A stretch of 64,000 nucleotides of DNA, taken from positions 806,001-870,000 of the forward strand of contig NZ_PJNE01000001.1 of NCBI RefSeq assembly GCF_002846495.1. Direction: 5' to 3'. The notes below the pieces were generated by a model, which ran no database searches, was not told where the DNA came from, and was given only the letters and a program-made list of their open reading frames with translations. The position numbers were made by a program, and so were the translations under genes. Positions 1 to 64,000 of the stretch are shown piece by piece (positions within the stretch are counted from its first letter, which is position 1; every line of letters begins with the position of its first letter). Origin of the DNA: Phycicoccus duodecadis. Lineage in GTDB: Bacteria; Actinomycetota; Actinomycetes; Actinomycetales; Dermatophilaceae.

Positions 1-738
1 GTCGCGGTGCACCCCCGGCACCTGGTCGGTCACGACGTAGAAGTGCTCGGCCGAGTGCAGCGGCACGTTCACCCCGGCCATCGCTCCCACCAGGGGCGCC
101 CACTGCCCGGCGGCGTCGACCAGCAACTCGCACTCCACGTCGCCGTGGTCGGTGCGCACGCCGGTGACGCGCGGACGGTAGCGGCCCTCGACCGTGGTGA
201 CCCCCGTGACCCGCACCCGCTCCTCGATACGCACCCCGAGCGTGCGGGCCCCCTTGGCCAGGGCCTGGGTCAGGTCGGCCGGGTCGGCCCGCCCGTCGCC
301 CGGCAGCCAGATCGCTCCGACGAGGTCGTCGGTGCGGATGAGCGGGTAGCGCTCGCCCGCCTGCTCGGGCGTGAGCAGCTCGCATTCGAGGTCGTAGGCC
401 GAGGCGCTGGCGGCGGTGCGCCGCAGCTGCACCATCCGCTCGGGGGTGCGCGCCAGGGTGAGGCCGCCGCAGACCCGGTAGCCGGTGGCGAGCCCGGTCT
501 CGGCCTCGAGCCGGGCGTACAGCTCGGTCGAGTACCGCACGAGCCGGGTCCCGGCCTCGCTGGCCCGCAGCTGGCCCACCAGCCCCGCGGCGTGCCACGT
601 CGTGCCGCACGAGAGGGTGCCCTGCTCGAGCACCAGAACGTCGGTGACCCCGAGGTGGGCCAGGTGGTAGGCGATGGAAGCACCGATGACGCCGCCGCCG
701 ACCACGACGACGCGGGCCCGGCTGGGCAGCGCGGTCAT
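1..738 (-). CDS. FAD-dependent amine oxidoreductase, sarcosine/dimethylglycine dehydrogenase type (C-terminus outside window)
   Basis: Only the first ~246 codons are present; the gene runs off the left edge. The N-terminus has a Rossmann dinucleotide fold ([18 protein letters not shown]) and then [13 protein letters not shown]. The His in this WHAAGL motif matches the residue that carries covalent FAD in dimethylglycine and sarcosine dehydrogenases (family knowledge). It probably demethylates an N-methylated glycine or a related secondary amine. The ATG at 738 overlaps the TGA of the upstream phosphotransferase (ATGA), so the two are translationally coupled. Whether a C-terminal folate-binding GcvT-like domain follows cannot be seen. 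The DAO fold is secure; the exact substrate is not. Confidence 0.85.
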
Positions 739-1682
739 CGCGTCGCCCCCACGCGGTCCAGGAGGTGCTCCAGGCCGGGGTCGGCGAAGCGCTCGGCGGC
801 GCGGTCGAGCTTGTCGGCGGCCCAGCCCGCGAAGTCGAAGCCGAGCGTGCTGGTGCCGGCCTGGATGACGCCCCACAGCGTCCACGTGTGGGCGGCCGCG
901 CCGACGAAGAGGCGCGCCCGGTCCAGGAGCACCTCGGCCCGGGCGCCGTCGGGCTCGTAGGCGTGGACCAGGGCGGCCAGGGCGTCGTCGCCGAGGCCCG
1001 CCTCCTGGGCCAGGTTGCCGAGCTCGAAGGCGGCCTCCCCCATCCCGGAGTACTCGAAGTCGATGATGCGGACGCGTTCGCCGTCGTCGAGGAGGTTGGC
1101 CGCGAGCAGGTCGTTGTGGCAGGGCACCGGGGCCGACCGGTGGGCGGCCAGGGCGGCCTCGACGCGGCCCGCGGTGGCGGCCAGGTCGTCGTACCCGGCG
1201 GGCGGCGCGAGTCCGTGCTCGCGGGCCAGCGCCAGGTAGCGGCGCTGGAGGTCGAACACGTCGAAGGCCCCCTCGAACGGCGCGGCACCGTGCAGGGCCC
1301 GCACCGCGTCGGCCACGCGGTCGAGCTCGGCCGCGACGGCGGCGTCGGTGAGGGTGCGCGAGGGGATGTACTCCACCACCAGCACTCCCTCTCCGGGCAG
1401 GTGTCCGAGCACCTCCGGGGCGACCCCGACGGCCGCGGCCCGGCGCGAGTTGGCGACCTCGCACTCCCGGTCGACCGCGAGCAGCGCGGTCGCCGGGTCG
1501 GAGAGGCGCACCACGACGTCGGGGCCGCCGTCGAAGCAGACCCGCAGGATGCGGTTGGTCAGCCCACCCTCGAGCTCGGTGACCCGGCGCGGCCGGTGGG
1601 CATGGGCCGCGAGCGCGGGGACGCGGGTGAGGGCCAGCTCGATGGTCGGGCCCTCACCCGCGGGCTCGCGGGGCGGGGTCAG
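735..1682 (-). CDS. Aminoglycoside/choline-kinase-like phosphotransferase
   Basis: About 315 residues with the kinase-like fold of the APH/choline kinase family. The catalytic loop reads [10 protein letters not shown] (Brenner motif, catalytic Asp) and is followed by the metal-binding IIDFEYSG. It likely phosphorylates a small alcohol such as choline, ethanolamine or an aminoglycoside-like compound; context with an amino acid permease and an amine dehydrogenase favours choline/ethanolamine-type substrates (inference). No ATG, GTG or TTG lies in frame near the expected N-terminus. The best candidate is a CTG overlapping the permease stop codon (CACTGACC), used here. The end overlaps the next gene by four bases. 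Confidence 0.8.
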
Positions 1683-3361
1683 TGCTTCGGCCCCGGTTCG
1701 GCCGACCCGTCGTGGGCCACCCCGTCGTGGGCCGTCCCGCCGTGCGCGCTGCCGCCGTGGTGCTCCAGCGCGATCTCGTCGGCGCTGGACACCCCGTCCG
1801 GGAGGTCGAGGGTGACCTTGGGCCCGGTGAACCACTTCTTCGCGGACAGGTGCCACCCGATCCACAGCGCGAGCAGGGTGCCACCCATGAGGATCGGCGC
1901 GTAGTTGACGAACTTCCACTCGAAGGTCTCGTGGAAGGGGTTGGCCGCCGGGGTGAAGGGCAGGATGAAGTAGACCGAGATGGTCGCGATCTCCGCGACC
2001 GCCACCGGGGCCATCCACCGCCACTTGCGCCCGAGGTTCCACCGCCCCTGCGGGAAGGCGTCGCCCTGGCGCCAGCGCAGGTAGATGGGGATGGCGAAGG
2101 CCGTGTAGAGGCCGATGACACCCACCGACACCACCGCGTAGAAGGCGACCGGCACGATGAGCGGGGCGTCCGCGGTGCCGAGGTTGACCTCGACCAGGGC
2201 CGGGAGGGTGATGATCGCGGCGATGACCGACGAGACGATGACGGCGTTGGCCGGGACCTTGCGCGCGTTCAGGCGGGCCCAGCGCGACGAGCCGGGGACG
2301 GCCCCGTCACGGCTGAAGGCGAACAGCATCCGGCTCGTCGACGTCATGCACGCGGCGGTGCAGAACACCTGGGCGATGCTCGCGATGAGCAGCACGGTGC
2401 CCGCCCAGCCCGACGACAGCGCCTGGTTGAAGATGACCGCCACCCCGCCGCCGCCGGCCGTGACGGCCTTCGGGTCCTGGACCGCGAACAGGAAGGCCAG
2501 CAGGAGGAACCAGCCGCCGATCGCGGAGTACAGGATCGAGCGCCAGATGCCCTTGGCCGCACCGTCGGCGGCACCGTGGGTCTCCTCGGAGAGGTGGGCC
2601 GAGGCGTCGAAGCCGGTGATCGTGTACTGGGTGAGCAGGAAGCCGAGCGGCAGCACGTAGAACCAGAAGCCGATGCCGCTGTCCTCGCCGCCGGCCAGGC
2701 CGCCACTGTTGTTGACCCGCATGGTGAAGACGTCGGCGACGCTCATGTGCTTGTCGGGCAGGAAGACCAGGATCAGGATGATGACGGCCGCTCCGATGAC
2801 GTGCCACCACACCGAGATGTTGTTGAGCAGGGCGAGCAGGTGGCCGCCGAAGATGTTGATCAGCGCCGTGACGACCAGCACGACGAGGAACATCACGAAG
2901 ACGCGGCTGAGGCTGTAGCCCGCGGCCCACGACTCGCTCATCGTGCTGAAGGACAGGTCGAAGAACGTCGCGGCGCCGTAGGCCACGGACGCGTCGATCG
3001 CGAGCAGCCCGATGAGGTTGAGCCAGCCGGTGTAGTAGCCGGCCTTGACGCCGCCGAGCTTGCTGGCCCACCAGTAGATGCCACCGGAGGTCGGGTAGGC
3101 CGACACCAGCTCGCTCATGCACAGGCCGATGATGAGGATGAAGACCGACACGATGGGCCAGCCGATGGAGATGGCGATCGGGCCGCCGTTGTTCCAGGCC
3201 TGGCCGAAGGTGGTGAAGCAGCCGGCGAGGATCGAGATGATCGAGAACGAGATCGCGAAGTTGGAGAAGCTCGACCACGTGCGGCTGAGCTCCTGCTTGT
3301 AGCCCAGCTCGGCGAGGAGCTCCTCGTCGGACTTGGGGCTGGTCGATGGGGACGCGCTCAC
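1679..3361 (-). CDS. APC-superfamily amino acid / amine permease
   Basis: About 560 residues with 12 strongly hydrophobic segments and the APC-family look of GABA/choline-type permeases: an N-terminal stretch ELSRTWSSFSNFAISFSI, GGIYWWASKL near residue 95 and GFDASAHLSEET near 260. It would import an amino acid or amine into the cytoplasm. I chose the GTG at 3361 because AAGAGG lies five bases upstream; a GTG at 3367 would overlap that site. The C-terminus ends in a His/Gly-rich repetitive tail (GGSAHGGTAHDGVAHDGSA), unusual for the family. It is first in an operon with the phosphotransferase and the FAD dehydrogenase. Confidence 0.9.
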   Translation of the reverse strand: MSASPSTSPKSDEELLAELGYKQELSRTWSSFSNFAISFSIISILAGCFTTFGQAWNNGGPIAISIGWPIVSVFILIIGLCMSELVSAYPTSGGIYWWASKLGGVKAGYYTGWLNLIGLLAIDASVAYGAATFFDLSFSTMSESWAAGYSLSRVFVMFLVVLVVTALINIFGGHLLALLNNISVWWHVIGAAVIILILVFLPDKHMSVADVFTMRVNNSGGLAGGEDSGIGFWFYVLPLGFLLTQYTITGFDASAHLSEETHGAADGAAKGIWRSILYSAIGGWFLLLAFLFAVQDPKAVTAGGGGVAVIFNQALSSGWAGTVLLIASIAQVFCTAACMTSTSRMLFAFSRDGAVPGSSRWARLNARKVPANAVIVSSVIAAIITLPALVEVNLGTADAPLIVPVAFYAVVSVGVIGLYTAFAIPIYLRWRQGDAFPQGRWNLGRKWRWMAPVAVAEIATISVYFILPFTPAANPFHETFEWKFVNYAPILMGGTLLALWIGWHLSAKKWFTGPKVTLDLPDGVSSADEIALEHHGGSAHGGTAHDGVAHDGSAEPGPKH

Positions 3362-3419
3362 ATGCACCTCTTGATGTGCGGAAGTGGACCGAAGGCCCAG
3401 GGCGGCTGACGTGGTGCAC

Positions 3420-3449
3420 AGACAACACCCGCCGCCGACCGGCTGTCAA
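3420..3449 (-). promoter_or_regulatory. Predicted sigma70-type promoter of the permease operon
   Basis: On the minus strand a perfect -35 TTGACA (3449-3444) is followed after 18 bases by TTGTCT (3425-3420), about 55 bases upstream of the permease start. An inverted repeat, CAATGGT (3447-3453) with ACCATTG (3464-3470), begins on the -35 box and could be an operator. Pattern call only. Confidence 0.45.
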
Positions 3450-3492
3450 TGGTTCGTCCGCGCACCATTGGGGCGGCATCCTCGGTCGCACG

Positions 3493-3536
3493 CCGACGAG
3501 GCCCCGACCGCCCGGGGGTGGTCGGGGCCTCGTCGG
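3493..3536 (-). terminator. Strong hairpin, probable terminator of the coiled-coil protein gene
   Basis: A perfect 17-bp inverted repeat (3493-3509 with 3520-3536) with a 10-base loop lies 10 bases after the stop codon of the gene at 3546. There is no T-run, as is common for actinobacterial hairpins. Confidence 0.7.
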
Positions 3537-3545
3537 GGAGGTCGG

Positions 3546-4040
3546 TCAGACGGTGGGGTCGCGCCGCTCGTCACCGAGGTCGGTGCGGGCCTCGTCGGGG
3601 ACGTCGGTGCGGTCGGCGCGGTCGGGGCCGTCGGCGCGGTCCAGCCGCTCGCCGGTCTCGGGGTCGAGCCGGTGGCCGTCGTCGTCGGTGGGCACGTCCG
3701 GGTCGTGCCGGTCGGCCTCGCGCAGCCGCGCCTCGCGCTCGCTGCGGATCTCGTCGGCGGACGCCGCCCGCTCGTCGGCCTCCTGCTCGAGGCGCTCGGC
3801 GTCGAGCTGGCGCTGGCGGGCGTCGGCCTGGGCCAGGTCGGACTCGGCCCGGGCGCGGGCGGCGTCGGCCTCGCGCTGGCGCAGCTCGCGGTCGTGCTGG
3901 GCGGCGTCCTCACGGATCTCCTGGGCGTGGGCGCGCTCGGCCTCGACCTTGCGAGCGCCCCCTCGGCGCATGAGGACGGCGGCGACGGCCACGAGGACGA
4001 GGACGACGACGATGATGATGGCGAGGGTCATGCCGGTCAT
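3546..4040 (-). CDS. Single-pass membrane protein with charged coiled-coil cytoplasmic region
   Basis: 164 residues. Residues 5-24 form one hydrophobic helix (MTLAIIIVVVLVLVAVAAVL), followed by RRGG. The rest is very rich in Glu, Arg, Asp and Ala with heptad-like spacing to about residue 120, then an Asp/Arg/Pro-rich tail. I do not recognise a named family; function unknown. ATG at 4040 was chosen because AGGAG lies five bases upstream; a second ATG at 4031 is possible. A -10-like TAGGTT is at 4081-4076. It stands alone between ilvE and the permease operon, with a strong terminator behind it. Confidence 0.7.
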   Translation of the reverse strand: MTGMTLAIIIVVVLVLVAVAAVLMRRGGARKVEAERAHAQEIREDAAQHDRELRQREADAARARAESDLAQADARQRQLDAERLEQEADERAASADEIRSEREARLREADRHDPDVPTDDDGHRLDPETGERLDRADGPDRADRTDVPDEARTDLGDERRDPTV

Positions 4041-4208
4041 GAGGGCTCCTGACGCAGGGGACGGCGGTGCCGAGCAACCTAGTCCCCGGCATCCGCCCAC
4101 AGGGCCCGCGTGACGGACCGAAACCCGAGGTCACGGCGGGTGCGGCCGCCGCGGTGGCCCCGCGACGGCATCCGGCCGAGGCGTCCGAGCGCCCCCTGGC
4201 CGAGGGGG

Positions 4209-5303
4209 TCAGGCCAGGCGGGTGAGCCAGCCGTGGGTGTCCTCGGCGCGCCCGTACTGCACGTCCAGCAGCGCGGTGCGGATGGCGCGGGTGACCTCGC
4301 CGCCTTCGTCGCCGGCGGTGGACGGGGCCGACCCGCCCTCCCAGCGCAGCTCGCCGACGGGGGTGACCACGGCCGCGGTGCCGCACGCGAAGATCTCGCG
4401 GATGCTGCCGTCGCGCACGCCCTCCTGCCACTCCTCGATGGGGACGCGGCGCTCCTCCGGTTCGAGGCCGAGGTCCTTGGCGAGCTCGAGGATGGAGCTA
4501 CGGGTGACGCCTTCGAGGATGGTGCCGGTGAGCTCCGGCGTGACGAGCCGGTGGTCGTCGGTGACGAGGAACAGGTTCATCCCGCCCAGCTCCTCGATGT
4601 AGGTCTGGGTGGCCGAGTCGAGGAAGACCGCCTGGTCGCAGCCGTGCTCGATGCCCTCGAGCTGGCCCGCGAGTGACGACGCGTAGTTGCCGCCGGTCTT
4701 GGCGGCGCCGGTGCCCCCGGCGCCGGCGCGGGCGAAGTGCTGCGAGATCCACAGCGTGACCGGCTTGAGGCCGCCCGAGAAGTACGCGCCCGCGGGTGAG
4801 GCGATGACCGAGTAGGTGACCTCCGCGGCGGGGCGCACGCCGAGGAAGGCCTCGGAGGCGTACATGAAGGGGCGCAGGTAGAGGCTGGTCTCGCCGGTGC
4901 CGTAGGCCGGGACCCAGGCCTGGTCGACCTCCACGAGGGCCTTGAGCGAGGCGAGGAAGTCGTCGGTGGGCAGCTCGGGCAGGGCCAGGCGGCGCGCGCT
5001 GCGCTGCATCCGCTCGGCGTTGGCCTCGGGGCGGAAGGACCAGACGCTGCCGTCCTCGTGCCGGTAGGCCTTCAGGCCCTCGAAGATCTCCTGCGCGTAG
5101 TGCAGCACCGCGGCGCTCGGCATGATCGTGATCGGGCCGTAGGGGTGGATGCGGCCGTCGTGCCAGTCCTCGCCGCGGGTCCAGGTGGCGGAGGCCATGT
5201 GGTCGGTGAAGTGCACCCCGAAGCCGGGGTCGGCGAGGATCTCGGCGCGCCGCTGCTCGCCGGCCGGGTCGGGTCGACGCTCGAGGGTGAAGCTGAGGCT
5301 CAT
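4209..5303 (-). CDS. ilvE: Branched-chain amino acid aminotransferase
   Basis: 364 residues, typical of class IV PLP aminotransferases. It transfers the amino group between glutamate and the 2-oxo acids of leucine, isoleucine and valine, the last step of their synthesis. Visible features: FEGLKAYRHEDG near residue 70, the PLP-lysine region GTGAAKTGGNYASSL near 200, EELGGMNLFLV near 230 and FACGTAAVVTPVG near 320. The ATG at 5303 gives the usual MSLSFTLE start; AAGGA lies about 11 bases upstream. The 185-base upstream region has five phased GTTC motifs and a -10-like TAGCCT (5353-5348). A second IlvE-type gene lies at 12722-13855. Confidence 0.95.
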   Translation of the reverse strand: MSLSFTLERRPDPAGEQRRAEILADPGFGVHFTDHMASATWTRGEDWHDGRIHPYGPITIMPSAAVLHYAQEIFEGLKAYRHEDGSVWSFRPEANAERMQRSARRLALPELPTDDFLASLKALVEVDQAWVPAYGTGETSLYLRPFMYASEAFLGVRPAAEVTYSVIASPAGAYFSGGLKPVTLWISQHFARAGAGGTGAAKTGGNYASSLAGQLEGIEHGCDQAVFLDSATQTYIEELGGMNLFLVTDDHRLVTPELTGTILEGVTRSSILELAKDLGLEPEERRVPIEEWQEGVRDGSIREIFACGTAAVVTPVGELRWEGGSAPSTAGDEGGEVTRAIRTALLDVQYGRAEDTHGWLTRLA

Positions 5304-5347
5304 GGGGATGACGGTCCTTTCCTCGGGGAGCGGCGGCGCTCCCCCGC

Positions 5348-5353
5348 AGGCTA
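5348..5353 (-). promoter_or_regulatory. Putative -10 element of ilvE
   Basis: TAGCCT on the minus strand, 45 bases upstream of the ATG. No good -35 hexamer is seen; instead a GTTC motif sits near -25 and four more lie at 20-21 bp steps upstream, which would fit an activated promoter. Inference. Confidence 0.35.
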
Positions 5354-5365
5354 CCGGTCCTTCAC

Positions 5366-5452
5366 GTTCTCGCCCCCTGCGGGAAGGTTCAGGCTCGCAC
5401 CGCAACGGTTCCGTGGCGAGGGCGAAGGTTCCCCCATCGGGCGAAAAAGTTC
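5366..5452. repeat. Five helically phased GTTC motifs upstream of ilvE
   Basis: GTTC begins at 5366, 5387, 5408, 5428 and 5449, spacing 21, 21, 20 and 21 bases, so all would lie on one face of the DNA. Flanks are similar (AAGGTTCAGG, AACGGTTCCG, AAGGTTCCCC, AAAGTTCAGG). Probably a binding array for a transcription factor acting on ilvE. Confidence 0.5.
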
Positions 5453-5456
5453 AGGC

Positions 5457-5488
5457 GGGGGTGGGGGCGGGGGTGGGGCGCGGGTGGG
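5457..5488 (+). other. G-rich tract, potential G-quadruplex, just after leuB
   Basis: Six G-runs of 3-5 bases separated by one to three bases (5457-5461, 5463-5467, 5469-5473, 5475-5478, 5482-5484, 5486-5488), directly next to the leuB stop. The Gs are on the template strand for leuB, so the tract could slow RNA polymerase or help termination. Confidence 0.5.
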
Positions 5489-6559
5489 TCAGAGGCGCGC
5501 GGCGATGGCGTCGCCGACGGCGGTCGTGCTGCGCGGCGCGCTCCCCCGCTCGGCGAGGTCGGCGGCCACCGCCCGCTCGACCCGCTCGGCCTCGTCGACG
5601 AGCCCGAGGTGGGCGAGCAGCATCGAGACCGACAGGACGGTCGCCGTGGGGTCGGCCACGCCCTGCCCCGCGATGTCCGGCGCTGAGCCGTGCACCGGCT
5701 CGAACATGCTCGGGAAGCGGCGCTCGGGGTTGATGTTGCCGCTGGCCGCGAGCCCGATGCCCCCGGCGATGGCCGCGGCGATGTCGGTGATGATGTCGCC
5801 GAACAGGTTGTCGGTCACGACGACGTCGAAGCGACCCGGGTCGGTGGCCAGGAAGATGGTCGCGGCGTCGACGTGCTGGTAGGCGGTCTCGACGTCCAGG
5901 AACTCGGCGCCGACCTCCTCGACCGTGCGCCGCCAGAGGTGGCCGGCGTGGGTCAGGACGTTGTGCTTGTGCACCAGCGTGAGGTGCCGGCGGGGGCGCG
6001 CCTGGGCGCGGGCGAAGGCGTCACGGACCACCCGCTCGACCCCGAAGCGGGTGTTGACGCTGACCTCGGTGGCGATCTCGTGCGGGGTGCCCGTGCGCAG
6101 CGACCCGCCGTTGCCGACGTACGGCCCCTCGGTCCCCTCGCGCACGACCACGAAGTCGATGCCGTCCGGCGCCACCCGCTCGACGGCCAGCGGGCTCTCG
6201 ACGCCCGGGTAGAGCTTGGCCGGCCGCAGGTTCACGTAGTGCTCGAGCGCGAAGCGCAGCGGCAGCAGGACGCCGCGCTCCAGGACGCCGCTCGGCACGG
6301 TGGGGTCGCCGATCGCGCCGAGCAGGATGGCGTCGTGGGCCTTGACCTCGTCGAGCACCGACGCCGGCAGCGTCTCACCGGTGGCGTGCCAGCGGCGGGC
6401 GCCGAGGTCGTACTCGGTGGTGGTGACCTTCGGCCCCGCGGGGCCGGTGACGGCCTCGAGGATCTTCAGCCCCTCCGCCACGACCTCCGGGCCGATGCCG
6501 TCGCCGCCGATGACGGCGATGTCGAGGGAGGTCACGGGCGTCGGGGCGGCGCTGGGCAT
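5489..6559 (-). CDS. leuB: 3-isopropylmalate dehydrogenase
   Basis: 356 residues of the isocitrate/isopropylmalate dehydrogenase family. It oxidises and decarboxylates 3-isopropylmalate to 2-oxoisocaproate in leucine synthesis, using NAD+ and a divalent metal. Visible: [18 protein letters not shown] at residues 13-30, [13 protein letters not shown] near 130, the [16 protein letters not shown] segment ([16 protein letters not shown]) and the C-terminal [18 protein letters not shown] 6559 is the start; the first 10 residues are a short variable extension. It lies between ilvE downstream and serA upstream. leuA, leuC and leuD are not in this window. Confidence 0.95.
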
Positions 6560-6638
6560 GCGGACCAGGGTAGGTCGCGTCTCGCTCCCCGGGACCGACC
6601 GTCCGGAGTCCGGACCCTCACCCGTGTCGCCGGGCGGC

Positions 6639-6734
6639 TCAGTCGTCGGAGTGGCCCTGGTCGCGCAGGTCCAGTGACTCCTGCAGCGCCTGACGCGCGC
6701 GGGCGGCCTCGTCGTAGGTGGTGTTCTCGTTCAT
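6639..6734 (-). CDS. Possible 31-residue protein of unknown function
   Basis: A short [23 protein letters not shown] and then [11 protein letters not shown], acidic and helix-prone. The ribosome site is weak (GCGAGACC just upstream). It sits alone between leuB and serA, with 80 bases to leuB. Composition (Asn, Thr, Tyr, Glu-rich start) differs from random frames in this GC-rich DNA, which is why it is listed. No family recognised; could be spurious. Confidence 0.35.
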
Positions 6735-7077
6735 GGTGGTCTCGCATCCCGCGGCCGGGCCGCGTCTGTCGGTGGTGGGGTTCGTTCCTCGAGCCGGTGG
6801 GTGGCACCCGCGAGGAGCCGGCGGGGTCGCGGGGCTCTCCGCGACGGGGATGCCGGCTACCTGACCCCGCCGCGGCCGGGAATGAGGAGTACCCGCCGCG
6901 TCATCCTTCGACGGTAGTAGGACGTTCTCGTACCGACGAACGGCATCCATCATATGGACCCCGTGGACGTCGTGATGGGCGTCACAGAGGGGTCTACACG
7001 ACTGGATCCGTCGCCGCGGAGGCCGTAGGCCACCCGATCCGCACGCGAGCCTCCCCGCTCGAACGCCGGACACGCCG
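6735..7077. other. Intergenic stretch without a recognisable gene
   Basis: About 340 bases between the small ORF and the serA terminator. It is less GC-rich around 6905-6990 (CATCATATGGACC region), which suggests a promoter for the small ORF, but no convincing -35/-10 pair, RNA gene or conserved ORF was found on either strand. Confidence 0.4.
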
Positions 7078-7110
7078 ACGGCGGGCCACCCGCGAGGGGC
7101 GGCCCGCCGT
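7078..7110 (-). terminator. Hairpin terminator after serA
   Basis: ACGGCGGGCC (7078-7087) pairs perfectly with GGCCCGCCGT (7101-7110), loop 13 bases, 18 bases past the serA stop codon. Confidence 0.65.
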
Positions 7111-7128
7111 GCGGGACGGTGGCGGTGC

Positions 7129-8715
7129 TCAGCCGAGCGCGACGACCTTGACCGTGTCGGCGCCGATCTCGGCGCCGATGGCGCTGACGACGTCGTCCGG
7201 GATGGCGCTGTCGACGGTGAGCGCGACGAGCGCGGTGCCCCCCTCGTCCTGGCGCGACACCTGCATCGAGGCGATGTTGACGTCGGCGTCGCCGAGGAGG
7301 CGGCCGAGCGCGCCGATGACGCCCGGGCGGTCGACGTAGGAGAAGAACGCCATGTGCCGACTCATCGGGACCTCGAGGTCGAAGCCGTTGACCCCGATGA
7401 CCTTCTGGACCATCTTCGGCCCCGTGAGGGTGCCGGCGACCGACACCACGGTGCCGTCGGCCAGGGTGCCGCGCAGCGTGGTGACGTTGCGGTACTCGTC
7501 GCTCGTGGCGTCGGTGACCAGACGCGACTCGCAGCCGCGCTCCTTGGCCAGCAGCGGCGCGTTGACGTAGGTCACCGGGTCCTCGGTGACGTCGGTGAAG
7601 ACGCCCTTGAGGGCCGCGAGCTCCCACACCGAGACGTCGTGCGCAGTGATCTCGCCCCGTACCTCGATGTCGAGCTGGACCGGCACCGAGCCGGCGATGG
7701 CGGTGAAGACGCGACCCAGCTTCTCGACCAGGTCGATGCCGGGGCGCACCTCCTCGGCCACCGCGCCGCCGGAGACGTTGACGGCGTCGGGGACGAGGTC
7801 GCCGCCGAGCGCCAGGCGCACCGACCTGGCGACCGCGACCCCGGCCTTCTCCTGGGCCTCCTCGGTGGACGCGCCCAGGTGCGGGGTCACGACGACCGAC
7901 TCGAACGCGAAGAGCGGGCTGTCGGTGCACGGCTCCTTGGCGTACACGTCGAGGCCGGCGCCGGCGACGCGCCCCTCGGCGATGGCGGCGGCCAGGGCCT
8001 CCTCGTCGAGGACGCCCCCGCGGGCGGCGTTGATGATGCGCACGGTGGGCTTGACCTTGGTCAGGGCCTCCTTGCCGATGAGGCCCATCGTCTCGGGCGT
8101 CTTCGGCAGGTGGATGGTGATGAAGTCGCTCTCGGCCAGCAGCTCGTCGAGGGTGACGAGGCGGGCACCGAGCTGGCCGGCGCGCTGGACCGAGACGTAG
8201 GGGTCGTACGCGAGGATCTCGACGCCGAAGCCCTTGAGCCGCTCGGCCACGAGCTGGCCGATGCGGCCGAAGCCGACGATGCCGACCTTCTTCTCGAGCA
8301 GCTCGACGCCGCCGTACTTGCTGCGGGCCCACTTGCCGCCCTTGAGCACCTCGTTGGCGGGCGCGATGTTGCGGGCGCAGGCCAGCAGCAGGCCGATGGC
8401 GAGCTCGGCGGCGGAGGTGATGTTGGAGGTCGGGGCGTTCACGACCATGACGCCGGCCTTGGTGGCGGCGTCGACGTCGACGTTGTCGAGCCCCACCCCG
8501 GCGCGGGCGATGACCTTCAGGCTCTTGGCGGCGGCGATCGCCTCGGCGTCCATCTGCGTGGCGGAGCGGATCAGGACGGCGTCCACGCCGTCGAGGGCCG
8601 GCAGGAGCTGGGAGCGGTCGGCGCCGTCGGTGTGACGGACCTCGAAGTCGGGCCCGAGGGCGTCGACGGTCGCGGGTGAGAGCTCCTCGGCGATGAGTAC
8701 GACGGGCTTGGTCAC
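7129..8715 (-). CDS. serA: D-3-phosphoglycerate dehydrogenase
   Basis: 528 residues, the long form with a C-terminal extension typical of actinobacteria. It catalyses the first committed step of serine synthesis, oxidising 3-phosphoglycerate with NAD+. Features: IRSATQMDAEAI near 50, Rossmann motif VGIVGFGRIGQLVAERL near 145, NAARGGVLDEEAL near 230 (catalytic Arg), then an ASB-type intervening domain and a final ACT domain (about 455-528) ending in VKVVALG. The ACT domain usually binds serine for feedback control. Start is GTG 8715 with AGGGAC five bases upstream; a -10-like TACCAT lies at 8803-8798. Confidence 0.95.
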   Translation of the reverse strand: MTKPVVLIAEELSPATVDALGPDFEVRHTDGADRSQLLPALDGVDAVLIRSATQMDAEAIAAAKSLKVIARAGVGLDNVDVDAATKAGVMVVNAPTSNITSAAELAIGLLLACARNIAPANEVLKGGKWARSKYGGVELLEKKVGIVGFGRIGQLVAERLKGFGVEILAYDPYVSVQRAGQLGARLVTLDELLAESDFITIHLPKTPETMGLIGKEALTKVKPTVRIINAARGGVLDEEALAAAIAEGRVAGAGLDVYAKEPCTDSPLFAFESVVVTPHLGASTEEAQEKAGVAVARSVRLALGGDLVPDAVNVSGGAVAEEVRPGIDLVEKLGRVFTAIAGSVPVQLDIEVRGEITAHDVSVWELAALKGVFTDVTEDPVTYVNAPLLAKERGCESRLVTDATSDEYRNVTTLRGTLADGTVVSVAGTLTGPKMVQKVIGVNGFDLEVPMSRHMAFFSYVDRPGVIGALGRLLGDADVNIASMQVSRQDEGGTALVALTVDSAIPDDVVSAIGAEIGADTVKVVALG

Positions 8716-8849
8716 GAATCGTCCCTACTTCCGTGCGAAAGGGAGGGCCGCGCAGGCGGCCGCGAGCCGGGTGGCACGCCGCTGTGCCGGGGTTCCCATG
8801 GTAGGGGCCTGCCAGCATGTGGACGCCCGCGCCCACCATGTGAGCCACG

Positions 8850-8907
8850 CGAGGAGGCGACGCGCACGGCGCCGGGATGCTTCCCGGCGGTACGCGTCGC
8901 CTCCTCG
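8850..8907 (-). terminator. Long hairpin terminator after ilvC
   Basis: A 15-bp perfect stem (8850-8864 with 8893-8907) encloses a second small hairpin (GCCGGGA/TCCCGGC). It lies 20 bases past the ilvC stop. A related sequence with the GAGGCGAC core forms the hairpin after glgX at 63574-63634. Confidence 0.7.
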
Positions 8908-8927
8908 TCGGTGGCCCGAGCCCGGTG

Positions 8928-10584
<1,657 letters not shown>

Positions 10585-10594
10585 CGTCATCTCC

Positions 10595-12478
10595 TCACTG
10601 ACCGTCGTGGTCGGCGTCGGTGCTCTGCTCGATCGCCTCGGACTCCTCGCGGTCCCATTGGGGCGCGGTGTCGCGGGCCACCTGGATGGCGTCGTTGCTG
10701 ACGCCCGCGGGGACCATCGGCCACACCATGGCGTCGCGGTGGACCACGAAGTCGACGACCACGGGGCGGTCGTTCACGGCCATGGCGGCCCGGATGGTGT
10801 CGTCGAGGTCCTCGGGGCGCTCGCAGCGGAAGCCGGCGCAGCCGTAGGCGTCGGCGAGCTTGACGAAGTCGGGCACCCGCGAGCCCACCGAGGTGTGCAG
10901 GTCGGTGTTGGAGTAGCGCTCGTTGTAGAAGAGCGTCTGCCACTGGCGGACCATGCCGAGACTGCTGTTGTTGATGATCGCGACCTTGATCGGGATGTTG
11001 TTGATGACGCAGGTGGCGAGCTCCTGGTTGGTCATCTGGAAGCAGCCGTCGCCGTCGATGGCCCACACCGTGCGGTCGGGCTCGCCGACCTGGGCGCCCA
11101 TCGCGGCCGGCACCGAGTAGCCCATGGTGCCGAGACCGCCCGAGTTGAGCCACGCGTTGGGCCGCTCGTACTGCACGAACTGCGCCGCCCACATCTGGTG
11201 CTGGCCCACGCCGGCCACGTAGACCGCGTCGGGACCCGCGATGGCGCCGAGCCGCTCGATGACCAGCTGCGGCGAGAGGGAGCCGTCGCCGGGCGAGGTG
11301 TAGCCCACGGGGAAGTCGCGCTTCCACCCGGCGACGCGCTCGCGCCACTCGGTGTAGTCGCCGCGGATGCCGGCCTCGTGGTCGGCGTCGACGGCGTCGG
11401 CCAGGTCGGCGATGACGGCCTTGCAGTCGCCCACGATCGGCACGTCGGCCTGGCGGTTCTTGCTGATCTCGGCCGGGTCGATGTCGGCGTGGATGACCTT
11501 GGCCTCGGGCGCGAAGGTCGACAGCTGGCCGGTGACCCGGTCGTCGAAGCGGGCGCCGAGGGCGATGAGCAGGTCGGACTTCTGCAGCCCGGTGACGGCC
11601 GCGACCGACCCGTGCATGCCGGGCATCCCCAGGTGCAGCTCGTGGCTGTCGGGCAGGGCGCCGCGCGCCATCAGGGTGGTGACCACCGGGATGCCGGTCA
11701 GCTCGACGAAGCGCGCCAGCTCCTCGCTCGCCCGGGCCCGGATGACCCCGCCGCCCACGTACAGCACCGGGCGCTCGGCGGCGGCGATGAGCCGGGCCGC
11801 CTCGCGGATCTGCTTGCCGTGCGGGCGGGTGACCGGGTGGTAGCCGGGCAGCGCGATCTTCGGCGGCCACGAGAACGTGGTGCGCGCCTGGAGGGCGTCC
11901 TTGGAGATGTCGACGAGCACCGGGCCGGGGCGCCCGGTGGAGGCGATGTGGAAGGCCTCGGCGATGACGCGCGGGATGTCGGCGGCGTCGGTGACGAGGT
12001 AGTTGTGCTTCGTGATCGGCATCGTGATGCCGCGGATGTCGGCCTCCTGGAAGGCATCGGTGCCGATGGCGGCCGAGCTGACCTGGCCGGTGATGGCGAC
12101 GATCGGCACCGAGTCCATGTAGGCGTCGGCGATCGGGGTCACGAGGTTGGTGGCGCCCGGGCCGGAGGTCGCCATGCAGACGCCCACCCGCCCCGTGGCG
12201 GCCGCGTAGCCCTCGGCGGCGTGGCCGGCACCCTGCTCGTGGCGCACCAGGATGTGGCGGACGGTGACCGAGTCCAGCAGCGGGTCGTAGGCGGGCAGGA
12301 TCGCCCCGCCGGGGATGCCGAAGACGGTGTCGACGTCCATCGCCTCGAGGGACATGACCAGGCTCTGCGCGCCGGTGACCTCGAGCGGGGCCTTGGAGCG
12401 CGCCTGCTGCGCCAGCCGCGCGGGGGACGGCGGCGCCGGGGCGAGGGCCGTGGGGGGAGCCTGCGTGGTGTCGCTCAC
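10595..12478 (-). CDS. ilvB: Acetolactate synthase large (catalytic) subunit
   Basis: 627 residues. This TPP- and FAD-dependent enzyme condenses two pyruvates to acetolactate, or pyruvate with 2-oxobutyrate. Visible: the catalytic glutamate in [14 protein letters not shown] at residue 81, the central FAD-binding domain (GMHGSVAAV region) and the C-terminal TPP/Mg motif [12 protein letters not shown] followed by [14 protein letters not shown] ~30-residue Ala/Pro-rich N-terminal extension precedes the fold. GTG 12478 is the start chosen; its ribosome site is poor (AAGGA 16 bases upstream). Transcription passes an attenuator at 12528-12564, so expression should respond to branched-chain aminoacyl-tRNA levels. 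Confidence 0.96.
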
Positions 12479-12527
12479 GAGGGGTTCACCGCTTCCTTGT
12501 CGTGGGTGTCGGACGGGGTCGACGCAC

Positions 12528-12564
12528 AAAAAAACCCTCCTGTCCCGGGCGGGACGACGGAGGG
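12528..12564 (-). terminator. Transcription attenuator (intrinsic terminator) in the ilvB leader
   Basis: On the minus strand CCCTCC (12564-12559) pairs with GGAGGG (12540-12535), and the inner GTCCCG with CGGGAC, followed at once by seven Ts (12534-12528). This is by far the best rho-independent terminator in the window, placed between the leader peptide and ilvB. Confidence 0.9.
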
Positions 12565-12565
12565 A

Positions 12566-12593
12566 GCGCGCCTGGTCGTGCAGTCAGGCGCGC
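12566..12593 (-). promoter_or_regulatory. Upstream leader hairpin of the ilvB attenuator
   Basis: GCGCGCCT (12593-12586) pairs with AGGCGCGC (12573-12566). The left arm overlaps the last codons of the leader peptide, so a ribosome position there could change folding of this hairpin and of the following terminator. Confidence 0.6.
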
Positions 12594-12619
12594 TGTGCAA
12601 GTACGAGGACTCGAGCCAC
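12584..12619 (-). CDS. ilvB operon leader peptide MARVLVLAQRA
   Basis: An 11-residue peptide starting with GTG and ending in TGA, containing Val-Leu-Val-Leu in a row. It lies between a promoter and a terminator in front of ilvB, the classical design of amino acid attenuation: slow translation of the Val and Leu codons would favour read-through. The GTG lies only six bases after the -10 box, so the mRNA probably begins at the start codon (leaderless). Such leaders are known before ilvB in other actinobacteria. Confidence 0.8.
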   Translation of the reverse strand: MARVLVLAQRA

Positions 12620-12625
12620 AGGACC

Positions 12626-12654
12626 ACTGTGGACCGCGGCTGCAGCCGTGTCAA
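12626..12654 (-). promoter_or_regulatory. Promoter of the ilvBNC operon
   Basis: Minus strand: TTGACA (12654-12649), 17-base spacer, CACAGT (12631-12626). The predicted transcription start falls at or within a base of the leader-peptide GTG at 12619. Confidence 0.7.
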
Positions 12655-12721
12655 CCGGCGAGACACCCGGTCCCACGATCCGGACCGCGAGGTGGCCCAC
12701 CCCCATCGGGACCGGACGGTC

Positions 12722-13855
12722 TCACCCGAGCGGTGCGACCACGCGCCGCCAGCCGTGCTCGTCCGGGACCGCACCGGTCTGCACCGCCAGCAGCCGCTCC
12801 CGCAGGGCGGCCGTGACCGGGCCGGTGTCGCCGTCGCCGACGACCCACTCGGCGCCCTCGCGGCGCACGCGCCCGACCGGGGTCAGCACGGCCGCCGTCC
12901 CGCAGGCGAACACCTCGGTGAGCGCCCCCGAGCGGGCGTCGGCCTCCCAGTCCTCCACCGAGACCCGCCCCTCCTCCACCTCCATGCCGAGGTCGCGCGC
13001 CAACGTGAGCAGCGAGTCACGGGTGATGCCGGGCAGCAGGGTGCCGGTGAGGGCGGGCGTGACCAGCCGGGGCACGTCGCCGCCGTACACGAACAGCAGG
13101 TTCATCCCGCCGAGCTCCTCGACCCAGCGGCGCTCGACGGCGTCGAGGAAGACCACCTGGTCGCAGCCCTGCTCGGCCGCCTCGGCCTGCGCGGCCAGCC
13201 CCGCGGCGTAGTTGGCGGCGCACTTCGCGGCCCCGGTACCCCCGGGCGCGGCCCGTACGAAGTGGTCGGCGACCCAGACGGTGACCGGCGTGAGCCCGCG
13301 CGGGAAGTAGTCGGCCGCCACGAAGGCGGTGAGGACGAAGAGGCACTCCTCGGAGGGGCGCACGACCAGCTCGGGCTCGCTCGCGAACAGCAGGGGGCGG
13401 ACGTAGAGCGTCTGCCCCGGGGCGCTGGGCACCCAGGCGTGGTCGTGCCCGACCAGGAGGTCGACGGCCTCGGTGAAGACCTCGACCGGCAGCTCGGGCA
13501 GGCACAGCCGGCGCGCCGAGGCCCGGAAGCGCTCGGCGTTGGCCTCCGGGCGGAACGCGGCCACCGAGCCGTCGGCGCCGCGGTAGACCTTGAAGCCCTC
13601 GAAGACCGACTGCCCGTAGTGCAGCGCCGAGGTCGCGGGGTCGAGCGCCAGCGGCCCGTAGGGCGTGAGCCGTGCCTCCTGCCAGCCGCCCTCGCGGGTC
13701 CAGCGGATGGTCAGCATGTGCTCGGAGAAGACCCGGCCGAAGCCCGGGTCGCGCATCCGTTCGGCCCGCGCCGCGTCGGTGAGCGGGCTGGTCGTCGGCT
13801 CGACCGTGACCGGCAGCCCTCCGATGGTCGTCGCCGGGGCGGCGGCCGCGCTCAC
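12722..13855 (-). CDS. Second branched-chain-type aminotransferase (IlvE paralogue)
   Basis: 377 residues, class IV PLP aminotransferase, clearly related to the IlvE at 4209-5303. Shared landmarks: FEGFKVYRGADG, the PLP-lysine region GTGAAKCAANYAAGL, EELGGMNLLFVY and FACGTAAVLTPVG. Changes around the lysine (CAANYAAGL instead of GGNYASSL) suggest a shifted substrate range. The GTG at 13855 overlaps the stop of the RraA-like gene (GTGA), so the two form one operon just upstream of the ilvB promoter. It may act on branched-chain 2-oxo acids or on a product linked to the RraA-like enzyme; the role is not certain. Confidence 0.85.
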   Translation of the reverse strand: MSAAAAPATTIGGLPVTVEPTTSPLTDAARAERMRDPGFGRVFSEHMLTIRWTREGGWQEARLTPYGPLALDPATSALHYGQSVFEGFKVYRGADGSVAAFRPEANAERFRASARRLCLPELPVEVFTEAVDLLVGHDHAWVPSAPGQTLYVRPLLFASEPELVVRPSEECLFVLTAFVAADYFPRGLTPVTVWVADHFVRAAPGGTGAAKCAANYAAGLAAQAEAAEQGCDQVVFLDAVERRWVEELGGMNLLFVYGGDVPRLVTPALTGTLLPGITRDSLLTLARDLGMEVEEGRVSVEDWEADARSGALTEVFACGTAAVLTPVGRVRREGAEWVVGDGDTGPVTAALRERLLAVQTGAVPDEHGWRRVVAPLG

Positions 13856-14577
13856 GCGCGCTCCTCGACCTCGGCGCCCCCGGTGGCACCGGCCGCCGAG
13901 GCCTTCTCGGCGATGAGGGCGTCGATGCCGAGCACCTCGTCCATCCCCGCTCCGGCGGCGAAGGCCGCCTGCCACTGCTCCTCGCGGCGGGCCACGACCC
14001 CGGCCCGCTCGAGCACCTCGGCCAGCCCGCCCCGCCGCACCACCACGACCCCGCTGCGGTCGGCGCGCACCACGTCGCCCGGGTGCACCGCCACCCCGCC
14101 GAGCTGCACCGGCACGTTGAGGGCCCCGGGGCCGGTGTTCGAGCCGGTGGCCGGGTGGGCCCCCCGCGCGTGCACCGGCAGCCCCAGCTCCTCGAGCCCC
14201 TCGACGTCGCGCACGGCACCGTCGACGACCATCCCCACGCAGCCGCGTGCCTGCAGCCGGCCGCCGATGACGTCACCGATGACGGCGGCGTCGAGGCGGC
14301 CGCCGGCGTCGACCACCAGCACGTCGCCGTCCTGCACGACGTCGGGCGACTTGAGGATGAACAGGATGTCCCCGGGGGCGGTCCACAGCGTCACGGCCGG
14401 CCCGCAGATCTCGGTGGCGGCCACCATCGGGGCGATGCCGGGGCCGACGACGGCGATGGGGCCGCCGCCGTCGGCGATCTGGGTCGTGGGGAGCTGCGCG
14501 AGCGCCGCCACCAGGGCCGGGTCGGGGCGCTCGACCTGGGTCTCGACCGTCCACGCCTGCGGGTGCCAGCGGCTCAC
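13852..14577 (-). CDS. RraA-family protein (oxo-acid aldolase/decarboxylase-like)
   Basis: 241 residues. The family holds 4-hydroxy-4-methyl-2-oxoglutarate/oxaloacetate aldolases and the RNase E inhibitor RraA. The diagnostic segment GVCVGMVVDGAVRD-like (GCVGMVVDGAVRDVEGLEELG, around 130-150, with the metal-site Arg-x-Asp) and GGxxxxPGD (GGVAVHPGDVVRADRSGVVVV) are present. GTG 14577 is preceded by GAGGAGG at four bases. It overlaps the second IlvE by four bases, pointing to a linked step on a 2-oxo acid. An enzyme role is more likely than RNase control, but the substrate is unknown. Confidence 0.8.
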   Translation of the reverse strand: MSRWHPQAWTVETQVERPDPALVAALAQLPTTQIADGGGPIAVVGPGIAPMVAATEICGPAVTLWTAPGDILFILKSPDVVQDGDVLVVDAGGRLDAAVIGDVIGGRLQARGCVGMVVDGAVRDVEGLEELGLPVHARGAHPATGSNTGPGALNVPVQLGGVAVHPGDVVRADRSGVVVVRRGGLAEVLERAGVVARREEQWQAAFAAGAGMDEVLGIDALIAEKASAAGATGGAEVEERA

Positions 14578-14695
14578 CGTGCCTCCTCGTCTCGCCGGCC
14601 GGCGCGGTGCCGGGGGCGTCCCCATCCTGGCGGTCGGCGCGCCGCGGGCCAAGGAGCGACCGACGGGTGGTCGCCGGTGCGCGCAGGGCGCCCGG

Positions 14696-16267
14696 TCACA
14701 TCTGGGCGTGCGCCAGCTGCCCGAGCATCTCGGGCCCGCGGCGGTCGAGCCGCCGACCACCCACCAGCACGCCGAGGCCGAGCAGCCCCAGCCCGTAGAG
14801 GGCACTGAGGAGCAGCACCACCCAGCGCCCGACCGGCCGCTCGAGGGTGAGCACCGCGCCGAGGACCACGGGCACGACGAGCAGGAGCGGCCCGACGAAC
14901 GACACCAGGGCGGTCAGGCAGCCCTGGGCCGCACCGCCCGAGGTCGCCGCGAACGGGTTGCCGCCGGTGCGCGGCGCGGTGCCGGGCAGGTAGGCGCCGA
15001 CCGCGAGCGCCAGGGCCAGCGCCCCGAGGAAGGCTGCGAGCACCACGCTGCCCCAGGCCACCGCGTGCTGGATCACGCCGAGCGCCACCGAGACGACGTA
15101 GGTGAGGAGCACGGCCGGGGCGAAGACGACCACCGAGGCCAGCGCGCGCCCGAGCCGGTCCTCCCATCCTCGTAGCCCGGTGGTCAGGTGCAGCCACCAC
15201 GCCTCACCGTCGAAGGCGAGGTCGTTCATCAGGGTCAGGCCCGCGAAGACGGCCAGCGTGACGACCCCGGCACCGGCGAGGCCCGGGGTGCCGGTGACCA
15301 CGCTCTGCACCACGAAGAACACCGGCAGCACGGCGGTGCGCAGCGCGATCGCCACCAGCCGGCTGTCGCGGTACCACGCCCGGATGCGGCGCGCGGCGAC
15401 GGTGGCCACCGGCGAGCGCCCGAGCACCGCCGGCAACAGCCGCCCGGCGCCGATGCTCTGCCCGCCGCTGCTGGTCAGGGGTGAGGTGAGCACCCGCTCG
15501 AGCTGGCGTACCCACACCCGCCACAGCACCGCCAGCAGGACCAGGGCGAGCACCAGGTGCACGGCGGCGAGCAGCCATCGCCCGCCCGCGACGTCGAAGG
15601 GCAGCGCCCAGGCCCAGCCGGTGGGGAACCACGACGCGGCCCGCGCCACCGGCCCGGCGTCGAAGGCGAAGAGGGCGTCGATGCGCTGGCCGCGCGCGAC
15701 GGCGAGGTTGAGCGAGAGCGGCAGCAGCGTGGTGAGCGACACGATGGCGGCGCCGACGAGCCGCCCGGTGCGCGTCGTCATGACCCGCGCCAGCAGGGTG
15801 GTGACGGCGCGCGAGGCGACGACGGCGGTGACGGTGCCGAGCACGGCCGCCAGCGCGGCGGCCGGCACCGCCACCGGGGCGCTGAGCCACGCGAGCACCT
15901 GGAAGAACGCGAGCCCGATGAGCATCAGCGCGGGGATGCCGGTCAGCGTCGCGGCGAGGAGGCCCCGGGCCAGGGCGCGGGCGGGCACCGGCAGCACGGC
16001 GAAGCGCGCCGGGTCGAGCACGTTGTCGACCCCGGCGGCGATGACGCCGAGGACCACCCACATCAGGGTGATGCCGGTGAAGAGCGGCACGGTGATCGCG
16101 GTGAGCTCGGGCGGGCGCAGCGCCAGCAGGCCGATGAGCGGGCCGAAGACCACGACGATGCCGATGGCCGCCAGCGCGCCGAGGACCGACGAGGTGAGGT
16201 GCAGCGAGCTGCGCGACATCGCCGTCCACCACATCCGCAGCCGGAGGCGGACGACGAGCCCGGTCAC
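14696..16267 (-). CDS. ABC transporter permease, multi-spanning exporter type
   Basis: 523 residues with about 12 hydrophobic segments and no extracytoplasmic binding protein nearby, as in ABC-2-like exporters of actinobacteria. It likely pairs with the ATPase encoded just upstream; the start GTG 16267 overlaps that gene's stop (GTGA). Substrate unknown. The protein ends in a short cytoplasmic tail (RRLDRRGPEMLGQLAHAQM). About 118 bases without any gene separate it from the RraA-like gene downstream. Confidence 0.8.
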   Translation of the reverse strand: MTGLVVRLRLRMWWTAMSRSSLHLTSSVLGALAAIGIVVVFGPLIGLLALRPPELTAITVPLFTGITLMWVVLGVIAAGVDNVLDPARFAVLPVPARALARGLLAATLTGIPALMLIGLAFFQVLAWLSAPVAVPAAALAAVLGTVTAVVASRAVTTLLARVMTTRTGRLVGAAIVSLTTLLPLSLNLAVARGQRIDALFAFDAGPVARAASWFPTGWAWALPFDVAGGRWLLAAVHLVLALVLLAVLWRVWVRQLERVLTSPLTSSGGQSIGAGRLLPAVLGRSPVATVAARRIRAWYRDSRLVAIALRTAVLPVFFVVQSVVTGTPGLAGAGVVTLAVFAGLTLMNDLAFDGEAWWLHLTTGLRGWEDRLGRALASVVVFAPAVLLTYVVSVALGVIQHAVAWGSVVLAAFLGALALALAVGAYLPGTAPRTGGNPFAATSGGAAQGCLTALVSFVGPLLLVVPVVLGAVLTLERPVGRWVVLLLSALYGLGLLGLGVLVGGRRLDRRGPEMLGQLAHAQM

Positions 16268-17055
16268 GCGTTGCCCTGTGGCCCCGCGCCCAGCCAGCCG
16301 AGCCCGTCGCCCACGACCTCGCCGGCGCCGACGAGCTCGAGGAACCGGTCGTGCAGCGAGCCGCCGCGGGTGAGGCCGGCGACGGTGTCCTCGGCCAGCA
16401 CCCGGCCGCCCGCGATCACCGCGACCCGGTCGCACAGGCCCTCGACGAGCTCCATCACGTGGCTCGACATCACCACCGTGCCGCCGGAGGCCACGTAGCG
16501 GCGCAGGATGGTGCGGATGACCTGGCCCGACACCGGGTCGACGGCCTCGAACGGCTCGTCGAGCACCAGCAGCCGGGGGGCGTGGATGAGGGCCGCGGCC
16601 AGGCTGATCTTCTTGACCATGCCGGCGCTGTAGTCGGCGACCACGGTGCGGGCGTCGCCGGCGAGGTCGAGCACGGTGAGCAGCTCGGTGGTGCGCTCGA
16701 CCACCACGTCGTGCGGCATCCGGCGCAGGGCCCCGACGTACTGCAGCAGCTCGCGCCCCGAGAGCTGCTCGAAGAGCCGCATGCCGTCGGGGGCGATCCC
16801 CATGACGGCCTTGGCCGCGGCGGGGTCGGCCCAGACGTCGAGGCCCAGGACCCGGGCGGTCCCGGCGGTGGGCCGCAGCAGGCCGGTGGCCATCGACAAG
16901 GTGGTGGTCTTGCCGGCGCCGTTGGGCCCCACGAGGCCGTACAGCGAGCCCCGGGGCACCGACAGGCAGAGCTCGTGGACGACCCGCCGCCCCCGGAACT
17001 CCTTGACGAGGCCGACCAGCTCGAGGGCCGGCTCCTCCCCCACCGGATCAGTCAC
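16264..17055 (-). CDS. ABC transporter ATP-binding protein
   Basis: 263 residues. Walker [10 protein letters not shown] near 43, Walker [14 protein letters not shown] near 160, H-loop [11 protein letters not shown] near 200. The signature region reads [12 protein letters not shown], a variant of LSGGQ found in exporter-type ATPases. It powers the permease that follows. The GTG at 17055 lies inside the last codons of ilvD (8-base overlap) and no separate ribosome site is visible, so it is translationally coupled to ilvD. Why an exporter is fused to the ilvD transcript is not known; branched-chain amino acid efflux is one idea, not shown. Confidence 0.88.
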
Positions 17056-18748
17056 ACACGGCGCCGGTGCTCGCGCTCTGGACGAGCCTGCGGTACTTGG
17101 CGAGCACGCCGCGGGTGTACTTGGGCTCGGGGTGGGTGACGCCCTCGGCCCGGCGGCGGTCGAGCTCGGCGTCGTCGACGAGCAGGTCGAGGGTGCCGCC
17201 CGCGACGTCGAGCCGGATGCCGTCGCCGTCGCGCACGAACGCGATGGGGCCCTCGTCGACGGCCTCGGGGGCGACGTGGCCCACGCACAGGCCGGTGGTC
17301 CCGCCGGAGAAGCGGCCGTCGGTGAGCAGCAGCACGTCCTTGCCGAGCCCGGCGCCCTTGATGGCCCCGGTGACCGCGAGCATCTCGCGCATCCCGGGCC
17401 CGCCCTTGGGGCCTTCGTACCGGATGACGACGACGTCGCCGGCGCCGAGGCTGCCGTCCTCGACGGCGTCCATCGCGGCGCGCTCGCCGTCGAAGACGCG
17501 TGCGGTGCCCTCGAACACGTCGGAGTCGAACCCGGCCGACTTGACCACCGCGCCCTCGGGGGCCAGCGAGCCCTTGAGGATGGTGATGCCGCCGGTCTTG
17601 TGGATGGGCTCCTGCATGGCCCGCACGACCTTGCCGTCGACGTCGGGCGGGGCGATGGAGGCGAGGTTCTCGGCCATCGTGCGGCCGGTGACGGTGAGGC
17701 AGTCGCCGTGCAGCAGACCGGCGTCGAGCAGGGCGCGCATCACGACCGGCACCCCGCCCACGCGGTCGACGTCGGTCATCACGTACTGGCCGAAGGGCTT
17801 GACGTCGGCCAGGTGCGGCACCTTGGCGCCCACCCGCACGAAGTCGTCGAGCGAGAGGTCGACGTCGGCCTCGTGCGCGATGGCCAGCAGGTGCAGCACG
17901 GCGTTGGTCGAGCCGCCGAAGGCCATGACCACGGCGATGGCGTTCTCGAACGCCTCCTTGGTCATGATGTCGCGCGCGGTGATGCCGCGCCGCAGGAGCT
18001 CGACGACGGCCTCCCCGGACTTGCGGGCGAAGCCGTCGCGGCGGCGGTCGGTGGCCGGCGGCGCGGCCGAGCCGGGCAGCGACATCCCGATGGCCTCGGC
18101 CACCGAGGCCATCGTGTTGGCGGTGTACATGCCGCCGCACGCGCCCTCACCGGGGCAGATCGCCCGCTCGATGGCGTCGACGTCCTCGCGGCTCATCAGG
18201 CCCCGCGCGCAGGCCCCCACGGCCTCGAAGGCGTCGATGATGGTGACGGTGCGTTCGCTGCCGTCGGACATCTTGGCGATACCCGGCAGGATCGAGCCCG
18301 CGTAGAGGAACACCGACGACAGGTCGAGGCGGGCCGCGGCCATCAGCATCCCGGGCAGGGACTTGTCGCAGCCGGCGAGCAGCACCGAGCCGTCGAGGCG
18401 CTCGGCGCTCATGACGGTCTCGACCGAGTCGGCGATGATCTCGCGCGAGACGAGGGAGAAGTGCATGCCCTCGTGCCCCATCGAGATGCCGTCGGAGACC
18501 GAGATGGTGCCGAACTCGAGGGGGTAGCCGCCGGCGGCGTGGACGCCGTCCTTGACCGCCTTGGCCAGCCGGTCGAGGCTGAGGTTGCACGGCGTGATCT
18601 CGTTCCACGAGCTGGCCACGCCGATCTGCGGCTTGACCCAGTCGTCGTCACCCATGCCGACGGCCCGCAGCATCCCTCGCGAGGCGGTCTTCTCGAGACC
18701 GTCGGTGACGTCGCGGCTACGGGGCTTGATGTCGGGCGTGGGCGTCAT
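17048..18748 (-). CDS. ilvD: Dihydroxy-acid dehydratase
   Basis: 566 residues. It dehydrates 2,3-dihydroxy-isovalerate or -methylvalerate to the 2-oxo acids in valine/isoleucine synthesis, using an iron-sulphur cluster. The cluster cysteines are visible in [10 protein letters not shown] (about 54), GCDKSLPG (about 123) and [16 protein letters not shown] (about 190-205). Two ATGs exist. I chose 18748 because TAGGAT (18761-18756) lies seven bases upstream like a leaderless -10 box and includes the other ATG (18757). The gene leads the operon with the ABC exporter. Confidence 0.95.
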
Positions 18749-18755
18749 GTCGGTC

Positions 18756-18761
18756 ATCCTA
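18756..18761 (-). promoter_or_regulatory. Putative -10 box of ilvD, leaderless type
   Basis: TAGGAT on the minus strand, seven bases before the ATG at 18748. Same geometry as the boxes before gatC, glgX, YbjN and others in this window. Confidence 0.5.
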
Positions 18762-18822
18762 GGTTCGTCCCCGCCGGCTCGTGAGGGTGTCCCGACGACT
18801 GGCCGTCGCGGTGGCGCGGGGG

Positions 18823-19299
18823 TCACGCCGCCTCGGGCACCAGGCGCCAGTAGGCCAGTGCCAGCGAGGTCGCGACCGCCATCCACAGCGCGTACGGCAC
18901 GAGGATCCAGCCGGCCCACGGCAGCGACCCGGCCGCCACGACCACCAGGCCCACGGTCAGCAGCAGGGCCACCACCAGGGCGAGCGCCGCCCGTCCGAGC
19001 GCATGGGGGACGTAGAAGGCGTGGGCCCAGGTGAGGGCGGCCGCGACCGAGGCGACGAGCAGGGCCAGGAACGCCAGCACCTCACCCGCCGGGCGGGTCC
19101 ACGCGATGGCCCCGCCGCTCACCGCGAGCGCGAGGAAGTTCAGGGGCCAGACCACCCCGAAGACCCAGGGCGGCGGCTGCCACGACGGCTTCGGGAGGTC
19201 GTCGTACCAGCCGGTGTCGGTGGAGACCCAGCGCCCGGAGAGGACGGCGTAGAGCGTCACGACCAGCAGCACGGCCGCGACCCCCAGGGCGCGGGTCAC
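18823..19299 (-). CDS. TspO/MBR-family membrane protein
   Basis: 158 residues with five hydrophobic helices and the TspO signature residues: [22 protein letters not shown] near 40-60 and [19 protein letters not shown] near the C-terminus. Family members bind tetrapyrroles or cholesterol-like ligands and act in stress and porphyrin handling. GTG 19299 overlaps the stop of the MMPL gene (GTGA), so it is the second gene of that operon and probably under the MarR regulator encoded divergently. Confidence 0.88.
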
Positions 19300-21329
19300 G
19301 CCTCCCCCCGGGCGGGGCCCACCCGCCTCGGCCACCAGAACCGGTCACCGAGGATGAGCGCGACGGCCGGCACCAGGACGGTGCGCACGACCAGGGTGTC
19401 GAGCAGGACGCCGACACAGATGACGACACCGAGCTGCGCGAGCACGACCAGCGGCAGCACCCCCAGCACCGCGAAGACCGCGGCGAGCAGGATGCCGGCA
19501 CTGGTGATGACGCCGCCGGTGGCCGCCAGCGCTCGCAGCATCCCCTGGCGGGCACCGTGCTCCCGGGCCTCCTCGGCGGCGCGCGTCACGAGGAAGATGT
19601 TGTAGTCGACGCCGAGCGCCACCAGGAACACGAAGGCCAGCAGCGGCACGCCGTCGTCGAGGCGCTCGAAACCGAGCACCTGGGTGAAGATCACCCACGA
19701 GATGCCGAGGCTCGCCAGGTAGGTGCCGACGACGGTCGCCACCAGCACGACCGGGGCCACGACGGAGCGCAGCAGCAGCCCCAGGGCCACCAGCACCAGC
19801 CCGAGGATCAGCGGGAAGACGACCGTCCGGTCACGGGTCGAGGCCTGGGCGGTGTCGAGGGCCTCGGCCTCGGTACCGCCGACGTGGGTGTCGGGCATCG
19901 AGGCCACGGCGTCGCGCAGGGCGGTGACGGTGCGCTCGGCGGCCTCGGAGCCGGGCTGGGCGGCGATGACCGCCGCCACCTCGCTGACGCCGTTGCCGCT
20001 GACGACCGGCCGGGCGCTGGCGACGCCGTCGACCTGCGCGACCGCCGCCGCCAGGGCCGTGCCGTCGTCGGTGCGCGAGACGACCACGGCGGGGTCGGCC
20101 GAGCCGGCCGGGAACGACTGCGCCAGGCGCTCGCCCGCCGCGATGGCCTCGGGCTTCTGGAGGAACTGGTCGGCCGCGTCGAGACCGGCGCGGACCTGGG
20201 TGAGACCGCCGGCGGCGATGGCGAGGAGGGCGACGGTGACGGTGACGAAGACGGCGGGGCGCTTCGCGACGGCATCCCCGACCCGGCGCCACAGCGAGCG
20301 GGAGTCGGCCAGGCTGGTCTGCCCCACGTGCGGCGCCTTGGGCCAGAACACCCACCGCCCGAAGACCACCAGGGCGGCCGGCAGGACCACGAGGGCGAAC
20401 GCCGCGGCCACGAGCACACCGACGGCACAGGCCAGCCCGAGCCCCCGCGTCGACGGGAAGAGCGAGAGCAGCAGGGTGAGCAGGCCGAGCACCACGGTCG
20501 CGGCGCTCGAGAGCACGGCCTCGGCGGTGCGGCGCAGGGCGTGCGCCATGGCGTCGCGGCGGTCCTCGATGACGCGCAGCTCGTCGCGGTAGCGCGAGAT
20601 GAGCAGCAGGGCGTAGTCGGTGCCCGCGCCGAACACGAGGACCGAGAGGATGCCGATGGTCGACTCGTCCCACTGCACGTCGAAGGCGGCGAGGGTGCGG
20701 GTGGCCAGCACGGCGGCCAGCTGGTCGGCGACGCCCACGACGGTCAGCGGCACCAGCCAGAGGACCGGGCTGCGGTAGGTGATGACGAGCAGCAGCGCGA
20801 CGACCGACGCGGTGGCGGCGAGCAGGCGGAAGTCCGCGCCGTCGAAGACCGCGGCCAGGTCGGCCTGGATGGCGGCGGGCCCGGTGACCTGGGCGGTCAG
20901 GCCCGGCGGGAGGTCGGCCTTGGCGGCGCGCCGGAGGGCGGTGACGACGTCGGCGGTCTCGGTGGCGTCGTTGGTCGTGACCGGGACGACGACCGTGGCG
21001 GCGGTGCCGTCCTCGGCCACGGACGCGGGTGCCCCGGTGGCGCCGGGCAGGCTGCGGGCGCGCTCCTGCACGACGGCCACCTGCTCCGGGGTGAGCGCGC
21101 GCTCGGACGCGAAGAGGACCACCGCGGCCGAGCCCTCGGCCTCCGGCAGCTCGGCGCGCAGCTCGGCGGCGGCGCGGCTGTCCGAGCCCGTGGGCAGGGC
21201 GGCGTTGGTGGTCGGGGGCTGCTCGGCCTGGCCGACGACGCCGATCGCGGCTCCCGCCCCCAGCAGCGCGAACAGGGCCAGCAGCCCGGCCACCCATCGC
21301 CGTGTCACGAGCTGCGCGATCCTGCCCAT
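19296..21329 (-). CDS. MMPL/RND-family transporter
   Basis: 677 residues with the RND layout of two halves, each with one helix, a large outside domain and five helices. The family motifs FGAGTDYALLLISRYRDELR (first half) and LGVDYNIFLVTRAAEEAREHG (second half) are both present. Such proteins export lipids, drugs or siderophores with proton energy. ATG 21329 has AAGGGAG seven bases upstream. A promoter (TTGGTG, 17 bases, CATTCT) and a palindrome lie in the 58-base gap shared with marR, so the regulator probably represses this pump. Confidence 0.9.
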   Translation of the reverse strand: MGRIAQLVTRRWVAGLLALFALLGAGAAIGVVGQAEQPPTTNAALPTGSDSRAAAELRAELPEAEGSAAVVLFASERALTPEQVAVVQERARSLPGATGAPASVAEDGTAATVVVPVTTNDATETADVVTALRRAAKADLPPGLTAQVTGPAAIQADLAAVFDGADFRLLAATASVVALLLVITYRSPVLWLVPLTVVGVADQLAAVLATRTLAAFDVQWDESTIGILSVLVFGAGTDYALLLISRYRDELRVIEDRRDAMAHALRRTAEAVLSSAATVVLGLLTLLLSLFPSTRGLGLACAVGVLVAAAFALVVLPAALVVFGRWVFWPKAPHVGQTSLADSRSLWRRVGDAVAKRPAVFVTVTVALLAIAAGGLTQVRAGLDAADQFLQKPEAIAAGERLAQSFPAGSADPAVVVSRTDDGTALAAAVAQVDGVASARPVVSGNGVSEVAAVIAAQPGSEAAERTVTALRDAVASMPDTHVGGTEAEALDTAQASTRDRTVVFPLILGLVLVALGLLLRSVVAPVVLVATVVGTYLASLGISWVIFTQVLGFERLDDGVPLLAFVFLVALGVDYNIFLVTRAAEEAREHGARQGMLRALAATGGVITSAGILLAAVFAVLGVLPLVVLAQLGVVICVGVLLDTLVVRTVLVPAVALILGDRFWWPRRVGPARGEA

Positions 21330-21342
21330 CGATGCACTCCCT

Positions 21343-21383
21343 TGCTAGAATGTCGTTCAGGTGATGATTCACCAAGTTACTAA
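21343..21383. promoter_or_regulatory. Divergent MMPL / marR promoter with palindromic operator
   Basis: Minus strand: TTGGTG, 17 bases, CATTCT for the pump operon. Plus strand: TTCAGG (21356-21361), 16 bases, TACTAA (21378-21383) for marR, only four bases before its GTG. Between them GGTGA-TGAT-TCACC (21360-21373) is an inverted repeat that overlaps both -35 regions, a likely MarR site. Confidence 0.55.
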
Positions 21384-21387
21384 GTAG

Positions 21388-21909
21388 GTGAGTGATATTA
21401 CGGAGCCCCTCCCCTCCGACGCAAGCCGGCCCTCGACGGCCGAGCCCCGTTCCGACGCCGCGATGGTGCAGTCGGTCGTCCCCGCCTACCGGTCGTCCGG
21501 TTCGCTCGAGGCCCTCCAGGAGCTGGTCGACGTCGCCGGGCAGGTGCCGCACGAGGTCGCCCGCCGGGCCGGGCTGTCGGTCAGCGAGCTGCACTCGCTG
21601 CGCCACCTCATGGCTGCGCCGATGGGTCCGGTCGAGCTAGCCCGCGAGCTCGGTGTCACGTCGGCCGCCTCCTCCGGCGTGGTCGACCGGCTCGTGGCGC
21701 GCGGCCACGCCGAGCGACGCCCGCACGCCGACGACGGCCGCCGCACCGAGGTGGTCATCACCGACTCCGGCCGCGTCGAGATCCTCACCCGCCTGGCCCC
21801 GATGTTCGCCGGGCTGGCCGCGACCGACGCCGCCCTCACCGACGACGAGCGCGCGGTCGTCGAGCGCTACCTGCGCGGGGCCACCGCCGCCATGCGGGCG
21901 CTGATGTGA
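21388..21909 (+). CDS. MarR-family transcriptional regulator
   Basis: 173 residues. The winged-helix core runs from about 55 to 130 with the recognition helix in VTSAASSGVVDRLVARG and the wing HAERRPHADDGRRTEVVITDSG. MarR proteins usually repress a divergent efflux operon and are released by small phenolic or drug-like ligands. GTG 21388 is used; it lies immediately after the -10 box, suggesting a leaderless message, and a 25-residue low-complexity N-terminus precedes the fold. A start at the internal Met-26 cannot be ruled out. The end overlaps the SDR gene. Confidence 0.88.
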   Translation: MSDITEPLPSDASRPSTAEPRSDAAMVQSVVPAYRSSGSLEALQELVDVAGQVPHEVARRAGLSVSELHSLRHLMAAPMGPVELARELGVTSAASSGVVDRLVARGHAERRPHADDGRRTEVVITDSGRVEILTRLAPMFAGLAATDAALTDDERAVVERYLRGATAAMRALM

Positions 21910-22916
21910 GCGGCTCCTCGCAGCCCGGGGGCCTCACCGGCGCGGCGCGCATCGCGGCCCGCGGCATCGACACCCTCCTCGACCGCACGGTGGCGCCGGG
22001 GTTCACCGCCTTCGGGCTCGGGGTGCGGCGCCGGCTCCCCGGGTGGCCCGCCGACGCCGGGCCCGACGCGCTGCGCGGGCACGCCGTGGCCGTCACCGGT
22101 GCGTCGTCCGGGCTCGGCCGGCGCACCGCGCTGGACCTCGCCGCGCTGGGCGCACGGGTGCACCTCGTCGTGCGCGATGTCGGGCGCGGGGAGGTCGTGG
22201 CCGACGAGGTCCGGGCCGCCGCCGGCGACCCCGAGGCGGCCCGGGTGTGGCGCTGCGACGTCTCCGACCTGACCTCGGTGCGGGCGTTCGCCGAGGCCTT
22301 CGTCGCCGATGCCGGTCCCCTGCGCGGGCTCGTGCACAACGCCGGTGCCCTGCCGGCCGTGCGCACCACGTCGGCCCAGGGGCACGAGCTCACCCAGGCC
22401 CTGCACGTGCTCGGGCCGGTGCTGATGACCGAGCTGCTGCTCCCGTCGCTCGCCGCCGACGCCGGGCGGGTCGTGTTCGTCACCTCGGGCGGGATGTACA
22501 CCCAGCCCCTGCCGGCCGACGACCCCGAGTACCTGAGCGGCCCCTACAGCGGCAGCGTCGCGTACGCCCGCAGCAAGCGCGGGCAGGTCGAGCTGCTGCC
22601 CGTGCTGGCGCGGCGCTGGGGATCCGCCGGCGTCTCGGTCCACGCCACCCATCCGGGCTGGGCCGCCACCCCCGGCCTCGACTCCTCGCTCCCCCGGTTC
22701 GCCACCGCCCTGCGCCCGGTCCTGCGCAGCGACACCGCCGGTGCCGACACCACCGTGTGGCTGCTGGCCACCGACGCGCCGCTCGCGCCCGGTCGCCTGT
22801 GGCACGACCGCCGGCCACGGCCCTCGCACGTGCTGTCCCGCACCCGGCCCACCGGCGACGAGGTCGGGCGCTACTGGCGGTGGGTCGCCGACGCCACCGG
22901 GCTCGACCCGCGCTGA
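21906..22916 (+). CDS. Short-chain dehydrogenase/reductase
   Basis: 336 residues. Rossmann motif VTGASSGLGRRTALDLA at about 63-79, NAGALP near 145, Ser of VTSGGMY near 197 and the active-site YARSK near 218. The N-terminal 50 residues before the fold resemble DHRS12-like SDRs rather than compact FabG types. It uses NAD(P)H on an unknown carbonyl or alcohol. GTG 21906 overlaps the marR stop (GTGA), so regulator and reductase are made together. Confidence 0.88.
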   Translation: MSGSSQPGGLTGAARIAARGIDTLLDRTVAPGFTAFGLGVRRRLPGWPADAGPDALRGHAVAVTGASSGLGRRTALDLAALGARVHLVVRDVGRGEVVADEVRAAAGDPEAARVWRCDVSDLTSVRAFAEAFVADAGPLRGLVHNAGALPAVRTTSAQGHELTQALHVLGPVLMTELLLPSLAADAGRVVFVTSGGMYTQPLPADDPEYLSGPYSGSVAYARSKRGQVELLPVLARRWGSAGVSVHATHPGWAATPGLDSSLPRFATALRPVLRSDTAGADTTVWLLATDAPLAPGRLWHDRRPRPSHVLSRTRPTGDEVGRYWRWVADATGLDPR

Positions 22917-22996
22917 GCCGGCCGTCCGGTCTCCCCTCCCCGAGGCTCCCAGGAGTGGTCACCCCGGGAGGTCCGGATGCTCCGACGTATGAGGCG

Positions 22997-23251
22997 TCAG
23001 TCGAGCGGCAGGAGGTGCCGGCCGCTCCGCCGGCCCCACAGCAGGTAGACCGCCGGCAGCACTCCCGCCGAGCTCACCACCCCCAGCGCCGCCGCCCACG
23101 CCGCCTTGGGACCCGCGACCTCCCCGGCCGGGCGGGTGCGCAGGTCGGCCAGCGCCCAGGCCCGCAACCCCACATCGAGCGCGGCGACCCCGACCAGTGC
23201 CGCCCTCCCCTGCGCCGGGAGGTCCTGCCAGCGCTGCCCGGCCCGGTTCAT
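22997..23251 (-). CDS. Small membrane protein, DUF5652-like
   Basis: 84 residues. After MNRAGQRWQDLPAQGRA come two hydrophobic helices (about 18-33 and 46-74), with a conserved-looking DVGLRAWALADL between and a basic end WGRRSGRHLLPLD. It resembles small two-helix proteins annotated as DUF5652 or PLD-nuclease N-terminal; function unknown. ATG 23251 overlaps the stop of the phosphatase gene (ATGA). Confidence 0.65.
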   Translation of the reverse strand: MNRAGQRWQDLPAQGRAALVGVAALDVGLRAWALADLRTRPAGEVAGPKAAWAAALGVVSSAGVLPAVYLLWGRRSGRHLLPLD

Positions 23252-23781
23252 CGCTCCCCACCCCGGGCCACGTGGAACCGGTCGAGCCGCGCGTCGCCGA
23301 AGGTCAGGTCGGCCCACCGGCCGGCGTAGTGCAGGACGGCCAGCGCGCAGGTGGGGAAGCCCTCGGCCATGGCCCGGTGCCCGTCGGCGCTGCCCTCGCC
23401 GTCGGCGAGCAGCTCGGCCAGGACGGGGATGCCGGGGGCGTGGCCGACGACCATCACGACGTCGGCGTCGTCGTCGGCCTCGCGCACGACGTCGAGCAGG
23501 ACCTCGGGCGTCACGCCGTAGATGCGCCGATCGTAGCGGACCTCGCCCTCGGAGCAGCCCGCCTCCCACATCACCTCGCAGGTCTGGCGCGTGCGCTCGG
23601 CCGTGGAGCACAGCACCTCATCGATGCCGATGCCCTCGCGGCACAGCCAGCGCCCGGCTTCGGCGGCGTCGCGGCGTCCGCGGCCGGTGAGCTCGCGGTC
23701 GTGGTCGCCGCCCGGGTTGCTCTCCTCCGTCTTCGCGTGGCGGAGGAGGACGAGCGTTCGGTCTCTCGCGGCACGGGTCAT
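23248..23781 (-). CDS. Histidine phosphatase, SixA-like
   Basis: 177 residues. The phosphohistidine motif LVLLRHAKTEES is at about 9-20 and the second histidine in VVGHAPG near 110, so both catalytic histidines are present. SixA-type enzymes dephosphorylate phosphohistidine proteins or small phosphoesters. Start ATG 23781 has AGGAGG 11 bases upstream. It is first in a two-gene unit with the small membrane protein and divergent from the DUF937 gene. Confidence 0.85.
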   Translation of the reverse strand: MTRAARDRTLVLLRHAKTEESNPGGDHDRELTGRGRRDAAEAGRWLCREGIGIDEVLCSTAERTRQTCEVMWEAGCSEGEVRYDRRIYGVTPEVLLDVVREADDDADVVMVVGHAPGIPVLAELLADGEGSADGHRAMAEGFPTCALAVLHYAGRWADLTFGDARLDRFHVARGGER

Positions 23782-23854
23782 GCCTCGATCATCCTCCTGC
23801 CGGGGCACCACGTCAGCCCCGGCGCGACCCACGCCACGCCGCCGTCCGCGGCGC

Positions 23855-23860
23855 TAGGGT
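23855..23860 (+). promoter_or_regulatory. Putative -10 box of the DUF937 gene
   Basis: TAGGGT on the plus strand, about 48 bases before the ATG at 23909. Confidence 0.35.
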
Positions 23861-23908
23861 CGCGGTGACCGGGCGTGCGCCGCGCCGCCCCCAGCGAAGA
23901 AGGCCCCC

Positions 23909-24508
23909 ATGAGCGCGTACGACGAGATCCTCTCCGCCCTCCCCGTCGACGACATCGCCGGCCGGGTCGGCGCCTCGCCCGAGCAGGTCCGCCAGGCCGC
24001 GTCCGCCGCGCTGCCGGCGCTGCTCGGCGGGATGAGCGCCAACGCCCAGGAGCCGTCGGGGGCGAGCTCGCTGGTCGACGCCCTCGGCCGCCACGACCCG
24101 AGCCTGCTCGACGGCGGGGTCTCTCTCGACCAGGTCGACGAGGCCGACGGCCAGCGCATCGCCGGGCACGTCTTCGGTGCCCAGCAGGAGGCCGTCGCCG
24201 CCCGCCTGGGCGAGTCGCCGCTCAGCGGGGCCGGCGTGGGCGGCCAGCTGGTGCAGCGCATCATCCCCATCCTGGCGCCCATCGTCATGTCCTGGCTGGC
24301 CCGGCAGGTGCTGGGCGGCGCCCGGGGTGGTGCGGCCACCGGCGGCGGGGGCGGGCTCCAGGACGTCCTGGGCCAGGTCCTCGGCGGCGCCACCGGCCGC
24401 TCGGGGCCGGCGGGCTCGGCGTCCCCGGCGCCCACCTCCGGCGGGGTCGACGCCGGCAGCATCATCGGCGACGTGCTCGGCGGCCTCCTCGGCGGCGGCC
24501 GCCGCTGA
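23909..24508 (+). CDS. DUF937 domain protein
   Basis: 199 residues, rich in Ala and Gly. The start MSAYDEILSALPVDDIAGRV and the paired segments around residues 15-45 and 85-110 match the DUF937 family, whose function is unknown. A hydrophobic stretch near 118-135 (IIPILAPIVMSWLARQVLGG) and Gly-rich repeats at the end (GGLQDVLGQVLGG, SIIGDVLGGLLGGG) may be structural. GAAGAAGG lies about seven bases before the ATG. The next gene starts one base after its stop. Confidence 0.8.
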   Translation: MSAYDEILSALPVDDIAGRVGASPEQVRQAASAALPALLGGMSANAQEPSGASSLVDALGRHDPSLLDGGVSLDQVDEADGQRIAGHVFGAQQEAVAARLGESPLSGAGVGGQLVQRIIPILAPIVMSWLARQVLGGARGGAATGGGGGLQDVLGQVLGGATGRSGPAGSASPAPTSGGVDAGSIIGDVLGGLLGGGRR

Positions 24509-24509
24509 C

Positions 24510-25016
24510 GTGTCGGACCTGCACTGCCCCGCCCGCGTGTTCCTGGCCCGCCCCGGCGAGGCCGAGGACGAGACCGGGCCGCCCACGGCAGCCGGCGGCG
24601 GCCTGACGGCGACCGGGCGCGACCAGGCGCGAGCCCTCGCCGAGCGGGTGCGGGACGAGAACGTGGCGCGTGTCTGGTCCAGCCCGCTCCCGCGCGCGGT
24701 GCAGACGGCCGAGATCGCGGCCGCGGTCCTCGGCGTCCCCGTGGTCGTGCGCGACGGCCTGCGCGAGTGCGACGCCGGCATCCCCGCCGGCGAGCGCATC
24801 GCCGACGTCGCGGCGCGGGTGCGGGGCGTGCTCGAGGAGGTCGCCGACACGCACCGGGGCGAGGCGGTCCTCGTCGTCTCGCACGGCGGGGCGTTCGCGG
24901 CCGGCCTGCCCGACCTGGTCGGCGCACCCCGGACGAGTGGTCACGACCTGACCCCACCGCCCGGAGGCACGCTCGCCCTCGAGGCCGACGAGGACGGCTG
25001 GCGCCGCCTCCCCTGA
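24510..25016 (+). CDS. Histidine-phosphatase-fold protein lacking the catalytic RHG histidine
   Basis: 168 residues with the phosphoglycerate-mutase-like fold: VWSSPLPRAVQTAEIAA near 55 and the second histidine in VVSHGGAF (His-125). The first motif, normally RHG, reads LARPGE with Pro-15 in place of the histidine that forms the phospho-intermediate. The protein is therefore probably inactive as a phosphatase, or acts as a binding protein. GTG 24510 follows the DUF937 stop by one base; the gene converges on gatB with a 23-base gap. Confidence 0.75.
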   Translation: MSDLHCPARVFLARPGEAEDETGPPTAAGGGLTATGRDQARALAERVRDENVARVWSSPLPRAVQTAEIAAAVLGVPVVVRDGLRECDAGIPAGERIADVAARVRGVLEEVADTHRGEAVLVVSHGGAFAAGLPDLVGAPRTSGHDLTPPPGGTLALEADEDGWRRLP

Positions 25017-25039
25017 ACCCCGGGGGCCCCGAGGCCCGG

Positions 25040-26559
25040 TCAGGCCTGGCCGAGCCGTTCGAGGATGATCGTGCGCGCCGCCCCGGCGTCGGCCTGGCCC
25101 TTCATCTCGCGCATGACCTGGCCGATGAGCGCGCCCACGGCCTGCACCTTGCCGTCGCGGATCTTGTCGGCGACGTCGGGGTTGGCCGCGATCACGGCGT
25201 CGACCGCGGCCTCGAGCGCGCCGGTGTCCTGCACCAGCTCGAGCCCGCGGGCGTCGGCGACCGCGGTGGGCGTGCCCTCACCGTCGAGGACGCCCTCCCA
25301 GGCCTGGCGGGCCATCGAGTCGTTGAGCCGGCCGGCCGTGACGAGCCCCTCGAGCTCGACCACGTGCGCAGGGGTGACCCCCAGGCGCTCGGCGTAGGTG
25401 ACCACGTCCTCGCCCTCGGTGTTCGCGCGCCGGGCGATCTCGCCCGACCACCACTTGCGGGCCGCGGCCGGCGAGGCCCCGGCGGCCACGGTCTCCTCGA
25501 CCAGCTCGAGGAGCCCGGCGTTCATCACGTCACGCATCTCGAGGTCGCTGTAGCCCCAGGTGGTCTGCAGGCGGCGGCGGCGTTCGGCGGGCGGTTCGGG
25601 CAGCGTCGCGCGCAGCGCCTCGACGGTCTCGGCGGCGGGGGCCACCGGCACCAGGTCGGGCTCGGGGAAGTAGCGGTAGTCGTCGGCGTCGGACTTGGGC
25701 CGGCCGGAGGTCGTGATGCCGGTGTCCTCGTGCCAGTGACGGGTCTCCTGCGTGATCGAGCCCCCGCCGGAGAGCACCGCGGCGTGCCGGCCGATCTCGT
25801 AGCGGACCGCCCGCTCGACCGAGCGCAGCGAGTTGACGTTCTTGGTCTCGGTGCGGGTGCCGAGCACCGCGCTGCCCTTCGGCATCAGCGACAGGTTGAC
25901 GTCGCAGCGCATCGAGCCCTGCTCCATCTTCACGTCCGACACCTCGAGCGCCTTGAGCAGGTCGCGCAGCGTCGCCACGTAGGCCTTGGCGACCTCGGGC
26001 GCGCGCTCCCCCGCGCCGAGCATCGGCTTGGTGACGATCTCGACGAGCGGGATGCCGGCGCGGTTGTAGTCGACCAGGCTGTGGGTGGCGCCGTGGATGC
26101 GGCCGGTGGAGCCGCCGACGTGCAGCGACTTGCCGGTGTCCTCCTCCATGTGGGCCCGCTCGATCTCGACGCGGTAGGTCGAGCCGTCGTCGAGCTCGAC
26201 GTCGAGGTAGCCCTCGAACGCGATGGGCTCGTCGTACTGCGAGGTCTGGAAGTTCTTCGGCATGTCCGGGTAGAAGTAGTTCTTCCGGGCGAAGCGGCAC
26301 CACGGCGCGATGGAGCAGTTGAGCGCCAGCCCGATCCGGATGGCCGACTCGACCGCCTTCTCGTTGACCACCGGCAGGGCGCCGGGCAGCCCGAGGCACA
26401 CCGGGCAGGTCTGGGTGTTGGGCTCGGCCCCGAAGGCGGTGGGGCAGCCGCAGAACATCTTGGTCTCGGTGCCCAGCTCGACGTGGACCTCGAGGCCCAT
26501 CACCGGGTCGTAGGTCGCGAGGGCCTCGTCGAAGCCCAGCACGGGCTCGGTCGCGGTGC

Positions 26560-26563
<4 letters not shown>
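25040..26563 (-). CDS. gatB: Aspartyl/glutamyl-tRNA amidotransferase subunit B
   Basis: 507 residues. GatB binds the misacylated tRNA and phosphorylates the Glu or Asp carboxylate before transamidation in the GatCAB complex. Visible: [19 protein letters not shown] at about 23-41, [15 protein letters not shown] with the zinc cysteines, and a C-terminal YqeY/tail domain ending in [25 protein letters not shown] 26563 overlaps the gatA stop (ATGA). No glnS is seen here, in keeping with an indirect Gln-tRNA route in actinobacteria. Confidence 0.96.
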
Positions 26564-28077
<1,514 letters not shown>

Positions 28078-28131
28078 AGGGAGGTCCTCAGCGGGTGCGG
28101 GTGGGAGGTGCGGGCGGGCGCGGGGGCCGCC

Positions 28132-28428
28132 TCACTCCTCATCGAGGATGCGGGGGACGCTGAAGCGCTGCTGCTCGGTCTCGGGCGCGGCGGCCAGGGC
28201 GTCCTGCGGGGCGAGGCTCGGGCGTACGACGTCGGGGCGGGTGACGTTGACGATGGGCATCGGGTGGCTCATCGGCTCGACGTCGGCGATGGGGGCCTGC
28301 TGCACGGTGGCCACCGCCTCGAGGATGACCCCGAGCTCGCCGACCATCCGGTCGAGCTCGGCGTCGGAGAGGTCGATGCGGGCGAGCCCGGCGAGATGCG
28401 CGACGTCGGCGCGGGTGAGGTCGGCCAT
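28132..28428 (-). CDS. gatC: Aspartyl/glutamyl-tRNA amidotransferase subunit C
   Basis: 98 residues, the usual GatC length. GatC wraps around GatA and GatB and stabilises the complex. Features: LTRADVAHLAGLARIDLSD at 4-22, hydrophobic helix VGELGVILEAVATV, and the C-terminal RPDVVRPSL and VPRILDEE. First gene of gatCAB. No ribosome site is visible; TAGACT lies seven bases before the ATG, so the transcript is probably leaderless. Confidence 0.95.
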   Translation of the reverse strand: MADLTRADVAHLAGLARIDLSDAELDRMVGELGVILEAVATVQQAPIADVEPMSHPMPIVNVTRPDVVRPSLAPQDALAAAPETEQQRFSVPRILDEE

Positions 28429-28435
28429 GGCGGCC

Positions 28436-28441
28436 AGTCTA
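28436..28441 (-). promoter_or_regulatory. Putative -10 box of gatCAB, leaderless type
   Basis: TAGACT on the minus strand, seven bases before the gatC ATG. Confidence 0.5.
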
Positions 28442-28517
28442 TGGGTGGGACGGCGCGGCCCCGTGCGGGCCCGTCCACCGCCCGCGGGCCGTCCCCCGGC
28501 GCTGCGAGAATCGAGCG

Positions 28518-29189
28518 GTGCTCACCGACACCGCCTCGCTCCAGACCGTGCTCGACGTCGTCGGCGTCCTGGTCTTCGCGCTCTCGGGCGCCATCGTGGC
28601 GGTGCGCCGCGGCCTGGACCTGTTCGGGATCCTCGTCCTCGCGTGGGTGGCCGGGCTCGGCGGCGGCATCATCCGCGACCTGTTCCTCGGCATCACCCCA
28701 CCGGTGGCCGTCAGCGACTGGCGCCTGCTGGCGGCGGCCGTCACCGCCGGGCTCGGGGTCTTCCTGCTGCACGGCACGTGGGAGCAGGCCCTGCTCGCCC
28801 GTCCCCACGCCCGCTGGCGCCGGGTCTCGTCGGTGGTGCGCCTGCTCGACGCCGCCGGGCTGGCGGTGTTCGCCGTCAGCGGGGCCCTGGTGGCCCTCGA
28901 CCGTGGCGCCGGGCCACTGGCCGCGACCCTCATCGGGGGCATCACCGCGGTCGGCGGGGGGATGCTGCGCGACGTGCTGGCCCGGCAGGTGCCCGAGGTG
29001 CTGCAGCGCGAGCTCTACGCGGTGCCCGCGCTGGCCGGGGCCGCGCTCGTCGTGCTCCTCCAGCACCTCGGGCTGCTCTCGCCCCTGACGGCATGGGGCG
29101 CGGTCGTGCTGGTGTTCGTCATCCGCGTGGTCGCTGTCGCCCTCGACCTCAACGCCCCGCGCGCGCTGCGCAGCACGCCGGTCGACTGA
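28518..29189 (+). CDS. TRIC-type (UPF0126) membrane cation channel
   Basis: 223 residues, seven hydrophobic helices made of two homologous halves. Each half carries the family's glycine-rich signature: GLGGGIIRDLFLG near 52 and AVGGGMLRDVLARQVPEVL near 140. Prokaryotic TRIC proteins form trimeric potassium-permeable channels (family knowledge). GTG 28518 is the start, preceded by GAGAAT six bases upstream, another possible leaderless promoter. Convergent with the next gene, with only four bases between stops. Confidence 0.88.
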   Translation: MLTDTASLQTVLDVVGVLVFALSGAIVAVRRGLDLFGILVLAWVAGLGGGIIRDLFLGITPPVAVSDWRLLAAAVTAGLGVFLLHGTWEQALLARPHARWRRVSSVVRLLDAAGLAVFAVSGALVALDRGAGPLAATLIGGITAVGGGMLRDVLARQVPEVLQRELYAVPALAGAALVVLLQHLGLLSPLTAWGAVVLVFVIRVVAVALDLNAPRALRSTPVD

Positions 29190-29193
29190 GCGC

Positions 29194-29748
29194 TCAGGCC
29201 GGCGGCCGCGCCGGGTCGACCGTCCCGAGGACCGCGGCGGTGTCGGTGTCCTGCAGCAGGTCCGGGCGACGCGCGACCCAGCCGCGCACCACGGCCAGAC
29301 CCTCGTCGAAGCCGGTCTCGGTGGGCCGCAGAGCCGCAGCCACCCGGCCGTCGCGGTCGAGGAGGAGCACGGCCGCCGGGCGGGGACCGGTGGGGCCGTG
29401 GGTGCTCGCGCCGCGGGCCTGCACCCGCCGGAGGTCCGCCAGCCCGGTCTCGTGCCGGCGGCCGAACGTCTGCCGGGCCACGCCGAAGGGCGTCAGCCGC
29501 ACCGAGGTCCCCCACAGTGCCCAGAGCGACAGGCCCACCCCGGCCAGCACCAGGAGCGCCACGACCCAACCGAGGACGACGAACGCGCTCCAGCCGGTGC
29601 GGTCGAAGGACACGCCGGGGTCGCCCGCGCGCAGGGCGTCGACGACCGCCACGAGGATGCCTGCGCCGAGCGGGACCATGAGCACCGCCGCCAGGACCCG
29701 CACCCCGCGGGCGACGCGCACCACCACCTCGGGCCCCGTTGTGTCCAC
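29194..29748 (-). CDS. Two-helix membrane protein with PH-like region, unknown function
   Basis: 184 residues. Two hydrophobic segments (about 17-37 and 55-78) are followed by a soluble domain with RLTPFGVARQTFGRRHETGLADLRRVQARG, similar in style to bacterial PH-domain membrane proteins. No named function. GTG 29748 is preceded by TAGCGT at six bases, so it looks leaderless; it is divergent from the YbaB-like gene, whose own -10 box lies 36 bases away. Confidence 0.7.
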   Translation of the reverse strand: MDTTGPEVVVRVARGVRVLAAVLMVPLGAGILVAVVDALRAGDPGVSFDRTGWSAFVVLGWVVALLVLAGVGLSLWALWGTSVRLTPFGVARQTFGRRHETGLADLRRVQARGASTHGPTGPRPAAVLLLDRDGRVAAALRPTETGFDEGLAVVRGWVARRPDLLQDTDTAAVLGTVDPARPPA

Positions 29749-29754
29749 GCCGCC

Positions 29755-29801
29755 ACGCTACCCGCGAGCGCCCCCGTCGGCGCCCCGTCCTCGTCTAGGG
29801 T
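29755..29801. promoter_or_regulatory. Back-to-back leaderless -10 boxes
   Basis: TAGCGT on the minus strand (29760-29755), six bases before GTG 29748, and TAGGGT on the plus strand (29796-29801), seven bases before ATG 29809. Confidence 0.5.
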
Positions 29802-29808
29802 GACGGCC

Positions 29809-30228
29809 ATGGTGGGGAGCCCGGCCGGCGACGCGTACGGCGACATCGACGCCCAGATCCGCGACGCGCAGGAGCGCGCCGAGCACTCGGGAGCGTGGGC
29901 CGCGCAGGTCCAGGAGCTCACGGGGTACGGCACGGCGCTGCGCGGGGGCGTCACCGTGGAGGTGGACCAGAGCGGCACCGTCGTGCGCCTCGGCATCTCG
30001 GACGCCGCCGCCGGCTACGGCGGCCAGATGGTGGCCCAGGCGGTCCTCCAGGCGAACACCCAGGCGCAGGAGGAGCTCCGCCGCCGCGTCGAGGAGTCGA
30101 CCAGCGCCATGTTCGGCGCCGCCTCGCCGACGACCACCGCCGTCGTCGAGGAGGTCGAGCGACAGACCCCCGCGGCCGACCGCGAGCCACCCCCGTCGAC
30201 CCCTTCGGCCCGCGGCGGTGCCTGGTGA
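29809..30228 (+). CDS. YbaB/EbfC-family protein, EspL-like, copy 1
   Basis: 139 residues. An N-terminal amphipathic helix (DAQIRDAQERAEHSGAWAAQ) is followed by a beta-rich core with GGVTVEVDQSGTVVRLGIS and a second long helix, the fold of YbaB/EbfC nucleoid proteins. In ESX-1 the accessory protein EspL belongs to this family. The C-terminus is Pro/Thr-rich. The ATG at 29809 follows TAGGGT by seven bases. It overlaps a second gene of the same type, so the two likely form a heterodimer; the EspC-like gene lies 0.5 kb on. Confidence 0.72.
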   Translation: MVGSPAGDAYGDIDAQIRDAQERAEHSGAWAAQVQELTGYGTALRGGVTVEVDQSGTVVRLGISDAAAGYGGQMVAQAVLQANTQAQEELRRRVEESTSAMFGAASPTTTAVVEEVERQTPAADREPPPSTPSARGGAW

Positions 30229-30680
30229 GCTTCGACGACCTGAGCCGCATCGACGGCCTGACCCAGGCCGAGCTCGACCGTCTCGCGGCCCGCGCCCGCG
30301 CCGCCCTCGCGTGGCGTCGGGCGGTCGAGGCGATGCGCGCCGAGGGCGAGGTCGACGGCGTCCGCGCCACCGTGAACGGCACCGGGTCGCTGGTCGACCT
30401 GCGCATCCCCACCCCCGCGTGCGCCGACGGCGGGGACGCGCTGGCCGAGCGGGTGAGCGAGGCGATCACCCGGGCGCGCGCCGAGGCCGCGCGGCTCGCG
30501 GCCCTCTCCGGCGCGGAGACCTTCGGCGAGGACTCGCACGAGACCGCGACCATCCGCTCGTCGTGGGAGGACGGTGCCCGGCGCCGACCGCAGGTCGTGG
30601 CCGCCACGGGCGACCGGCGTGACGACCCCCGACCGCCGAGCGGCCCGCCCCCGGCGGCACCGCCGTCGGGGACCTGGTGA
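30225..30680 (+). CDS. YbaB/EbfC-family protein, EspL-like, copy 2
   Basis: 151 residues. Same fold as the preceding gene: N-terminal helices (LTQAELDRLAARARAALAWR), a core with EVDGVRATVNGTGSLVDLRI, a helix VSEAITRARAEAARLAAL, and then a Pro-rich tail ending PPPAAPPSGTW. GTG 30225 overlaps the previous stop (GTGA). Low identity between the two copies suggests distinct roles in one complex. Converges with a membrane-protein gene five bases after its stop. Confidence 0.68.
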   Translation: MSFDDLSRIDGLTQAELDRLAARARAALAWRRAVEAMRAEGEVDGVRATVNGTGSLVDLRIPTPACADGGDALAERVSEAITRARAEAARLAALSGAETFGEDSHETATIRSSWEDGARRRPQVVAATGDRRDDPRPPSGPPPAAPPSGTW

Positions 30681-30684
30681 AGCC

Positions 30685-31035
30685 CTAGCCGAGCCCCGTC
30701 CAGCCCTTCGCCAGCAGCCGCACGAGGTTGACCACGATGGACCCCATCGCGACGACCAGCAGCACGCTCATGAGCGACCAGAAACCCCAACGCACGGCCA
30801 GACCCGCTGCGGACCCCGGGGTCCGGGCTCGCATCGCCGACCACCAGTGGTTCTGCGCCAGCGGGCCGTACCGGCCGGACTCCTGCGGCAGGAACGGCAG
30901 CCACCAGTTGCCGGCGGCGTTGGCGCGCATCGCCTCGGTGACCACGGGCCGGACGATGAGGCCCAGCACGAGCAGCACGATCCCCAGCACCCCCAGCCCC
31001 ACCACGACGAGCATGACGCGCAGCCCCCAGACCAT
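30685..31035 (-). CDS. Two-helix membrane protein, unknown function, inside ESX-like locus
   Basis: 116 residues with hydrophobic segments at about 5-30 and 88-110 and a loop containing NWWLPFLPQESGRYGPLAQNHWW, rich in Trp and Pro. Not recognised. Start ATG 31035 has AAGGGA eight bases upstream. It is transcribed against the YbaB-like genes and divergent from the EspC-like gene, so it shares their promoter region; a membrane partner or immunity role is possible but unproven. Confidence 0.62.
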   Translation of the reverse strand: MVWGLRVMLVVVGLGVLGIVLLVLGLIVRPVVTEAMRANAAGNWWLPFLPQESGRYGPLAQNHWWSAMRARTPGSAAGLAVRWGFWSLMSVLLVVAMGSIVVNLVRLLAKGWTGLG

Positions 31036-31164
31036 TCGGTCGTCCCTTCGGTCGAGCACGAGGCCCCATCGGACGACGGGGACCGCTCCCCATCGTGCGT
31101 CCCGGGGAGGCCCACATATCCTACGAGCCGAGGGGTCGAGTGACCTCGGGAGGGACGGAGCACC

Positions 31165-31464
31165 GTGCAGTATGAAGTGAGCCCCACCGGGATCCGCGAG
31201 CATGCGGTGAGCCTGGCCGGCATCGAGGGCGACCTGCGCTCGTGCTCGACGGCCGCCGAGACCACGCTGGACTCCTCCGCGTTCGGCATCGTCAACGCGT
31301 TCCTGAGCACCACCGTCGGCATCTTCGGGGCGGCCGTGAACCTGGGCATCGCGAACGTCGCCGAGGACATGGGCGAGACCGTCGCCACGCTGCGGACGCA
31401 GGCCACCAGCTACGAGACCACCGACCACGACGCCGGCAGCCGCGTGAACGGGGCCGGGCGATGA
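31165..31464 (+). CDS. EspC-like (DUF2580) ESX-associated secreted protein
   Basis: 99 residues, no signal peptide, helical, WXG100-like in size. The C-terminal half holds NVAEDMGETVATLRTQATSY and the sequence YETTD at 83-87, which fits the YxxxD/E general secretion signal of type VII systems. Resembles ESX-1 EspC / DUF2580 proteins. GTG 31165 has GGGAGGG upstream and a possible -10 TATCCT at 31117-31122. Its stop overlaps the start of the next gene (ATGA). Confidence 0.68.
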   Translation: MQYEVSPTGIREHAVSLAGIEGDLRSCSTAAETTLDSSAFGIVNAFLSTTVGIFGAAVNLGIANVAEDMGETVATLRTQATSYETTDHDAGSRVNGAGR

Positions 31465-32465
31465 CCGGCGGCCTGGTCGTCCAGCCGGGCGAGCGGTCGG
31501 CGACCAGCGGCGCCGGGCTGATCGACTCGGGCTCCTCGCTGTGCCAGGCCATCGCGGGCAAGGACTGGGTCGACGGCGCCCTCTCGGGAGTCGCCGTCGG
31601 CTTCGACGCCGTGGCCACCTACAGCGACCCCCTGGGCAGCCTGTTCGCCGCCGGCATCGGCTGGGTCATCGACCACCTCGACCCGATCAAGGGCTGGTTC
31701 GACGACCTGGCGGGCAACCCCGAGGCCGTCAGCGCCTTCGCGGGCACCTGGCTCAACGTGTCGAACTCGATCTCGGCCTGCAACACGACCTTCGTCGTGG
31801 GGGCCAACCAGAAGCTCGAGCGGATGAGCGGGCCCAACATGGAGCGCTACCGCGGCCACGTCGACGAGATGTCCGACAAGCTCACCTTCTACTCCGGTGC
31901 GGCGCGGGCCATGTCGATCGGCACCGAGGGTGCGGCCGTCATCGTCGGCTTCGTCCACGGGCTGCTGCGCGACGCGCTCTCCCAGGTCGTCGGCGCCCTC
32001 TGCAGCTACGTCACGGAGCTGGTCATCACCCTCGGCACGGCCACGCCGCTGATCATCCACCAGGCCTCCACCCGCATCTCGGCCCTCGCCGCCGAGATCG
32101 GGCCGAAGATCACCGGGCTGAAGAACTCGGTCACCGACCTCGACAGCCTGATGCGCGAGCTGCGCGACATCCTCAATGACATCCCGCGCTTCCTCGGCAA
32201 CCGCTACTCGGTCCCCAACCACCCGAACCTGCGGTGGAGCTCGGTGATGGACGACCCGAACCACCTGCTGCAGGGGATGTCGGTCCGCGACGCCATGAAC
32301 CTCGTGCACGTCAAGCCGGAGTACCGGCACATCCTCGCCAACAACCCCGCCCTGTGGGAGCAGGTGGTGCGCGACGCGTTCAAGGAAGGCATCCCCGGCA
32401 ACGCCAGCGACGCCGGCAAGAACATCAACGAGGCCATCCGCAGCCAGCTGGACGGCCACCACTGA
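31461..32465 (+). CDS. Large WXG-like ESX effector candidate
   Basis: 334 residues without signal peptide. Residues 50-150 (DPLGSLFAAGIGWVIDHLDP, DDLAGNPEAVSAFAGTW, then a long helical region with MERYRGHVDEM) resemble the N-terminal helical domain of actinobacterial polymorphic ESX substrates. A hydrophobic helical part follows (about 150-220). The last 90 residues (from RYSVPNHPNLRW) form a compact charged domain I cannot assign; it could be a toxin or a structural tail. ATG 31461 overlaps the EspC-like gene, so the pair is co-translated and may be secreted together. Confidence 0.65.
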   Translation: MTGGLVVQPGERSATSGAGLIDSGSSLCQAIAGKDWVDGALSGVAVGFDAVATYSDPLGSLFAAGIGWVIDHLDPIKGWFDDLAGNPEAVSAFAGTWLNVSNSISACNTTFVVGANQKLERMSGPNMERYRGHVDEMSDKLTFYSGAARAMSIGTEGAAVIVGFVHGLLRDALSQVVGALCSYVTELVITLGTATPLIIHQASTRISALAAEIGPKITGLKNSVTDLDSLMRELRDILNDIPRFLGNRYSVPNHPNLRWSSVMDDPNHLLQGMSVRDAMNLVHVKPEYRHILANNPALWEQVVRDAFKEGIPGNASDAGKNINEAIRSQLDGHH

Positions 32466-32470
32466 CGGCG

Positions 32471-32504
32471 GCGGGTCGCCGGGCGAGGGGCCCCGGCGAC
32501 CCGC
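32471..32504. terminator. Bidirectional hairpin between the ESX-like gene and ligA
   Basis: Perfect 13-bp stem (32471-32483 with 32492-32504), eight-base loop, lying between two convergent stop codons at 32465 and 32513. Confidence 0.7.
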
Positions 32505-32512
32505 GCGCCCCC

Positions 32513-34955
<2,443 letters not shown>

Positions 34956-35104
34956 CTGGGCCTCCGTCCGCCGGGGCCTCCCCCGGTGGGGGCCGAGTGT
35001 GCCGGAGCGGGCCTGCGCCGAAGTCTCGACGCACTCTGGCGGTGGGAGGGGGATCCGGGTGAGGATGGGGTCCCGTCACCGCCGCCGGACCACCAGGAGC
35101 CTTG

Positions 35105-36595
35105 ATGACCAACCTCGCGACGAACCTCACCACCACCGCAGCCGAGCACGCCGACAAGGACGCGCTGCGCGTGAACGGCCAGGGCGTCACGTACCGCCAG
35201 CTGCACGCGATGGCCGCGAAGGTCGCGGGCACGCTGCGTGAGCGCGGGGTCGAGCCCGGTGACCGGGTGGCCGTCATCCTCCCCAACGTGCCGGCGTTCC
35301 CCGTCGTGTACTGGGGCATCCTGCTGGCGGGCGGCGTCGTGGTGCCGATGAACCCGCTGCTGAAGTCGGGCGAGATCGACTTCTTCTTCACCAACTCCGG
35401 CGCCAAGTTCGCCTTCGTGTGGCCCGACTTCGTGGGCGAGGCGACCAAGGGCGCGCAGAACAGCGGCACCGTGGTCGTCGAGACCGGGCCGATGGGCCCG
35501 AACGACTTCGAGGGCGGCGAGCCGATCTCCGAGCCCACGCCCCGCGACGACGACGACACCGCGATCATCCTCTACACCTCGGGCACCACCGGGCGGCCCA
35601 AGGGCGCCGAGCTCACCCACAGCAACATCCACCTCAACGCCCTCCGCTCGGCCCAGGTGATCCAGACCATGACCTCCGACGACATCGTCATGGGCTGCCT
35701 GCCGCTCTTCCACGTGTTCGGCCTGGTCGTCGGCCTCAACGCCGCCACCATCTCGGGGGCCTCGCTGGCCCTGATCCCGCGCTTCGACCCGGCGGCGGCC
35801 GTCGAGGTCATCGAGAAGGAGCGGGTCACGATCATGCAGGGCGTGCCCACGATGTACGCCGCCATCCTCAACCACCCCAGCTCGGACGGGATGGACGCCA
35901 GCTCGCTGCGCACCTGCGCCAGTGGCGGGTCCGCGATGCCGCTCGAGGTCATGAAGGCCTTCGAGGAGAAGTTCGGCTGCGTCATCCTCGAGGGCTACGG
36001 CCTCTCGGAGACCTCGCCCGTCGCCTCCTTCAACATGCCCGACCGGGAGCGCAAGCCCGGCACCATCGGGGTCGCGATCCCCGGCTGCGAGATGCGCTGC
36101 GTCGACCTCGACGGCAACGAGGTGCCCACCGGCGAGGTCGGCGAGATCGCCATCCGCGGCGACAACGTGATGAAGGGCTACTGGCAGAACCCGGAGGCGA
36201 CCGCCGAGGCCATCCCCGACGGCTGGTTCCGCACCGGTGACCTCGCGACGATGGACGACGAGGGCTACTTCACGATCGTCGACCGCAAGAAGGACATGAT
36301 CCTGCGCGGTGGGATGAACGTGTACCCGCGCGAGGTCGAGGAGGTCGTCTACCAGCACCCCGACGTGCTCGAGGTGGCCGTGGTGGGGATGCCCGACGAC
36401 CTGCTCGGCGAGCAGGTCGGGGCGGCCGTGGCCCTGCGCGAGGGCTCGACCGCGACGCCGGAGGACATCGTCGCCTTCACCAAGGAGCGCATCGCCGCCT
36501 ACAAGTACCCGCGCAAGGTCTGGGTGGTCGAGACGCTCCCCAAGGGCCCCACCGGCAAGATCCTCCGCCGCGAGGTCCACGCGCCGGCCGAGTGA
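35105..36595 (+). CDS. Acyl-CoA synthetase (AMP-forming), long-chain fatty acid CoA ligase type
   Basis: 496 residues, ANL superfamily. It activates a carboxylic acid with ATP and transfers it to CoA. The P-loop YTSGTTGRPKGAELTH is near 157-172; further motifs are EGYGLSETSP near 298, GWFRTGDLATMDDEGYF near 378 and the C-terminal lysine in GPTGKILRREV near 485. ATG 35105 has AGGAG five bases upstream; a TTG precedes it in frame. Chain length cannot be read from sequence. The end overlaps the next gene by four bases. Confidence 0.9.
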   Translation: MTNLATNLTTTAAEHADKDALRVNGQGVTYRQLHAMAAKVAGTLRERGVEPGDRVAVILPNVPAFPVVYWGILLAGGVVVPMNPLLKSGEIDFFFTNSGAKFAFVWPDFVGEATKGAQNSGTVVVETGPMGPNDFEGGEPISEPTPRDDDDTAIILYTSGTTGRPKGAELTHSNIHLNALRSAQVIQTMTSDDIVMGCLPLFHVFGLVVGLNAATISGASLALIPRFDPAAAVEVIEKERVTIMQGVPTMYAAILNHPSSDGMDASSLRTCASGGSAMPLEVMKAFEEKFGCVILEGYGLSETSPVASFNMPDRERKPGTIGVAIPGCEMRCVDLDGNEVPTGEVGEIAIRGDNVMKGYWQNPEATAEAIPDGWFRTGDLATMDDEGYFTIVDRKKDMILRGGMNVYPREVEEVVYQHPDVLEVAVVGMPDDLLGEQVGAAVALREGSTATPEDIVAFTKERIAAYKYPRKVWVVETLPKGPTGKILRREVHAPAE

Positions 36596-37128
36596 GCGAG
36601 TCCCCGGCGCGCCGTTCCGTGAGCCCGGCCCCGGCCGCGGAGCCGCTCCTCGCGCGGCGGCGGGCGGAGCTGTGGCGCGCCACCGGGCTCGGCTTCTCGC
36701 TGGTCTGGGTCGTGGTGCTCACCCTGGTGGTCCTGTTCTGGGTGCGGGTCACCTTCTTCCCGCGGCCCGGCGACGACCTGCCCGGGGCGCTCGAGATCGT
36801 CATGGCGCCGGTGGCGCTGTTGTGCGCGGGCCTCGTCGGCTGGGTCGTGGCGTGCGCGTGGCGGCTGTGGCGGCGCCGGGCCAGCGGGTCCGACGCGATC
36901 GTGGTGGTCGGCGCCTTCGCCCTCGCGGTGGCCGTCTTCGTGTGGGCGCCGGGGCGGCTGCTCGACGGCGCCGAGCGCGCGCCGCGGCCACTGCTCGCCG
37001 CGGTGGTGCTGCTCGGGGTGTCGTCGGTCGTCACCGGCCGGCTGGCGCAGCGAGCGTTCGTCCGGGCGGCCGTGGGCCCCGAGCCCTCAGACGACGGGTT
37101 CCTCGGCGACGACGACCCGCTGTACTGA
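36592..37128 (+). CDS. Membrane protein of unknown function
   Basis: 178 residues with four hydrophobic segments (about 33-51, 68-88, 101-116, 128-146), basic N-terminus and acidic C-terminus (SDDGFLGDDDPLY). No family recognised. GTG 36592 overlaps the CoA-ligase stop (GTGA). Its last 42 bases overlap the end of the convergent EamA gene on the other strand. Confidence 0.7.
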   Translation: MSESPARRSVSPAPAAEPLLARRRAELWRATGLGFSLVWVVVLTLVVLFWVRVTFFPRPGDDLPGALEIVMAPVALLCAGLVGWVVACAWRLWRRRASGSDAIVVVGAFALAVAVFVWAPGRLLDGAERAPRPLLAAVVLLGVSSVVTGRLAQRAFVRAAVGPEPSDDGFLGDDDPLY

Positions 37129-38049
37129 GCGCGGCCGCCGGTTGACCGCCCAGGCCGACACCAGGACCACCACGAAGCCTCCCACCTGCCAGACCCCGAG
37201 GTGCTCGCGCAGCACCAGCACGCCCAGCAGCACCGAGACCACCGGGATCAGGTAGGTGACGGTCGAGCCGACCAGCGCCCCGGCGCCGCGCACGACGTCG
37301 AACTGGAGCACGTAGGCGAAGCCGGTGCCCACCACGCCCAGGGCCAGGACACATCCCAGGGGCAGCCAGCCGGGCGAGGTCCCGGGCGCCCCGTAGGCGG
37401 TCAGGGCGTCGAGGCCGGCCGGCTGCCCGGCCGCCCAGACGAGCGTCACGGGCACCATGAGCGCGACCCCGGTGAGCAGGGTGGCGGCCGGCATGGCGAA
37501 CCCGCCGAGGTCGGCGCCGGCGAGGAAGCGGCGGTTGTACGTCCAGCCGATGCCGTAGCTCGCGCCGCCGGCCAGCGCCATGGCGAAGCCGACCAGGTCG
37601 GGACCGGAGGTCGCGGACCACGGCTCCATGATGGTCACGACGCCCGCGAACCCGAGCAGGACGGCGCCCACCCGCCGCCCGGTGAGCCCCGAGCCCGGCA
37701 GGATGGCGAGGCTCGCGAGCACGGTGGCGATGGGGGTGGCGGCGTTGCCGATGCCGGCCAGCGCGGACGCGATCCGGGTCTCCGAGAGCGCGAAGAGCGT
37801 GAAGGGGAGGGCCGCGAGGAACACCCCGCAGACGACCAGGTGACCCCACACGCGGCGCCCGGTCGGCAGTCGGCCGCCACCGGCCAGGAGCAGGCCGGTG
37901 ACGACCACCGCGCCGGCCAGGATGCGCAGGGCCGAGATCTGCACCGGTGCCAGGGCGTCGAGACCGACCTTCATCAGCAGGAAGCTCGACCCCCACACCA
38001 GCACGAGCGCCACGAACTTCAGCTGCCACGGGACACGGGGCTGCACCAT
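37087..38049 (-). CDS. EamA/DMT-family transporter
   Basis: 320 residues, ten hydrophobic helices in two EamA repeats. The first repeat starts FVALVLVWGSSFLLMKVGL, typical of the RhaT/YdcZ-like branch; the second starts GFAMALAGGASYGIGWTYNRRF. Such proteins export metabolites or amino acids. ATG 38049 shares one base with the stop of the MetE-like gene (TGATG), so it is coupled to it. Product exported is unknown; methionine-related compounds are a guess. Confidence 0.85.
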   Translation of the reverse strand: MVQPRVPWQLKFVALVLVWGSSFLLMKVGLDALAPVQISALRILAGAVVVTGLLLAGGGRLPTGRRVWGHLVVCGVFLAALPFTLFALSETRIASALAGIGNAATPIATVLASLAILPGSGLTGRRVGAVLLGFAGVVTIMEPWSATSGPDLVGFAMALAGGASYGIGWTYNRRFLAGADLGGFAMPAATLLTGVALMVPVTLVWAAGQPAGLDALTAYGAPGTSPGWLPLGCVLALGVVGTGFAYVLQFDVVRGAGALVGSTVTYLIPVVSVLLGVLVLREHLGVWQVGGFVVVLVSAWAVNRRPRSVQRVVVAEEPVV

Positions 38050-39059
38050 CAGGGACCGACCTCCTCCAGCAGACGGCGCGCGGTGTCGAGCGCCGCCCGG
38101 TGAACGCCGCGGGCCCCCTCCGGTGTGAGCCCGGCCAGGCCGCAGGTGGGCGTGACGACCAGCCCGGGCACGGTGTCGAGGGCCAGGCCGGCACGCGACA
38201 GCCCGTCGACGAGCAGGGCGACCGCGGCGGTGTCGGTGGTCGAGCCGTCGGAGGCCAGGACCCCCGCGTGGATGCCGGTGCCCCCGTCGAGCGTCGCGGC
38301 GACCGACTCCCAGCGGGCGGGCCCGGCGGCGGTGAGGTCGAGCGAGAGGGCCCCGGCCCCCGTGGCGCGCAGCAGCGGGACGGGCGCCTGCGGGTGGCAG
38401 CAGTGCACGACGGTGGGCCCGTCGTGGGCCGCCAGCACCTCGCGCAGGCCGCCGAGGGCCCGCTGGGGGTCGACGGCGCGGACCCGCCCGTACCCCGAGG
38501 CGGTGGGCAGCGAGCCCTCGAGGACCGCGGGGAGCCCGGGCTCGTCGAGCCGGACCGTCACCTCGGCCCCGGGCACGAGCCGGCGGACGTCGCGGACGTG
38601 GACGGCGACGCCCTCGGCGAGGGAGGCGGTGAGGTCGGCGACGGCTCCGGGGTCGGTGAGCACGCGCTCCCCACGGGTCAGCTCGAGGGTGGCGGCCAGC
38701 GTCCACGGCCCGCAGACCTGGACGGCCAGGGGTCCCACGTAGCCGTCGTAGGCCTCGGCCAGCTCGTCGAGATCCTCGCGCAGCAGGGCGGCAGTGCGCC
38801 CGGCGTCGTGGCCGGGGCGGTCGACGACGCGCCAGCCGCTGGGCTGCAGGTCGACGTGGAGGTCGACGAGCAGGCCGGCGGCACGCCCCACCATGTCGGC
38901 GCCCGGCCCGCGGCCGGGGGTCTCGGGCAGGTACGGGATGCCGACGCCCTCGCCGTCGACCAGCAGGTCGCGGACGGTGCGGACGGCCTCGCGGGTCGAG
39001 CGTCCGGGCCAGGAGCCGACGCCGGTGGCGCGGATGCGGGCCGCGGGGACCGGGCTCAC
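38049..39059 (-). CDS. Cobalamin-independent methionine synthase-like protein (MetE C-terminal domain)
   Basis: 336 residues, the single UROD/MetE-like barrel only, without the MetE N-terminal half. Start region RIRATGVGSWPGRSTREAV matches the family; the zinc ligands are likely His and Cys of VVHCCHPQAP (about 220) and the Cys of PTCGLAGLTPEG near 305. Such short proteins may transfer methyl groups to homocysteine from a donor other than folate polyglutamate. GTG 39059 overlaps the upstream gene's stop (GTGA). Confidence 0.8.
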   Translation of the reverse strand: MSPVPAARIRATGVGSWPGRSTREAVRTVRDLLVDGEGVGIPYLPETPGRGPGADMVGRAAGLLVDLHVDLQPSGWRVVDRPGHDAGRTAALLREDLDELAEAYDGYVGPLAVQVCGPWTLAATLELTRGERVLTDPGAVADLTASLAEGVAVHVRDVRRLVPGAEVTVRLDEPGLPAVLEGSLPTASGYGRVRAVDPQRALGGLREVLAAHDGPTVVHCCHPQAPVPLLRATGAGALSLDLTAAGPARWESVAATLDGGTGIHAGVLASDGSTTDTAAVALLVDGLSRAGLALDTVPGLVVTPTCGLAGLTPEGARGVHRAALDTARRLLEEVGP

Positions 39060-39961
39060 CGGGACCACCGGTCGAGCAGGGTGAGCACCGACGCGGGGAC
39101 CTCGCGGGCGGCCGCGACGCTGGCGGGCGCCGGCTCCGGCGGCTCGGCCACCACGCGGAGGGGCAGGACGCCGGTCCAGACGTCGGTGGGCTCGTCGGGC
39201 TCCCCCGGGCCGCCGCTGCGAGCCTTGTAGAGCCACTGCCCCTCGGTCACGGGCAGCGCCATCGTCAGGGTCGCGGCCTGCTCGCGGCGGGTGCTGGGGC
39301 GGACCTCGCAGGTGCGGCCGGGGATGAGCCGGTCCGAGAGGAGGTCGAGGGCGGCGGCCGCCTCGTCGGGCCCCAGCGGGGTCAGCACACCGTGGACGAC
39401 GGCCGAGCGGTAGTTGGCCGAGGAGTCGAAGGTGGTGTGCGCCACCACGATGCCGTCGAGCGAGACCACGGTGAGAGCGGCCGGCGCCCCCGCGGCCACC
39501 TGCCGCAGCGCGCCGGCACCGGTGGAGCCGTGCAGCAGGATCCGGTCGCCGTCGCGAGCGAAGAGCATCGGGACGACCCAGGGGCGTGCGTCGACGACGG
39601 TCGAGAGGGTGCCCACCAGGACCTCGTCGAGCAGCGCGTCGAGCTCGGCCCGGCCGGCCGCTCCGCGCTCGGGCTTGCGGGTGAGGCGCTGGGTCGGAGC
39701 GGTGCCGCCGGTGTAGCCGCGCCCCGGGCAGGGCGTGGTGCCGTGGACCCGCTCGGTCGAGGCCGGCGTGCGCTCGAGGGCCTCCCCCACGCGGGTGGGG
39801 CGCGGCATCAGCGCGCCTCCGCAGGTCGGGCAGGTGCGGTCGAGGTGCTCGGCGCATCCGGCGCAGAACGTGCACTCGAACGAGCACACGACGGCTCCCA
39901 CCGAGTCGGCGGGCAGGTCGGTGTCACAGCACTCGCAGTTGGGTCGCATCGCCAGGCTCAC
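39056..39961 (-). CDS. Fusion of a DUF1272 zinc-finger domain with a PNPOx-like flavin-binding protein
   Basis: 301 residues in two parts. Residues 5-57 are DUF1272: Cys at 9, 11, 12, 26, 30, 33, 36, 44 and 47 in a compact Cys-rich module. After a linker of about 45 residues, 100-290 form a pyridoxamine-phosphate-oxidase-like split barrel (VGTLSTVVDARPWVVPMLF, LLHGSTGAGALRQVAAG, YRSAVVHGVL) that would bind FMN or F420. DUF1272 is normally a short stand-alone protein. GTG 39961 has AGAGGA about eight bases upstream; ATG 39949 lacks a ribosome site. Operon with the MetE-like and EamA genes. Confidence 0.82.
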   Translation of the reverse strand: MSLAMRPNCECCDTDLPADSVGAVVCSFECTFCAGCAEHLDRTCPTCGGALMPRPTRVGEALERTPASTERVHGTTPCPGRGYTGGTAPTQRLTRKPERGAAGRAELDALLDEVLVGTLSTVVDARPWVVPMLFARDGDRILLHGSTGAGALRQVAAGAPAALTVVSLDGIVVAHTTFDSSANYRSAVVHGVLTPLGPDEAAAALDLLSDRLIPGRTCEVRPSTRREQAATLTMALPVTEGQWLYKARSGGPGEPDEPTDVWTGVLPLRVVAEPPEPAPASVAAAREVPASVLTLLDRWSR

Positions 39962-40013
39962 GCGGCCATCCTCTCGCGCCGCGCGCCCCGGCGCCGCCAC
40001 CCGCCGGTACGCG

Positions 40014-40048
40014 GACCGCCCGCGCCCCCCTGCGGAGCGCGGGCGGTC
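40014..40048 (-). terminator. Hairpin terminator after pirin
   Basis: GACCGCCCGCGC (40014-40025) pairs with GCGCGGGCGGTC (40037-40048), an 11-base loop, 24 bases past the pirin stop. Confidence 0.65.
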
Positions 40049-40071
40049 GGCGGCGTCGCCCGACCCGTGGG

Positions 40072-41046
40072 TCAGAGGACGTCGTGCCCCGGGTGCGGCT
40101 CGCTGGGGACGGTGCCGAGGCGGCCGGCCTGGAAGTCCTCGAACGCCTGCACGAGCTCGGCGCGGGTGTTCATCACGAACGGCCCGTACGCGGCCACGGG
40201 CTCGCGGATGGGCTGCCCGCCGAGGACGTAGAGGTCCAGGCTCGGGCTGCGCGACTCCTGGCTCTCGTCGGCACCGACCTCGACGACGTCGCCGCCGCCC
40301 AGCACCGCGAGCTGGCCCATGCGCAGCGGCCGGCGGTCGGGGCCGACCGAGCCGTTGCCGTTGAGGGCGTACACGAGGGCGTTGTAGCCGGGGTTCCAGG
40401 GGAGGCGCACCCGCGCGCCGGGCGCCACGGTCAGGTGGAGCACCGTGATGGGGGTGTGCGTGATGCCGGGACCCTGGTGGCCGTCGAGCTCACCGGCGAT
40501 GACGCGCACCAGCGCGCCGCCGTCGGGGCTCGAGAGCAGCGCGACGTCGCCGCCCCGGATGTCCTGGTAGCGGGGGTCCGCCATCTTCTGGGCGCGCGGC
40601 AGGTTGACCCACAGCTGGAGGCCGTGGAAGAGCCCGCCCGACTGCACCAGCGACTCCGGCGGGACCTCGATGTGCAGCAGGCCCGAGCCGGCCGTCATCC
40701 ACTGGGTGTCGCCGTTGGTGATGACGCCGCCGCCACCGTGGCTGTCCTGGTGCACGAAGGCGCCGTCGATGATGTAGGTGACGGTCTCGAAGCCGCGGTG
40801 CGGGTGCCAGGCGGTGCCCTTGGGCTCGCCCGGGGCGTACTCGACCTCGCCCATCTGGTCCATGTGGATGAAGGGGTCCAGGGCGGTCAGGTCGACGCCG
40901 GCGAACGCGCGGCGGACGGGGAAGCCCTCCCCTTCGAAGCCCTGCGGGGCGGTGGTGACCGACCGCACCGGCCGCGAGACCGCCGTCGTGACGGGCTCGG
41001 CGACCCGGGGCAGGGTCAGGATGTTCTCGACGGTCACGGCTGGCAT
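40072..41046 (-). CDS. Pirin family protein
   Basis: 324 residues, bicupin. The metal-binding cupin motif is HPHRGFETVTYIIDG with a later HQDSHGGGGVITNGDTQWMTAG and HIEVPP, as in YhhW/pirins with quercetinase-like activity. Role may be redox or quinone-linked. ATG 41046 (MPAVTVEN) was chosen over GTG 41055, because GAGGAG abuts the latter. An inverted repeat GTTGA-TGTT-TCAAC lies 59 bases upstream, like sites of quinone-sensing MarR repressors; no such regulator is next to it. Confidence 0.9.
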   Translation of the reverse strand: MPAVTVENILTLPRVAEPVTTAVSRPVRSVTTAPQGFEGEGFPVRRAFAGVDLTALDPFIHMDQMGEVEYAPGEPKGTAWHPHRGFETVTYIIDGAFVHQDSHGGGGVITNGDTQWMTAGSGLLHIEVPPESLVQSGGLFHGLQLWVNLPRAQKMADPRYQDIRGGDVALLSSPDGGALVRVIAGELDGHQGPGITHTPITVLHLTVAPGARVRLPWNPGYNALVYALNGNGSVGPDRRPLRMGQLAVLGGGDVVEVGADESQESRSPSLDLYVLGGQPIREPVAAYGPFVMNTRAELVQAFEDFQAGRLGTVPSEPHPGHDVL

Positions 41047-41104
41047 GTGGCTCACGCTCCTCGCTGGTCATCCTCCGCGGTGGAGGCTGCCTCGTCCAAC
41101 AGTA

Positions 41105-41118
41105 GTTGATGTTTCAAC
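41105..41118. promoter_or_regulatory. Palindromic operator candidate upstream of pirin
   Basis: GTTGA (41105-41109), four-base spacer, TCAAC (41114-41118), in a locally AT-rich island of otherwise GC-rich DNA. Confidence 0.45.
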
Positions 41119-41157
41119 ATTCCCTCACCCCCGCTGAACTGCCGGGCGGGGCGTCGC

Positions 41158-41526
41158 TCAGCGCGCGTGGGCCACGCAGGTCCGGGCCGCCGGGCGCGCC
41201 TCGAGCCGCCCGGCCGCGATGGGCTCGCCGCACACCTCGCAGCGTCCGTAGGTGCCGTCGGCGATGCGGGACGCCGCGGCGTCGAGCTCGGCCAGGTGCT
41301 CGCGCAGCCCGGCCGTGAGCGACGCCAGCTGCGCCCGCTCGTAGGCGATGGTCTGCCCCTCGGGGTCGTGCTCGTCGTCGGCGTTGGAGTCGACCGACGC
41401 CGCCACCATCCGCTCCATGTCGCGGTCCATCCCGGCCAGCCGCTCGCGCAGGTCGGCCCGCTGGCGCGCGACGAGGGCGGCCGCCTCCGCCACGGCTCCC
41501 GCCCGGTCGCGGTCCGGCCCGCTCAC
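41158..41526 (-). CDS. DksA/TraR-type C4-like zinc-finger protein
   Basis: 122 residues. An N-terminal helical hairpin ([20 protein letters not shown] and [18 protein letters not shown]) is followed by the zinc finger [22 protein letters not shown] and TCVAH. The last ligand is His rather than Cys (CxxC...CxxH). DksA-like proteins bind the RNA polymerase secondary channel; the acidic tip needed for DksA action is not clear here. GTG 41526 overlaps the mnmA stop (GTGA). Confidence 0.8.
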
Positions 41527-42605
41527 GCCGCGCGGCCGGTGCCGCTGATGGTGGCCGACCCCACCACCCGGGTGCCCTCGTAGAGCACCACCGACTGCCC
41601 CGGGGCCACCCCGCGCACCCGGGTGTCGAGCCGCACGCTGACGCGCCCGTCGCGCACCACCGCGCTGGCCGGGACCTCCTCGCCGTGGGCCCGCACCTGG
41701 GCGCCGACCCGCACCTCCCCCGCCGGGGCCGGGCCGCACCAGCGCAGGTGCTCGCCCTCGACGACGTCGACCCCCAGCAGGTCACCGGTGCCGATGAGCA
41801 CCCGGTTGCGGGGCGCGTCGACCCCGACGACGAACCGCGGCTCCCCGTCGAGGCGCGAGCGGTCGATGCCCAGCCCGCGCCGCTGCCCGACGGTGAAGCC
41901 GTGGGTCCCCGCGTGGGTGCCGACCACCTCGCCCGAGACGGCGTCCACCAGCTCGCCCTCGCGCTCCCCCAGCCGCCGAGCCAGGAAGCCGCGGGTGTCG
42001 CCGTCGGGGATGAAGCAGATGTCGTGGCTGTCGGGCTTGCGCGCCACCGCGAAGCCCCGCGCCGCCGCCTCCTCGCGGATGCGGTGCTTGGTCGTGTCAC
42101 CCAGCGGGAAGAACGAGCGCGCCAGCTGGTCGGCGTCGAGCACCCCCAGGACGTAGCTCTGGTCCTTGGCGGTGTCGACCGCCCGGTGCAGCTCGCGACC
42201 CCCCGCCCCCTCGACGACCTGGGCGTAGTGCCCGGTGGCCACGGCGTCGAAGCCCAGCGCCACCGCCTTGTCGAGCAGCCCGGCGAACTTGATCTTCTCG
42301 TTGCAGCGCAGGCAGGGGTTGGGGGTGCGCCCGGCCTCGTACTCGGCGACGAAGTCCTCGACCACGTCGCGCTCGAAGCGCGCCGCGAGGTCCCAGACGT
42401 AGAACGGGATGCCGAGCCGGTCGGCCACCCGCCGCGCGTCCCCGGCGTCCTCGAGGGTGCAGCAGCCGCGGGCCGACTCGCGCAGCGTGGCCGCCGACCG
42501 CGACAGCGCGAGGTGCACCCCGACGACCTCGTGCCCGGCGTCGAGCATCCGGGCCGCGGCCACGGCCGAGTCGACCCCGCCGGACATGGCGGCGACGACG
42601 CGCAT
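41523..42605 (-). CDS. mnmA: tRNA-specific 2-thiouridylase
   Basis: 360 residues. It thiolates U34 of Lys, Glu and Gln tRNAs. Visible: the ATP pyrophosphatase loop [12 protein letters not shown] at 6-17, the catalytic Cys in [14 protein letters not shown] near 105, GHYAQV near 135 and the second Cys in [14 protein letters not shown] near 205. Sulphur probably comes from the cysteine desulfurase encoded directly upstream, with which it shares one base (TGATG). ATG 42605. Confidence 0.96.
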
Positions 42606-43789
42606 CAGCTGCTCCCCCCGGCCCTCCGGGCGCGCTCGACGACACCGGGCAGTGCCGCCAGGGCGGCGTCGACGTCGGCGTCGGTCGAGGTGTGGCCCAG
42701 CGAGAGCCGCAGTGCCCCGCGGGCCTCGGCCTCGGGATGCCCCATGGCGAGCAGCACGTGGCTGGGCTGCGGCACCCCGGCCTGGCACGCCGAGCCGGTG
42801 CTGCACTCGACCCCCGCGGCGTCCAGCAGGTAGAGCAGCGAGTCGCCCTCGCAGCCCGGCACCAGCAGGTGGGCGTTGGCCGGCAGGCGACGGGTGGCGT
42901 CGCCCGGGGTCCAGCAGCCGCTCACCGTGATGCCGAGCCCCAGGGCCAGCGCGCCCTCGAGCAGCCGGTCACGCAGCGCCAGCACGCGCTTGGCCTCGAC
43001 GTCGCGCATCCCCACGGTCTCGTCGAGGGCGACCGCGAAGGCGTGGACGCCGGCGACGTCGAGGGTGCCGCTGCGCACCTGCCGCTCCTGGCCCCCGCCG
43101 TGCAGCTGCGGCACCAGCGCGGCGTCACGCCGCGCCACCAGCGCCCCGACCCCCACCGGGCCGCCGACCTTGTGCGCCGACACCGACATCAGGTCGGCCC
43201 CGGACGCCTCGAAGTGCACCGGCAGGTGCGCGACCGCCTGCACGGCGTCGGTGTGGAACGGCACCCCGTGCTCGCGCGCCAGGGCGGCCAGCTCGGCCAC
43301 CGGCTGCACGGTGCCGACCTCGTTGTTGGCCCACATGACCGACACCAGGGCGGCCTCGCCCGGATGCTCCGCGAGCGCGGCGGCCAGCACCTCGGGGGCG
43401 ATGTGCCCGCAGCGGTCGGAGGCGAGCCAGGTCACCGACGCCCCCCGGTGCTCGACGAGGAAGTCGACCGGGTCGAGGACGGCGTGGTGCTCGATGGCGC
43501 TGGCGAGGATGCGCGCGCGGGCCGGGTCGGCGCTGCGACGGGCCTCGACCGCGCCCTTGACGGCGAGGTTGTCGGCCTCGGTGCCGCCCGACGTGAACAC
43601 GACCTCGGACGGCCGGCAGCCCAGCGCCGCCGCGATGCGCTCGCGGGACTCCTCGACCGTCTTGCGTGCCGCGCGGCCCGCGGTGTGCAGCGACGAGGCG
43701 TTGCCCACCCGCCCCGCGGTCCCGACGTAGGCCTCGACCGCGGCCGGCAGCATCGGCGTCGTCGCCGCGTGGTCGAGGTAGTGGGTCAC
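42605..43789 (-). CDS. Cysteine desulfurase (NifS/IscS family)
   Basis: 394 residues, PLP class V fold. It takes sulphur from cysteine as a persulfide for thiolation. The PLP lysine is in [14 protein letters not shown] near 205; the active Cys lies in the loop [19 protein letters not shown] near 330. Placement directly before mnmA suggests it feeds tRNA thiolation. GTG 43789 ([12 protein letters not shown]) was chosen; TAGAGT is eight bases upstream with no ribosome site, so the message is probably leaderless. Confidence 0.93.
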
Positions 43790-43797
43790 GGGGTCCC

Positions 43798-43803
43798 ACT
43801 CTA
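43798..43803 (-). promoter_or_regulatory. Putative -10 box of the cysteine desulfurase-mnmA operon, leaderless type
   Basis: TAGAGT on the minus strand, eight bases before GTG 43789. Confidence 0.5.
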
Positions 43804-43834
43804 CGTTTCGGGGCCACCCTCCGGCCGCCACCGC

Positions 43835-43882
43835 GAACGTGTGTGAAGAACGTCGGGATGCCGACACTCTTCACACACGTTC
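43835..43882. repeat. Long palindromic hairpin, repeat copy 1, terminator of the catabolic operon
   Basis: Arms 43835-43856 and 43861-43882 pair over 22 bases with two mismatches and a GATG loop. It lies 22 bases after the stop of the dehydrogenase at 43904. The core GTGTGTGAAGAACGTC is identical to the second copy at 55982-56037. Confidence 0.8.
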
Positions 43883-43903
43883 CGGGGTCCCTCGGGGGCG
43901 GGC

Positions 43904-44947
43904 CTACCGCTCCAGGCGGGCGACCACGGCCGCCCCGACCTCCTCGGTGGACGCCGTGCCGCCGAGGTCGCGGGTCCGCACCCCGTCGGCGGTGACGGCC
44001 TCGAAGGCCTCCTGGAGGGCCGTGGCCGCGGCGGCGAACCCCAGGTGCTCCAGCATCATCGCCCCGGTCCAGATCTGACCGACCGGGTTGGCGACGCCCT
44101 GCCCGGCGATGTCGGGCGCCGAGCCGTGCACCGGCTCGAAGAGCGAGGGGTGGGCGCGCTCGGGGTTGAGGTTCGCACTCGGCGCCAGCCCGATCGAGCC
44201 GGCCACCGCCCCGGCGAGGTCGGAGAGGATGTCGCCGAACAGGTTCGAGGCCACCACGACGTCGAGCGAGGCGGGCCGGAGCACCAGGCGGGCGGCCAGG
44301 GCGTCGATGAGCACGCTGTCGAGGCGCAGCTCCTCGTGCTCGGCGACGACCTCACCGACGACCTCGTCCCAGAACGGCATCGTGTGGATGATGCCGTTGG
44401 ACTTGGTCGCCGACGTCAGCGTCCCCCCGCGGGAGGCCGCGAGCCGGGCCGCGTAGCGGGCGACCCGCTGGATGCCGTACCGGGTGAACAGGTCGACCTG
44501 GATGGCCGACTCGCGGTCGCGGTGGCGGAAGGCCCGGCCGCCGATCTCGGAGTACTCGCCCTCGGTGTTCTCGCGCACGATGACGACGTCGATGGCGTCG
44601 CCCCCGCGCACCGGGCTCGGCACGCCCGCGAGCGCCTTGACCGGGCGCAGGTTCACGTACTGGTCGAACTCGCGGCGGATCGGGATCAGCAGGCCCCACA
44701 GCGTCTCGGTGTCGGGGATGTCGGGCATCCCGACCGCCCCCAGGAACACGGCGTCGTGGCGGGCCAGGGTCTCGAGGCCGTCGAGCGGCATCATCCGGCC
44801 CGTGCGGTGGTAGTGGTCTGACCCCCAGGGCAGGTCGACCCACTCGATGCGCTCGCCCTCGCGGGCCAGGGCGGCGTCCACGCAGGCGATCCCGACCGGG
44901 ACGACCTCCTGCCCGATGCCGTCGCCCGCGATGACGGCGACGCTCAC
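43904..44947 (-). CDS. Tartrate/D-malate-type decarboxylating dehydrogenase
   Basis: 347 residues of the isopropylmalate dehydrogenase superfamily, distinct from LeuB at 5489. Start VAVIAGDGIGQEVVPVG, then LRPVKALAGVPSP, VIVRENTEGEYSEIGGR, the TKSNGIIHTMPFWDEV segment typical of tartrate dehydrogenases, and the end [15 protein letters not shown]. It would oxidise a 2-hydroxy dicarboxylate such as D-malate or tartrate with NAD+. The GTG at 44947 overlaps the upstream stop (GTGA); GTG 44950 is also possible. Last gene of the eight-gene operon. Confidence 0.88.
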   Translation of the reverse strand: MSVAVIAGDGIGQEVVPVGIACVDAALAREGERIEWVDLPWGSDHYHRTGRMMPLDGLETLARHDAVFLGAVGMPDIPDTETLWGLLIPIRREFDQYVNLRPVKALAGVPSPVRGGDAIDVVIVRENTEGEYSEIGGRAFRHRDRESAIQVDLFTRYGIQRVARYAARLAASRGGTLTSATKSNGIIHTMPFWDEVVGEVVAEHEELRLDSVLIDALAARLVLRPASLDVVVASNLFGDILSDLAGAVAGSIGLAPSANLNPERAHPSLFEPVHGSAPDIAGQGVANPVGQIWTGAMMLEHLGFAAAATALQEAFEAVTADGVRTRDLGGTASTEEVGAAVVARLER

Positions 44948-45966
44948 CACGACGAGCCGTTCGGCAGCACGAGCACCTTGTCGACGCGACCGTCGGCCTG
45001 GGCCGCGAGCGCGTCGTGGACCTCGTCGAGGCCGAAGGTGCCGAGGTGGAGCTGGTCGAGCCCGAGGGTGTTCACGAGGTCGGCGGCGCGCCGGTGCGTG
45101 AACGGGTTGAGCGCCGTCCCGAGGACGGAGAGCTCCTTGGCGTAGATCTCGTTGGGGCTCACCTCCCAGCGGTCACCGGGGCGGGCCACCCCGAACACCA
45201 GGATGGTGGCGCCGCGGGCCGCCACGGCGGTCGCCTGGGCCAGCACCTTCGAGGAGCCCACCGCGTCGACCACGTACCGGAAGCCGTCACCTCGGGTCAG
45301 CTCGGCCATGGTGTCGGCGAAGCCGGCGTCGGTCGGGTCCAGGGCCACGTCGGCGCCCATCCGCAGCGCCAGGTCGCGACGCTGCTCGCGCATCTCGACG
45401 GCCACCACGGTCGACATCCCGGCCCGGCGCAGGAGCGAGATCAGCAGCGCCCCGGCCGGCCCCACCCCGAAGACGGCGGCGCTCGAGCCCGAGACCGGGG
45501 CCAGCCGGTCGATGCCGTGGACGGCACAGGCGAGGGGCTCGACGAGCGCGCCGAGGAGGGGCGGGGTGGCCGGGTCGAGGCGGTAGGCCAGGGTCTCGGG
45601 CACCACCATCCGCTCGGCCATCCCGCCGGGCAGGTGCACCCCGGGCGCCTGGCGCTCCGGGCAGAGGTGCGGACGCCCGGACTGGCAGTGGACGCACACG
45701 CCGCAGTAGATGTGCGGCTCGACCGTGACGAGGTCGCCCGGGCGCACGGAGCGCGTGGCGGCTCCCACCTCCAGGACGCGGGCGCACACCTCGTGGCCCA
45801 GGGTGATCGGCGGCCGGCTCGTGTAGTCGCCCTCGATGATGTGCTGGTCGGTGCCGCAGACCCCGACCGCGAGGGGCTCCAGCAGCACGTCCGCCGGGCC
45901 GGGCTCGGGGATGGGCAGCTCGACGACCTCGACGGTGTGGTCACCGACGTACTGGACGGCCTTCAT
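44944..45966 (-). CDS. Zinc-dependent medium-chain dehydrogenase (polyol/threonine dehydrogenase-like)
   Basis: 340 residues. Catalytic zinc ligands Cys-37 and His-58/Glu-59 (GVCGTDQHIIEGD, TLGHEV); structural zinc cysteines at 88, 91, 94 and 102. Rossmann part GVGPAGALLISLLRRAGMSTVVAVEM near 167-190. It is similar in pattern to sorbitol, idonate and threonine dehydrogenases and probably oxidises a sugar alcohol or an aldonate. ATG 45966, 19 bases after the SDR stop. Substrate not known. Confidence 0.88.
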   Translation of the reverse strand: MKAVQYVGDHTVEVVELPIPEPGPADVLLEPLAVGVCGTDQHIIEGDYTSRPPITLGHEVCARVLEVGAATRSVRPGDLVTVEPHIYCGVCVHCQSGRPHLCPERQAPGVHLPGGMAERMVVPETLAYRLDPATPPLLGALVEPLACAVHGIDRLAPVSGSSAAVFGVGPAGALLISLLRRAGMSTVVAVEMREQRRDLALRMGADVALDPTDAGFADTMAELTRGDGFRYVVDAVGSSKVLAQATAVAARGATILVFGVARPGDRWEVSPNEIYAKELSVLGTALNPFTHRRAADLVNTLGLDQLHLGTFGLDEVHDALAAQADGRVDKVLVLPNGSSW

Positions 45967-45985
45967 GGGGGTTCCTCGTGTTCTC

Positions 45986-47095
45986 TCAGGGGATGATGCG
46001 CTCGGACCGCAGGTTCGCGAACCAGTGGCGGAAGGTGATCTCGGTGTCGACGCAGTCGACGAAGCCCGCCTGACGCAGCTTCACCGTGCTGAGCAGCACC
46101 GGCCGGGCGCGGCTGGCGAGCTCGGACCCCGGCGGGGCCCAGGCGAAGGCGTCGTCGGCGAACCGGTGCGAGTACCCGACCAGCTGCTCCACCGTGTGCG
46201 CGCGCAGGTGGTGGCGCTGCACGACCCGCTGCCAGACCTCCTCCTGCTCGGGCAGCCAGGCGGCCAGGGACAGCGGCTCGTCGGGCCCGGGATCGACCCC
46301 CAGGGCGTCCGCGAGCGCCGGCCAGAGGTCGCGCCACTCGAAGACGTCGCCGTTGGTGATGTTGAAGGTCTCGTCCCGGGCGGCGGGTGCCTCCGCGGCC
46401 CAGTGCAGGGCCGACGCCAGCAGCCGCGCATCGACGCCCTCGGCGACGTACGACGGGCCGCCCGGGAACGAGAACGGCTCCCCGCGCTCGTGGCGCACCG
46501 CGGCGTAGCACGCGATCACCGGCACCAGGTTCATCGCCGCCCCGAGCACCCCGCCCAGGATGAACTGGGGGCGCCACACGGTGTGGCCGAAGCCCTGCTC
46601 GGCCGCGGCCTCGCGCAGGAGGTCCTCCTGCGCCCAGTAGAAGTTGTCGTGCTCGACGCGGGGCCGGGACTCCTTGGCCGGCACCCGCATCGGGCCCACG
46701 TGGTACGCGTAGGCCTTCGTGCCCTGCATCAGCGACACGTGCCGCAGCGGCGCCCCCGCCGCGCGGAGCCCCGCCAGGACGTTCGCCAGCATCGCCCGGT
46801 TGGTGGCGATCTGCTCGGCGTCCTGCCACCCCGCGACGAGGTCGGGCTGCTCGTACAGGGCCGCGTAGACGACGTGGGTGACCGGACCCGCCTCCGCCAG
46901 GGCCTCGGCCACCGCGCCGGAGTCGCGCAGGTCGACCGCCACGTGGTGGTGGCGCTCGGTCTCGGGCAGCCGCGGGTCGCGCCGCGACACGGTCACCACG
47001 TCGTAGCGCTCGTCCGCCACGAACCGACGGGCGGCGGCGTTGCCGGCGACCCCGGTGGCACCCAGCACGAGCACGCGGTCACGCACGACGGCCAC
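45986..47095 (-). CDS. PRISE-type atypical SDR (iridoid synthase / progesterone 5-beta-reductase-like)
   Basis: 369 residues. The NADP motif is VLVLGATGVAGNAAARRF, and the family's own motifs are seen: SLMQGTKAYAYHVGP, ESRPRVEHDNFYWAQEDLL with the active-site Tyr, and WRPQFILGG. PRISE enzymes reduce activated C=C bonds or epimerise; bacterial members are little studied. In this operon it may reduce an enone or handle a keto-sugar. GTG 47095 is used; no better in-frame start is seen. The gap to the aldolase stop is 63 bases. Confidence 0.8.
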   Translation of the reverse strand: MAVVRDRVLVLGATGVAGNAAARRFVADERYDVVTVSRRDPRLPETERHHHVAVDLRDSGAVAEALAEAGPVTHVVYAALYEQPDLVAGWQDAEQIATNRAMLANVLAGLRAAGAPLRHVSLMQGTKAYAYHVGPMRVPAKESRPRVEHDNFYWAQEDLLREAAAEQGFGHTVWRPQFILGGVLGAAMNLVPVIACYAAVRHERGEPFSFPGGPSYVAEGVDARLLASALHWAAEAPAARDETFNITNGDVFEWRDLWPALADALGVDPGPDEPLSLAAWLPEQEEVWQRVVQRHHLRAHTVEQLVGYSHRFADDAFAWAPPGSELASRARPVLLSTVKLRQAGFVDCVDTEITFRHWFANLRSERIIP

Positions 47096-47158
47096 CGCTC
47101 GCGGCGGACCGCCGGTCGGCGCGGACCGGGCCCGTGCCGACGACCTCCGGGCCGTCGG

Positions 47159-48001
47159 TCATCCGGCGGCCATCCTCCGCAGCCGCGCGGCGGACACCGT
47201 CCGCAGGAAGTCCGCCGGGTCGGCGGCGGTCACGGCGTCGGCCCAGATGGCGCGCCCGGCCAGGAAGCCGTCGGCCCCTCCGGCCTCGCACGCCTGCACC
47301 GCGGCCGGGAAGTCGTCGGCGGTGACGCCCGACGACAGGACCACCCACGGGCAGTCGAGCACGGCGGTGACCCGGGCGGCCACGGCGGTGATGCCCGCGA
47401 GGTCGCCGCGCCCGTAGGACGGGACCTCACCCTTGTAGAGGTCGGGGGCGACCCCGCCGAGGTCGCGAGCGGCGGTGACGATGGCCTCGTCGCGGTCGGC
47501 GTCGGACCAGTCGGCGATGTCCGCCGGGCGCACGACGCCCTCGACGATGCCAGGCAGCCCCGCCGCCCGGCAGAGCTCCATGAACCGCGCGGACAGGTCG
47601 ACCGCCGCGTCCCGCGTCTCGGGCGTCCAGGGCACCAGCTGCTTCAGGGCCGCCGCGCGGTACTCCCGCGCGACGTCCGCCGTCACCTCGAGGTCCAGCT
47701 CGGCGCTGTCGACCGGCCCCCCGGGCACCGAGGAGCTCAGCACGTCGGCGGCCAGGATGACCGGGCAGCCGGCGGCCAGGGCGGCCTCGTGGCCGTAGTC
47801 GCGGTCGACCAGCATGGCGCTGGCGTGGCCGGAGAGGCTGCGGGCCACCTCGACCTTGAACGCCACGAGCTGCTCGTCGCTCACCCGCCCGGGATCCTCA
47901 CCCTGGGCGAGCATGGTCCGCAGCGAGCCACGCTGGTCGATGGCGAGCATCGAGAACCGTCCGCGGGGGTCGCGGAGGTCGTCGATCGACGTGCTGGGCA
48001 T
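47159..48001 (-). CDS. Class I aldolase, LacD/YihT family
   Basis: 280 residues, beta/alpha barrel. Features: SMLAIDQRGSLRTML at 18-31, FKVEVARSLSGHASAMLVDRDYG, IVEGVV near 152, and the Schiff-base lysine in APDLYKGEVPSY (Lys-190). Family members split tagatose 1,6-bisphosphate or 6-deoxy-6-sulfofructose 1-phosphate into dihydroxyacetone phosphate and an aldehyde. With the PfkB kinase and aldehyde dehydrogenase across the divide this gives a kinase-aldolase-oxidase route. ATG 48001 has AGGGA six bases upstream. Confidence 0.85.
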   Translation of the reverse strand: MPSTSIDDLRDPRGRFSMLAIDQRGSLRTMLAQGEDPGRVSDEQLVAFKVEVARSLSGHASAMLVDRDYGHEAALAAGCPVILAADVLSSSVPGGPVDSAELDLEVTADVAREYRAAALKQLVPWTPETRDAAVDLSARFMELCRAAGLPGIVEGVVRPADIADWSDADRDEAIVTAARDLGGVAPDLYKGEVPSYGRGDLAGITAVAARVTAVLDCPWVVLSSGVTADDFPAAVQACEAGGADGFLAGRAIWADAVTAADPADFLRTVSAARLRRMAAG

Positions 48002-48017
48002 GGGGGTCCCTTCGGGG

Positions 48018-48986
48018 TCAGCGGATGACGACGGGGTTGACGGGGGCGCCACTGGCGCCCTCGACCTTCAGCGGTGCTGCGGTGTACAGGAAGGACCAGC
48101 GACCGTCGGCGGCACAGGCCGCGGCGAGGTCGTCGAGCCAGCAGATCTCGGTGAACGCGACCCCGAGGTTGCGCATCAGGGCGCAGTGCAGGGCCATCTC
48201 GATCCCGGTCTCGGGGTCGACGCTGCGTTCGTTGGCGATGGTGTCGGTCACCAGGTTCGGGATCTCCATGGCCTGGAACCACTCGACGAGCTCGGGGCTG
48301 TAGATGAGGCCGGGCTCGTTGAAGTCGGTGTAGAACTCGGCCCGCGGCATCCGGTAGTACGACCCGATCCAGCCGGTGCGCACCAGGATGACGTCGCGCG
48401 GGCGGATCTCGACGCCCTGCCGCTCGGCCGCCTCGAGGAGGTCGAGGTGGGTGAAGGACTCGGCCCGTTCCAGGACCTCCTTGCCACGGTGGCGCGCCAT
48501 GTCGATGAGCACGCCGCGGCCGACGACACCCCGCTGGGCGATGGGCATCACCGAGGCACGCGAGAGGCTGCCGATGGTGGTGCTGGCGTCGTAGCCGTTC
48601 CAGATCAGACCGTCGTACCAGAGGTGCCCGAGCGCGTCGTACTGCGTCGAGCCCTGCAGGAACATGTCGATCCGGTCGTCGGCCCAGCGGTGGCCGTCGG
48701 CCGGCACCTCCGGGGCCTCTCCGCGCTGGAAGAACCCCTCGTCCATCACGGGCGTGCGGACCGCGGAGGTGCGGTTGGGCCACACCGGGTCGCCTTCGAC
48801 GTCCGGGGACCCGATCGGCACCTGGAGGGTGAACACCTCGCCGGTGACGACGCTCCCGACGCCGCGCAGCACCTCGTCGGCGGTCAGGTAGTTGAGGCTG
48901 CCGACCTCGTCGTCGGGCCCCCACTTGCCCCAGTTGCTGGGCGGGGTGGGGCCGAGGAGGTCGGAGATCGTGCGTGGCTGGTCCAT
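48018..48986 (-). CDS. Cyclase-family protein (kynurenine formamidase-like)
   Basis: 322 residues, PF04199-type metal hydrolase fold. The metal motif of the family, HxGTHxDxPxH, appears as QGSTQYDALGHLWYDG near 110-125, with Gln replacing the middle His as in some actinobacterial members. It might open a lactone or hydrolyse an amide. ATG 48986. In an operon with sugar-type transport, a lactonase role is plausible; this is inference. Confidence 0.82.
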   Translation of the reverse strand: MDQPRTISDLLGPTPPSNWGKWGPDDEVGSLNYLTADEVLRGVGSVVTGEVFTLQVPIGSPDVEGDPVWPNRTSAVRTPVMDEGFFQRGEAPEVPADGHRWADDRIDMFLQGSTQYDALGHLWYDGLIWNGYDASTTIGSLSRASVMPIAQRGVVGRGVLIDMARHRGKEVLERAESFTHLDLLEAAERQGVEIRPRDVILVRTGWIGSYYRMPRAEFYTDFNEPGLIYSPELVEWFQAMEIPNLVTDTIANERSVDPETGIEMALHCALMRNLGVAFTEICWLDDLAAACAADGRWSFLYTAAPLKVEGASGAPVNPVVIR

Positions 48987-49013
48987 GGTCGTCCTTCCGG
49001 TCGGTGGGTGGGC

Positions 49014-50036
49014 TCAGGCGGAGCGGCTGAGCTTGCGGGCCACGGTGCTGAACGACACGGCGGCGATCAGGACCAGGCCCTGGAAGAGGAACTGCACGTA
49101 CGACGGGACACCGGCCAGGGCCAGCCCGTTGAACCCCGTCGAGACGGTGACCACGCCGACGAGCGTGCCGACGATGTGGAACTGCCCCTCACGCAGGACG
49201 GCCGTCCCGAGGAAGGCCGCGGCGAAGGCGCTGAGGGTGTAGCCGTCGCCGCCGGTGGGCTGCCCACTGCCGACCACCGAGGCGAGCAGGATGCCGGTGA
49301 CGGACGCGCAGACCGAGCAGATGACGAAGGCTGCGCCGGTGACCCCGCCGACGCCGACGCCGGCCAGCCGGGCCGCCTCGGCGTTGCCGCCCACCGCCTG
49401 GATGTTGCGCCCGAGGTCGGTGCGGTTCAGGACGAGCCAGAGCAGCACGACGACGACCACCATGTAGTAGACGTTGCGCGGGATGCCGAACCAGGTGCCG
49501 ACCGAGATCTCCGAGAAGCCCGGCATCACCGAACCGAAGGGTTGGGCCGCACCGCCGCTGATGAAGTAGTTGGCGCCGACGGCCACGCTCCCGACCCCCA
49601 GCGTCGCGACCAGCGCGTTGACGCCGAGGCGAGTGACCAGCAGCGAGTTGACGACGCCGATGACCACGCTGGTGACCAGCGCGACCAGGATCGCCAGCGG
49701 GATCGAGAACCCGTTGATCATCAGGTAGGCGACCAGCACCCCCGACAGGCTCGCGACGTTGCCGATGCTGAGGTCGAACTGGTTGGCGGCCAGCACCATC
49801 GTCAGCCCGCACGCGATGATCGCGGCGAGCGCCGACTGGTTGAAGATCTGGACGATGTTGCCGTAGGTGAGGAAGTACTGGGGCGAGATGACGGTGAACA
49901 CCACCACCAGCAGCCCGAGCACGATGAGGGCGCCGAACTTCCCGATGAAGAGCGTCACCGACTGGCCCAGCGTGCGCGACGGGGTCACGACGGTGTCGGT
50001 CGGGGTGTTCGCGGGGGCGGGAGCGGGGGCGGTCAT
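49014..50036 (-). CDS. Sugar ABC transporter permease (RbsC family)
   Basis: 340 residues, about ten hydrophobic helices. The loop segment MVLAANQFDLSIGNVASLSG is the typical RbsC-family cytoplasmic signature (Asp-Leu-Ser-Ile-Gly). Residues 1-25 are a Pro/Ala/Thr-rich cytoplasmic tail. It forms the membrane channel of an importer with the ATPase upstream and the lipoprotein at 51647. ATG 50036 overlaps the ATPase stop (ATGA). Confidence 0.92.
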   Translation of the reverse strand: MTAPAPAPANTPTDTVVTPSRTLGQSVTLFIGKFGALIVLGLLVVVFTVISPQYFLTYGNIVQIFNQSALAAIIACGLTMVLAANQFDLSIGNVASLSGVLVAYLMINGFSIPLAILVALVTSVVIGVVNSLLVTRLGVNALVATLGVGSVAVGANYFISGGAAQPFGSVMPGFSEISVGTWFGIPRNVYYMVVVVVLLWLVLNRTDLGRNIQAVGGNAEAARLAGVGVGGVTGAAFVICSVCASVTGILLASVVGSGQPTGGDGYTLSAFAAAFLGTAVLREGQFHIVGTLVGVVTVSTGFNGLALAGVPSYVQFLFQGLVLIAAVSFSTVARKLSRSA

Positions 50037-51607
50037 CGGGGGTCCTCCTGGGATCCGGTGCTGGCGTGGGTGTGCTCGTAGATGACGGAGAGCATCTGCT
50101 CCTCGGTCACGCCGGGGCCGACGAGCTCGGCGACGGTGCGGCCCTCGACCATGACCGCGACGCGGTGGCAGACCGAGAGCTCCTCGAGCTCCGAGCTCAC
50201 GACGACCACGCCGTTGCCCGCGGCCGCGAAGTCCTCGGCCGTCTGCCAGATCTGTTGTCGGGCACCGATGTCGACGCCACGGGTGGGCTCGTCGAGCAGC
50301 AGGAGCCGGGAGTCGCGCGCGAGCCAGCGCGCGAAGACGACCTTCTGCTGGTTGCCGCCCGAGAGCTTGCGGACCTCGGTGCGGGTGTCGCCGGCCTTGA
50401 TGGCGAGGGAGTCCTTCATCCCCACGGCCACGGCCTGGGCCCGGCGGTCGCTGACGAACGGCAGCGCCTTCACCGCGCGCATCGACCGCCAGTTGCCGAG
50501 GGTGATGTTCGAGCGGATGGAGTCCTCCATGACCAGCGCCTGGGAGCGCCGCTCCTCGGGGACCAGGGCCACGCCCTGGCGGATGGCCGCGCGCACCCCG
50601 TGCGGCTGGTACGGCTCGCCGCCGAGCTCCATGCGGCCGGCGACGGGGCGGCGGTCGCCGAACACCAGCGACAAAGTCTCGCTGCGGCCCGCCCCGACGA
50701 CGCCGGCGAGGCCGACGATCTCACCCTCGCGGACCTCGAAGGACACGTCGCGCACCAGGGAGCCGTCGGCCAGGTGCTCGGCCCGTAGCAGGACGCCGGC
50801 GTCGGCGGCGACCGGGGCCAGCGAGCGCCGCAGCTCCAGCCCCTGCTCCTGCCCGGTGATGCCGCGGATGAGCTCGGCGCGCCCGTAGCCGCCGCGCTCG
50901 AAGCGGCCGGTGACCTGGCCGTCCTTGAACACGGTGACCCGGTCGCTGAGCTCCTCGATCTCGTTGAGGCGGTGGCTCACGTAGGCCACGCTCACCCCGT
51001 CGCGGGCGAGGTCGCGCACGATGCGGAACAGCCGCTGGCACTCGACGTCCGAGAGCGCGGCCGTCGGCTCGTCCATCGCGATGAAGCGGGCGTCGCGCGC
51101 CAGCGCCCGCCCGATGGCGACGAGACCGCGCTCGGCCGGGCTCAGCTGGCGCACCGGGCGCCGCAGGTTGAAGCCCATCCCGAGGCGCTCGGCGATCTCG
51201 CGGCTGACCCGGGCCCGCTCGCGCCGGCTGCCGACGCCGAAGCGGGAGGTGCCCCGCAGGCCGAGCGTCATGTTGTCGACGGCCGAGAAGTCGGGGACCA
51301 GGGCCAGCTCCTGGTGGATGAACGCGAAGCCGAGGGCGTCGGCCTCACGGGGGCCGCCGATCTCGGCCTCCTGCCCGTCGACCAGGACCACCCCGCCGGA
51401 GGGGCTGAGCGCCCCGGCGAGGACGTTGAGCAGGGTGGACTTGCCGGCGCCGTTGGCACCGACGAGCCCGTGGACCTCACCCCCCCGGAACTGCACCGAG
51501 ACCTCGCGCAGAGCCTGGACGGCTCCGAACGACTTGCTGACGGACCGTGCCTCGATGAGGGGAACCTCGGGGCGGGAGGGCGGCTCGGGCACGGTCACAT
51601 CGGTCAT
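50033..51607 (-). CDS. Sugar ABC transporter ATP-binding protein (RbsA family, double domain)
   Basis: 524 residues with two ATPase domains. First: Walker A GANGAGKST near 52, signature variant LSPAERGLVAIGRAL, Walker B FIAMDEPTAAL. Second: degenerate P-loop GVVGAGRSE near 295, signature LSGGNQQKVVFARWL near 415 and LLLLDEPTRGVDIG. This layout is that of RbsA/MglA importers of ribose-, xylose- or galactose-like sugars, also autoinducer-2 and polyols. ATG 51607; 39 bases after the binding-protein stop. Confidence 0.93.
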   Translation of the reverse strand: MTDVTVPEPPSRPEVPLIEARSVSKSFGAVQALREVSVQFRGGEVHGLVGANGAGKSTLLNVLAGALSPSGGVVLVDGQEAEIGGPREADALGFAFIHQELALVPDFSAVDNMTLGLRGTSRFGVGSRRERARVSREIAERLGMGFNLRRPVRQLSPAERGLVAIGRALARDARFIAMDEPTAALSDVECQRLFRIVRDLARDGVSVAYVSHRLNEIEELSDRVTVFKDGQVTGRFERGGYGRAELIRGITGQEQGLELRRSLAPVAADAGVLLRAEHLADGSLVRDVSFEVREGEIVGLAGVVGAGRSETLSLVFGDRRPVAGRMELGGEPYQPHGVRAAIRQGVALVPEERRSQALVMEDSIRSNITLGNWRSMRAVKALPFVSDRRAQAVAVGMKDSLAIKAGDTRTEVRKLSGGNQQKVVFARWLARDSRLLLLDEPTRGVDIGARQQIWQTAEDFAAAGNGVVVVSSELEELSVCHRVAVMVEGRTVAELVGPGVTEEQMLSVIYEHTHASTGSQEDPR

Positions 51608-51646
51608 GGGTACAGCTCCGGGGGGGCTCGGTCGGTCGGGAGTCGG

Positions 51647-52633
51647 TCAGTTCAGGAAGTTGGGGTGGTCCTTCAGGAACTGGTCGATGTTGTCCTTGGT
51701 CAGGATGGTGTTCTCGGCGGGCACGCCCTTGGCCTGCTTGGTCGAGAGGTAGTCCTTGACCAGACCGGCCACCTGCGCGCCGACCTTGGTGCCGTCCAGG
51801 CTCAGCGTCGCCGCGATCTCGCCACTCTTGAGCGGCTCGAGGATGGTCTTGTTGAAGTCCCAGGTGTAGATCGGGATGTCACTGCGACCGGCCTGCTTGA
51901 TGGCCGCCACGGCGCCCGCCGAGGGGTCGGTGAAGCACGACCAGATGGCCAGCTTGCCCGAGCCCGCGGGGTGGGCGGCGAGCCAGGCGGCGGTGGCGTT
52001 CTGGGCGTCGACGACCTGGCCCGGGATCGGGAACTCGTGCTTGGAGACCTTCACCGAGGTGCCCTTGAGCTGCTCGTCGCGGTACTCCTTGCGGATCCGG
52101 CACGGCGTCCCCGGCGTGTAGTCGAGGGTGAGCACGTCGGTGACCTGCTGGTCCTTGACGTAGGTGACGAAGAGGTCGTTGATGGGCTTGGGCGAGGTGA
52201 CGTCGACCGCGCCGGCCATCCCGTCGAGCAGCGGGCTGCCGATGTAGAAGACCGGGATGTTGGCCGCCTTGGCCTGCGACATGCACTGCGACATCTGGTC
52301 CAGGGCGAAGGTGGTGACCACGATGGCCTTGACCTGGCGGGTCACGTACTGGGTGCAGATGGTGTTCGCCTGGCCGGGGTCGCCCTTCGGGTCCTGGCTC
52401 AGGACCTCCCAGCCCGCCTTCTCGAGGGCGCTGCGGGCGCCCACGACGAACTGGGCGTCGATGGCGGAGGTGGTGTCGAACTCGACGATGCCGGCGGTGC
52501 CGGCCGCGGCCCCACCGGAGCCCGAGGCCCCGGACGTAGCGCCGTCACCGGCGCCGCACGCCGAGACGGAGAGGGCCAGACCGAGCGCGAGGAGACCGGC
52601 GGCGTTCGCCCGGCCCCACATGAATCGGGACAT
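51647..52633 (-). CDS. Sugar ABC transporter substrate-binding lipoprotein
   Basis: 328 residues. Lipoprotein signal with lipobox VSAC, lipidated Cys-26, then a Gly/Ser-rich linker and a type I periplasmic-binding fold (IVEFDTTSAIDAQFVVGARSA, KAIVVTTFALDQMSQCMS, IPIYTWDFNKTI). It captures the substrate outside the cell for the RbsA/RbsC-type pair. ATG 52633 has GGAG seven bases upstream. First gene of the eight-gene operon; its promoter faces that of the GntR gene. Confidence 0.92.
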   Translation of the reverse strand: MSRFMWGRANAAGLLALGLALSVSACGAGDGATSGASGSGGAAAGTAGIVEFDTTSAIDAQFVVGARSALEKAGWEVLSQDPKGDPGQANTICTQYVTRQVKAIVVTTFALDQMSQCMSQAKAANIPVFYIGSPLLDGMAGAVDVTSPKPINDLFVTYVKDQQVTDVLTLDYTPGTPCRIRKEYRDEQLKGTSVKVSKHEFPIPGQVVDAQNATAAWLAAHPAGSGKLAIWSCFTDPSAGAVAAIKQAGRSDIPIYTWDFNKTILEPLKSGEIAATLSLDGTKVGAQVAGLVKDYLSTKQAKGVPAENTILTKDNIDQFLKDHPNFLN

Positions 52634-52657
52634 GTACTACTCCACTTCATTGTAGAA

Positions 52658-52679
52658 AGCGCGAACGTTCTTCGACGCT
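52658..52679. promoter_or_regulatory. Palindromic element in the 5' UTR of the binding-protein gene
   Basis: GAACGTTC (52663-52670) is a perfect eight-base palindrome within the wider imperfect AGCG...CGCT arms (52658-52679), between the promoter and the ATG. Possible second operator. Confidence 0.35.
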
Positions 52680-52706
52680 GTGCCCCTGACCTCCGGGGTA
52701 GGGCTG

Positions 52707-52736
52707 AGGCTAGGGCCGACACTTACAGGATGTCAA
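52707..52736 (-). promoter_or_regulatory. Promoter of the catabolic operon
   Basis: Minus strand: perfect TTGACA (52736-52731), 18-base spacer, TAGCCT (52712-52707). Confidence 0.6.
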
Positions 52737-52744
52737 CCTATATT
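52716..52744 (+). promoter_or_regulatory. Promoter of the GntR-PfkB-aldehyde dehydrogenase unit
   Basis: Plus strand: CCGACA (52716-52721), 17-base spacer, TATATT (52739-52744). It overlaps the opposing promoter almost completely. TTACAGG occurs at 52723-52729 and 52744-52750, 21 bp apart, as likely regulator sites. Confidence 0.6.
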
Positions 52745-52776
52745 TACAGGCGGACAGGCTGCTAACCTCTGGGCTC

Positions 52777-53580
52777 ATGAACGCATCGTCCGCGCAGGCC
52801 GGGCTGCTCCAGCAGCTGGAGGCCCGGCCGCTCGCGCGCACCGGGGGGACCGCCCTGCACTGGCAGTGCGGTGAGCTGCTCAAGACGCTCATCGACGAGC
52901 TCCACTACCCGCCGGCCGTGCCGCTCCCCCCCGAGAACGACATGGCCCGCGCCCTCGGCATCAGCCGGCCCACCCTGCGCCAGGCCATGGCGCGGCTCGC
53001 CTCCGAAGGCGTCATCCACTCCCAGCGGGGGGTCGGCGCCTTCGCCCTGCGGCCCGGGCTGGTGCGCCCGATGGGTCTGAGCAGCCTCTACCGCGACCTG
53101 CAGAGCGCGCAGCGCAGCCCCACGACCCGGGTCCTCGTGGTCGAGGACACCGTGGCCACCCCCCGCGTCGCCGAGGAGCTGCGCATCCCGGTGGGCACCC
53201 CGCTGCTGCACGTCGAGCGGGTACGCGCGGCCGACGGGGTGCCCGTGGTGCTGACCCGCTCGCTGCTCGCGCTGCCCGACGGTGTCACCCTCACCCCGGC
53301 CCAGCTCGAGAGCGACGGGCTCTACAACCTCCTGCACCGGGTCGCCGGCATCGAGCTCGTGGGCGGCTCGCAGAGCGTCAGTGCGCGGATCGCCACCGCC
53401 GAGGAGTCCGAGCTGCTCGAGATCGAGCCGGGCTCGGCGGTCATGGTCGCCCACCGCGTGGCCTTCGACGCCATCGGCCGCGGCGTCGAGTACGTGCACA
53501 TCATCTACCCCCAGGGCACCGAGCTCATCTCCGACCTGCGCGGGACCTCGGTGCGACCGGCCGTCGACCCACGCCCGTGA
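52777..53580 (+). CDS. GntR-family regulator, HutC/UTRA type
   Basis: 267 residues. Winged helix-turn-helix at about 30-95 (LPPENDMARALGISRPTLRQAMARLASEGVIHSQRGVGAF) and a C-terminal UTRA ligand-binding domain (about 105-255). UTRA domains usually bind a phosphorylated sugar or a catabolic intermediate. It probably controls both the divergent importer operon and its own unit through the TTACAGG repeats. ATG 52777. Confidence 0.9.
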   Translation: MNASSAQAGLLQQLEARPLARTGGTALHWQCGELLKTLIDELHYPPAVPLPPENDMARALGISRPTLRQAMARLASEGVIHSQRGVGAFALRPGLVRPMGLSSLYRDLQSAQRSPTTRVLVVEDTVATPRVAEELRIPVGTPLLHVERVRAADGVPVVLTRSLLALPDGVTLTPAQLESDGLYNLLHRVAGIELVGGSQSVSARIATAEESELLEIEPGSAVMVAHRVAFDAIGRGVEYVHIIYPQGTELISDLRGTSVRPAVDPRP

Positions 53581-53603
53581 CACCACCCCGCGAGGAGCAG
53601 CCC

Positions 53604-53648
53604 GTGCCGACCCAGACCTCCTGTCCCCCGACGCCTCCCCCCGCATGA
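53604..53648 (+). CDS. Possible 14-codon upstream ORF coupled to the PfkB gene
   Basis: GTG 53604 with a good AGGAG site opens MPTQTSCPPTPPPA, whose TGA overlaps the PfkB ATG (ATGA). The PfkB start itself has no ribosome site, so this proline-rich short ORF may carry ribosomes to it. Could also be a decayed N-terminus. Confidence 0.35.
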   Translation: MPTQTSCPPTPPPA

Positions 53649-54559
53649 GCCCGGCCACGGCGCCGGTCGTCTGCGCCGGCACGCTCCTGCTCGACAGCCT
53701 CGCGGTGGTCGACCGGCTGCCGGGTGAGGACCAGCGGGTCCAGAGCACGGCCACCGCCCTGGTGGCGGGCGGCAACGCCGCGAACTCGGCCGTCACCATC
53801 GCCCGGCTCGGGGTCGACGTCGAGTTCGTGGGCGTGGTCGGCGACGACCTCCTGGGCCGGACGGCGCTGGCGGAGCTGGAGGCCGAGGGCGTCGGGACCT
53901 CTGGCGTGCACGTCGACCCGGGGGTGCAGACCTCCACCAGCCTCGTTCTCGTCTGCACGGACACCGGCACCCGCACCATCGTCACCCGCCCCGCACCCCC
54001 TCCCCCGCGGCTGCCCACGGGCCACCCGTGGCTGCACGTCGACGCCTGCGGGTACCTGGCCCTGCAGCGGGCCGGCGGCTCGGCCTCGCTGGTCTCGCTC
54101 GACGACGGCAACCCCGTGCCCGGGCTCGACCTGCGGCTGGTCGACCTGTACGTCCCCACCGTGGCCACCCTCGCCGTCCGCTACCCGGGTCTGGACGCGC
54201 TGGATGCCGCCGCCCGGGCCCGCGCCGACGGGGCCGGCACGGTCGTCGCGACGGCCGGCGCGCAGGGCTCGTTCGCCCTGTCCGACACCGGTACCGCCTT
54301 CGCCCCGGCCGCCGCCGTCGTCCCGGTGAGCACCCTGGGTGCCGGCGACGTCTTCCACGGCGCGCTGCTGGCCGCCCTGGTCCTGGGGCATGACCACGCC
54401 GGCGCCGTGCGCTTCGCCAACGTCACCGCCGCCCTGTCGTGCCTGGCCCTCGACGGCCACTCCGGGGTCCCCGACCGCACCACCGTCGAGGACCACCTCG
54501 CGGCCCTCCCCCCGGGCCCGGCCGACCCCGTCGCCGCCATCCGTGCCCTCCACGCCTGA
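53645..54559 (+). CDS. PfkB-family sugar kinase
   Basis: 304 residues of the ribokinase/PfkB family. Substrate-side motif AGGNAANSAVTIARLG at 41-56 and the ATP/catalytic motif TLGAGDVFHGAL at about 230 with the base Asp. It phosphorylates a sugar, likely the ketose or deoxyketose that the LacD-type aldolase splits. The ATG at 53645 lacks its own ribosome site (see the short upstream ORF). Follows GntR by 64 bases and precedes the aldehyde dehydrogenase by 30. Confidence 0.88.
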   Translation: MSPATAPVVCAGTLLLDSLAVVDRLPGEDQRVQSTATALVAGGNAANSAVTIARLGVDVEFVGVVGDDLLGRTALAELEAEGVGTSGVHVDPGVQTSTSLVLVCTDTGTRTIVTRPAPPPPRLPTGHPWLHVDACGYLALQRAGGSASLVSLDDGNPVPGLDLRLVDLYVPTVATLAVRYPGLDALDAAARARADGAGTVVATAGAQGSFALSDTGTAFAPAAAVVPVSTLGAGDVFHGALLAALVLGHDHAGAVRFANVTAALSCLALDGHSGVPDRTTVEDHLAALPPGPADPVAAIRALHA

Positions 54560-54589
54560 CCGCCCCCACCCCCACGGAAGAGAGACCCC

Positions 54590-55966
54590 ATGCCCATCGC
54601 CACCGTCAACCCGTTCACCGGCGTCACCGAGGAGACCTTCACCGCGCACACCCCCGAGGAGGTGCAGGAGGCCCTAGCCCGCGCCGTGCGGGCCCAGCGC
54701 GACCTGCGCGAGCGCACCTTCGCCGAGCGCGCCGGCTGGCTGCGGCGCGCCGCCGAGCTGCTCGAGGCCGAGGTCGACACCGCGGCCGCGATGATGACGG
54801 TCGAGATGGGCAAGCCCATCGCCCAGTCCGAGGCCGAGGTGCGCAAGTGCGCCAAGGGCATGCGGTTCTACGCCGACCACGCCGAGGCCATGCTCGCCGA
54901 CACCCCGCTGGCGGACGCCTCGGCCGTCGGCGCCGGCGCCGCCTGGACCCGGTGGGAGCCGCTGGGTGTCGTCCTCGCGGTGATGCCCTGGAACTTCCCG
55001 CTGTGGCAGGTGGTGCGCTTCGCCGCCCCCGCGCTCATGGCCGGCAACACGGGCCTGCTCAAGCACGCCTCCAACGTCCCGCGCTCGGCCGTCTACCTCG
55101 AGGACGTGCTGTCCCGGGCCGGCTTCCCCGAGGGCTGCTTCCAGACCCTGCTCATCGGTTCCGACGCGGTCGCGGCCGTCCTCGACGACGAGCGCGTGGT
55201 GGCCGTGACCCTCACCGGCTCCGAGCCGGCCGGCCGCTCGGTGGCCGCGCGCGCCGGCGCCGGCCTCAAGAAGGCCGTCCTCGAGCTCGGCGGCTCCGAC
55301 CCGTTCGTCGTGATGCCGTCGGCCGACCTCGATGCCGCGGTGGCCACCGCCGTGACCAGCCGCACCCTCAACAACGGCCAGTCCTGCGTCTGCGCCAAGC
55401 GGTTCGTCGTGCACACCGACGTCTACGACGACTTCGCCGCCCGGTTCACCGCGCGGATGGCCGCGCTCGTCGTCGGCGACCCGCTCGACCCCGCCACCGA
55501 CATCGGCCCGCTCGCGACCCGCGCCGGGCGCGACGAGCTGGCCGAGCTGGTGCAGGACGCGGTCGACCGGGGCGCCACGGTGCTCACCGGCGGCACCGTC
55601 CCCGAGCGCGACGGCTGGTTCTACGAGCCGACGGTCCTGGCCGACCTCCCCGAGGGCACCCGCCTGGTCATGGAGGAGGCCTTCGGCCCGGTGGCCACGC
55701 TCTACCGCGTGGGCGACCGTGACGAGGCCCTGCGGGTGGCCAACCAGACCAGCTTCGGCCTCTCGAGCTCGGTCTGGACCACCGACGCCGACGAGCAGGA
55801 CTGGTTCACCGCGCGGCTGGAGGCGGGGGCGGTCTTCGTCAACGGGATGACGGCCAGCTTCCCCGAGCTCCCGTTCGGCGGGGTGAAGGCCTCGGGCTAC
55901 GGCCGCGAGCTGGCGGCCGAGGGCATCCGCGAGTTCTGCAACCTCAAGACGGTCTGGCGGGCCTGA
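54590..55966 (+). CDS. Aldehyde dehydrogenase (succinate-semialdehyde dehydrogenase type)
   Basis: 458 residues, the short SSADH/YneI form. Motifs: cofactor region VMPWNFPLWQVVRFAAPALMAGN near 125-148, catalytic Glu in LELGGSDPFVV near 232, catalytic Cys-266 in NNGQSCVCAKRF and LPFGGVKASGYGREL near the end. It oxidises an aldehyde with NAD(P)+. In this cluster the likely substrate is the aldehyde released by the aldolase. ATG 54590 has AGAGAG about six bases upstream. Transcription ends at the long palindrome behind it. Confidence 0.9.
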   Translation: MPIATVNPFTGVTEETFTAHTPEEVQEALARAVRAQRDLRERTFAERAGWLRRAAELLEAEVDTAAAMMTVEMGKPIAQSEAEVRKCAKGMRFYADHAEAMLADTPLADASAVGAGAAWTRWEPLGVVLAVMPWNFPLWQVVRFAAPALMAGNTGLLKHASNVPRSAVYLEDVLSRAGFPEGCFQTLLIGSDAVAAVLDDERVVAVTLTGSEPAGRSVAARAGAGLKKAVLELGGSDPFVVMPSADLDAAVATAVTSRTLNNGQSCVCAKRFVVHTDVYDDFAARFTARMAALVVGDPLDPATDIGPLATRAGRDELAELVQDAVDRGATVLTGGTVPERDGWFYEPTVLADLPEGTRLVMEEAFGPVATLYRVGDRDEALRVANQTSFGLSSSVWTTDADEQDWFTARLEAGAVFVNGMTASFPELPFGGVKASGYGRELAAEGIREFCNLKTVWRA

Positions 55967-55981
55967 GCACACCACCCCCTA

Positions 55982-56037
55982 CCCCGAACGTGTGTGAAGA
56001 ACGTCGATCGGCCGACGTTCTTCACACACGTTCGGGG
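55982..56037. repeat. Long palindromic hairpin, repeat copy 2, bidirectional terminator
   Basis: Perfect 25-bp arms (55982-56006 and 56013-56037) around a six-base loop, between the convergent aldehyde dehydrogenase and etfA genes. Shares the core GTGTGTGAAGAACGTC with the copy at 43835-43882. Confidence 0.85.
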
Positions 56038-56054
56038 AGGGCGGCGGTCCTTGC

Positions 56055-57011
56055 TCAGCCCTTGCGCTTCCTGACCTCGCCGGTGGCCTGCGGCAGCACC
56101 TGGAACAGGTCGCCGACGACGCCGAAGTCGACCAGCTCGAAGATCGGCGCCTCCTCGTCCTTGTTGACGGCCACGATCGTCTTGGAGGTCTGCATGCCGG
56201 CCCGGTGCTGGATGGCGCCGGAGATGCCGGCGGCCACGTACAGCTGCGGCGAGACCTGCTTGCCGGTCTGGCCGACCTGGTTGCTGTGCGGGTACCACCC
56301 GGCGTCGACGGCGGCGCGGCTGGCCCCGACGGCGGCTCCGAGGCTGTCGGCGAACTCCTCGACGGGGCCGAAGTCGCCGCCGGTACCGCGACCCCCGGAG
56401 ACCACGATCGCGGCCTCGGTGAGCTCGGGGCGGCCGGTGGCCTTCTTGGGCTGGCTGTCGGTGACCTTCGCAGCCTTGGCGGCGTCACTGACCGTGATGT
56501 CGACGGCCTCGACGGTGCCGGCCTCGGGGGCCGCCTCGATGCCCACCGAGTTGGGCTTGAGGCAGATGATCGGGGTGCCCGTGGTGACCTTGGCGGTCAC
56601 GGTGTAGGACCCGGCGAAGACCGACTGGGTGGTCTCGATGCCGTCGTCGCCGGCGCGCACGTCGACGGCGTCGGTGATCAGGCCCGAACCGGTCTTGATG
56701 GCGAGCCGGGCGGCGATCTCCTTGCCGGCGGCGTTGCTCGGGACGAGCACGGCGGCGGGCGACACCTTCTCGACCAGCGCGGCCAGGATCTCGGCCTGCG
56801 GCGCGACGAGGAAGCTCGCGGCGTCGGGGTCGTCGACGACGTACACCTTGTGGGCGCCGTACTTGGCGAGGGTCTTCTGCGCGGCGTCGGCACCGGGGCC
56901 GACGTGCACCGCGGAGGGCTCGCCGAGACGGCGGGCGATGGTCAGCAGCTCGGCGGTCGACTTACGCAGACGCCCGCCGTTGTGGTCGGTGAGGACGAGG
57001 ACTTCGGCCAT
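56055..57011 (-). CDS. etfA: Electron transfer flavoprotein alpha subunit
   Basis: 318 residues. Holds FAD and passes electrons from acyl-CoA and related dehydrogenases to the respiratory chain. The C-terminal FAD domain has VVSGGRGTGGDFGPVEEFAD near 205, GASRAAVDAGWYPHSNQVGQTGK and LYVAAGISGAIQHRAGMQTS, all diagnostic of EtfA. ATG 57011 with AGGAG nine bases upstream; 35 bases after etfB. Confidence 0.96.
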   Translation of the reverse strand: MAEVLVLTDHNGGRLRKSTAELLTIARRLGEPSAVHVGPGADAAQKTLAKYGAHKVYVVDDPDAASFLVAPQAEILAALVEKVSPAAVLVPSNAAGKEIAARLAIKTGSGLITDAVDVRAGDDGIETTQSVFAGSYTVTAKVTTGTPIICLKPNSVGIEAAPEAGTVEAVDITVSDAAKAAKVTDSQPKKATGRPELTEAAIVVSGGRGTGGDFGPVEEFADSLGAAVGASRAAVDAGWYPHSNQVGQTGKQVSPQLYVAAGISGAIQHRAGMQTSKTIVAVNKDEEAPIFELVDFGVVGDLFQVLPQATGEVRKRKG

Positions 57012-57046
57012 GGGTGGATGCTCCTGAGGGGTGCGGGCGCTGGGGG

Positions 57047-57838
57047 TCAGAGGAACTTCTGGGCGCTGAGGAACTCGGCGAGGCGAGCCCCGCCCTCGCC
57101 CTCGTCGGTGACGATCTGCCCCTGCTCGCGCGGCGGGCGCTTGGCGAAGGTGACGACGGTGGTCCACGCGGCGTCGAGGCCGACCTGCGAGGCCTCGAGC
57201 CCCAGGTCGGCGAGCGACCAGGTGTCGACCTGCTTCTTCTTGGCGGCCATGATCCCCTTGAACGAGGGGTAGCGCGGCTCGTTGATCTGGTCGGTGACCG
57301 ACACCAGCGCCGGCAGCGAGGCCTCGACGGTCTCGGACGCGGTGTCGCCGTCGCGCCGGATGGTGACGGTGCCGTCGCCGACGGTGAGCTCGGAGGCGTA
57401 GGTGACCTGGGGCAGGCCCAGGCGCTCGGCCATCATCGCCGGGACGACGCCCATGGTGCCGTCGGTCGAGGCCATCCCGGTGAGCACGAGCTCGGGGCTG
57501 CCGTCGGTGGCCTTCTTGACGGCCTCGGTGAGCACCAGCGAGGTGGCGACCGCGTCGGAGCCGTGGATGGCGTCGTCCTGGACGTGGACCCCGCGGTGCG
57601 CGCCCATCTGGAGGGCCTTCTTGATGGCGTCGGCGGCCGCCGGGGGGCCCACCGTGACGACGACGACCTCGCCCTCGCCCCGGGCCTCGACGATCTTCAG
57701 GGCCTCCTCGACGGCGTACTCGTCGAGCTCGGACAGCAGACCGTCGACGGCGTCGCGGTCGACGGTGCTGTCGGACTCCTGGAACGTGCGCTCGGACTGG
57801 GCGTCCGGGACGTACTTGACGCAGACGACGATGTTCAT
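57047..57838 (-). CDS. etfB: Electron transfer flavoprotein beta subunit
   Basis: 263 residues, usual EtfB length. Binds AMP and pairs with EtfA. Start MNIVVCVKYVPDAQSERTF, middle LDEYAVEEALKIVEARG and the conserved LPALVSVTDQINEPRYPSFKGIM near 190. ATG 57838. The operon etfBA probably serves fatty acid oxidation together with the CoA ligase and enoyl-CoA hydratase elsewhere in the window. Confidence 0.96.
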   Translation of the reverse strand: MNIVVCVKYVPDAQSERTFQESDSTVDRDAVDGLLSELDEYAVEEALKIVEARGEGEVVVVTVGPPAAADAIKKALQMGAHRGVHVQDDAIHGSDAVATSLVLTEAVKKATDGSPELVLTGMASTDGTMGVVPAMMAERLGLPQVTYASELTVGDGTVTIRRDGDTASETVEASLPALVSVTDQINEPRYPSFKGIMAAKKKQVDTWSLADLGLEASQVGLDAAWTTVVTFAKRPPREQGQIVTDEGEGGARLAEFLSAQKFL

Positions 57839-57974
57839 GCGTGCCTCGTCCTCTTCCTGTCGCTCGTGGTCTCGCCCGGAGTGACCGGGCCGGTATCGCC
57901 CTCCATCCTCTCAGCCGGTGGGCGCTCGTCGACCACCCCCAGGGCGTGACGGTCGCCACCGTCGAGCCTCGCGC

Positions 57975-58706
57975 TCAGAAGCGCGTGCGGTAGTACGGCC
58001 GCGACACGGTCACCACGAGGGCCAGCGACGCCCGGGAGGCTCGGACCGACGCCAGGTCGGCCGCGTCGTAGCGGTCGCCGCTCAGCACGTCGTTGCCCGC
58101 GAGGTCGGGCCCCAGCGCGGCGGCGGGGTCGGTGTCCCGGGTGTCGGCCCCCGTGGGGCGGGCCTCCACCCGGGAGCCGTCGGGGCAGTCGTAGGCGGCG
58201 CGGGGCAGGCCGGCCGCGCCCTCGCGCACGACGTTGGGGTTGGTGGGCGACCAGTACTGGGTGCGCACCGCGTCGAGACCGCCACCGGGCGAGGCCTCGC
58301 AGCCGCGGCCGCGCACCGTCGCGTCGAAGTCGGTCAACGCCGGGCCGACCTCGGCGTCGGTGGCGGCCAGCTCCAGGACGCGGCTGTCGCGCACGAAGCA
58401 CTCGTGCGAGTAGGTGTCTCGGACCTTCCAGTTGTGCTGCCCGGCCAGGCAGTCGTCGAGAGTGGTGGCGGCCAGCACCGGGTGGCCCTTCGCCAGCGAG
58501 GCGCCCGCCTCCGCCAGCGCCGCCGTGGCCTCGGCCCTCGCCCGCACGGCCTCCTCGCCGTGCGGCTCGAAGTCCTCGCTGAGGACCGTGCAGCCGAACG
58601 TGGAGCACCACGCGAGGGCCCCGACCGCCCCGAGCCCCAGCACGATCGCCCCCACCACGGTCAGGACGATCGGGAGGCGGCTGCGGCGGCGGGGCGTCTC
58701 GGGCAT
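57975..58706 (-). CDS. Membrane-anchored exported protein, unknown function
   Basis: 243 residues. A basic start (PETPRRRSRLP) and one hydrophobic helix (about 11-31) precede an outside domain with several cysteines (Cys at about 32, 36, 82, 99, 132, 166), likely forming disulfides. The cysteine after the helix lacks a good lipobox (LAWC). No family recognised. ATG 58706 chosen with AGGA eight bases upstream; a GTG at 58757 is possible. Divergent from the DUF2254 gene. Confidence 0.7.
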   Translation of the reverse strand: MPETPRRRSRLPIVLTVVGAIVLGLGAVGALAWCSTFGCTVLSEDFEPHGEEAVRARAEATAALAEAGASLAKGHPVLAATTLDDCLAGQHNWKVRDTYSHECFVRDSRVLELAATDAEVGPALTDFDATVRGRGCEASPGGGLDAVRTQYWSPTNPNVVREGAAGLPRAAYDCPDGSRVEARPTGADTRDTDPAAALGPDLAGNDVLSGDRYDAADLASVRASRASLALVVTVSRPYYRTRF

Positions 58707-58795
58707 GCCGCGATCCTGCCGCCGCCGCCGCGCGCCCGCCTGAGCACCGCTGCTCACCGGCCGGGCGGGGGCACGGCTCTGACAGGATCGTGACC

Positions 58796-60088
58796 GTGAG
58801 CAGTCAGGGTGAGGGAACGCGAGGGACCGTCCGCCGCACGGTCGGACCCGTCGGCGACCCCGACTCCGTGGGCTGGTGGGAGGCGACGTGGAGACCCTTC
58901 TGGGTCCTGCCGTCGACCATCACCCTCCTGGCGGTGGTCGCCGCCACGGTGCTGCCCGTCCTCGACGACCGGGTCCTCGGCGACGTGCCGTTCGTGTTCG
59001 ACGGCAACGTCGACTCGGCGCGCAGCCTGCTGAGCACGATCGCGAGTGCGATGATCTCGGTGACGGGGCTGGTGTTCTCCATCACCCTGGTCGTGATGCA
59101 GCTGGCCAGCAGCCAGTTCACCCCCCGGCTGCTCGGCTCGTTCCTGGCGAGCCGGACCGTGCAGGTGACCCTCGGGGTCTTCACGTCCTCCTTCGTCTTC
59201 TCGCTGATGGTGCTGCGCACCATCCGCGGGGGTGACACCGTCGTCGTCCCCCAGGTCTCGGTGACGGTGGCCTTCCTGCTGGTGCTCACGAGCGTGGCGC
59301 TGTTCTTCGCGTTCATCCACCACATCACCCAGTCCATCCAGGTGGTGGAGGTGATCGACCGGGTGGCGGCCGGGACGGCGCGGGTGCTGGGCGCCGGCTC
59401 CGACGAGGAGTGGCGCGAGGGGACGGCCGGCGCGCCCGTCTGGTCGCCGATCGCCGGCCCCACGGTCGTCGTGACGACCGGGTCCGGGCACGGCTGTGTC
59501 CAGCGCATCCACTACTCCCACCTCGTCGAGTGCGCCGAACGCTCCGGGGTGCTCGTGGAGCTGATGACCCGGGTGGGCGAGGTGCGCCACCAGGGGCAGG
59601 AGCTGGCGCTGGTGCACGGGGCGGGAGCCGACGACCGGGTGGTCGACGCGGTGCGCGCCGCGATCGGGCTCGGGCGGGAGCGCAGCCTGCCCCAGGACCC
59701 CGAGTTCGGCGTCCGCCAGCTCGTCGACATCGCCGAGCGCGCCCTCTCCCCGGCCGTCAACGACCCGACGACCGCGGTCCAGGTCCTCGACGAGCTGCAC
59801 CGGCTCCTCCGGGTGGCCGCGGCGCGACCCGACCGGTCGCCCCATCTCGTCGACGGTCACGGCGTCGTGCGCGTCCTCGACCGGCCCACCGGCTTCGCGC
59901 GGCTGCTCGACCTGGCCGTCGACGAGATCGCGCACTACGGAGCCGACGACCTCCAGGTGCCGGCCCGCATCGAGGGCGTGCTGGCCGACCTGGCGGGGAT
60001 GGCGCGCCCGGAGCACGCCGCCACCGTCGAGCAGAAGCGCGCGGCGCTCCGGGCGCGCCACGGTGGCCGGCACGCGGACGCCGGCTGA
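58796..60088 (+). CDS. DUF2254 membrane protein
   Basis: 430 residues. Four hydrophobic segments in the first 180 residues, with the family-typical SAMISVTGLVFSITLVVMQLASSQFTPRLL near 85-115, then a soluble C-terminal domain including ALSPAVNDPTTAVQVLDELHRLL. Function of DUF2254 unknown. GTG 58796 was chosen: CAGGAT lies seven bases upstream in the leaderless geometry; GTG 58790 is the alternative. Its stop and the enoyl-CoA hydratase stop converge with one base between them. Confidence 0.82.
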   Translation: MSSQGEGTRGTVRRTVGPVGDPDSVGWWEATWRPFWVLPSTITLLAVVAATVLPVLDDRVLGDVPFVFDGNVDSARSLLSTIASAMISVTGLVFSITLVVMQLASSQFTPRLLGSFLASRTVQVTLGVFTSSFVFSLMVLRTIRGGDTVVVPQVSVTVAFLLVLTSVALFFAFIHHITQSIQVVEVIDRVAAGTARVLGAGSDEEWREGTAGAPVWSPIAGPTVVVTTGSGHGCVQRIHYSHLVECAERSGVLVELMTRVGEVRHQGQELALVHGAGADDRVVDAVRAAIGLGRERSLPQDPEFGVRQLVDIAERALSPAVNDPTTAVQVLDELHRLLRVAAARPDRSPHLVDGHGVVRVLDRPTGFARLLDLAVDEIAHYGADDLQVPARIEGVLADLAGMARPEHAATVEQKRAALRARHGGRHADAG

Positions 60089-60089
60089 C

Positions 60090-60869
60090 TCAGGCGCCCT
60101 CGAAGGTGGCCTTCCCGGGCCCCTGCTCGACGAAGCTGCGCATCCCGGTCTCCTGGTCCTTCGTGGCGAAGAGCCCGGCGAACAGCTGACGCTCGATCTC
60201 GAGCCCGGTCTCGAGGTCGACCTCGAGACCGCGGTCGATGGCCTCCTTGGCGGCTCGGACGGCGAAGCGCGGGCCCCCCACGTAGCGGGCCACCAGCTCG
60301 CGCGCGGCGCTGTAGACGTCGGCTGCGGGGACCACGCGGTCGACCAGCCCGATGGCCAGCGCCTCCTGCGCGTCGACGAAGCGACCCGAGAACACGATGT
60401 CCTTGGCCTTGGCCGGGCCCACGAGGCGCGCGAGACGCTGGGTGCCCCCGGCGCCGGGGATGATGCCGAGCAGGATCTCGGGCTGGCCGAGGCGCGCGTC
60501 GTCGGCGCAGACCCGCCAGTCGCACGCGAGCGCGACCTCGCAGCCCCCGCCCAGGGCGTAGCCGGTGACGGCCGCCACGGTGGGCTTGGGGATGCGCGCC
60601 AGGGCCCGGGTGAAGTCCTGCAGGAGCGAGGAGTGCTCGACCATGTCGGTGTACGACATCGTGGCCATCTCCTTGACGTCGGCGCCCGCGGCGAAGACCT
60701 TCTCGCCGCCGTAGACGACCACCGCGGCGATGTCGGCCCGCTCGGCCGCCTCGCGGCACACCTCGACGAACGCGTGCTGGATCTCGGCGTTCAGCGCGTT
60801 CATCGGCGGCCGGTCGATGCGGATGGTGCCGATGCCGGCCTCGACCTCGAGGCGGACCAGGGCGCTCAC
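60090..60869 (-). CDS. Enoyl-CoA hydratase/isomerase
   Basis: 259 residues, crotonase fold. Oxyanion-hole segments FAAGADVKEM near 65 and GYALGGGCEVALACDWRV near 103; the two catalytic glutamates are in GGCEVAL and GQPEILLGIIPGAGGTQRL. It hydrates trans-2-enoyl-CoA in beta-oxidation, probably using the acyl-CoA ligase and EtfBA of this region. GTG 60869 overlaps the YbjN stop (GTGA) and has GGGGGAGG upstream. Confidence 0.92.
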   Translation of the reverse strand: MSALVRLEVEAGIGTIRIDRPPMNALNAEIQHAFVEVCREAAERADIAAVVVYGGEKVFAAGADVKEMATMSYTDMVEHSSLLQDFTRALARIPKPTVAAVTGYALGGGCEVALACDWRVCADDARLGQPEILLGIIPGAGGTQRLARLVGPAKAKDIVFSGRFVDAQEALAIGLVDRVVPAADVYSAARELVARYVGGPRFAVRAAKEAIDRGLEVDLETGLEIERQLFAGLFATKDQETGMRSFVEQGPGKATFEGA

Positions 60870-61336
60870 TGCCCCTCCCCCACGGGCCCGCCGGTCTCGG
60901 GGTCGATCCCGAGGATGCGCTGGTGCCAGAGGTGCACGGCCGAGAGCACCACCTGGATCGAGACCTGGGTGAGCATGCCCAGGTCGGCGCCGGCGGTGAC
61001 CACGTGCTCGCCGGTGACCACCAGCGTGGTGCCGGCGACCCCGAGCTTGACGTGGTTCATGTGCAGGTTGATCTCGTTGCACGCCTCGTGCAGCGCGAGC
61101 CGGTCACCGAGCAGCTCCTCCTGGATCTGCCACTGGCCGAACAGCCGCATGATCTCGACGTCGCCCTCGGTGCACCGGACGAAGAGCTGCTGGTCGTTGA
61201 CGGTGAACGCCACGTCGCCGTCGCCGTCGAGGTTGGGGGCGAGGCCGAGGTCGACCAGGACGTCGAGGACGCGACCACGCAGGGGGTGCTCGTCCGCGGG
61301 AGGCGGGAAGTTGGGCAGCGACGTGGGATCGGTCAT
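60866..61336 (-). CDS. YbjN-domain protein
   Basis: 156 residues with the YbjN / type III chaperone-like fold: VLDVLVDLGLAPNLDGDGDVAFTVNDQQLFV, then ACNEINLHMNHVKLGV and a C-terminal helical part. Actinobacterial YbjN proteins have unknown roles, sometimes as chaperones. ATG 61336 is six bases after TACGGT, so it is probably leaderless. Divergent from glgX. Confidence 0.8.
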   Translation of the reverse strand: MTDPTSLPNFPPPADEHPLRGRVLDVLVDLGLAPNLDGDGDVAFTVNDQQLFVRCTEGDVEIMRLFGQWQIQEELLGDRLALHEACNEINLHMNHVKLGVAGTTLVVTGEHVVTAGADLGMLTQVSIQVVLSAVHLWHQRILGIDPETGGPVGEGQ

Positions 61337-61342
61337 GGTCCC

Positions 61343-61363
61343 ACCGTAACGACTGACTAGGCT
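61343..61363. promoter_or_regulatory. Divergent leaderless -10 boxes of YbjN and glgX
   Basis: TACGGT on the minus strand (61348-61343), six bases before ATG 61336, and TAGGCT on the plus strand (61358-61363), eight bases before ATG 61372. The whole gap is only 35 bases. Confidence 0.5.
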
Positions 61364-61371
61364 TCGCCACC

Positions 61372-63540
61372 ATGTCGCCCTGGCCGGACCCGCGCACGCC
61401 GTCACCCGGGCGGCTGACCCGCGACCTGCCTCCTCCCCCCGGCGTCACCCCGACCCCCGGCGGCGCCGACGTGGCGGTCTACGCCGGCCACGCCGACGCC
61501 GTGGCGGTGAGCCTGTTCGAGCCCGGCGACACCGCCGGCGAGAGCGAGCGCGTGGTGCCGCTGCGCGAGCGCGCGCACGGCTGGTGGTTCGGCGAGGTGC
61601 CCGGGATGGGGCCGGGCCAGCGTTACAACCTGCGGGTCGACGGCCCGTGGGACCCCGAGCGCGGCCACCTGCACAACCCCGCGAAGCTGCTGCTGGACCC
61701 CTACGCGGGGGCCGTCGAGGGCTCGGTCGCCTGGGGGCGCGAGATCTACGGCCACGTGGTCGACGACGCGTGGTCCGGCGACCTCGAGGTCCGCTCGCCG
61801 CTCGACAGCCGCGGCCACGTGCCGCGCGGGGTCGTCGTCGACCACGCCTTCGACTGGGGGGCCGACGCCCCGCCCGGTCGCTCGCGCAGCGAGAGCGTGG
61901 TCTACGAGGCGCACGTGCGCAACCAGACGATGCGCCACCCCGGCGTCCCGGAGTCGCTGCGCGGCACCTACGCCGGCCTGGCCCACCCGGCCTCGGTCGA
62001 GCACCTGCTCTCGCTGGGCGTCACCGCCGTGGAGCTGCTGCCCGTCCAGGCCTTCACCCACGAGCCGCACCTGGTCCGGCGGGGGCTGAGCAACCACTGG
62101 GGCTACAACACCCTGGGCTTCCTCGCGCCGCACGCCCCCTACGCGGCCGCCACGGACCCGCAGGGCGTGGTCGACGAGGTCAAGGGCATGGTCAAGCTCC
62201 TGCACGAGGCGGGCCTCGAGGTCATCCTCGACGTCGTCTACAACCACACCTGCGAGCAGGGCCGCACCGGCGCGACGCTGTCGTGGCGCGGCCTGGACCA
62301 GCGGGCCTACTACCGCCTCGACGACCGCGGCCGGGACATCGACGTCACCGGCTGCGGCAACACCCTCGACCTGCGCCATCCGGTGGTCTGCCGGATGGTG
62401 CTCGACAGCCTGCGCCACTGGGTGCAGGAGTACCACGTCGACGGGTTCCGCTTCGACCTCGCGGTGGCCCTGGGGCGCGGACGCAGCGACGACTTCGACC
62501 CCGACCACCCGTTCCTCGTGGCCCTGCGCACCGACCCCGTGCTCTCGCGGGTCACCCTCGTCGCCGAGCCGTGGGACCTCGGCATCCACGGCTGGCGGAC
62601 CGGGCAGTTCCCGCCGCCCTTCCAGGAGTGGAACGACCGCTTCCGCGACGGCACGCGGCGGTTCTGGGTCGGCGAGGCCCGGGCGCAGTCACAGGGGCAC
62701 CCGGGGCACGACGCCCGCGACCTGGCGACCCGCCTCACGGGCTCGCACGACCTCTTCGGGGCGCGTGACCGCGGGCCCACGGCGTCGGTCAACTTCGTCA
62801 CCGCCCACGACGGCTTCACCCTCGCCGACCTGGTGTCGTACGACCACAAGCACAACGAGGCCAACGGCGAGGACAACCGCGACGGCTCCGACGGCAACGG
62901 CTCGTGGAACCACGGGGCCGAGGGGCCCACCGACGACCCGGCGGTCCTGGCCGCGCGGACCCGGGCCCTGCGCGCACTGCTCGGCACCCTGCTGCTGTCG
63001 TCGGGGGTCCCGATGATCAACGCCGGCGACGAGCTCGGGCGCACCCAGGGGGGCAACAACAACCCCTACTGCCAGGACAACGAGATCTCGTGGGTCGACT
63101 GGGACCTCGCGCCGTGGCAGGAGGACCTGCTCGCCACGACCCGCCGTCTGCTCGCCCTGCGCCGGGAGCTGCCGGTGCTGCGGCAGCGCACCTGGCTGCT
63201 GGGCCGCGACGTCGACGGCGACGGCACCCCCGACATCGGCTGGTTCGGCGCCGACGGCACGCCGATGGGCGAGCGATGGCACGACGCCCGCTCGCGGGTC
63301 CTGCAGATGGCGCTGGCCGCGCCGGCGCCCTGCGAGCCCGGGGCGCTGCTGGTGCTCAACGGCTCCTCCGACGCGGCCGAGGTGACCCTGCCGGCGCCCC
63401 CCGCCGGCGCGCGCCACCGGCTGCGCTGGGACAGCGCCCACGACCGCCCGCAGGTCGACGCGGGGAGCACCGAGGACGTCGCGGCCCCCGCCCGGGTGAC
63501 GGTCGCGCCCGGCACCCTGCGCCTCTACGCCACGGCCTGA
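61372..63540 (+). CDS. glgX: Glycogen debranching enzyme GlgX
   Basis: 722 residues. An isoamylase-type N-terminal CBM48 domain, a GH13 barrel and a C-terminal beta domain. The four GH13 regions are visible: ILDVVYNHTC, GFRFDLAVAL with the nucleophile Asp, VAEPWDLG with the acid Glu, and FVTAHDGFTLADLVSY. It cleaves alpha-1,6 branches of limit dextrin. Conserved GWFGADGTPM-like end segment present. ATG 61372; leaderless promoter TAGGCT. Terminated by the hairpin at 63574-63634. Confidence 0.95.
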   Translation: MSPWPDPRTPSPGRLTRDLPPPPGVTPTPGGADVAVYAGHADAVAVSLFEPGDTAGESERVVPLRERAHGWWFGEVPGMGPGQRYNLRVDGPWDPERGHLHNPAKLLLDPYAGAVEGSVAWGREIYGHVVDDAWSGDLEVRSPLDSRGHVPRGVVVDHAFDWGADAPPGRSRSESVVYEAHVRNQTMRHPGVPESLRGTYAGLAHPASVEHLLSLGVTAVELLPVQAFTHEPHLVRRGLSNHWGYNTLGFLAPHAPYAAATDPQGVVDEVKGMVKLLHEAGLEVILDVVYNHTCEQGRTGATLSWRGLDQRAYYRLDDRGRDIDVTGCGNTLDLRHPVVCRMVLDSLRHWVQEYHVDGFRFDLAVALGRGRSDDFDPDHPFLVALRTDPVLSRVTLVAEPWDLGIHGWRTGQFPPPFQEWNDRFRDGTRRFWVGEARAQSQGHPGHDARDLATRLTGSHDLFGARDRGPTASVNFVTAHDGFTLADLVSYDHKHNEANGEDNRDGSDGNGSWNHGAEGPTDDPAVLAARTRALRALLGTLLLSSGVPMINAGDELGRTQGGNNNPYCQDNEISWVDWDLAPWQEDLLATTRRLLALRRELPVLRQRTWLLGRDVDGDGTPDIGWFGADGTPMGERWHDARSRVLQMALAAPAPCEPGALLVLNGSSDAAEVTLPAPPAGARHRLRWDSAHDRPQVDAGSTEDVAAPARVTVAPGTLRLYATA

Positions 63541-63573
63541 CCCGTCGGTGACCGCGCCCCCGCCCGGCCCTGG

Positions 63574-63634
63574 TCGAGATGAGGCGACACGCACGTCGTC
63601 GGAGCCTCGCGGTGTGCGTGTCGCCTCCTCTCGA
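63574..63634 (+). terminator. Long hairpin terminator after glgX
   Basis: Arms of 21 bases (63574-63594 and 63614-63634) with one mismatch, loop 19. The GAGGCGACACGCAC core resembles the hairpin after ilvC at 8850-8907. Confidence 0.75.
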
Positions 63635-63705
63635 CGGGCAGGTGCACGGGCACGGGCGCCGCACCCGGCACCGCCTCGCCTCCCGGCTCGCGCGGCCCCC
63701 GGTCC

Positions 63706-63711
63706 TACACT
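63706..63711 (+). promoter_or_regulatory. Putative -10 box of the PhyH-type gene
   Basis: TACACT on the plus strand, 84 bases before the ATG at 63795; no clear -35. Confidence 0.35.
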
Positions 63712-63794
63712 GGGGGAAACGAGCCGTGCCTGCGTGCGCGGCAGCGGGAGCGGTGCCCCCGCCGTCGTCGGCACCACGTGAGGAGCATCCGAGC

Positions 63795-64000
63795 ATGACC
63801 GCGACCACCCAGGCCCCCACCGGCTTCGAGCCGCTCGACCCCGCCATCCGCGAGCAGTACGACCGCGACGGCTTCGTGGTCATCAAGGGCGCCCTGCCCG
63901 AGGAGGACCGGGCGTACTTCGAGAACGCCGTCGACCGGATCTACGCCGAGGAGGAGGCGGCCGACCGCCGCCGCCCCGACAAGTCGATCCACGTCATGGG
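63795..64000 (+). CDS. Phytanoyl-CoA dioxygenase (PhyH) family protein, N-terminal part
   Basis: Only 68 codons before the window ends. The start EQYDRDGFVVIKGALPEEDRA is the typical N-terminus of PhyH-type Fe(II)/2-oxoglutarate oxygenases, which hydroxylate small molecules such as phytanoyl-CoA or ectoine; the metal-binding His-x-Asp lies outside the window. ATG 63795 has AGGAG nine bases upstream. Confidence 0.7.
   Translation, partial: MTATTQAPTGFEPLDPAIREQYDRDGFVVIKGALPEEDRAYFENAVDRIYAEEEAADRRRPDKSIHVM

Follow-up and report, generated by a model that had tools for sequence, protein, structure and literature searches.

Organization of the gene island

Analysis of the open frames in a 64-kb stretch of the Phycicoccus duodecadis genome (hereafter the window) located a 12-kilobase gene island of eleven genes at positions 43904..55966. 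The genes named by the initial annotation were all recovered where it had placed them, by Pfam, NCBIfam and orthology. The features of the locus are the following.

43840..43877, no strand: hairpin repeat, left copy; imperfect intergenic palindrome bounding the island, predicted -43.9 kcal/mol
43904..44947, minus: tartrate/D-malate-type dehydrogenase (TtDH); TIGR02089; orthologues 74-76%
44944..45966, minus: zinc polyol/cyclitol-type dehydrogenase (ZnADH); PF08240/PF00107; orthologues 57-65%
45986..47095, minus: PRISE-type reductase/dehydrogenase; PF22917, 33.5 bits (cut-off 27); orthologues 57-63%
47159..48001, minus: class I aldolase of the DeoC/LacD/YihT family; PF01791; orthologues 59-66%
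48018..48986, minus: 'cyclase' family hydrolase; PF04199, 65.5 bits (cut-off 23.1); orthologues 69-73%
49014..50036, minus: CUT2 (RbsC-type) permease; PF02653; orthologues 77-78%
50033..51607, minus: CUT2 (RbsA-type) ATPase; open frame of 524 aa; orthologues 69-71%
51647..52633, minus: CUT2 substrate-binding lipoprotein; PF13407; orthologues 65-69%
52777..53580, plus: GntR/UTRA transcriptional regulator; PF00392, PF07702; orthologues 65-74% across the whole protein
53645..54559, plus: PfkB-family kinase (sulfofructose-kinase-like); PF00294; orthologues 57-60%
54590..55966, plus: SSADH-type aldehyde dehydrogenase (ALDH); NF006915; orthologues 63% and 65%
55991..56028, no strand: hairpin repeat, right copy; near-perfect palindrome, predicted -50.6 kcal/mol

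Ten of the eleven proteins were scanned, and all ten contain Pfam families above the curated cut-offs (Iso_dh, ADH_N/ADH_zinc_N, Epimerase, PRISE, DeoC/LacD, Cyclase, BPD_transp_2, Peripla_BP_4, GntR, UTRA, PfkB and Aldedh); the eleventh, the ATPase, was identified by orthology. Genes within each strand group are separated by -4 to 64 b, an operon-like layout, and the two divergent groups lie 143 b apart. The flanking desulfurase and etfA genes adjoin each other without the island in all five congeners examined. Gene families, operon layout and the insertion relative to the congeners are thus demonstrated computationally, and the island is a horizontal gain in P. duodecadis that is missing from its congeners. 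This island status had escaped the initial annotation.

Importer and dehydrogenases

The CUT2 importer is complete, with substrate-binding protein, permease and, via orthology alone, ATPase. The lipobox of the substrate-binding lipoprotein was read by eye, and its predicted model (pLDDT 85.1, with 5hsg as the best fold match) matches generic CUT2 sugar binders only.

The putative TtDH passes the TTC tartrate dehydrogenase model TIGR02089 (484.1 bits, cut-off 470.4) and falls below a second tartrate dehydrogenase model, NF006048 (467.4, cut-off 501). Its closest solved relative is the tartrate dehydrogenase/decarboxylase 3flk (362.8 bits), followed by IPMDH (229.4). The assignment of ZnADH is broader: its top NCBIfam model, scyllo-inosose 3-dehydrogenase IolM, gives 191.5 bits, under the cut-off of 450, L-threonine 3-dehydrogenase is nearly as close (186.4 bits), the closest solved relative is a putative dehydrogenase (4ej6), and the match lists include RspB- and idonate-dehydrogenase-type enzymes. 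ALDH is a predicted NADP-dependent SSADH that passes model NF006915 (761 bits, cut-off 730).

Kinase and aldolase

The PfkB kinase has sulfofructose kinase 7ag6 as its closest solved relative (108.7 bits) and ribokinase as its top NCBIfam model, with no NCBIfam model reaching its cut-off. The best solved relative of the island aldolase is the sulfofructose-phosphate aldolase YihT (7ag1, 182.5 bits). Its Asp22, Lys120, Glu154 and Lys190 are invariant in an alignment of 20 rows, and Lys190 aligns with Lys193 of YihT (counted by eye); following the roles in LacD, we take Lys190 to be the Schiff-base lysine and the other three residues its partners. YihV, YihT and IolC all use ketoses that end in an acid group. 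The island aldolase belongs to a clade of 19 rows (support 100/99), separate from the clade that holds YihT and the aldolase of an Arthrobacter TauE cluster. Some sources label relatives of the island aldolase 'sulfofructosephosphate aldolase'.

Genomic context is visible for five of the 19 members of this clade (P. duodecadis, Naasia, Amnibacterium flavum, Nakamurella flavida and a Rhodococcus plasmid), and a PF04199 hydrolase shares the cluster with the aldolase in all five. The hydrolase thus goes with the aldolase, and the view of the initial annotation that hydrolase and PRISE protein are additions to the pathway is not supported in that form. The two genes are 16 b apart in P. duodecadis, 48 b in Naasia, 1.9 kb in N. 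flavida and 3.6 kb in A. flavum, and they overlap in Rhodococcus.

The hydrolase and the PRISE protein

The only solved relative of the hydrolase by sequence is the uncharacterised 5ibz, and no NCBIfam model matched it (E 0.001). Metal-dependent members of PF04199 carry the metal motif HxxxHxD. This motif is missing from all 120 listed relatives of the hydrolase, of which 108 have QG[S/T]TQxDxxxH, with Gln where the motif has His. In the available part of the source, the metal site of the characterised dihydrophloroglucinol cyclohydrolase is described as conserved (PMC10470551), whereas the island subfamily has Gln for the motif His; the comparison is by description, not by sequence, and the chemistry of the hydrolase may therefore differ. 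The PRISE protein matches progesterone 5-beta-reductase 5mlh (129.3 bits), with QGTKAY and NFYW aligned; the Lys and Tyr of these motifs are presumably the active-site residues, and both motifs are kept in 116 of the 120 relatives listed.

Among the best 120 matches each of PRISE protein, aldolase and hydrolase, longest contigs of identical size were found 19, 19 and 18 times in the three pairings (17, 15 and 13 times if only contigs longer than 6 kb are counted), while 80 shifted-length controls gave 0.9-1.1 on average and 3-4 at most. The few shortest coincidences (1791 and 1638 b) must be chance, as such contigs cannot accommodate both genes. Clusters of hydrolase, AMP-dependent ligase and PRISE protein were found in Pseudonocardia, other actinobacteria and proteobacteria, with hydrolase (59-65%) and PRISE protein (46-52%) in one locus (9/10 loci). 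For the ten PRISE loci with a hydrolase, the ligase scores at least 559 bits in seven (one of them, L061, supplied the query), two have a weak or contig-cut ligase (233 and 227), and Naasia reaches 117 only. A strong ligase also occurs in 4 of the 70 PRISE loci without a hydrolase, so that it is not hydrolase-specific; one of them, L031, carries part of a hydrolase at the edge of its contig. Proximity of hydrolase and ligase would be expected if the hydrolase yields a free acid. In these clusters, unlike in the island, the acid is presumably activated by the ligase and not by a kinase, and the island-type aldolase had no match in their loci.

Conservation of the gene set and its relatives

The neighbourhood search showed the gene set to be conserved, with 11/11 genes in A. 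flavum, 11/11 in N. flavida and 10/11 in a Naasia MAG, where a different ALDH (36%) is in place. The set is more than a chance assembly, having clustered orthologues in three other genera, and its conservation is established computationally, as is the association of hydrolase with aldolase and of aldolase with IolC. IolC, the 5-dehydro-2-deoxygluconate kinase, whose substrate is a 5-keto hexonate, is encoded directly downstream of the aldolase in four of the five hydrolase-linked clusters (Naasia, A. flavum, N. flavida and the Rhodococcus plasmid). The two IolC proteins scored against TIGR04382 (cut-off 300) pass it with 358.5 and 345.4 bits. Each of the three orthologous clusters has two kinases, IolC and PfkB. 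A LacD-like aldolase can also be fused to IolC, as in the NCBIfam family NF047869, which was among the models matched.

The Rhodococcus plasmid cluster has hydrolase and aldolase in common with the island, together with an IolE-like protein (88.1 bits, cut-off 290) and two Gfo/Idh/MocA oxidoreductases, one of them nearest to levoglucosan dehydrogenase (316.9 bits, cut-off 650); IolD and IolB are not among the genes listed for this 24.8 kb stretch, whose gene table is incomplete. A psicose-epimerase/IolO-like protein is found in the A. flavum and N. flavida clusters (114.5-121.9 and about 101 bits, cut-offs 300), and the Naasia cluster has an MtlDH nearest to fructuronate reductase (389.3 bits, cut-off 603). 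The IolC, epimerase, IolE-like and Gfo/Idh/MocA proteins of the relatives had no match in the open frames of at least 100 aa in the window.

Part of the set also occurs elsewhere. ZnADH, ALDH, tartrate dehydrogenase, aldolase and kinase are found together without hydrolase or PRISE protein in a Cereibacter sphaeroides plasmid and in L129, and a unit of PfkB, aldolase, DeoR, tartrate-type dehydrogenase and ALDH is present in L126, L127, L152, L156 and L157. Such PfkB/aldolase/tartrate-type dehydrogenase/ALDH clusters, which the initial annotation had missed, are more widespread and have other importers.

Comparison with known pathways

The canonical myo-inositol pathway consists of IolG, E, D, B, C, J and A. 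The relatives' clusters resemble it in having IolC beside the aldolase, and DHAP is a common product, according to the available text (PMC9603128). The island differs in its LacD-type aldolase, and neither IolD nor IolB was found among the 10 island proteins scanned (Pfam, NCBIfam). In Thermotoga maritima the inositol genes are presumably IolG, M, N and O. That diketo-inositol pathway shares with the island an IolM-like dehydrogenase and a hydrolase expected to open the diketo ring, and with two orthologous clusters an IolO-like epimerase, but ZnADH is below the IolM cut-off and the island proceeds to a kinase and a DHAP aldolase. The available part of PMC5931981 names a Thermotoga route via diketo-inositol and 5-keto-L-gluconate. 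The dihydrophloroglucinol cyclohydrolase pathway of Clostridium scatologenes likewise combines a cyclase-family hydrolase and a reductase in a catabolic cluster, as far as the source is available (PMC10470551), with another substrate class and other neighbours.

By single enzymes the nearest known pathway is sulfo-EMP (YihS, YihV, YihT and SLA dehydrogenase). The Arthrobacter version, as covered by the accessible portion of PMC8873060, has a PfkB kinase, a YihT-family class I aldolase, a GabD/SSADH-type ALDH and an ABC importer, like the island. The island has a tartrate-type dehydrogenase, hydrolase, PRISE protein and ZnADH in addition, and its aldolase is in another clade. A variant of this pathway in which SLA is oxidised to sulfolactate would fit the GabD-type ALDH and the solved structures closest to kinase and aldolase, which are sulfofructose kinase and sulfofructose-phosphate aldolase. 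We consider this highly improbable: no YihS family isomerase was found among the 10 scanned island proteins, the TauE-type exporter of the Arthrobacter plasmid cluster was not found in the island, and that cluster falls on the YihT side of the aldolase tree. No close known pathway was found among those compared, whether by close orthology or as a combination of genes, in agreement with the initial annotation, which knew of no route with this set.

Proposed route and alternatives

The linkage of hydrolase and aldolase, with IolC as a neighbour, suggests a keto acid from the opening of a ring or lactone, and not a plain ketose. Because IolC lies beside the aldolase and a 'cyclase'-family enzyme that opens a 1,3-diketone is known (dihydrophloroglucinol cyclohydrolase, which converts a cyclic 1,3-dione to 5-oxo-hexanoate in the available part of PMC10470551), we tentatively favour a cyclitol-type route of ring oxidation, hydrolytic opening, keto acid phosphorylation and cleavage to DHAP and an aldehyde acid. 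We infer all reactions, their order and the substrate. The importer would take up a small polyhydroxylated molecule, for which a cyclitol or something closely derived from one is the most likely candidate. ZnADH and the PRISE protein would oxidise (or adjust) its ring, giving a cyclic 1,3-diketone, and the hydrolase would open this by retro-Claisen C-C hydrolysis to a keto acid with an open chain (HOCH2-CO-...-COOH). Phosphorylation of the carbon adjoining the ketone would fall to the PfkB kinase, as it may to IolC in the relatives; the aldolase would release DHAP and a short aldehyde acid, and ALDH would oxidise the latter. TtDH might finally oxidise or decarboxylate a resulting dicarboxylic acid, which is the most doubtful part of the scheme, since no obvious TtDH substrate arises from a C6 cyclitol. 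Besides the position of IolC, the route is favoured by the IolE-like and Gfo/Idh/MocA proteins of the Rhodococcus cluster, the epimerase/IolO-like proteins of A. flavum and N. flavida, IolM as top model of ZnADH, the route named for Thermotoga and the ligases near the hydrolase in other loci. Several observations speak against the cyclitol-type route: a six-carbon cyclitol leaves the strongly conserved TtDH without a natural step, the ZnADH, IolE-like and IolO-like proteins are all under their curated cut-offs, the hydrolase subfamily lacks the HxxxHxD motif, the ligase found near the hydrolase elsewhere is not specific to it, the fold of the substrate-binding protein matches generic sugar binders only, CUT2 importers also carry plain sugars, and the relatives' additional genes had no match in the open frames of the window.

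An alternative is a sugar acid/lactone route, which we regard as unlikely. Here the PRISE protein or ZnADH would convert an aldose, once imported, to its lactone, which the cyclase-family protein would hydrolyse as a lactonase. ZnADH would then oxidise C5 of the aldonate, and phosphorylation and cleavage of this 5-keto aldonate would yield DHAP and an aldehyde acid. No lactonase activity is known to us in the hydrolase subfamily, and clusters unrelated to sugars also combine the hydrolase with the PRISE protein and a ligase of CoA type. The RspB- and idonate-dehydrogenase-type matches of ZnADH and the fructuronate reductase-like MtlDH of Naasia agree with this route, and L-glucose catabolism makes 5-keto-L-gluconate from L-gluconate in the available part of PMC12632266. 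YihV and YihT, to which kinase and aldolase are most closely related, and the relatives' IolC act on terminal-acid ketoses (partly from the accessible text of PMC8873060), also in keeping with this route, and the IolE-like and Gfo/Idh/MocA genes of Rhodococcus point away from it, though Gfo/Idh/MocA proteins also oxidise sugars.

Spelled out, the scheme of the initial annotation would have a polyol oxidised to a ketose by ZnADH, phosphorylated to the ketose 1-phosphate by PfkB, cleaved to DHAP and a hydroxyaldehyde and oxidised by ALDH to an acid on which TtDH would act, with hydrolase and PRISE protein as accessories. The importer and the PfkB-aldolase-ALDH core leading to DHAP and an oxidised aldehyde are retained in our reading; the plain alcohol-to-ketose entry is not. 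That the same functions form units without hydrolase and PRISE protein agrees with the earlier scheme, but the aldolases of those units fall outside the island clade, and both proteins are retained in four genera and hence are unlikely bystanders, so that we find this scheme improbable as a whole. The occurrence of the modules apart in other genomes, and of IolC next to PfkB in three orthologous clusters, could instead reflect two partly separate pathways for related substrates that have importer and regulator in common, one comprising hydrolase and aldolase and the other kinase, tartrate-type dehydrogenase and ALDH. With one aldolase and one kinase in a single compact island, this is very unlikely.

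In the cyclitol-type reading, it is possible, though doubtful, that aerobic actinobacteria have a second, IolD-independent opening of the cyclitol ring, in which a cyclase-family retro-Claisen hydrolase converts a diketo-cyclitol directly to the keto acid and an IolC-/YihV-type kinase and a LacD/YihT-type aldolase lead from there to DHAP, the gained island adding the PRISE and tartrate-type dehydrogenases and so extending the pathway to a further substrate. If true, many proteins called 'cyclase family' or 'kynurenine formamidase' would be carbon-ring-opening hydrolases of sugar-type catabolism, and the pathway would be directly testable in A. flavum and N. flavida. It would also provide a rule to separate YihT-like sulfosugar aldolases from those of the island pathway, whose relatives' 'sulfofructosephosphate aldolase' names may mislead counts of sulfosugar degraders.

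Organization of the island

The genome of P. duodecadis is a single contig of 3.50 Mb. Eleven genes were read at 43904–55966 of the window, arranged in two divergent groups with intergenic gaps of −4 to 64 b inside each strand group, and the gene list of the initial annotation was correct.

Minus strand, beginning with the importer genes: substrate-binding lipoprotein (SBP), ATPase and permease of the importer, PF04199 hydrolase, aldolase, PRISE (progesterone 5-beta-reductase-like protein), zinc dehydrogenase, tartrate-type dehydrogenase
Plus strand: GntR/UTRA regulator, PfkB kinase, SSADH-type aldehyde dehydrogenase (ALDH)

A hairpin repeat (TGTGTGAAGAACGTCG and its complement) occurs on either side of the island, at 43840–43877 and 55991–56028. 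Its half-site, allowing at most one mismatch, has 22 matches genome-wide against none for the reversed pattern. A short form of the repeat was not found in the gaps between etfA and the cysteine-desulfurase gene of congeners, and the gap of one congener stretch (G004) has a different hairpin. The repeat at the island borders may be terminator-like or may be linked to insertion.

Conservation of the gene set

Orthologues of all eleven genes were identified in Amnibacterium flavum (L147, L148; 57–77%) and Nakamurella flavida (L164; 60–78%), and of ten of the eleven in a Naasia MAG (L020; 57–77%), in which the ALDH differs. The first two genomes were recognised by aldolases that are identical to, or include, database proteins, and by PRISE proteins that include named ones except for the initial five residues. 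The kinase–aldolase–dehydrogenase cluster noticed in the initial annotation is real, and the eleven-gene island is a conserved catabolic cluster. When the best 120 proteins each for PRISE, aldolase and hydrolase were compared, the length of the longest contig was identical in 19, 19 and 18 cases for the three pairs of lists (17, 15 with the host included, and 13 of these being above 6 kb), and five longest-contig sizes were common to the three lists. As a control, sizes shifted by 1–40 b either way gave a mean of 0.9–1.1 coincidences and a maximum of 3–4. In Microcella daejeonensis, the contigs bearing PRISE and hydrolase are equal in size.

The related clusters hold additional genes. In four of them, from A. 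flavum, N. flavida, Naasia and a plasmid of Rhodococcus erythropolis, the gene immediately downstream of the aldolase is IolC (5-dehydro-2-deoxygluconate kinase). Names such as IolB, IolC, IolD and IolE follow the gene letters of the canonical inositol pathway. The IolC proteins of A. flavum, N. flavida and the plasmid are 60–67% like that of Naasia, and the two that were scored reached 358.5 and 345.4 bits, above the TIGR04382 cut-off of 300. In A. flavum and N. flavida, IolC separates the aldolase from PRISE; since this space in the window is 63 b, the host cluster either lost IolC or never had it. Both genomes also have an SDR, an amidohydrolase and a sugar-epimerase-like protein, the best models for which (psicose 3-epimerase and IolO) scored under their cut-offs. 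A fructuronate-reductase-like dehydrogenase is present in Naasia and A. flavum, and the Naasia cluster contains a second kinase. On the Rhodococcus plasmid, the hydrolase (72%) and the aldolase (49%) are accompanied by IolC, a pair of Gfo/Idh/MocA proteins and one IolE-like protein, which scores 88.1 bits against a cut-off of 290; neither IolD nor IolB is listed over the 24.8 kb read, PLSDB gene tables being incomplete. IolC, the Gfo/Idh/MocA pair and the IolE-like protein have no match within the 64-kb window.

Classification of the aldolase

The four expected catalytic residues of the aldolase were invariant in 20 of 20 rows. A tree of 41 rows placed the window aldolase with the Rhodococcus, Gordonia, Mycolicibacterium and Streptomyces types in one clade (support 100/99), whose 19 members all display the motif ALKxL(V/L)PWxP. 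Among the remaining 22 rows are YihT, the aldolase of the sulfo-EMP (sulfosugar) pathway, as well as the Arthrobacter TauE cluster, the Cereibacter cluster and tartrate-type-dehydrogenase clusters with other importers. The motif stretch was readable in 17 of these 22, with W or Y followed by R in 16 and W followed by H in one (L152); five of the 41 tree rows (L123, L128, L133, L134, L135) were not readable by pattern. Among 120 listed aldolase relatives, which exclude the host's own record, the PW motif is present in 107 and the W/Y-R/H type in 18, patterns that can overlap. The neighbourhood was visible for five of the 19 clade members: the hydrolase is 16 b away in the window and 48 b away in Naasia, overlaps the aldolase in Rhodococcus, and lies at 3.6 kb in A. 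flavum and 1.9 kb in N. flavida. A search for the aldolase in 12 PRISE-holding actinobacterial genomes, run without a positive control, found it in none. The source annotation 'sulfofructosephosphate aldolase' on relatives of the island aldolase looks like over-annotation.

Hydrolase and PRISE in other loci

Most of the 158 loci gathered did not enter the counts. We compared 80 PRISE loci from named genomes, the best among the matches listed, and 10 of them hold the hydrolase above 200 bits, a count that leaves out L031, which has only a hydrolase fragment at the contig edge. An AMP-dependent ligase of at least 559 bits is present in seven of these ten, including L061, which supplied the ligase query; two others have a weaker or contig-cut ligase (233 and 227 bits) and Naasia only 117 bits. 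Hydrolase loci are not the only ones with the ligase, which exceeds 400 bits in 4 of the 70 other PRISE loci. Among 166 plasmid records with a hydrolase match, four neighbourhoods were inspected: in three, from Rhodococcus pyridinivorans, Blastomonas and Tsukamurella, an AMP-binding or adenylate-forming protein adjoins the hydrolase, and in Corynebacterium stationis none does. The simplest reading of the ligase neighbourhoods is that the hydrolase yields a free acid on which the ligase acts next.

Diverse bacteria have hydrolases 60–65% like that of the window near an AMP-dependent ligase (loci L039, L044, L060, L061, L067, L072, L078 and L177–L179), and PRISE is also present in the first seven of these loci. 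They would possibly perform ring opening and then CoA activation.

The motif HxxxHxD, the metal site of metal-dependent members of the cyclase family, is absent from all 120 listed hydrolase relatives, and QG[S/T]TQxDxxxH occurs in 108 of them. Lacking HxxxHxD, the island hydrolase subfamily may work unlike the Mn-dependent enzyme. The predicted structure of the hydrolase (mean pLDDT 43.1) was too poor for use. The 'kynurenine formamidase' annotation of its relatives in the sources looks like over-annotation.

Comparison with known pathways and proposed route

Judged enzyme by enzyme, the island comes nearest to sulfo-EMP among known pathways, represented by the Arthrobacter version described in PMC8873060. 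Unlike sulfo-EMP, the island has no isomerase or exporter, and its aldolase belongs to another clade. The sulfosugar reading, prompted by similarity to YihV and YihT (kinase and aldolase), was down-weighted on account of the aldolase tree and the missing YihS and TauE. A set of PfkB, aldolase, SSADH and TauE like the Arthrobacter sulfo-EMP cluster was seen next to a galactonate-dehydratase-type operon on pYA7-1a (L161), a plasmid of Arthrobacter sp. YA7-1 typed as conjugative. In overall logic, the island comes closest to inositol catabolism, either canonical, as in PMC9603128, or of the Thermotoga type; it lacks, however, the canonical enzymes for ring opening and isomerisation. No description of a pathway with the island's gene set was found in the open-licence literature searched.

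The initial interpretation was supported as to the importer and the PfkB–aldolase–ALDH core, and not supported as to a simple alcohol-to-ketose entry with hydrolase and PRISE as extras. The best-supported mechanism, which we regard as possible and somewhat short of probable, is a cyclitol-type route in which the ring would be oxidised and opened by the hydrolase, and the resulting keto acid phosphorylated and split to DHAP and an aldehyde acid; a sugar acid or lactone route ranks next. In the Thermotoga-type inositol pathway, IolM makes the diketone and IolN is the diketone hydrolase. Hydrolysis of a 1,3-dione with a hydroxyl on the carbon between the ketones would give HOCH2-CO-...-COOH, and by our own chemical argument this would be the kind of compound that IolC phosphorylates. 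PRISE may act as a ring reductase or dehydrogenase. The cyclitol-type route has a misfit, in that a six-carbon cyclitol would give a three-carbon aldehyde acid with no obvious use for the tartrate-type dehydrogenase. One possibility is that the substrate has seven carbons, in which case a four-carbon semialdehyde would arise, fitting the SSADH-type enzyme as well as the tartrate/malate-type one.

The tartrate-type dehydrogenase is a good family member by score, and at 74–76% no other metabolic enzyme of the set is as well conserved. A wider cluster type combining kinase, aldolase, tartrate-type dehydrogenase and ALDH may explain its presence in the island. Such clusters, with a PfkB-family kinase and a YihT-like aldolase, were observed in L126, L127, L129, L152, L156, L157 and L160 (a Cereibacter sphaeroides plasmid). 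Most of them also have a DeoR regulator, and their hosts are actinobacteria and one alphaproteobacterium. CUT1 importer genes were recognized by eye in L126, L129, L152, L156 and L157 and are annotated in L160.

A fold search with the SBP matched only generic sugar binders. Elsewhere in the host, positions 1485000–1503000 (L125) hold a paralogous CUT2 importer (SBP 34%, ATPase 48%, permease 50%) with a LacI-like regulator, and neither its neighbours nor those of the paralogous importer in Nonomuraea (L028) gave a substrate clue. A second PfkB/aldolase pair lies at 1287000–1305000 (L123), with a fucose-isomerase-like protein, an SDR, a RhaD-like fusion, DeoR regulators and a CUT1 importer, all families besides kinase and aldolase being assigned by eye from sequence.

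Gain of the island in P. duodecadis

The cysteine-desulfurase gene and etfA adjoin in all five congeners drawn, about 142 to 964 b apart, and are 12.2 kb apart in the window. The island genes have no match (E 1e-20) in the desulfurase–etfA stretches fetched from the five congeners; one stretch gave two DeoR matches, to regulators of the Naasia cluster and not to the island regulator. A PRISE search of 58 relatives, 11 of them congeners, gave matches below 30 bits in three congeners and none in the other eight.

In samples drawn from larger groups, the window-type aldolase alignment passed thresholds in 18 of 396 genomes from the order, in 6 of 394 from the class and in 6 of 398 from another family in the order. 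At E 1e-30 the SBP matched 2 of 396 order genomes, one being the host and the other a match at 33%. Outstanding aldolase scores were restricted to the host (489 bits) and two genomes of the other family (493 and 477 bits), one of which is the Naasia MAG, all else being below 290 bits. With a wider aldolase alignment, 1 of 338 sampled genomes of the order of a Pseudonocardia passes (N. flavida, 404.7 bits).

Base composition gave no signal of foreign origin, GC being 0.731 in the island against 0.746 and 0.736 in the flanks, and GC3 0.95–0.99 in island and flanking genes alike; the basis of the insertion claim is the congener comparison only. The comparison with congeners indicates that the island was gained by the P. 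duodecadis genome.
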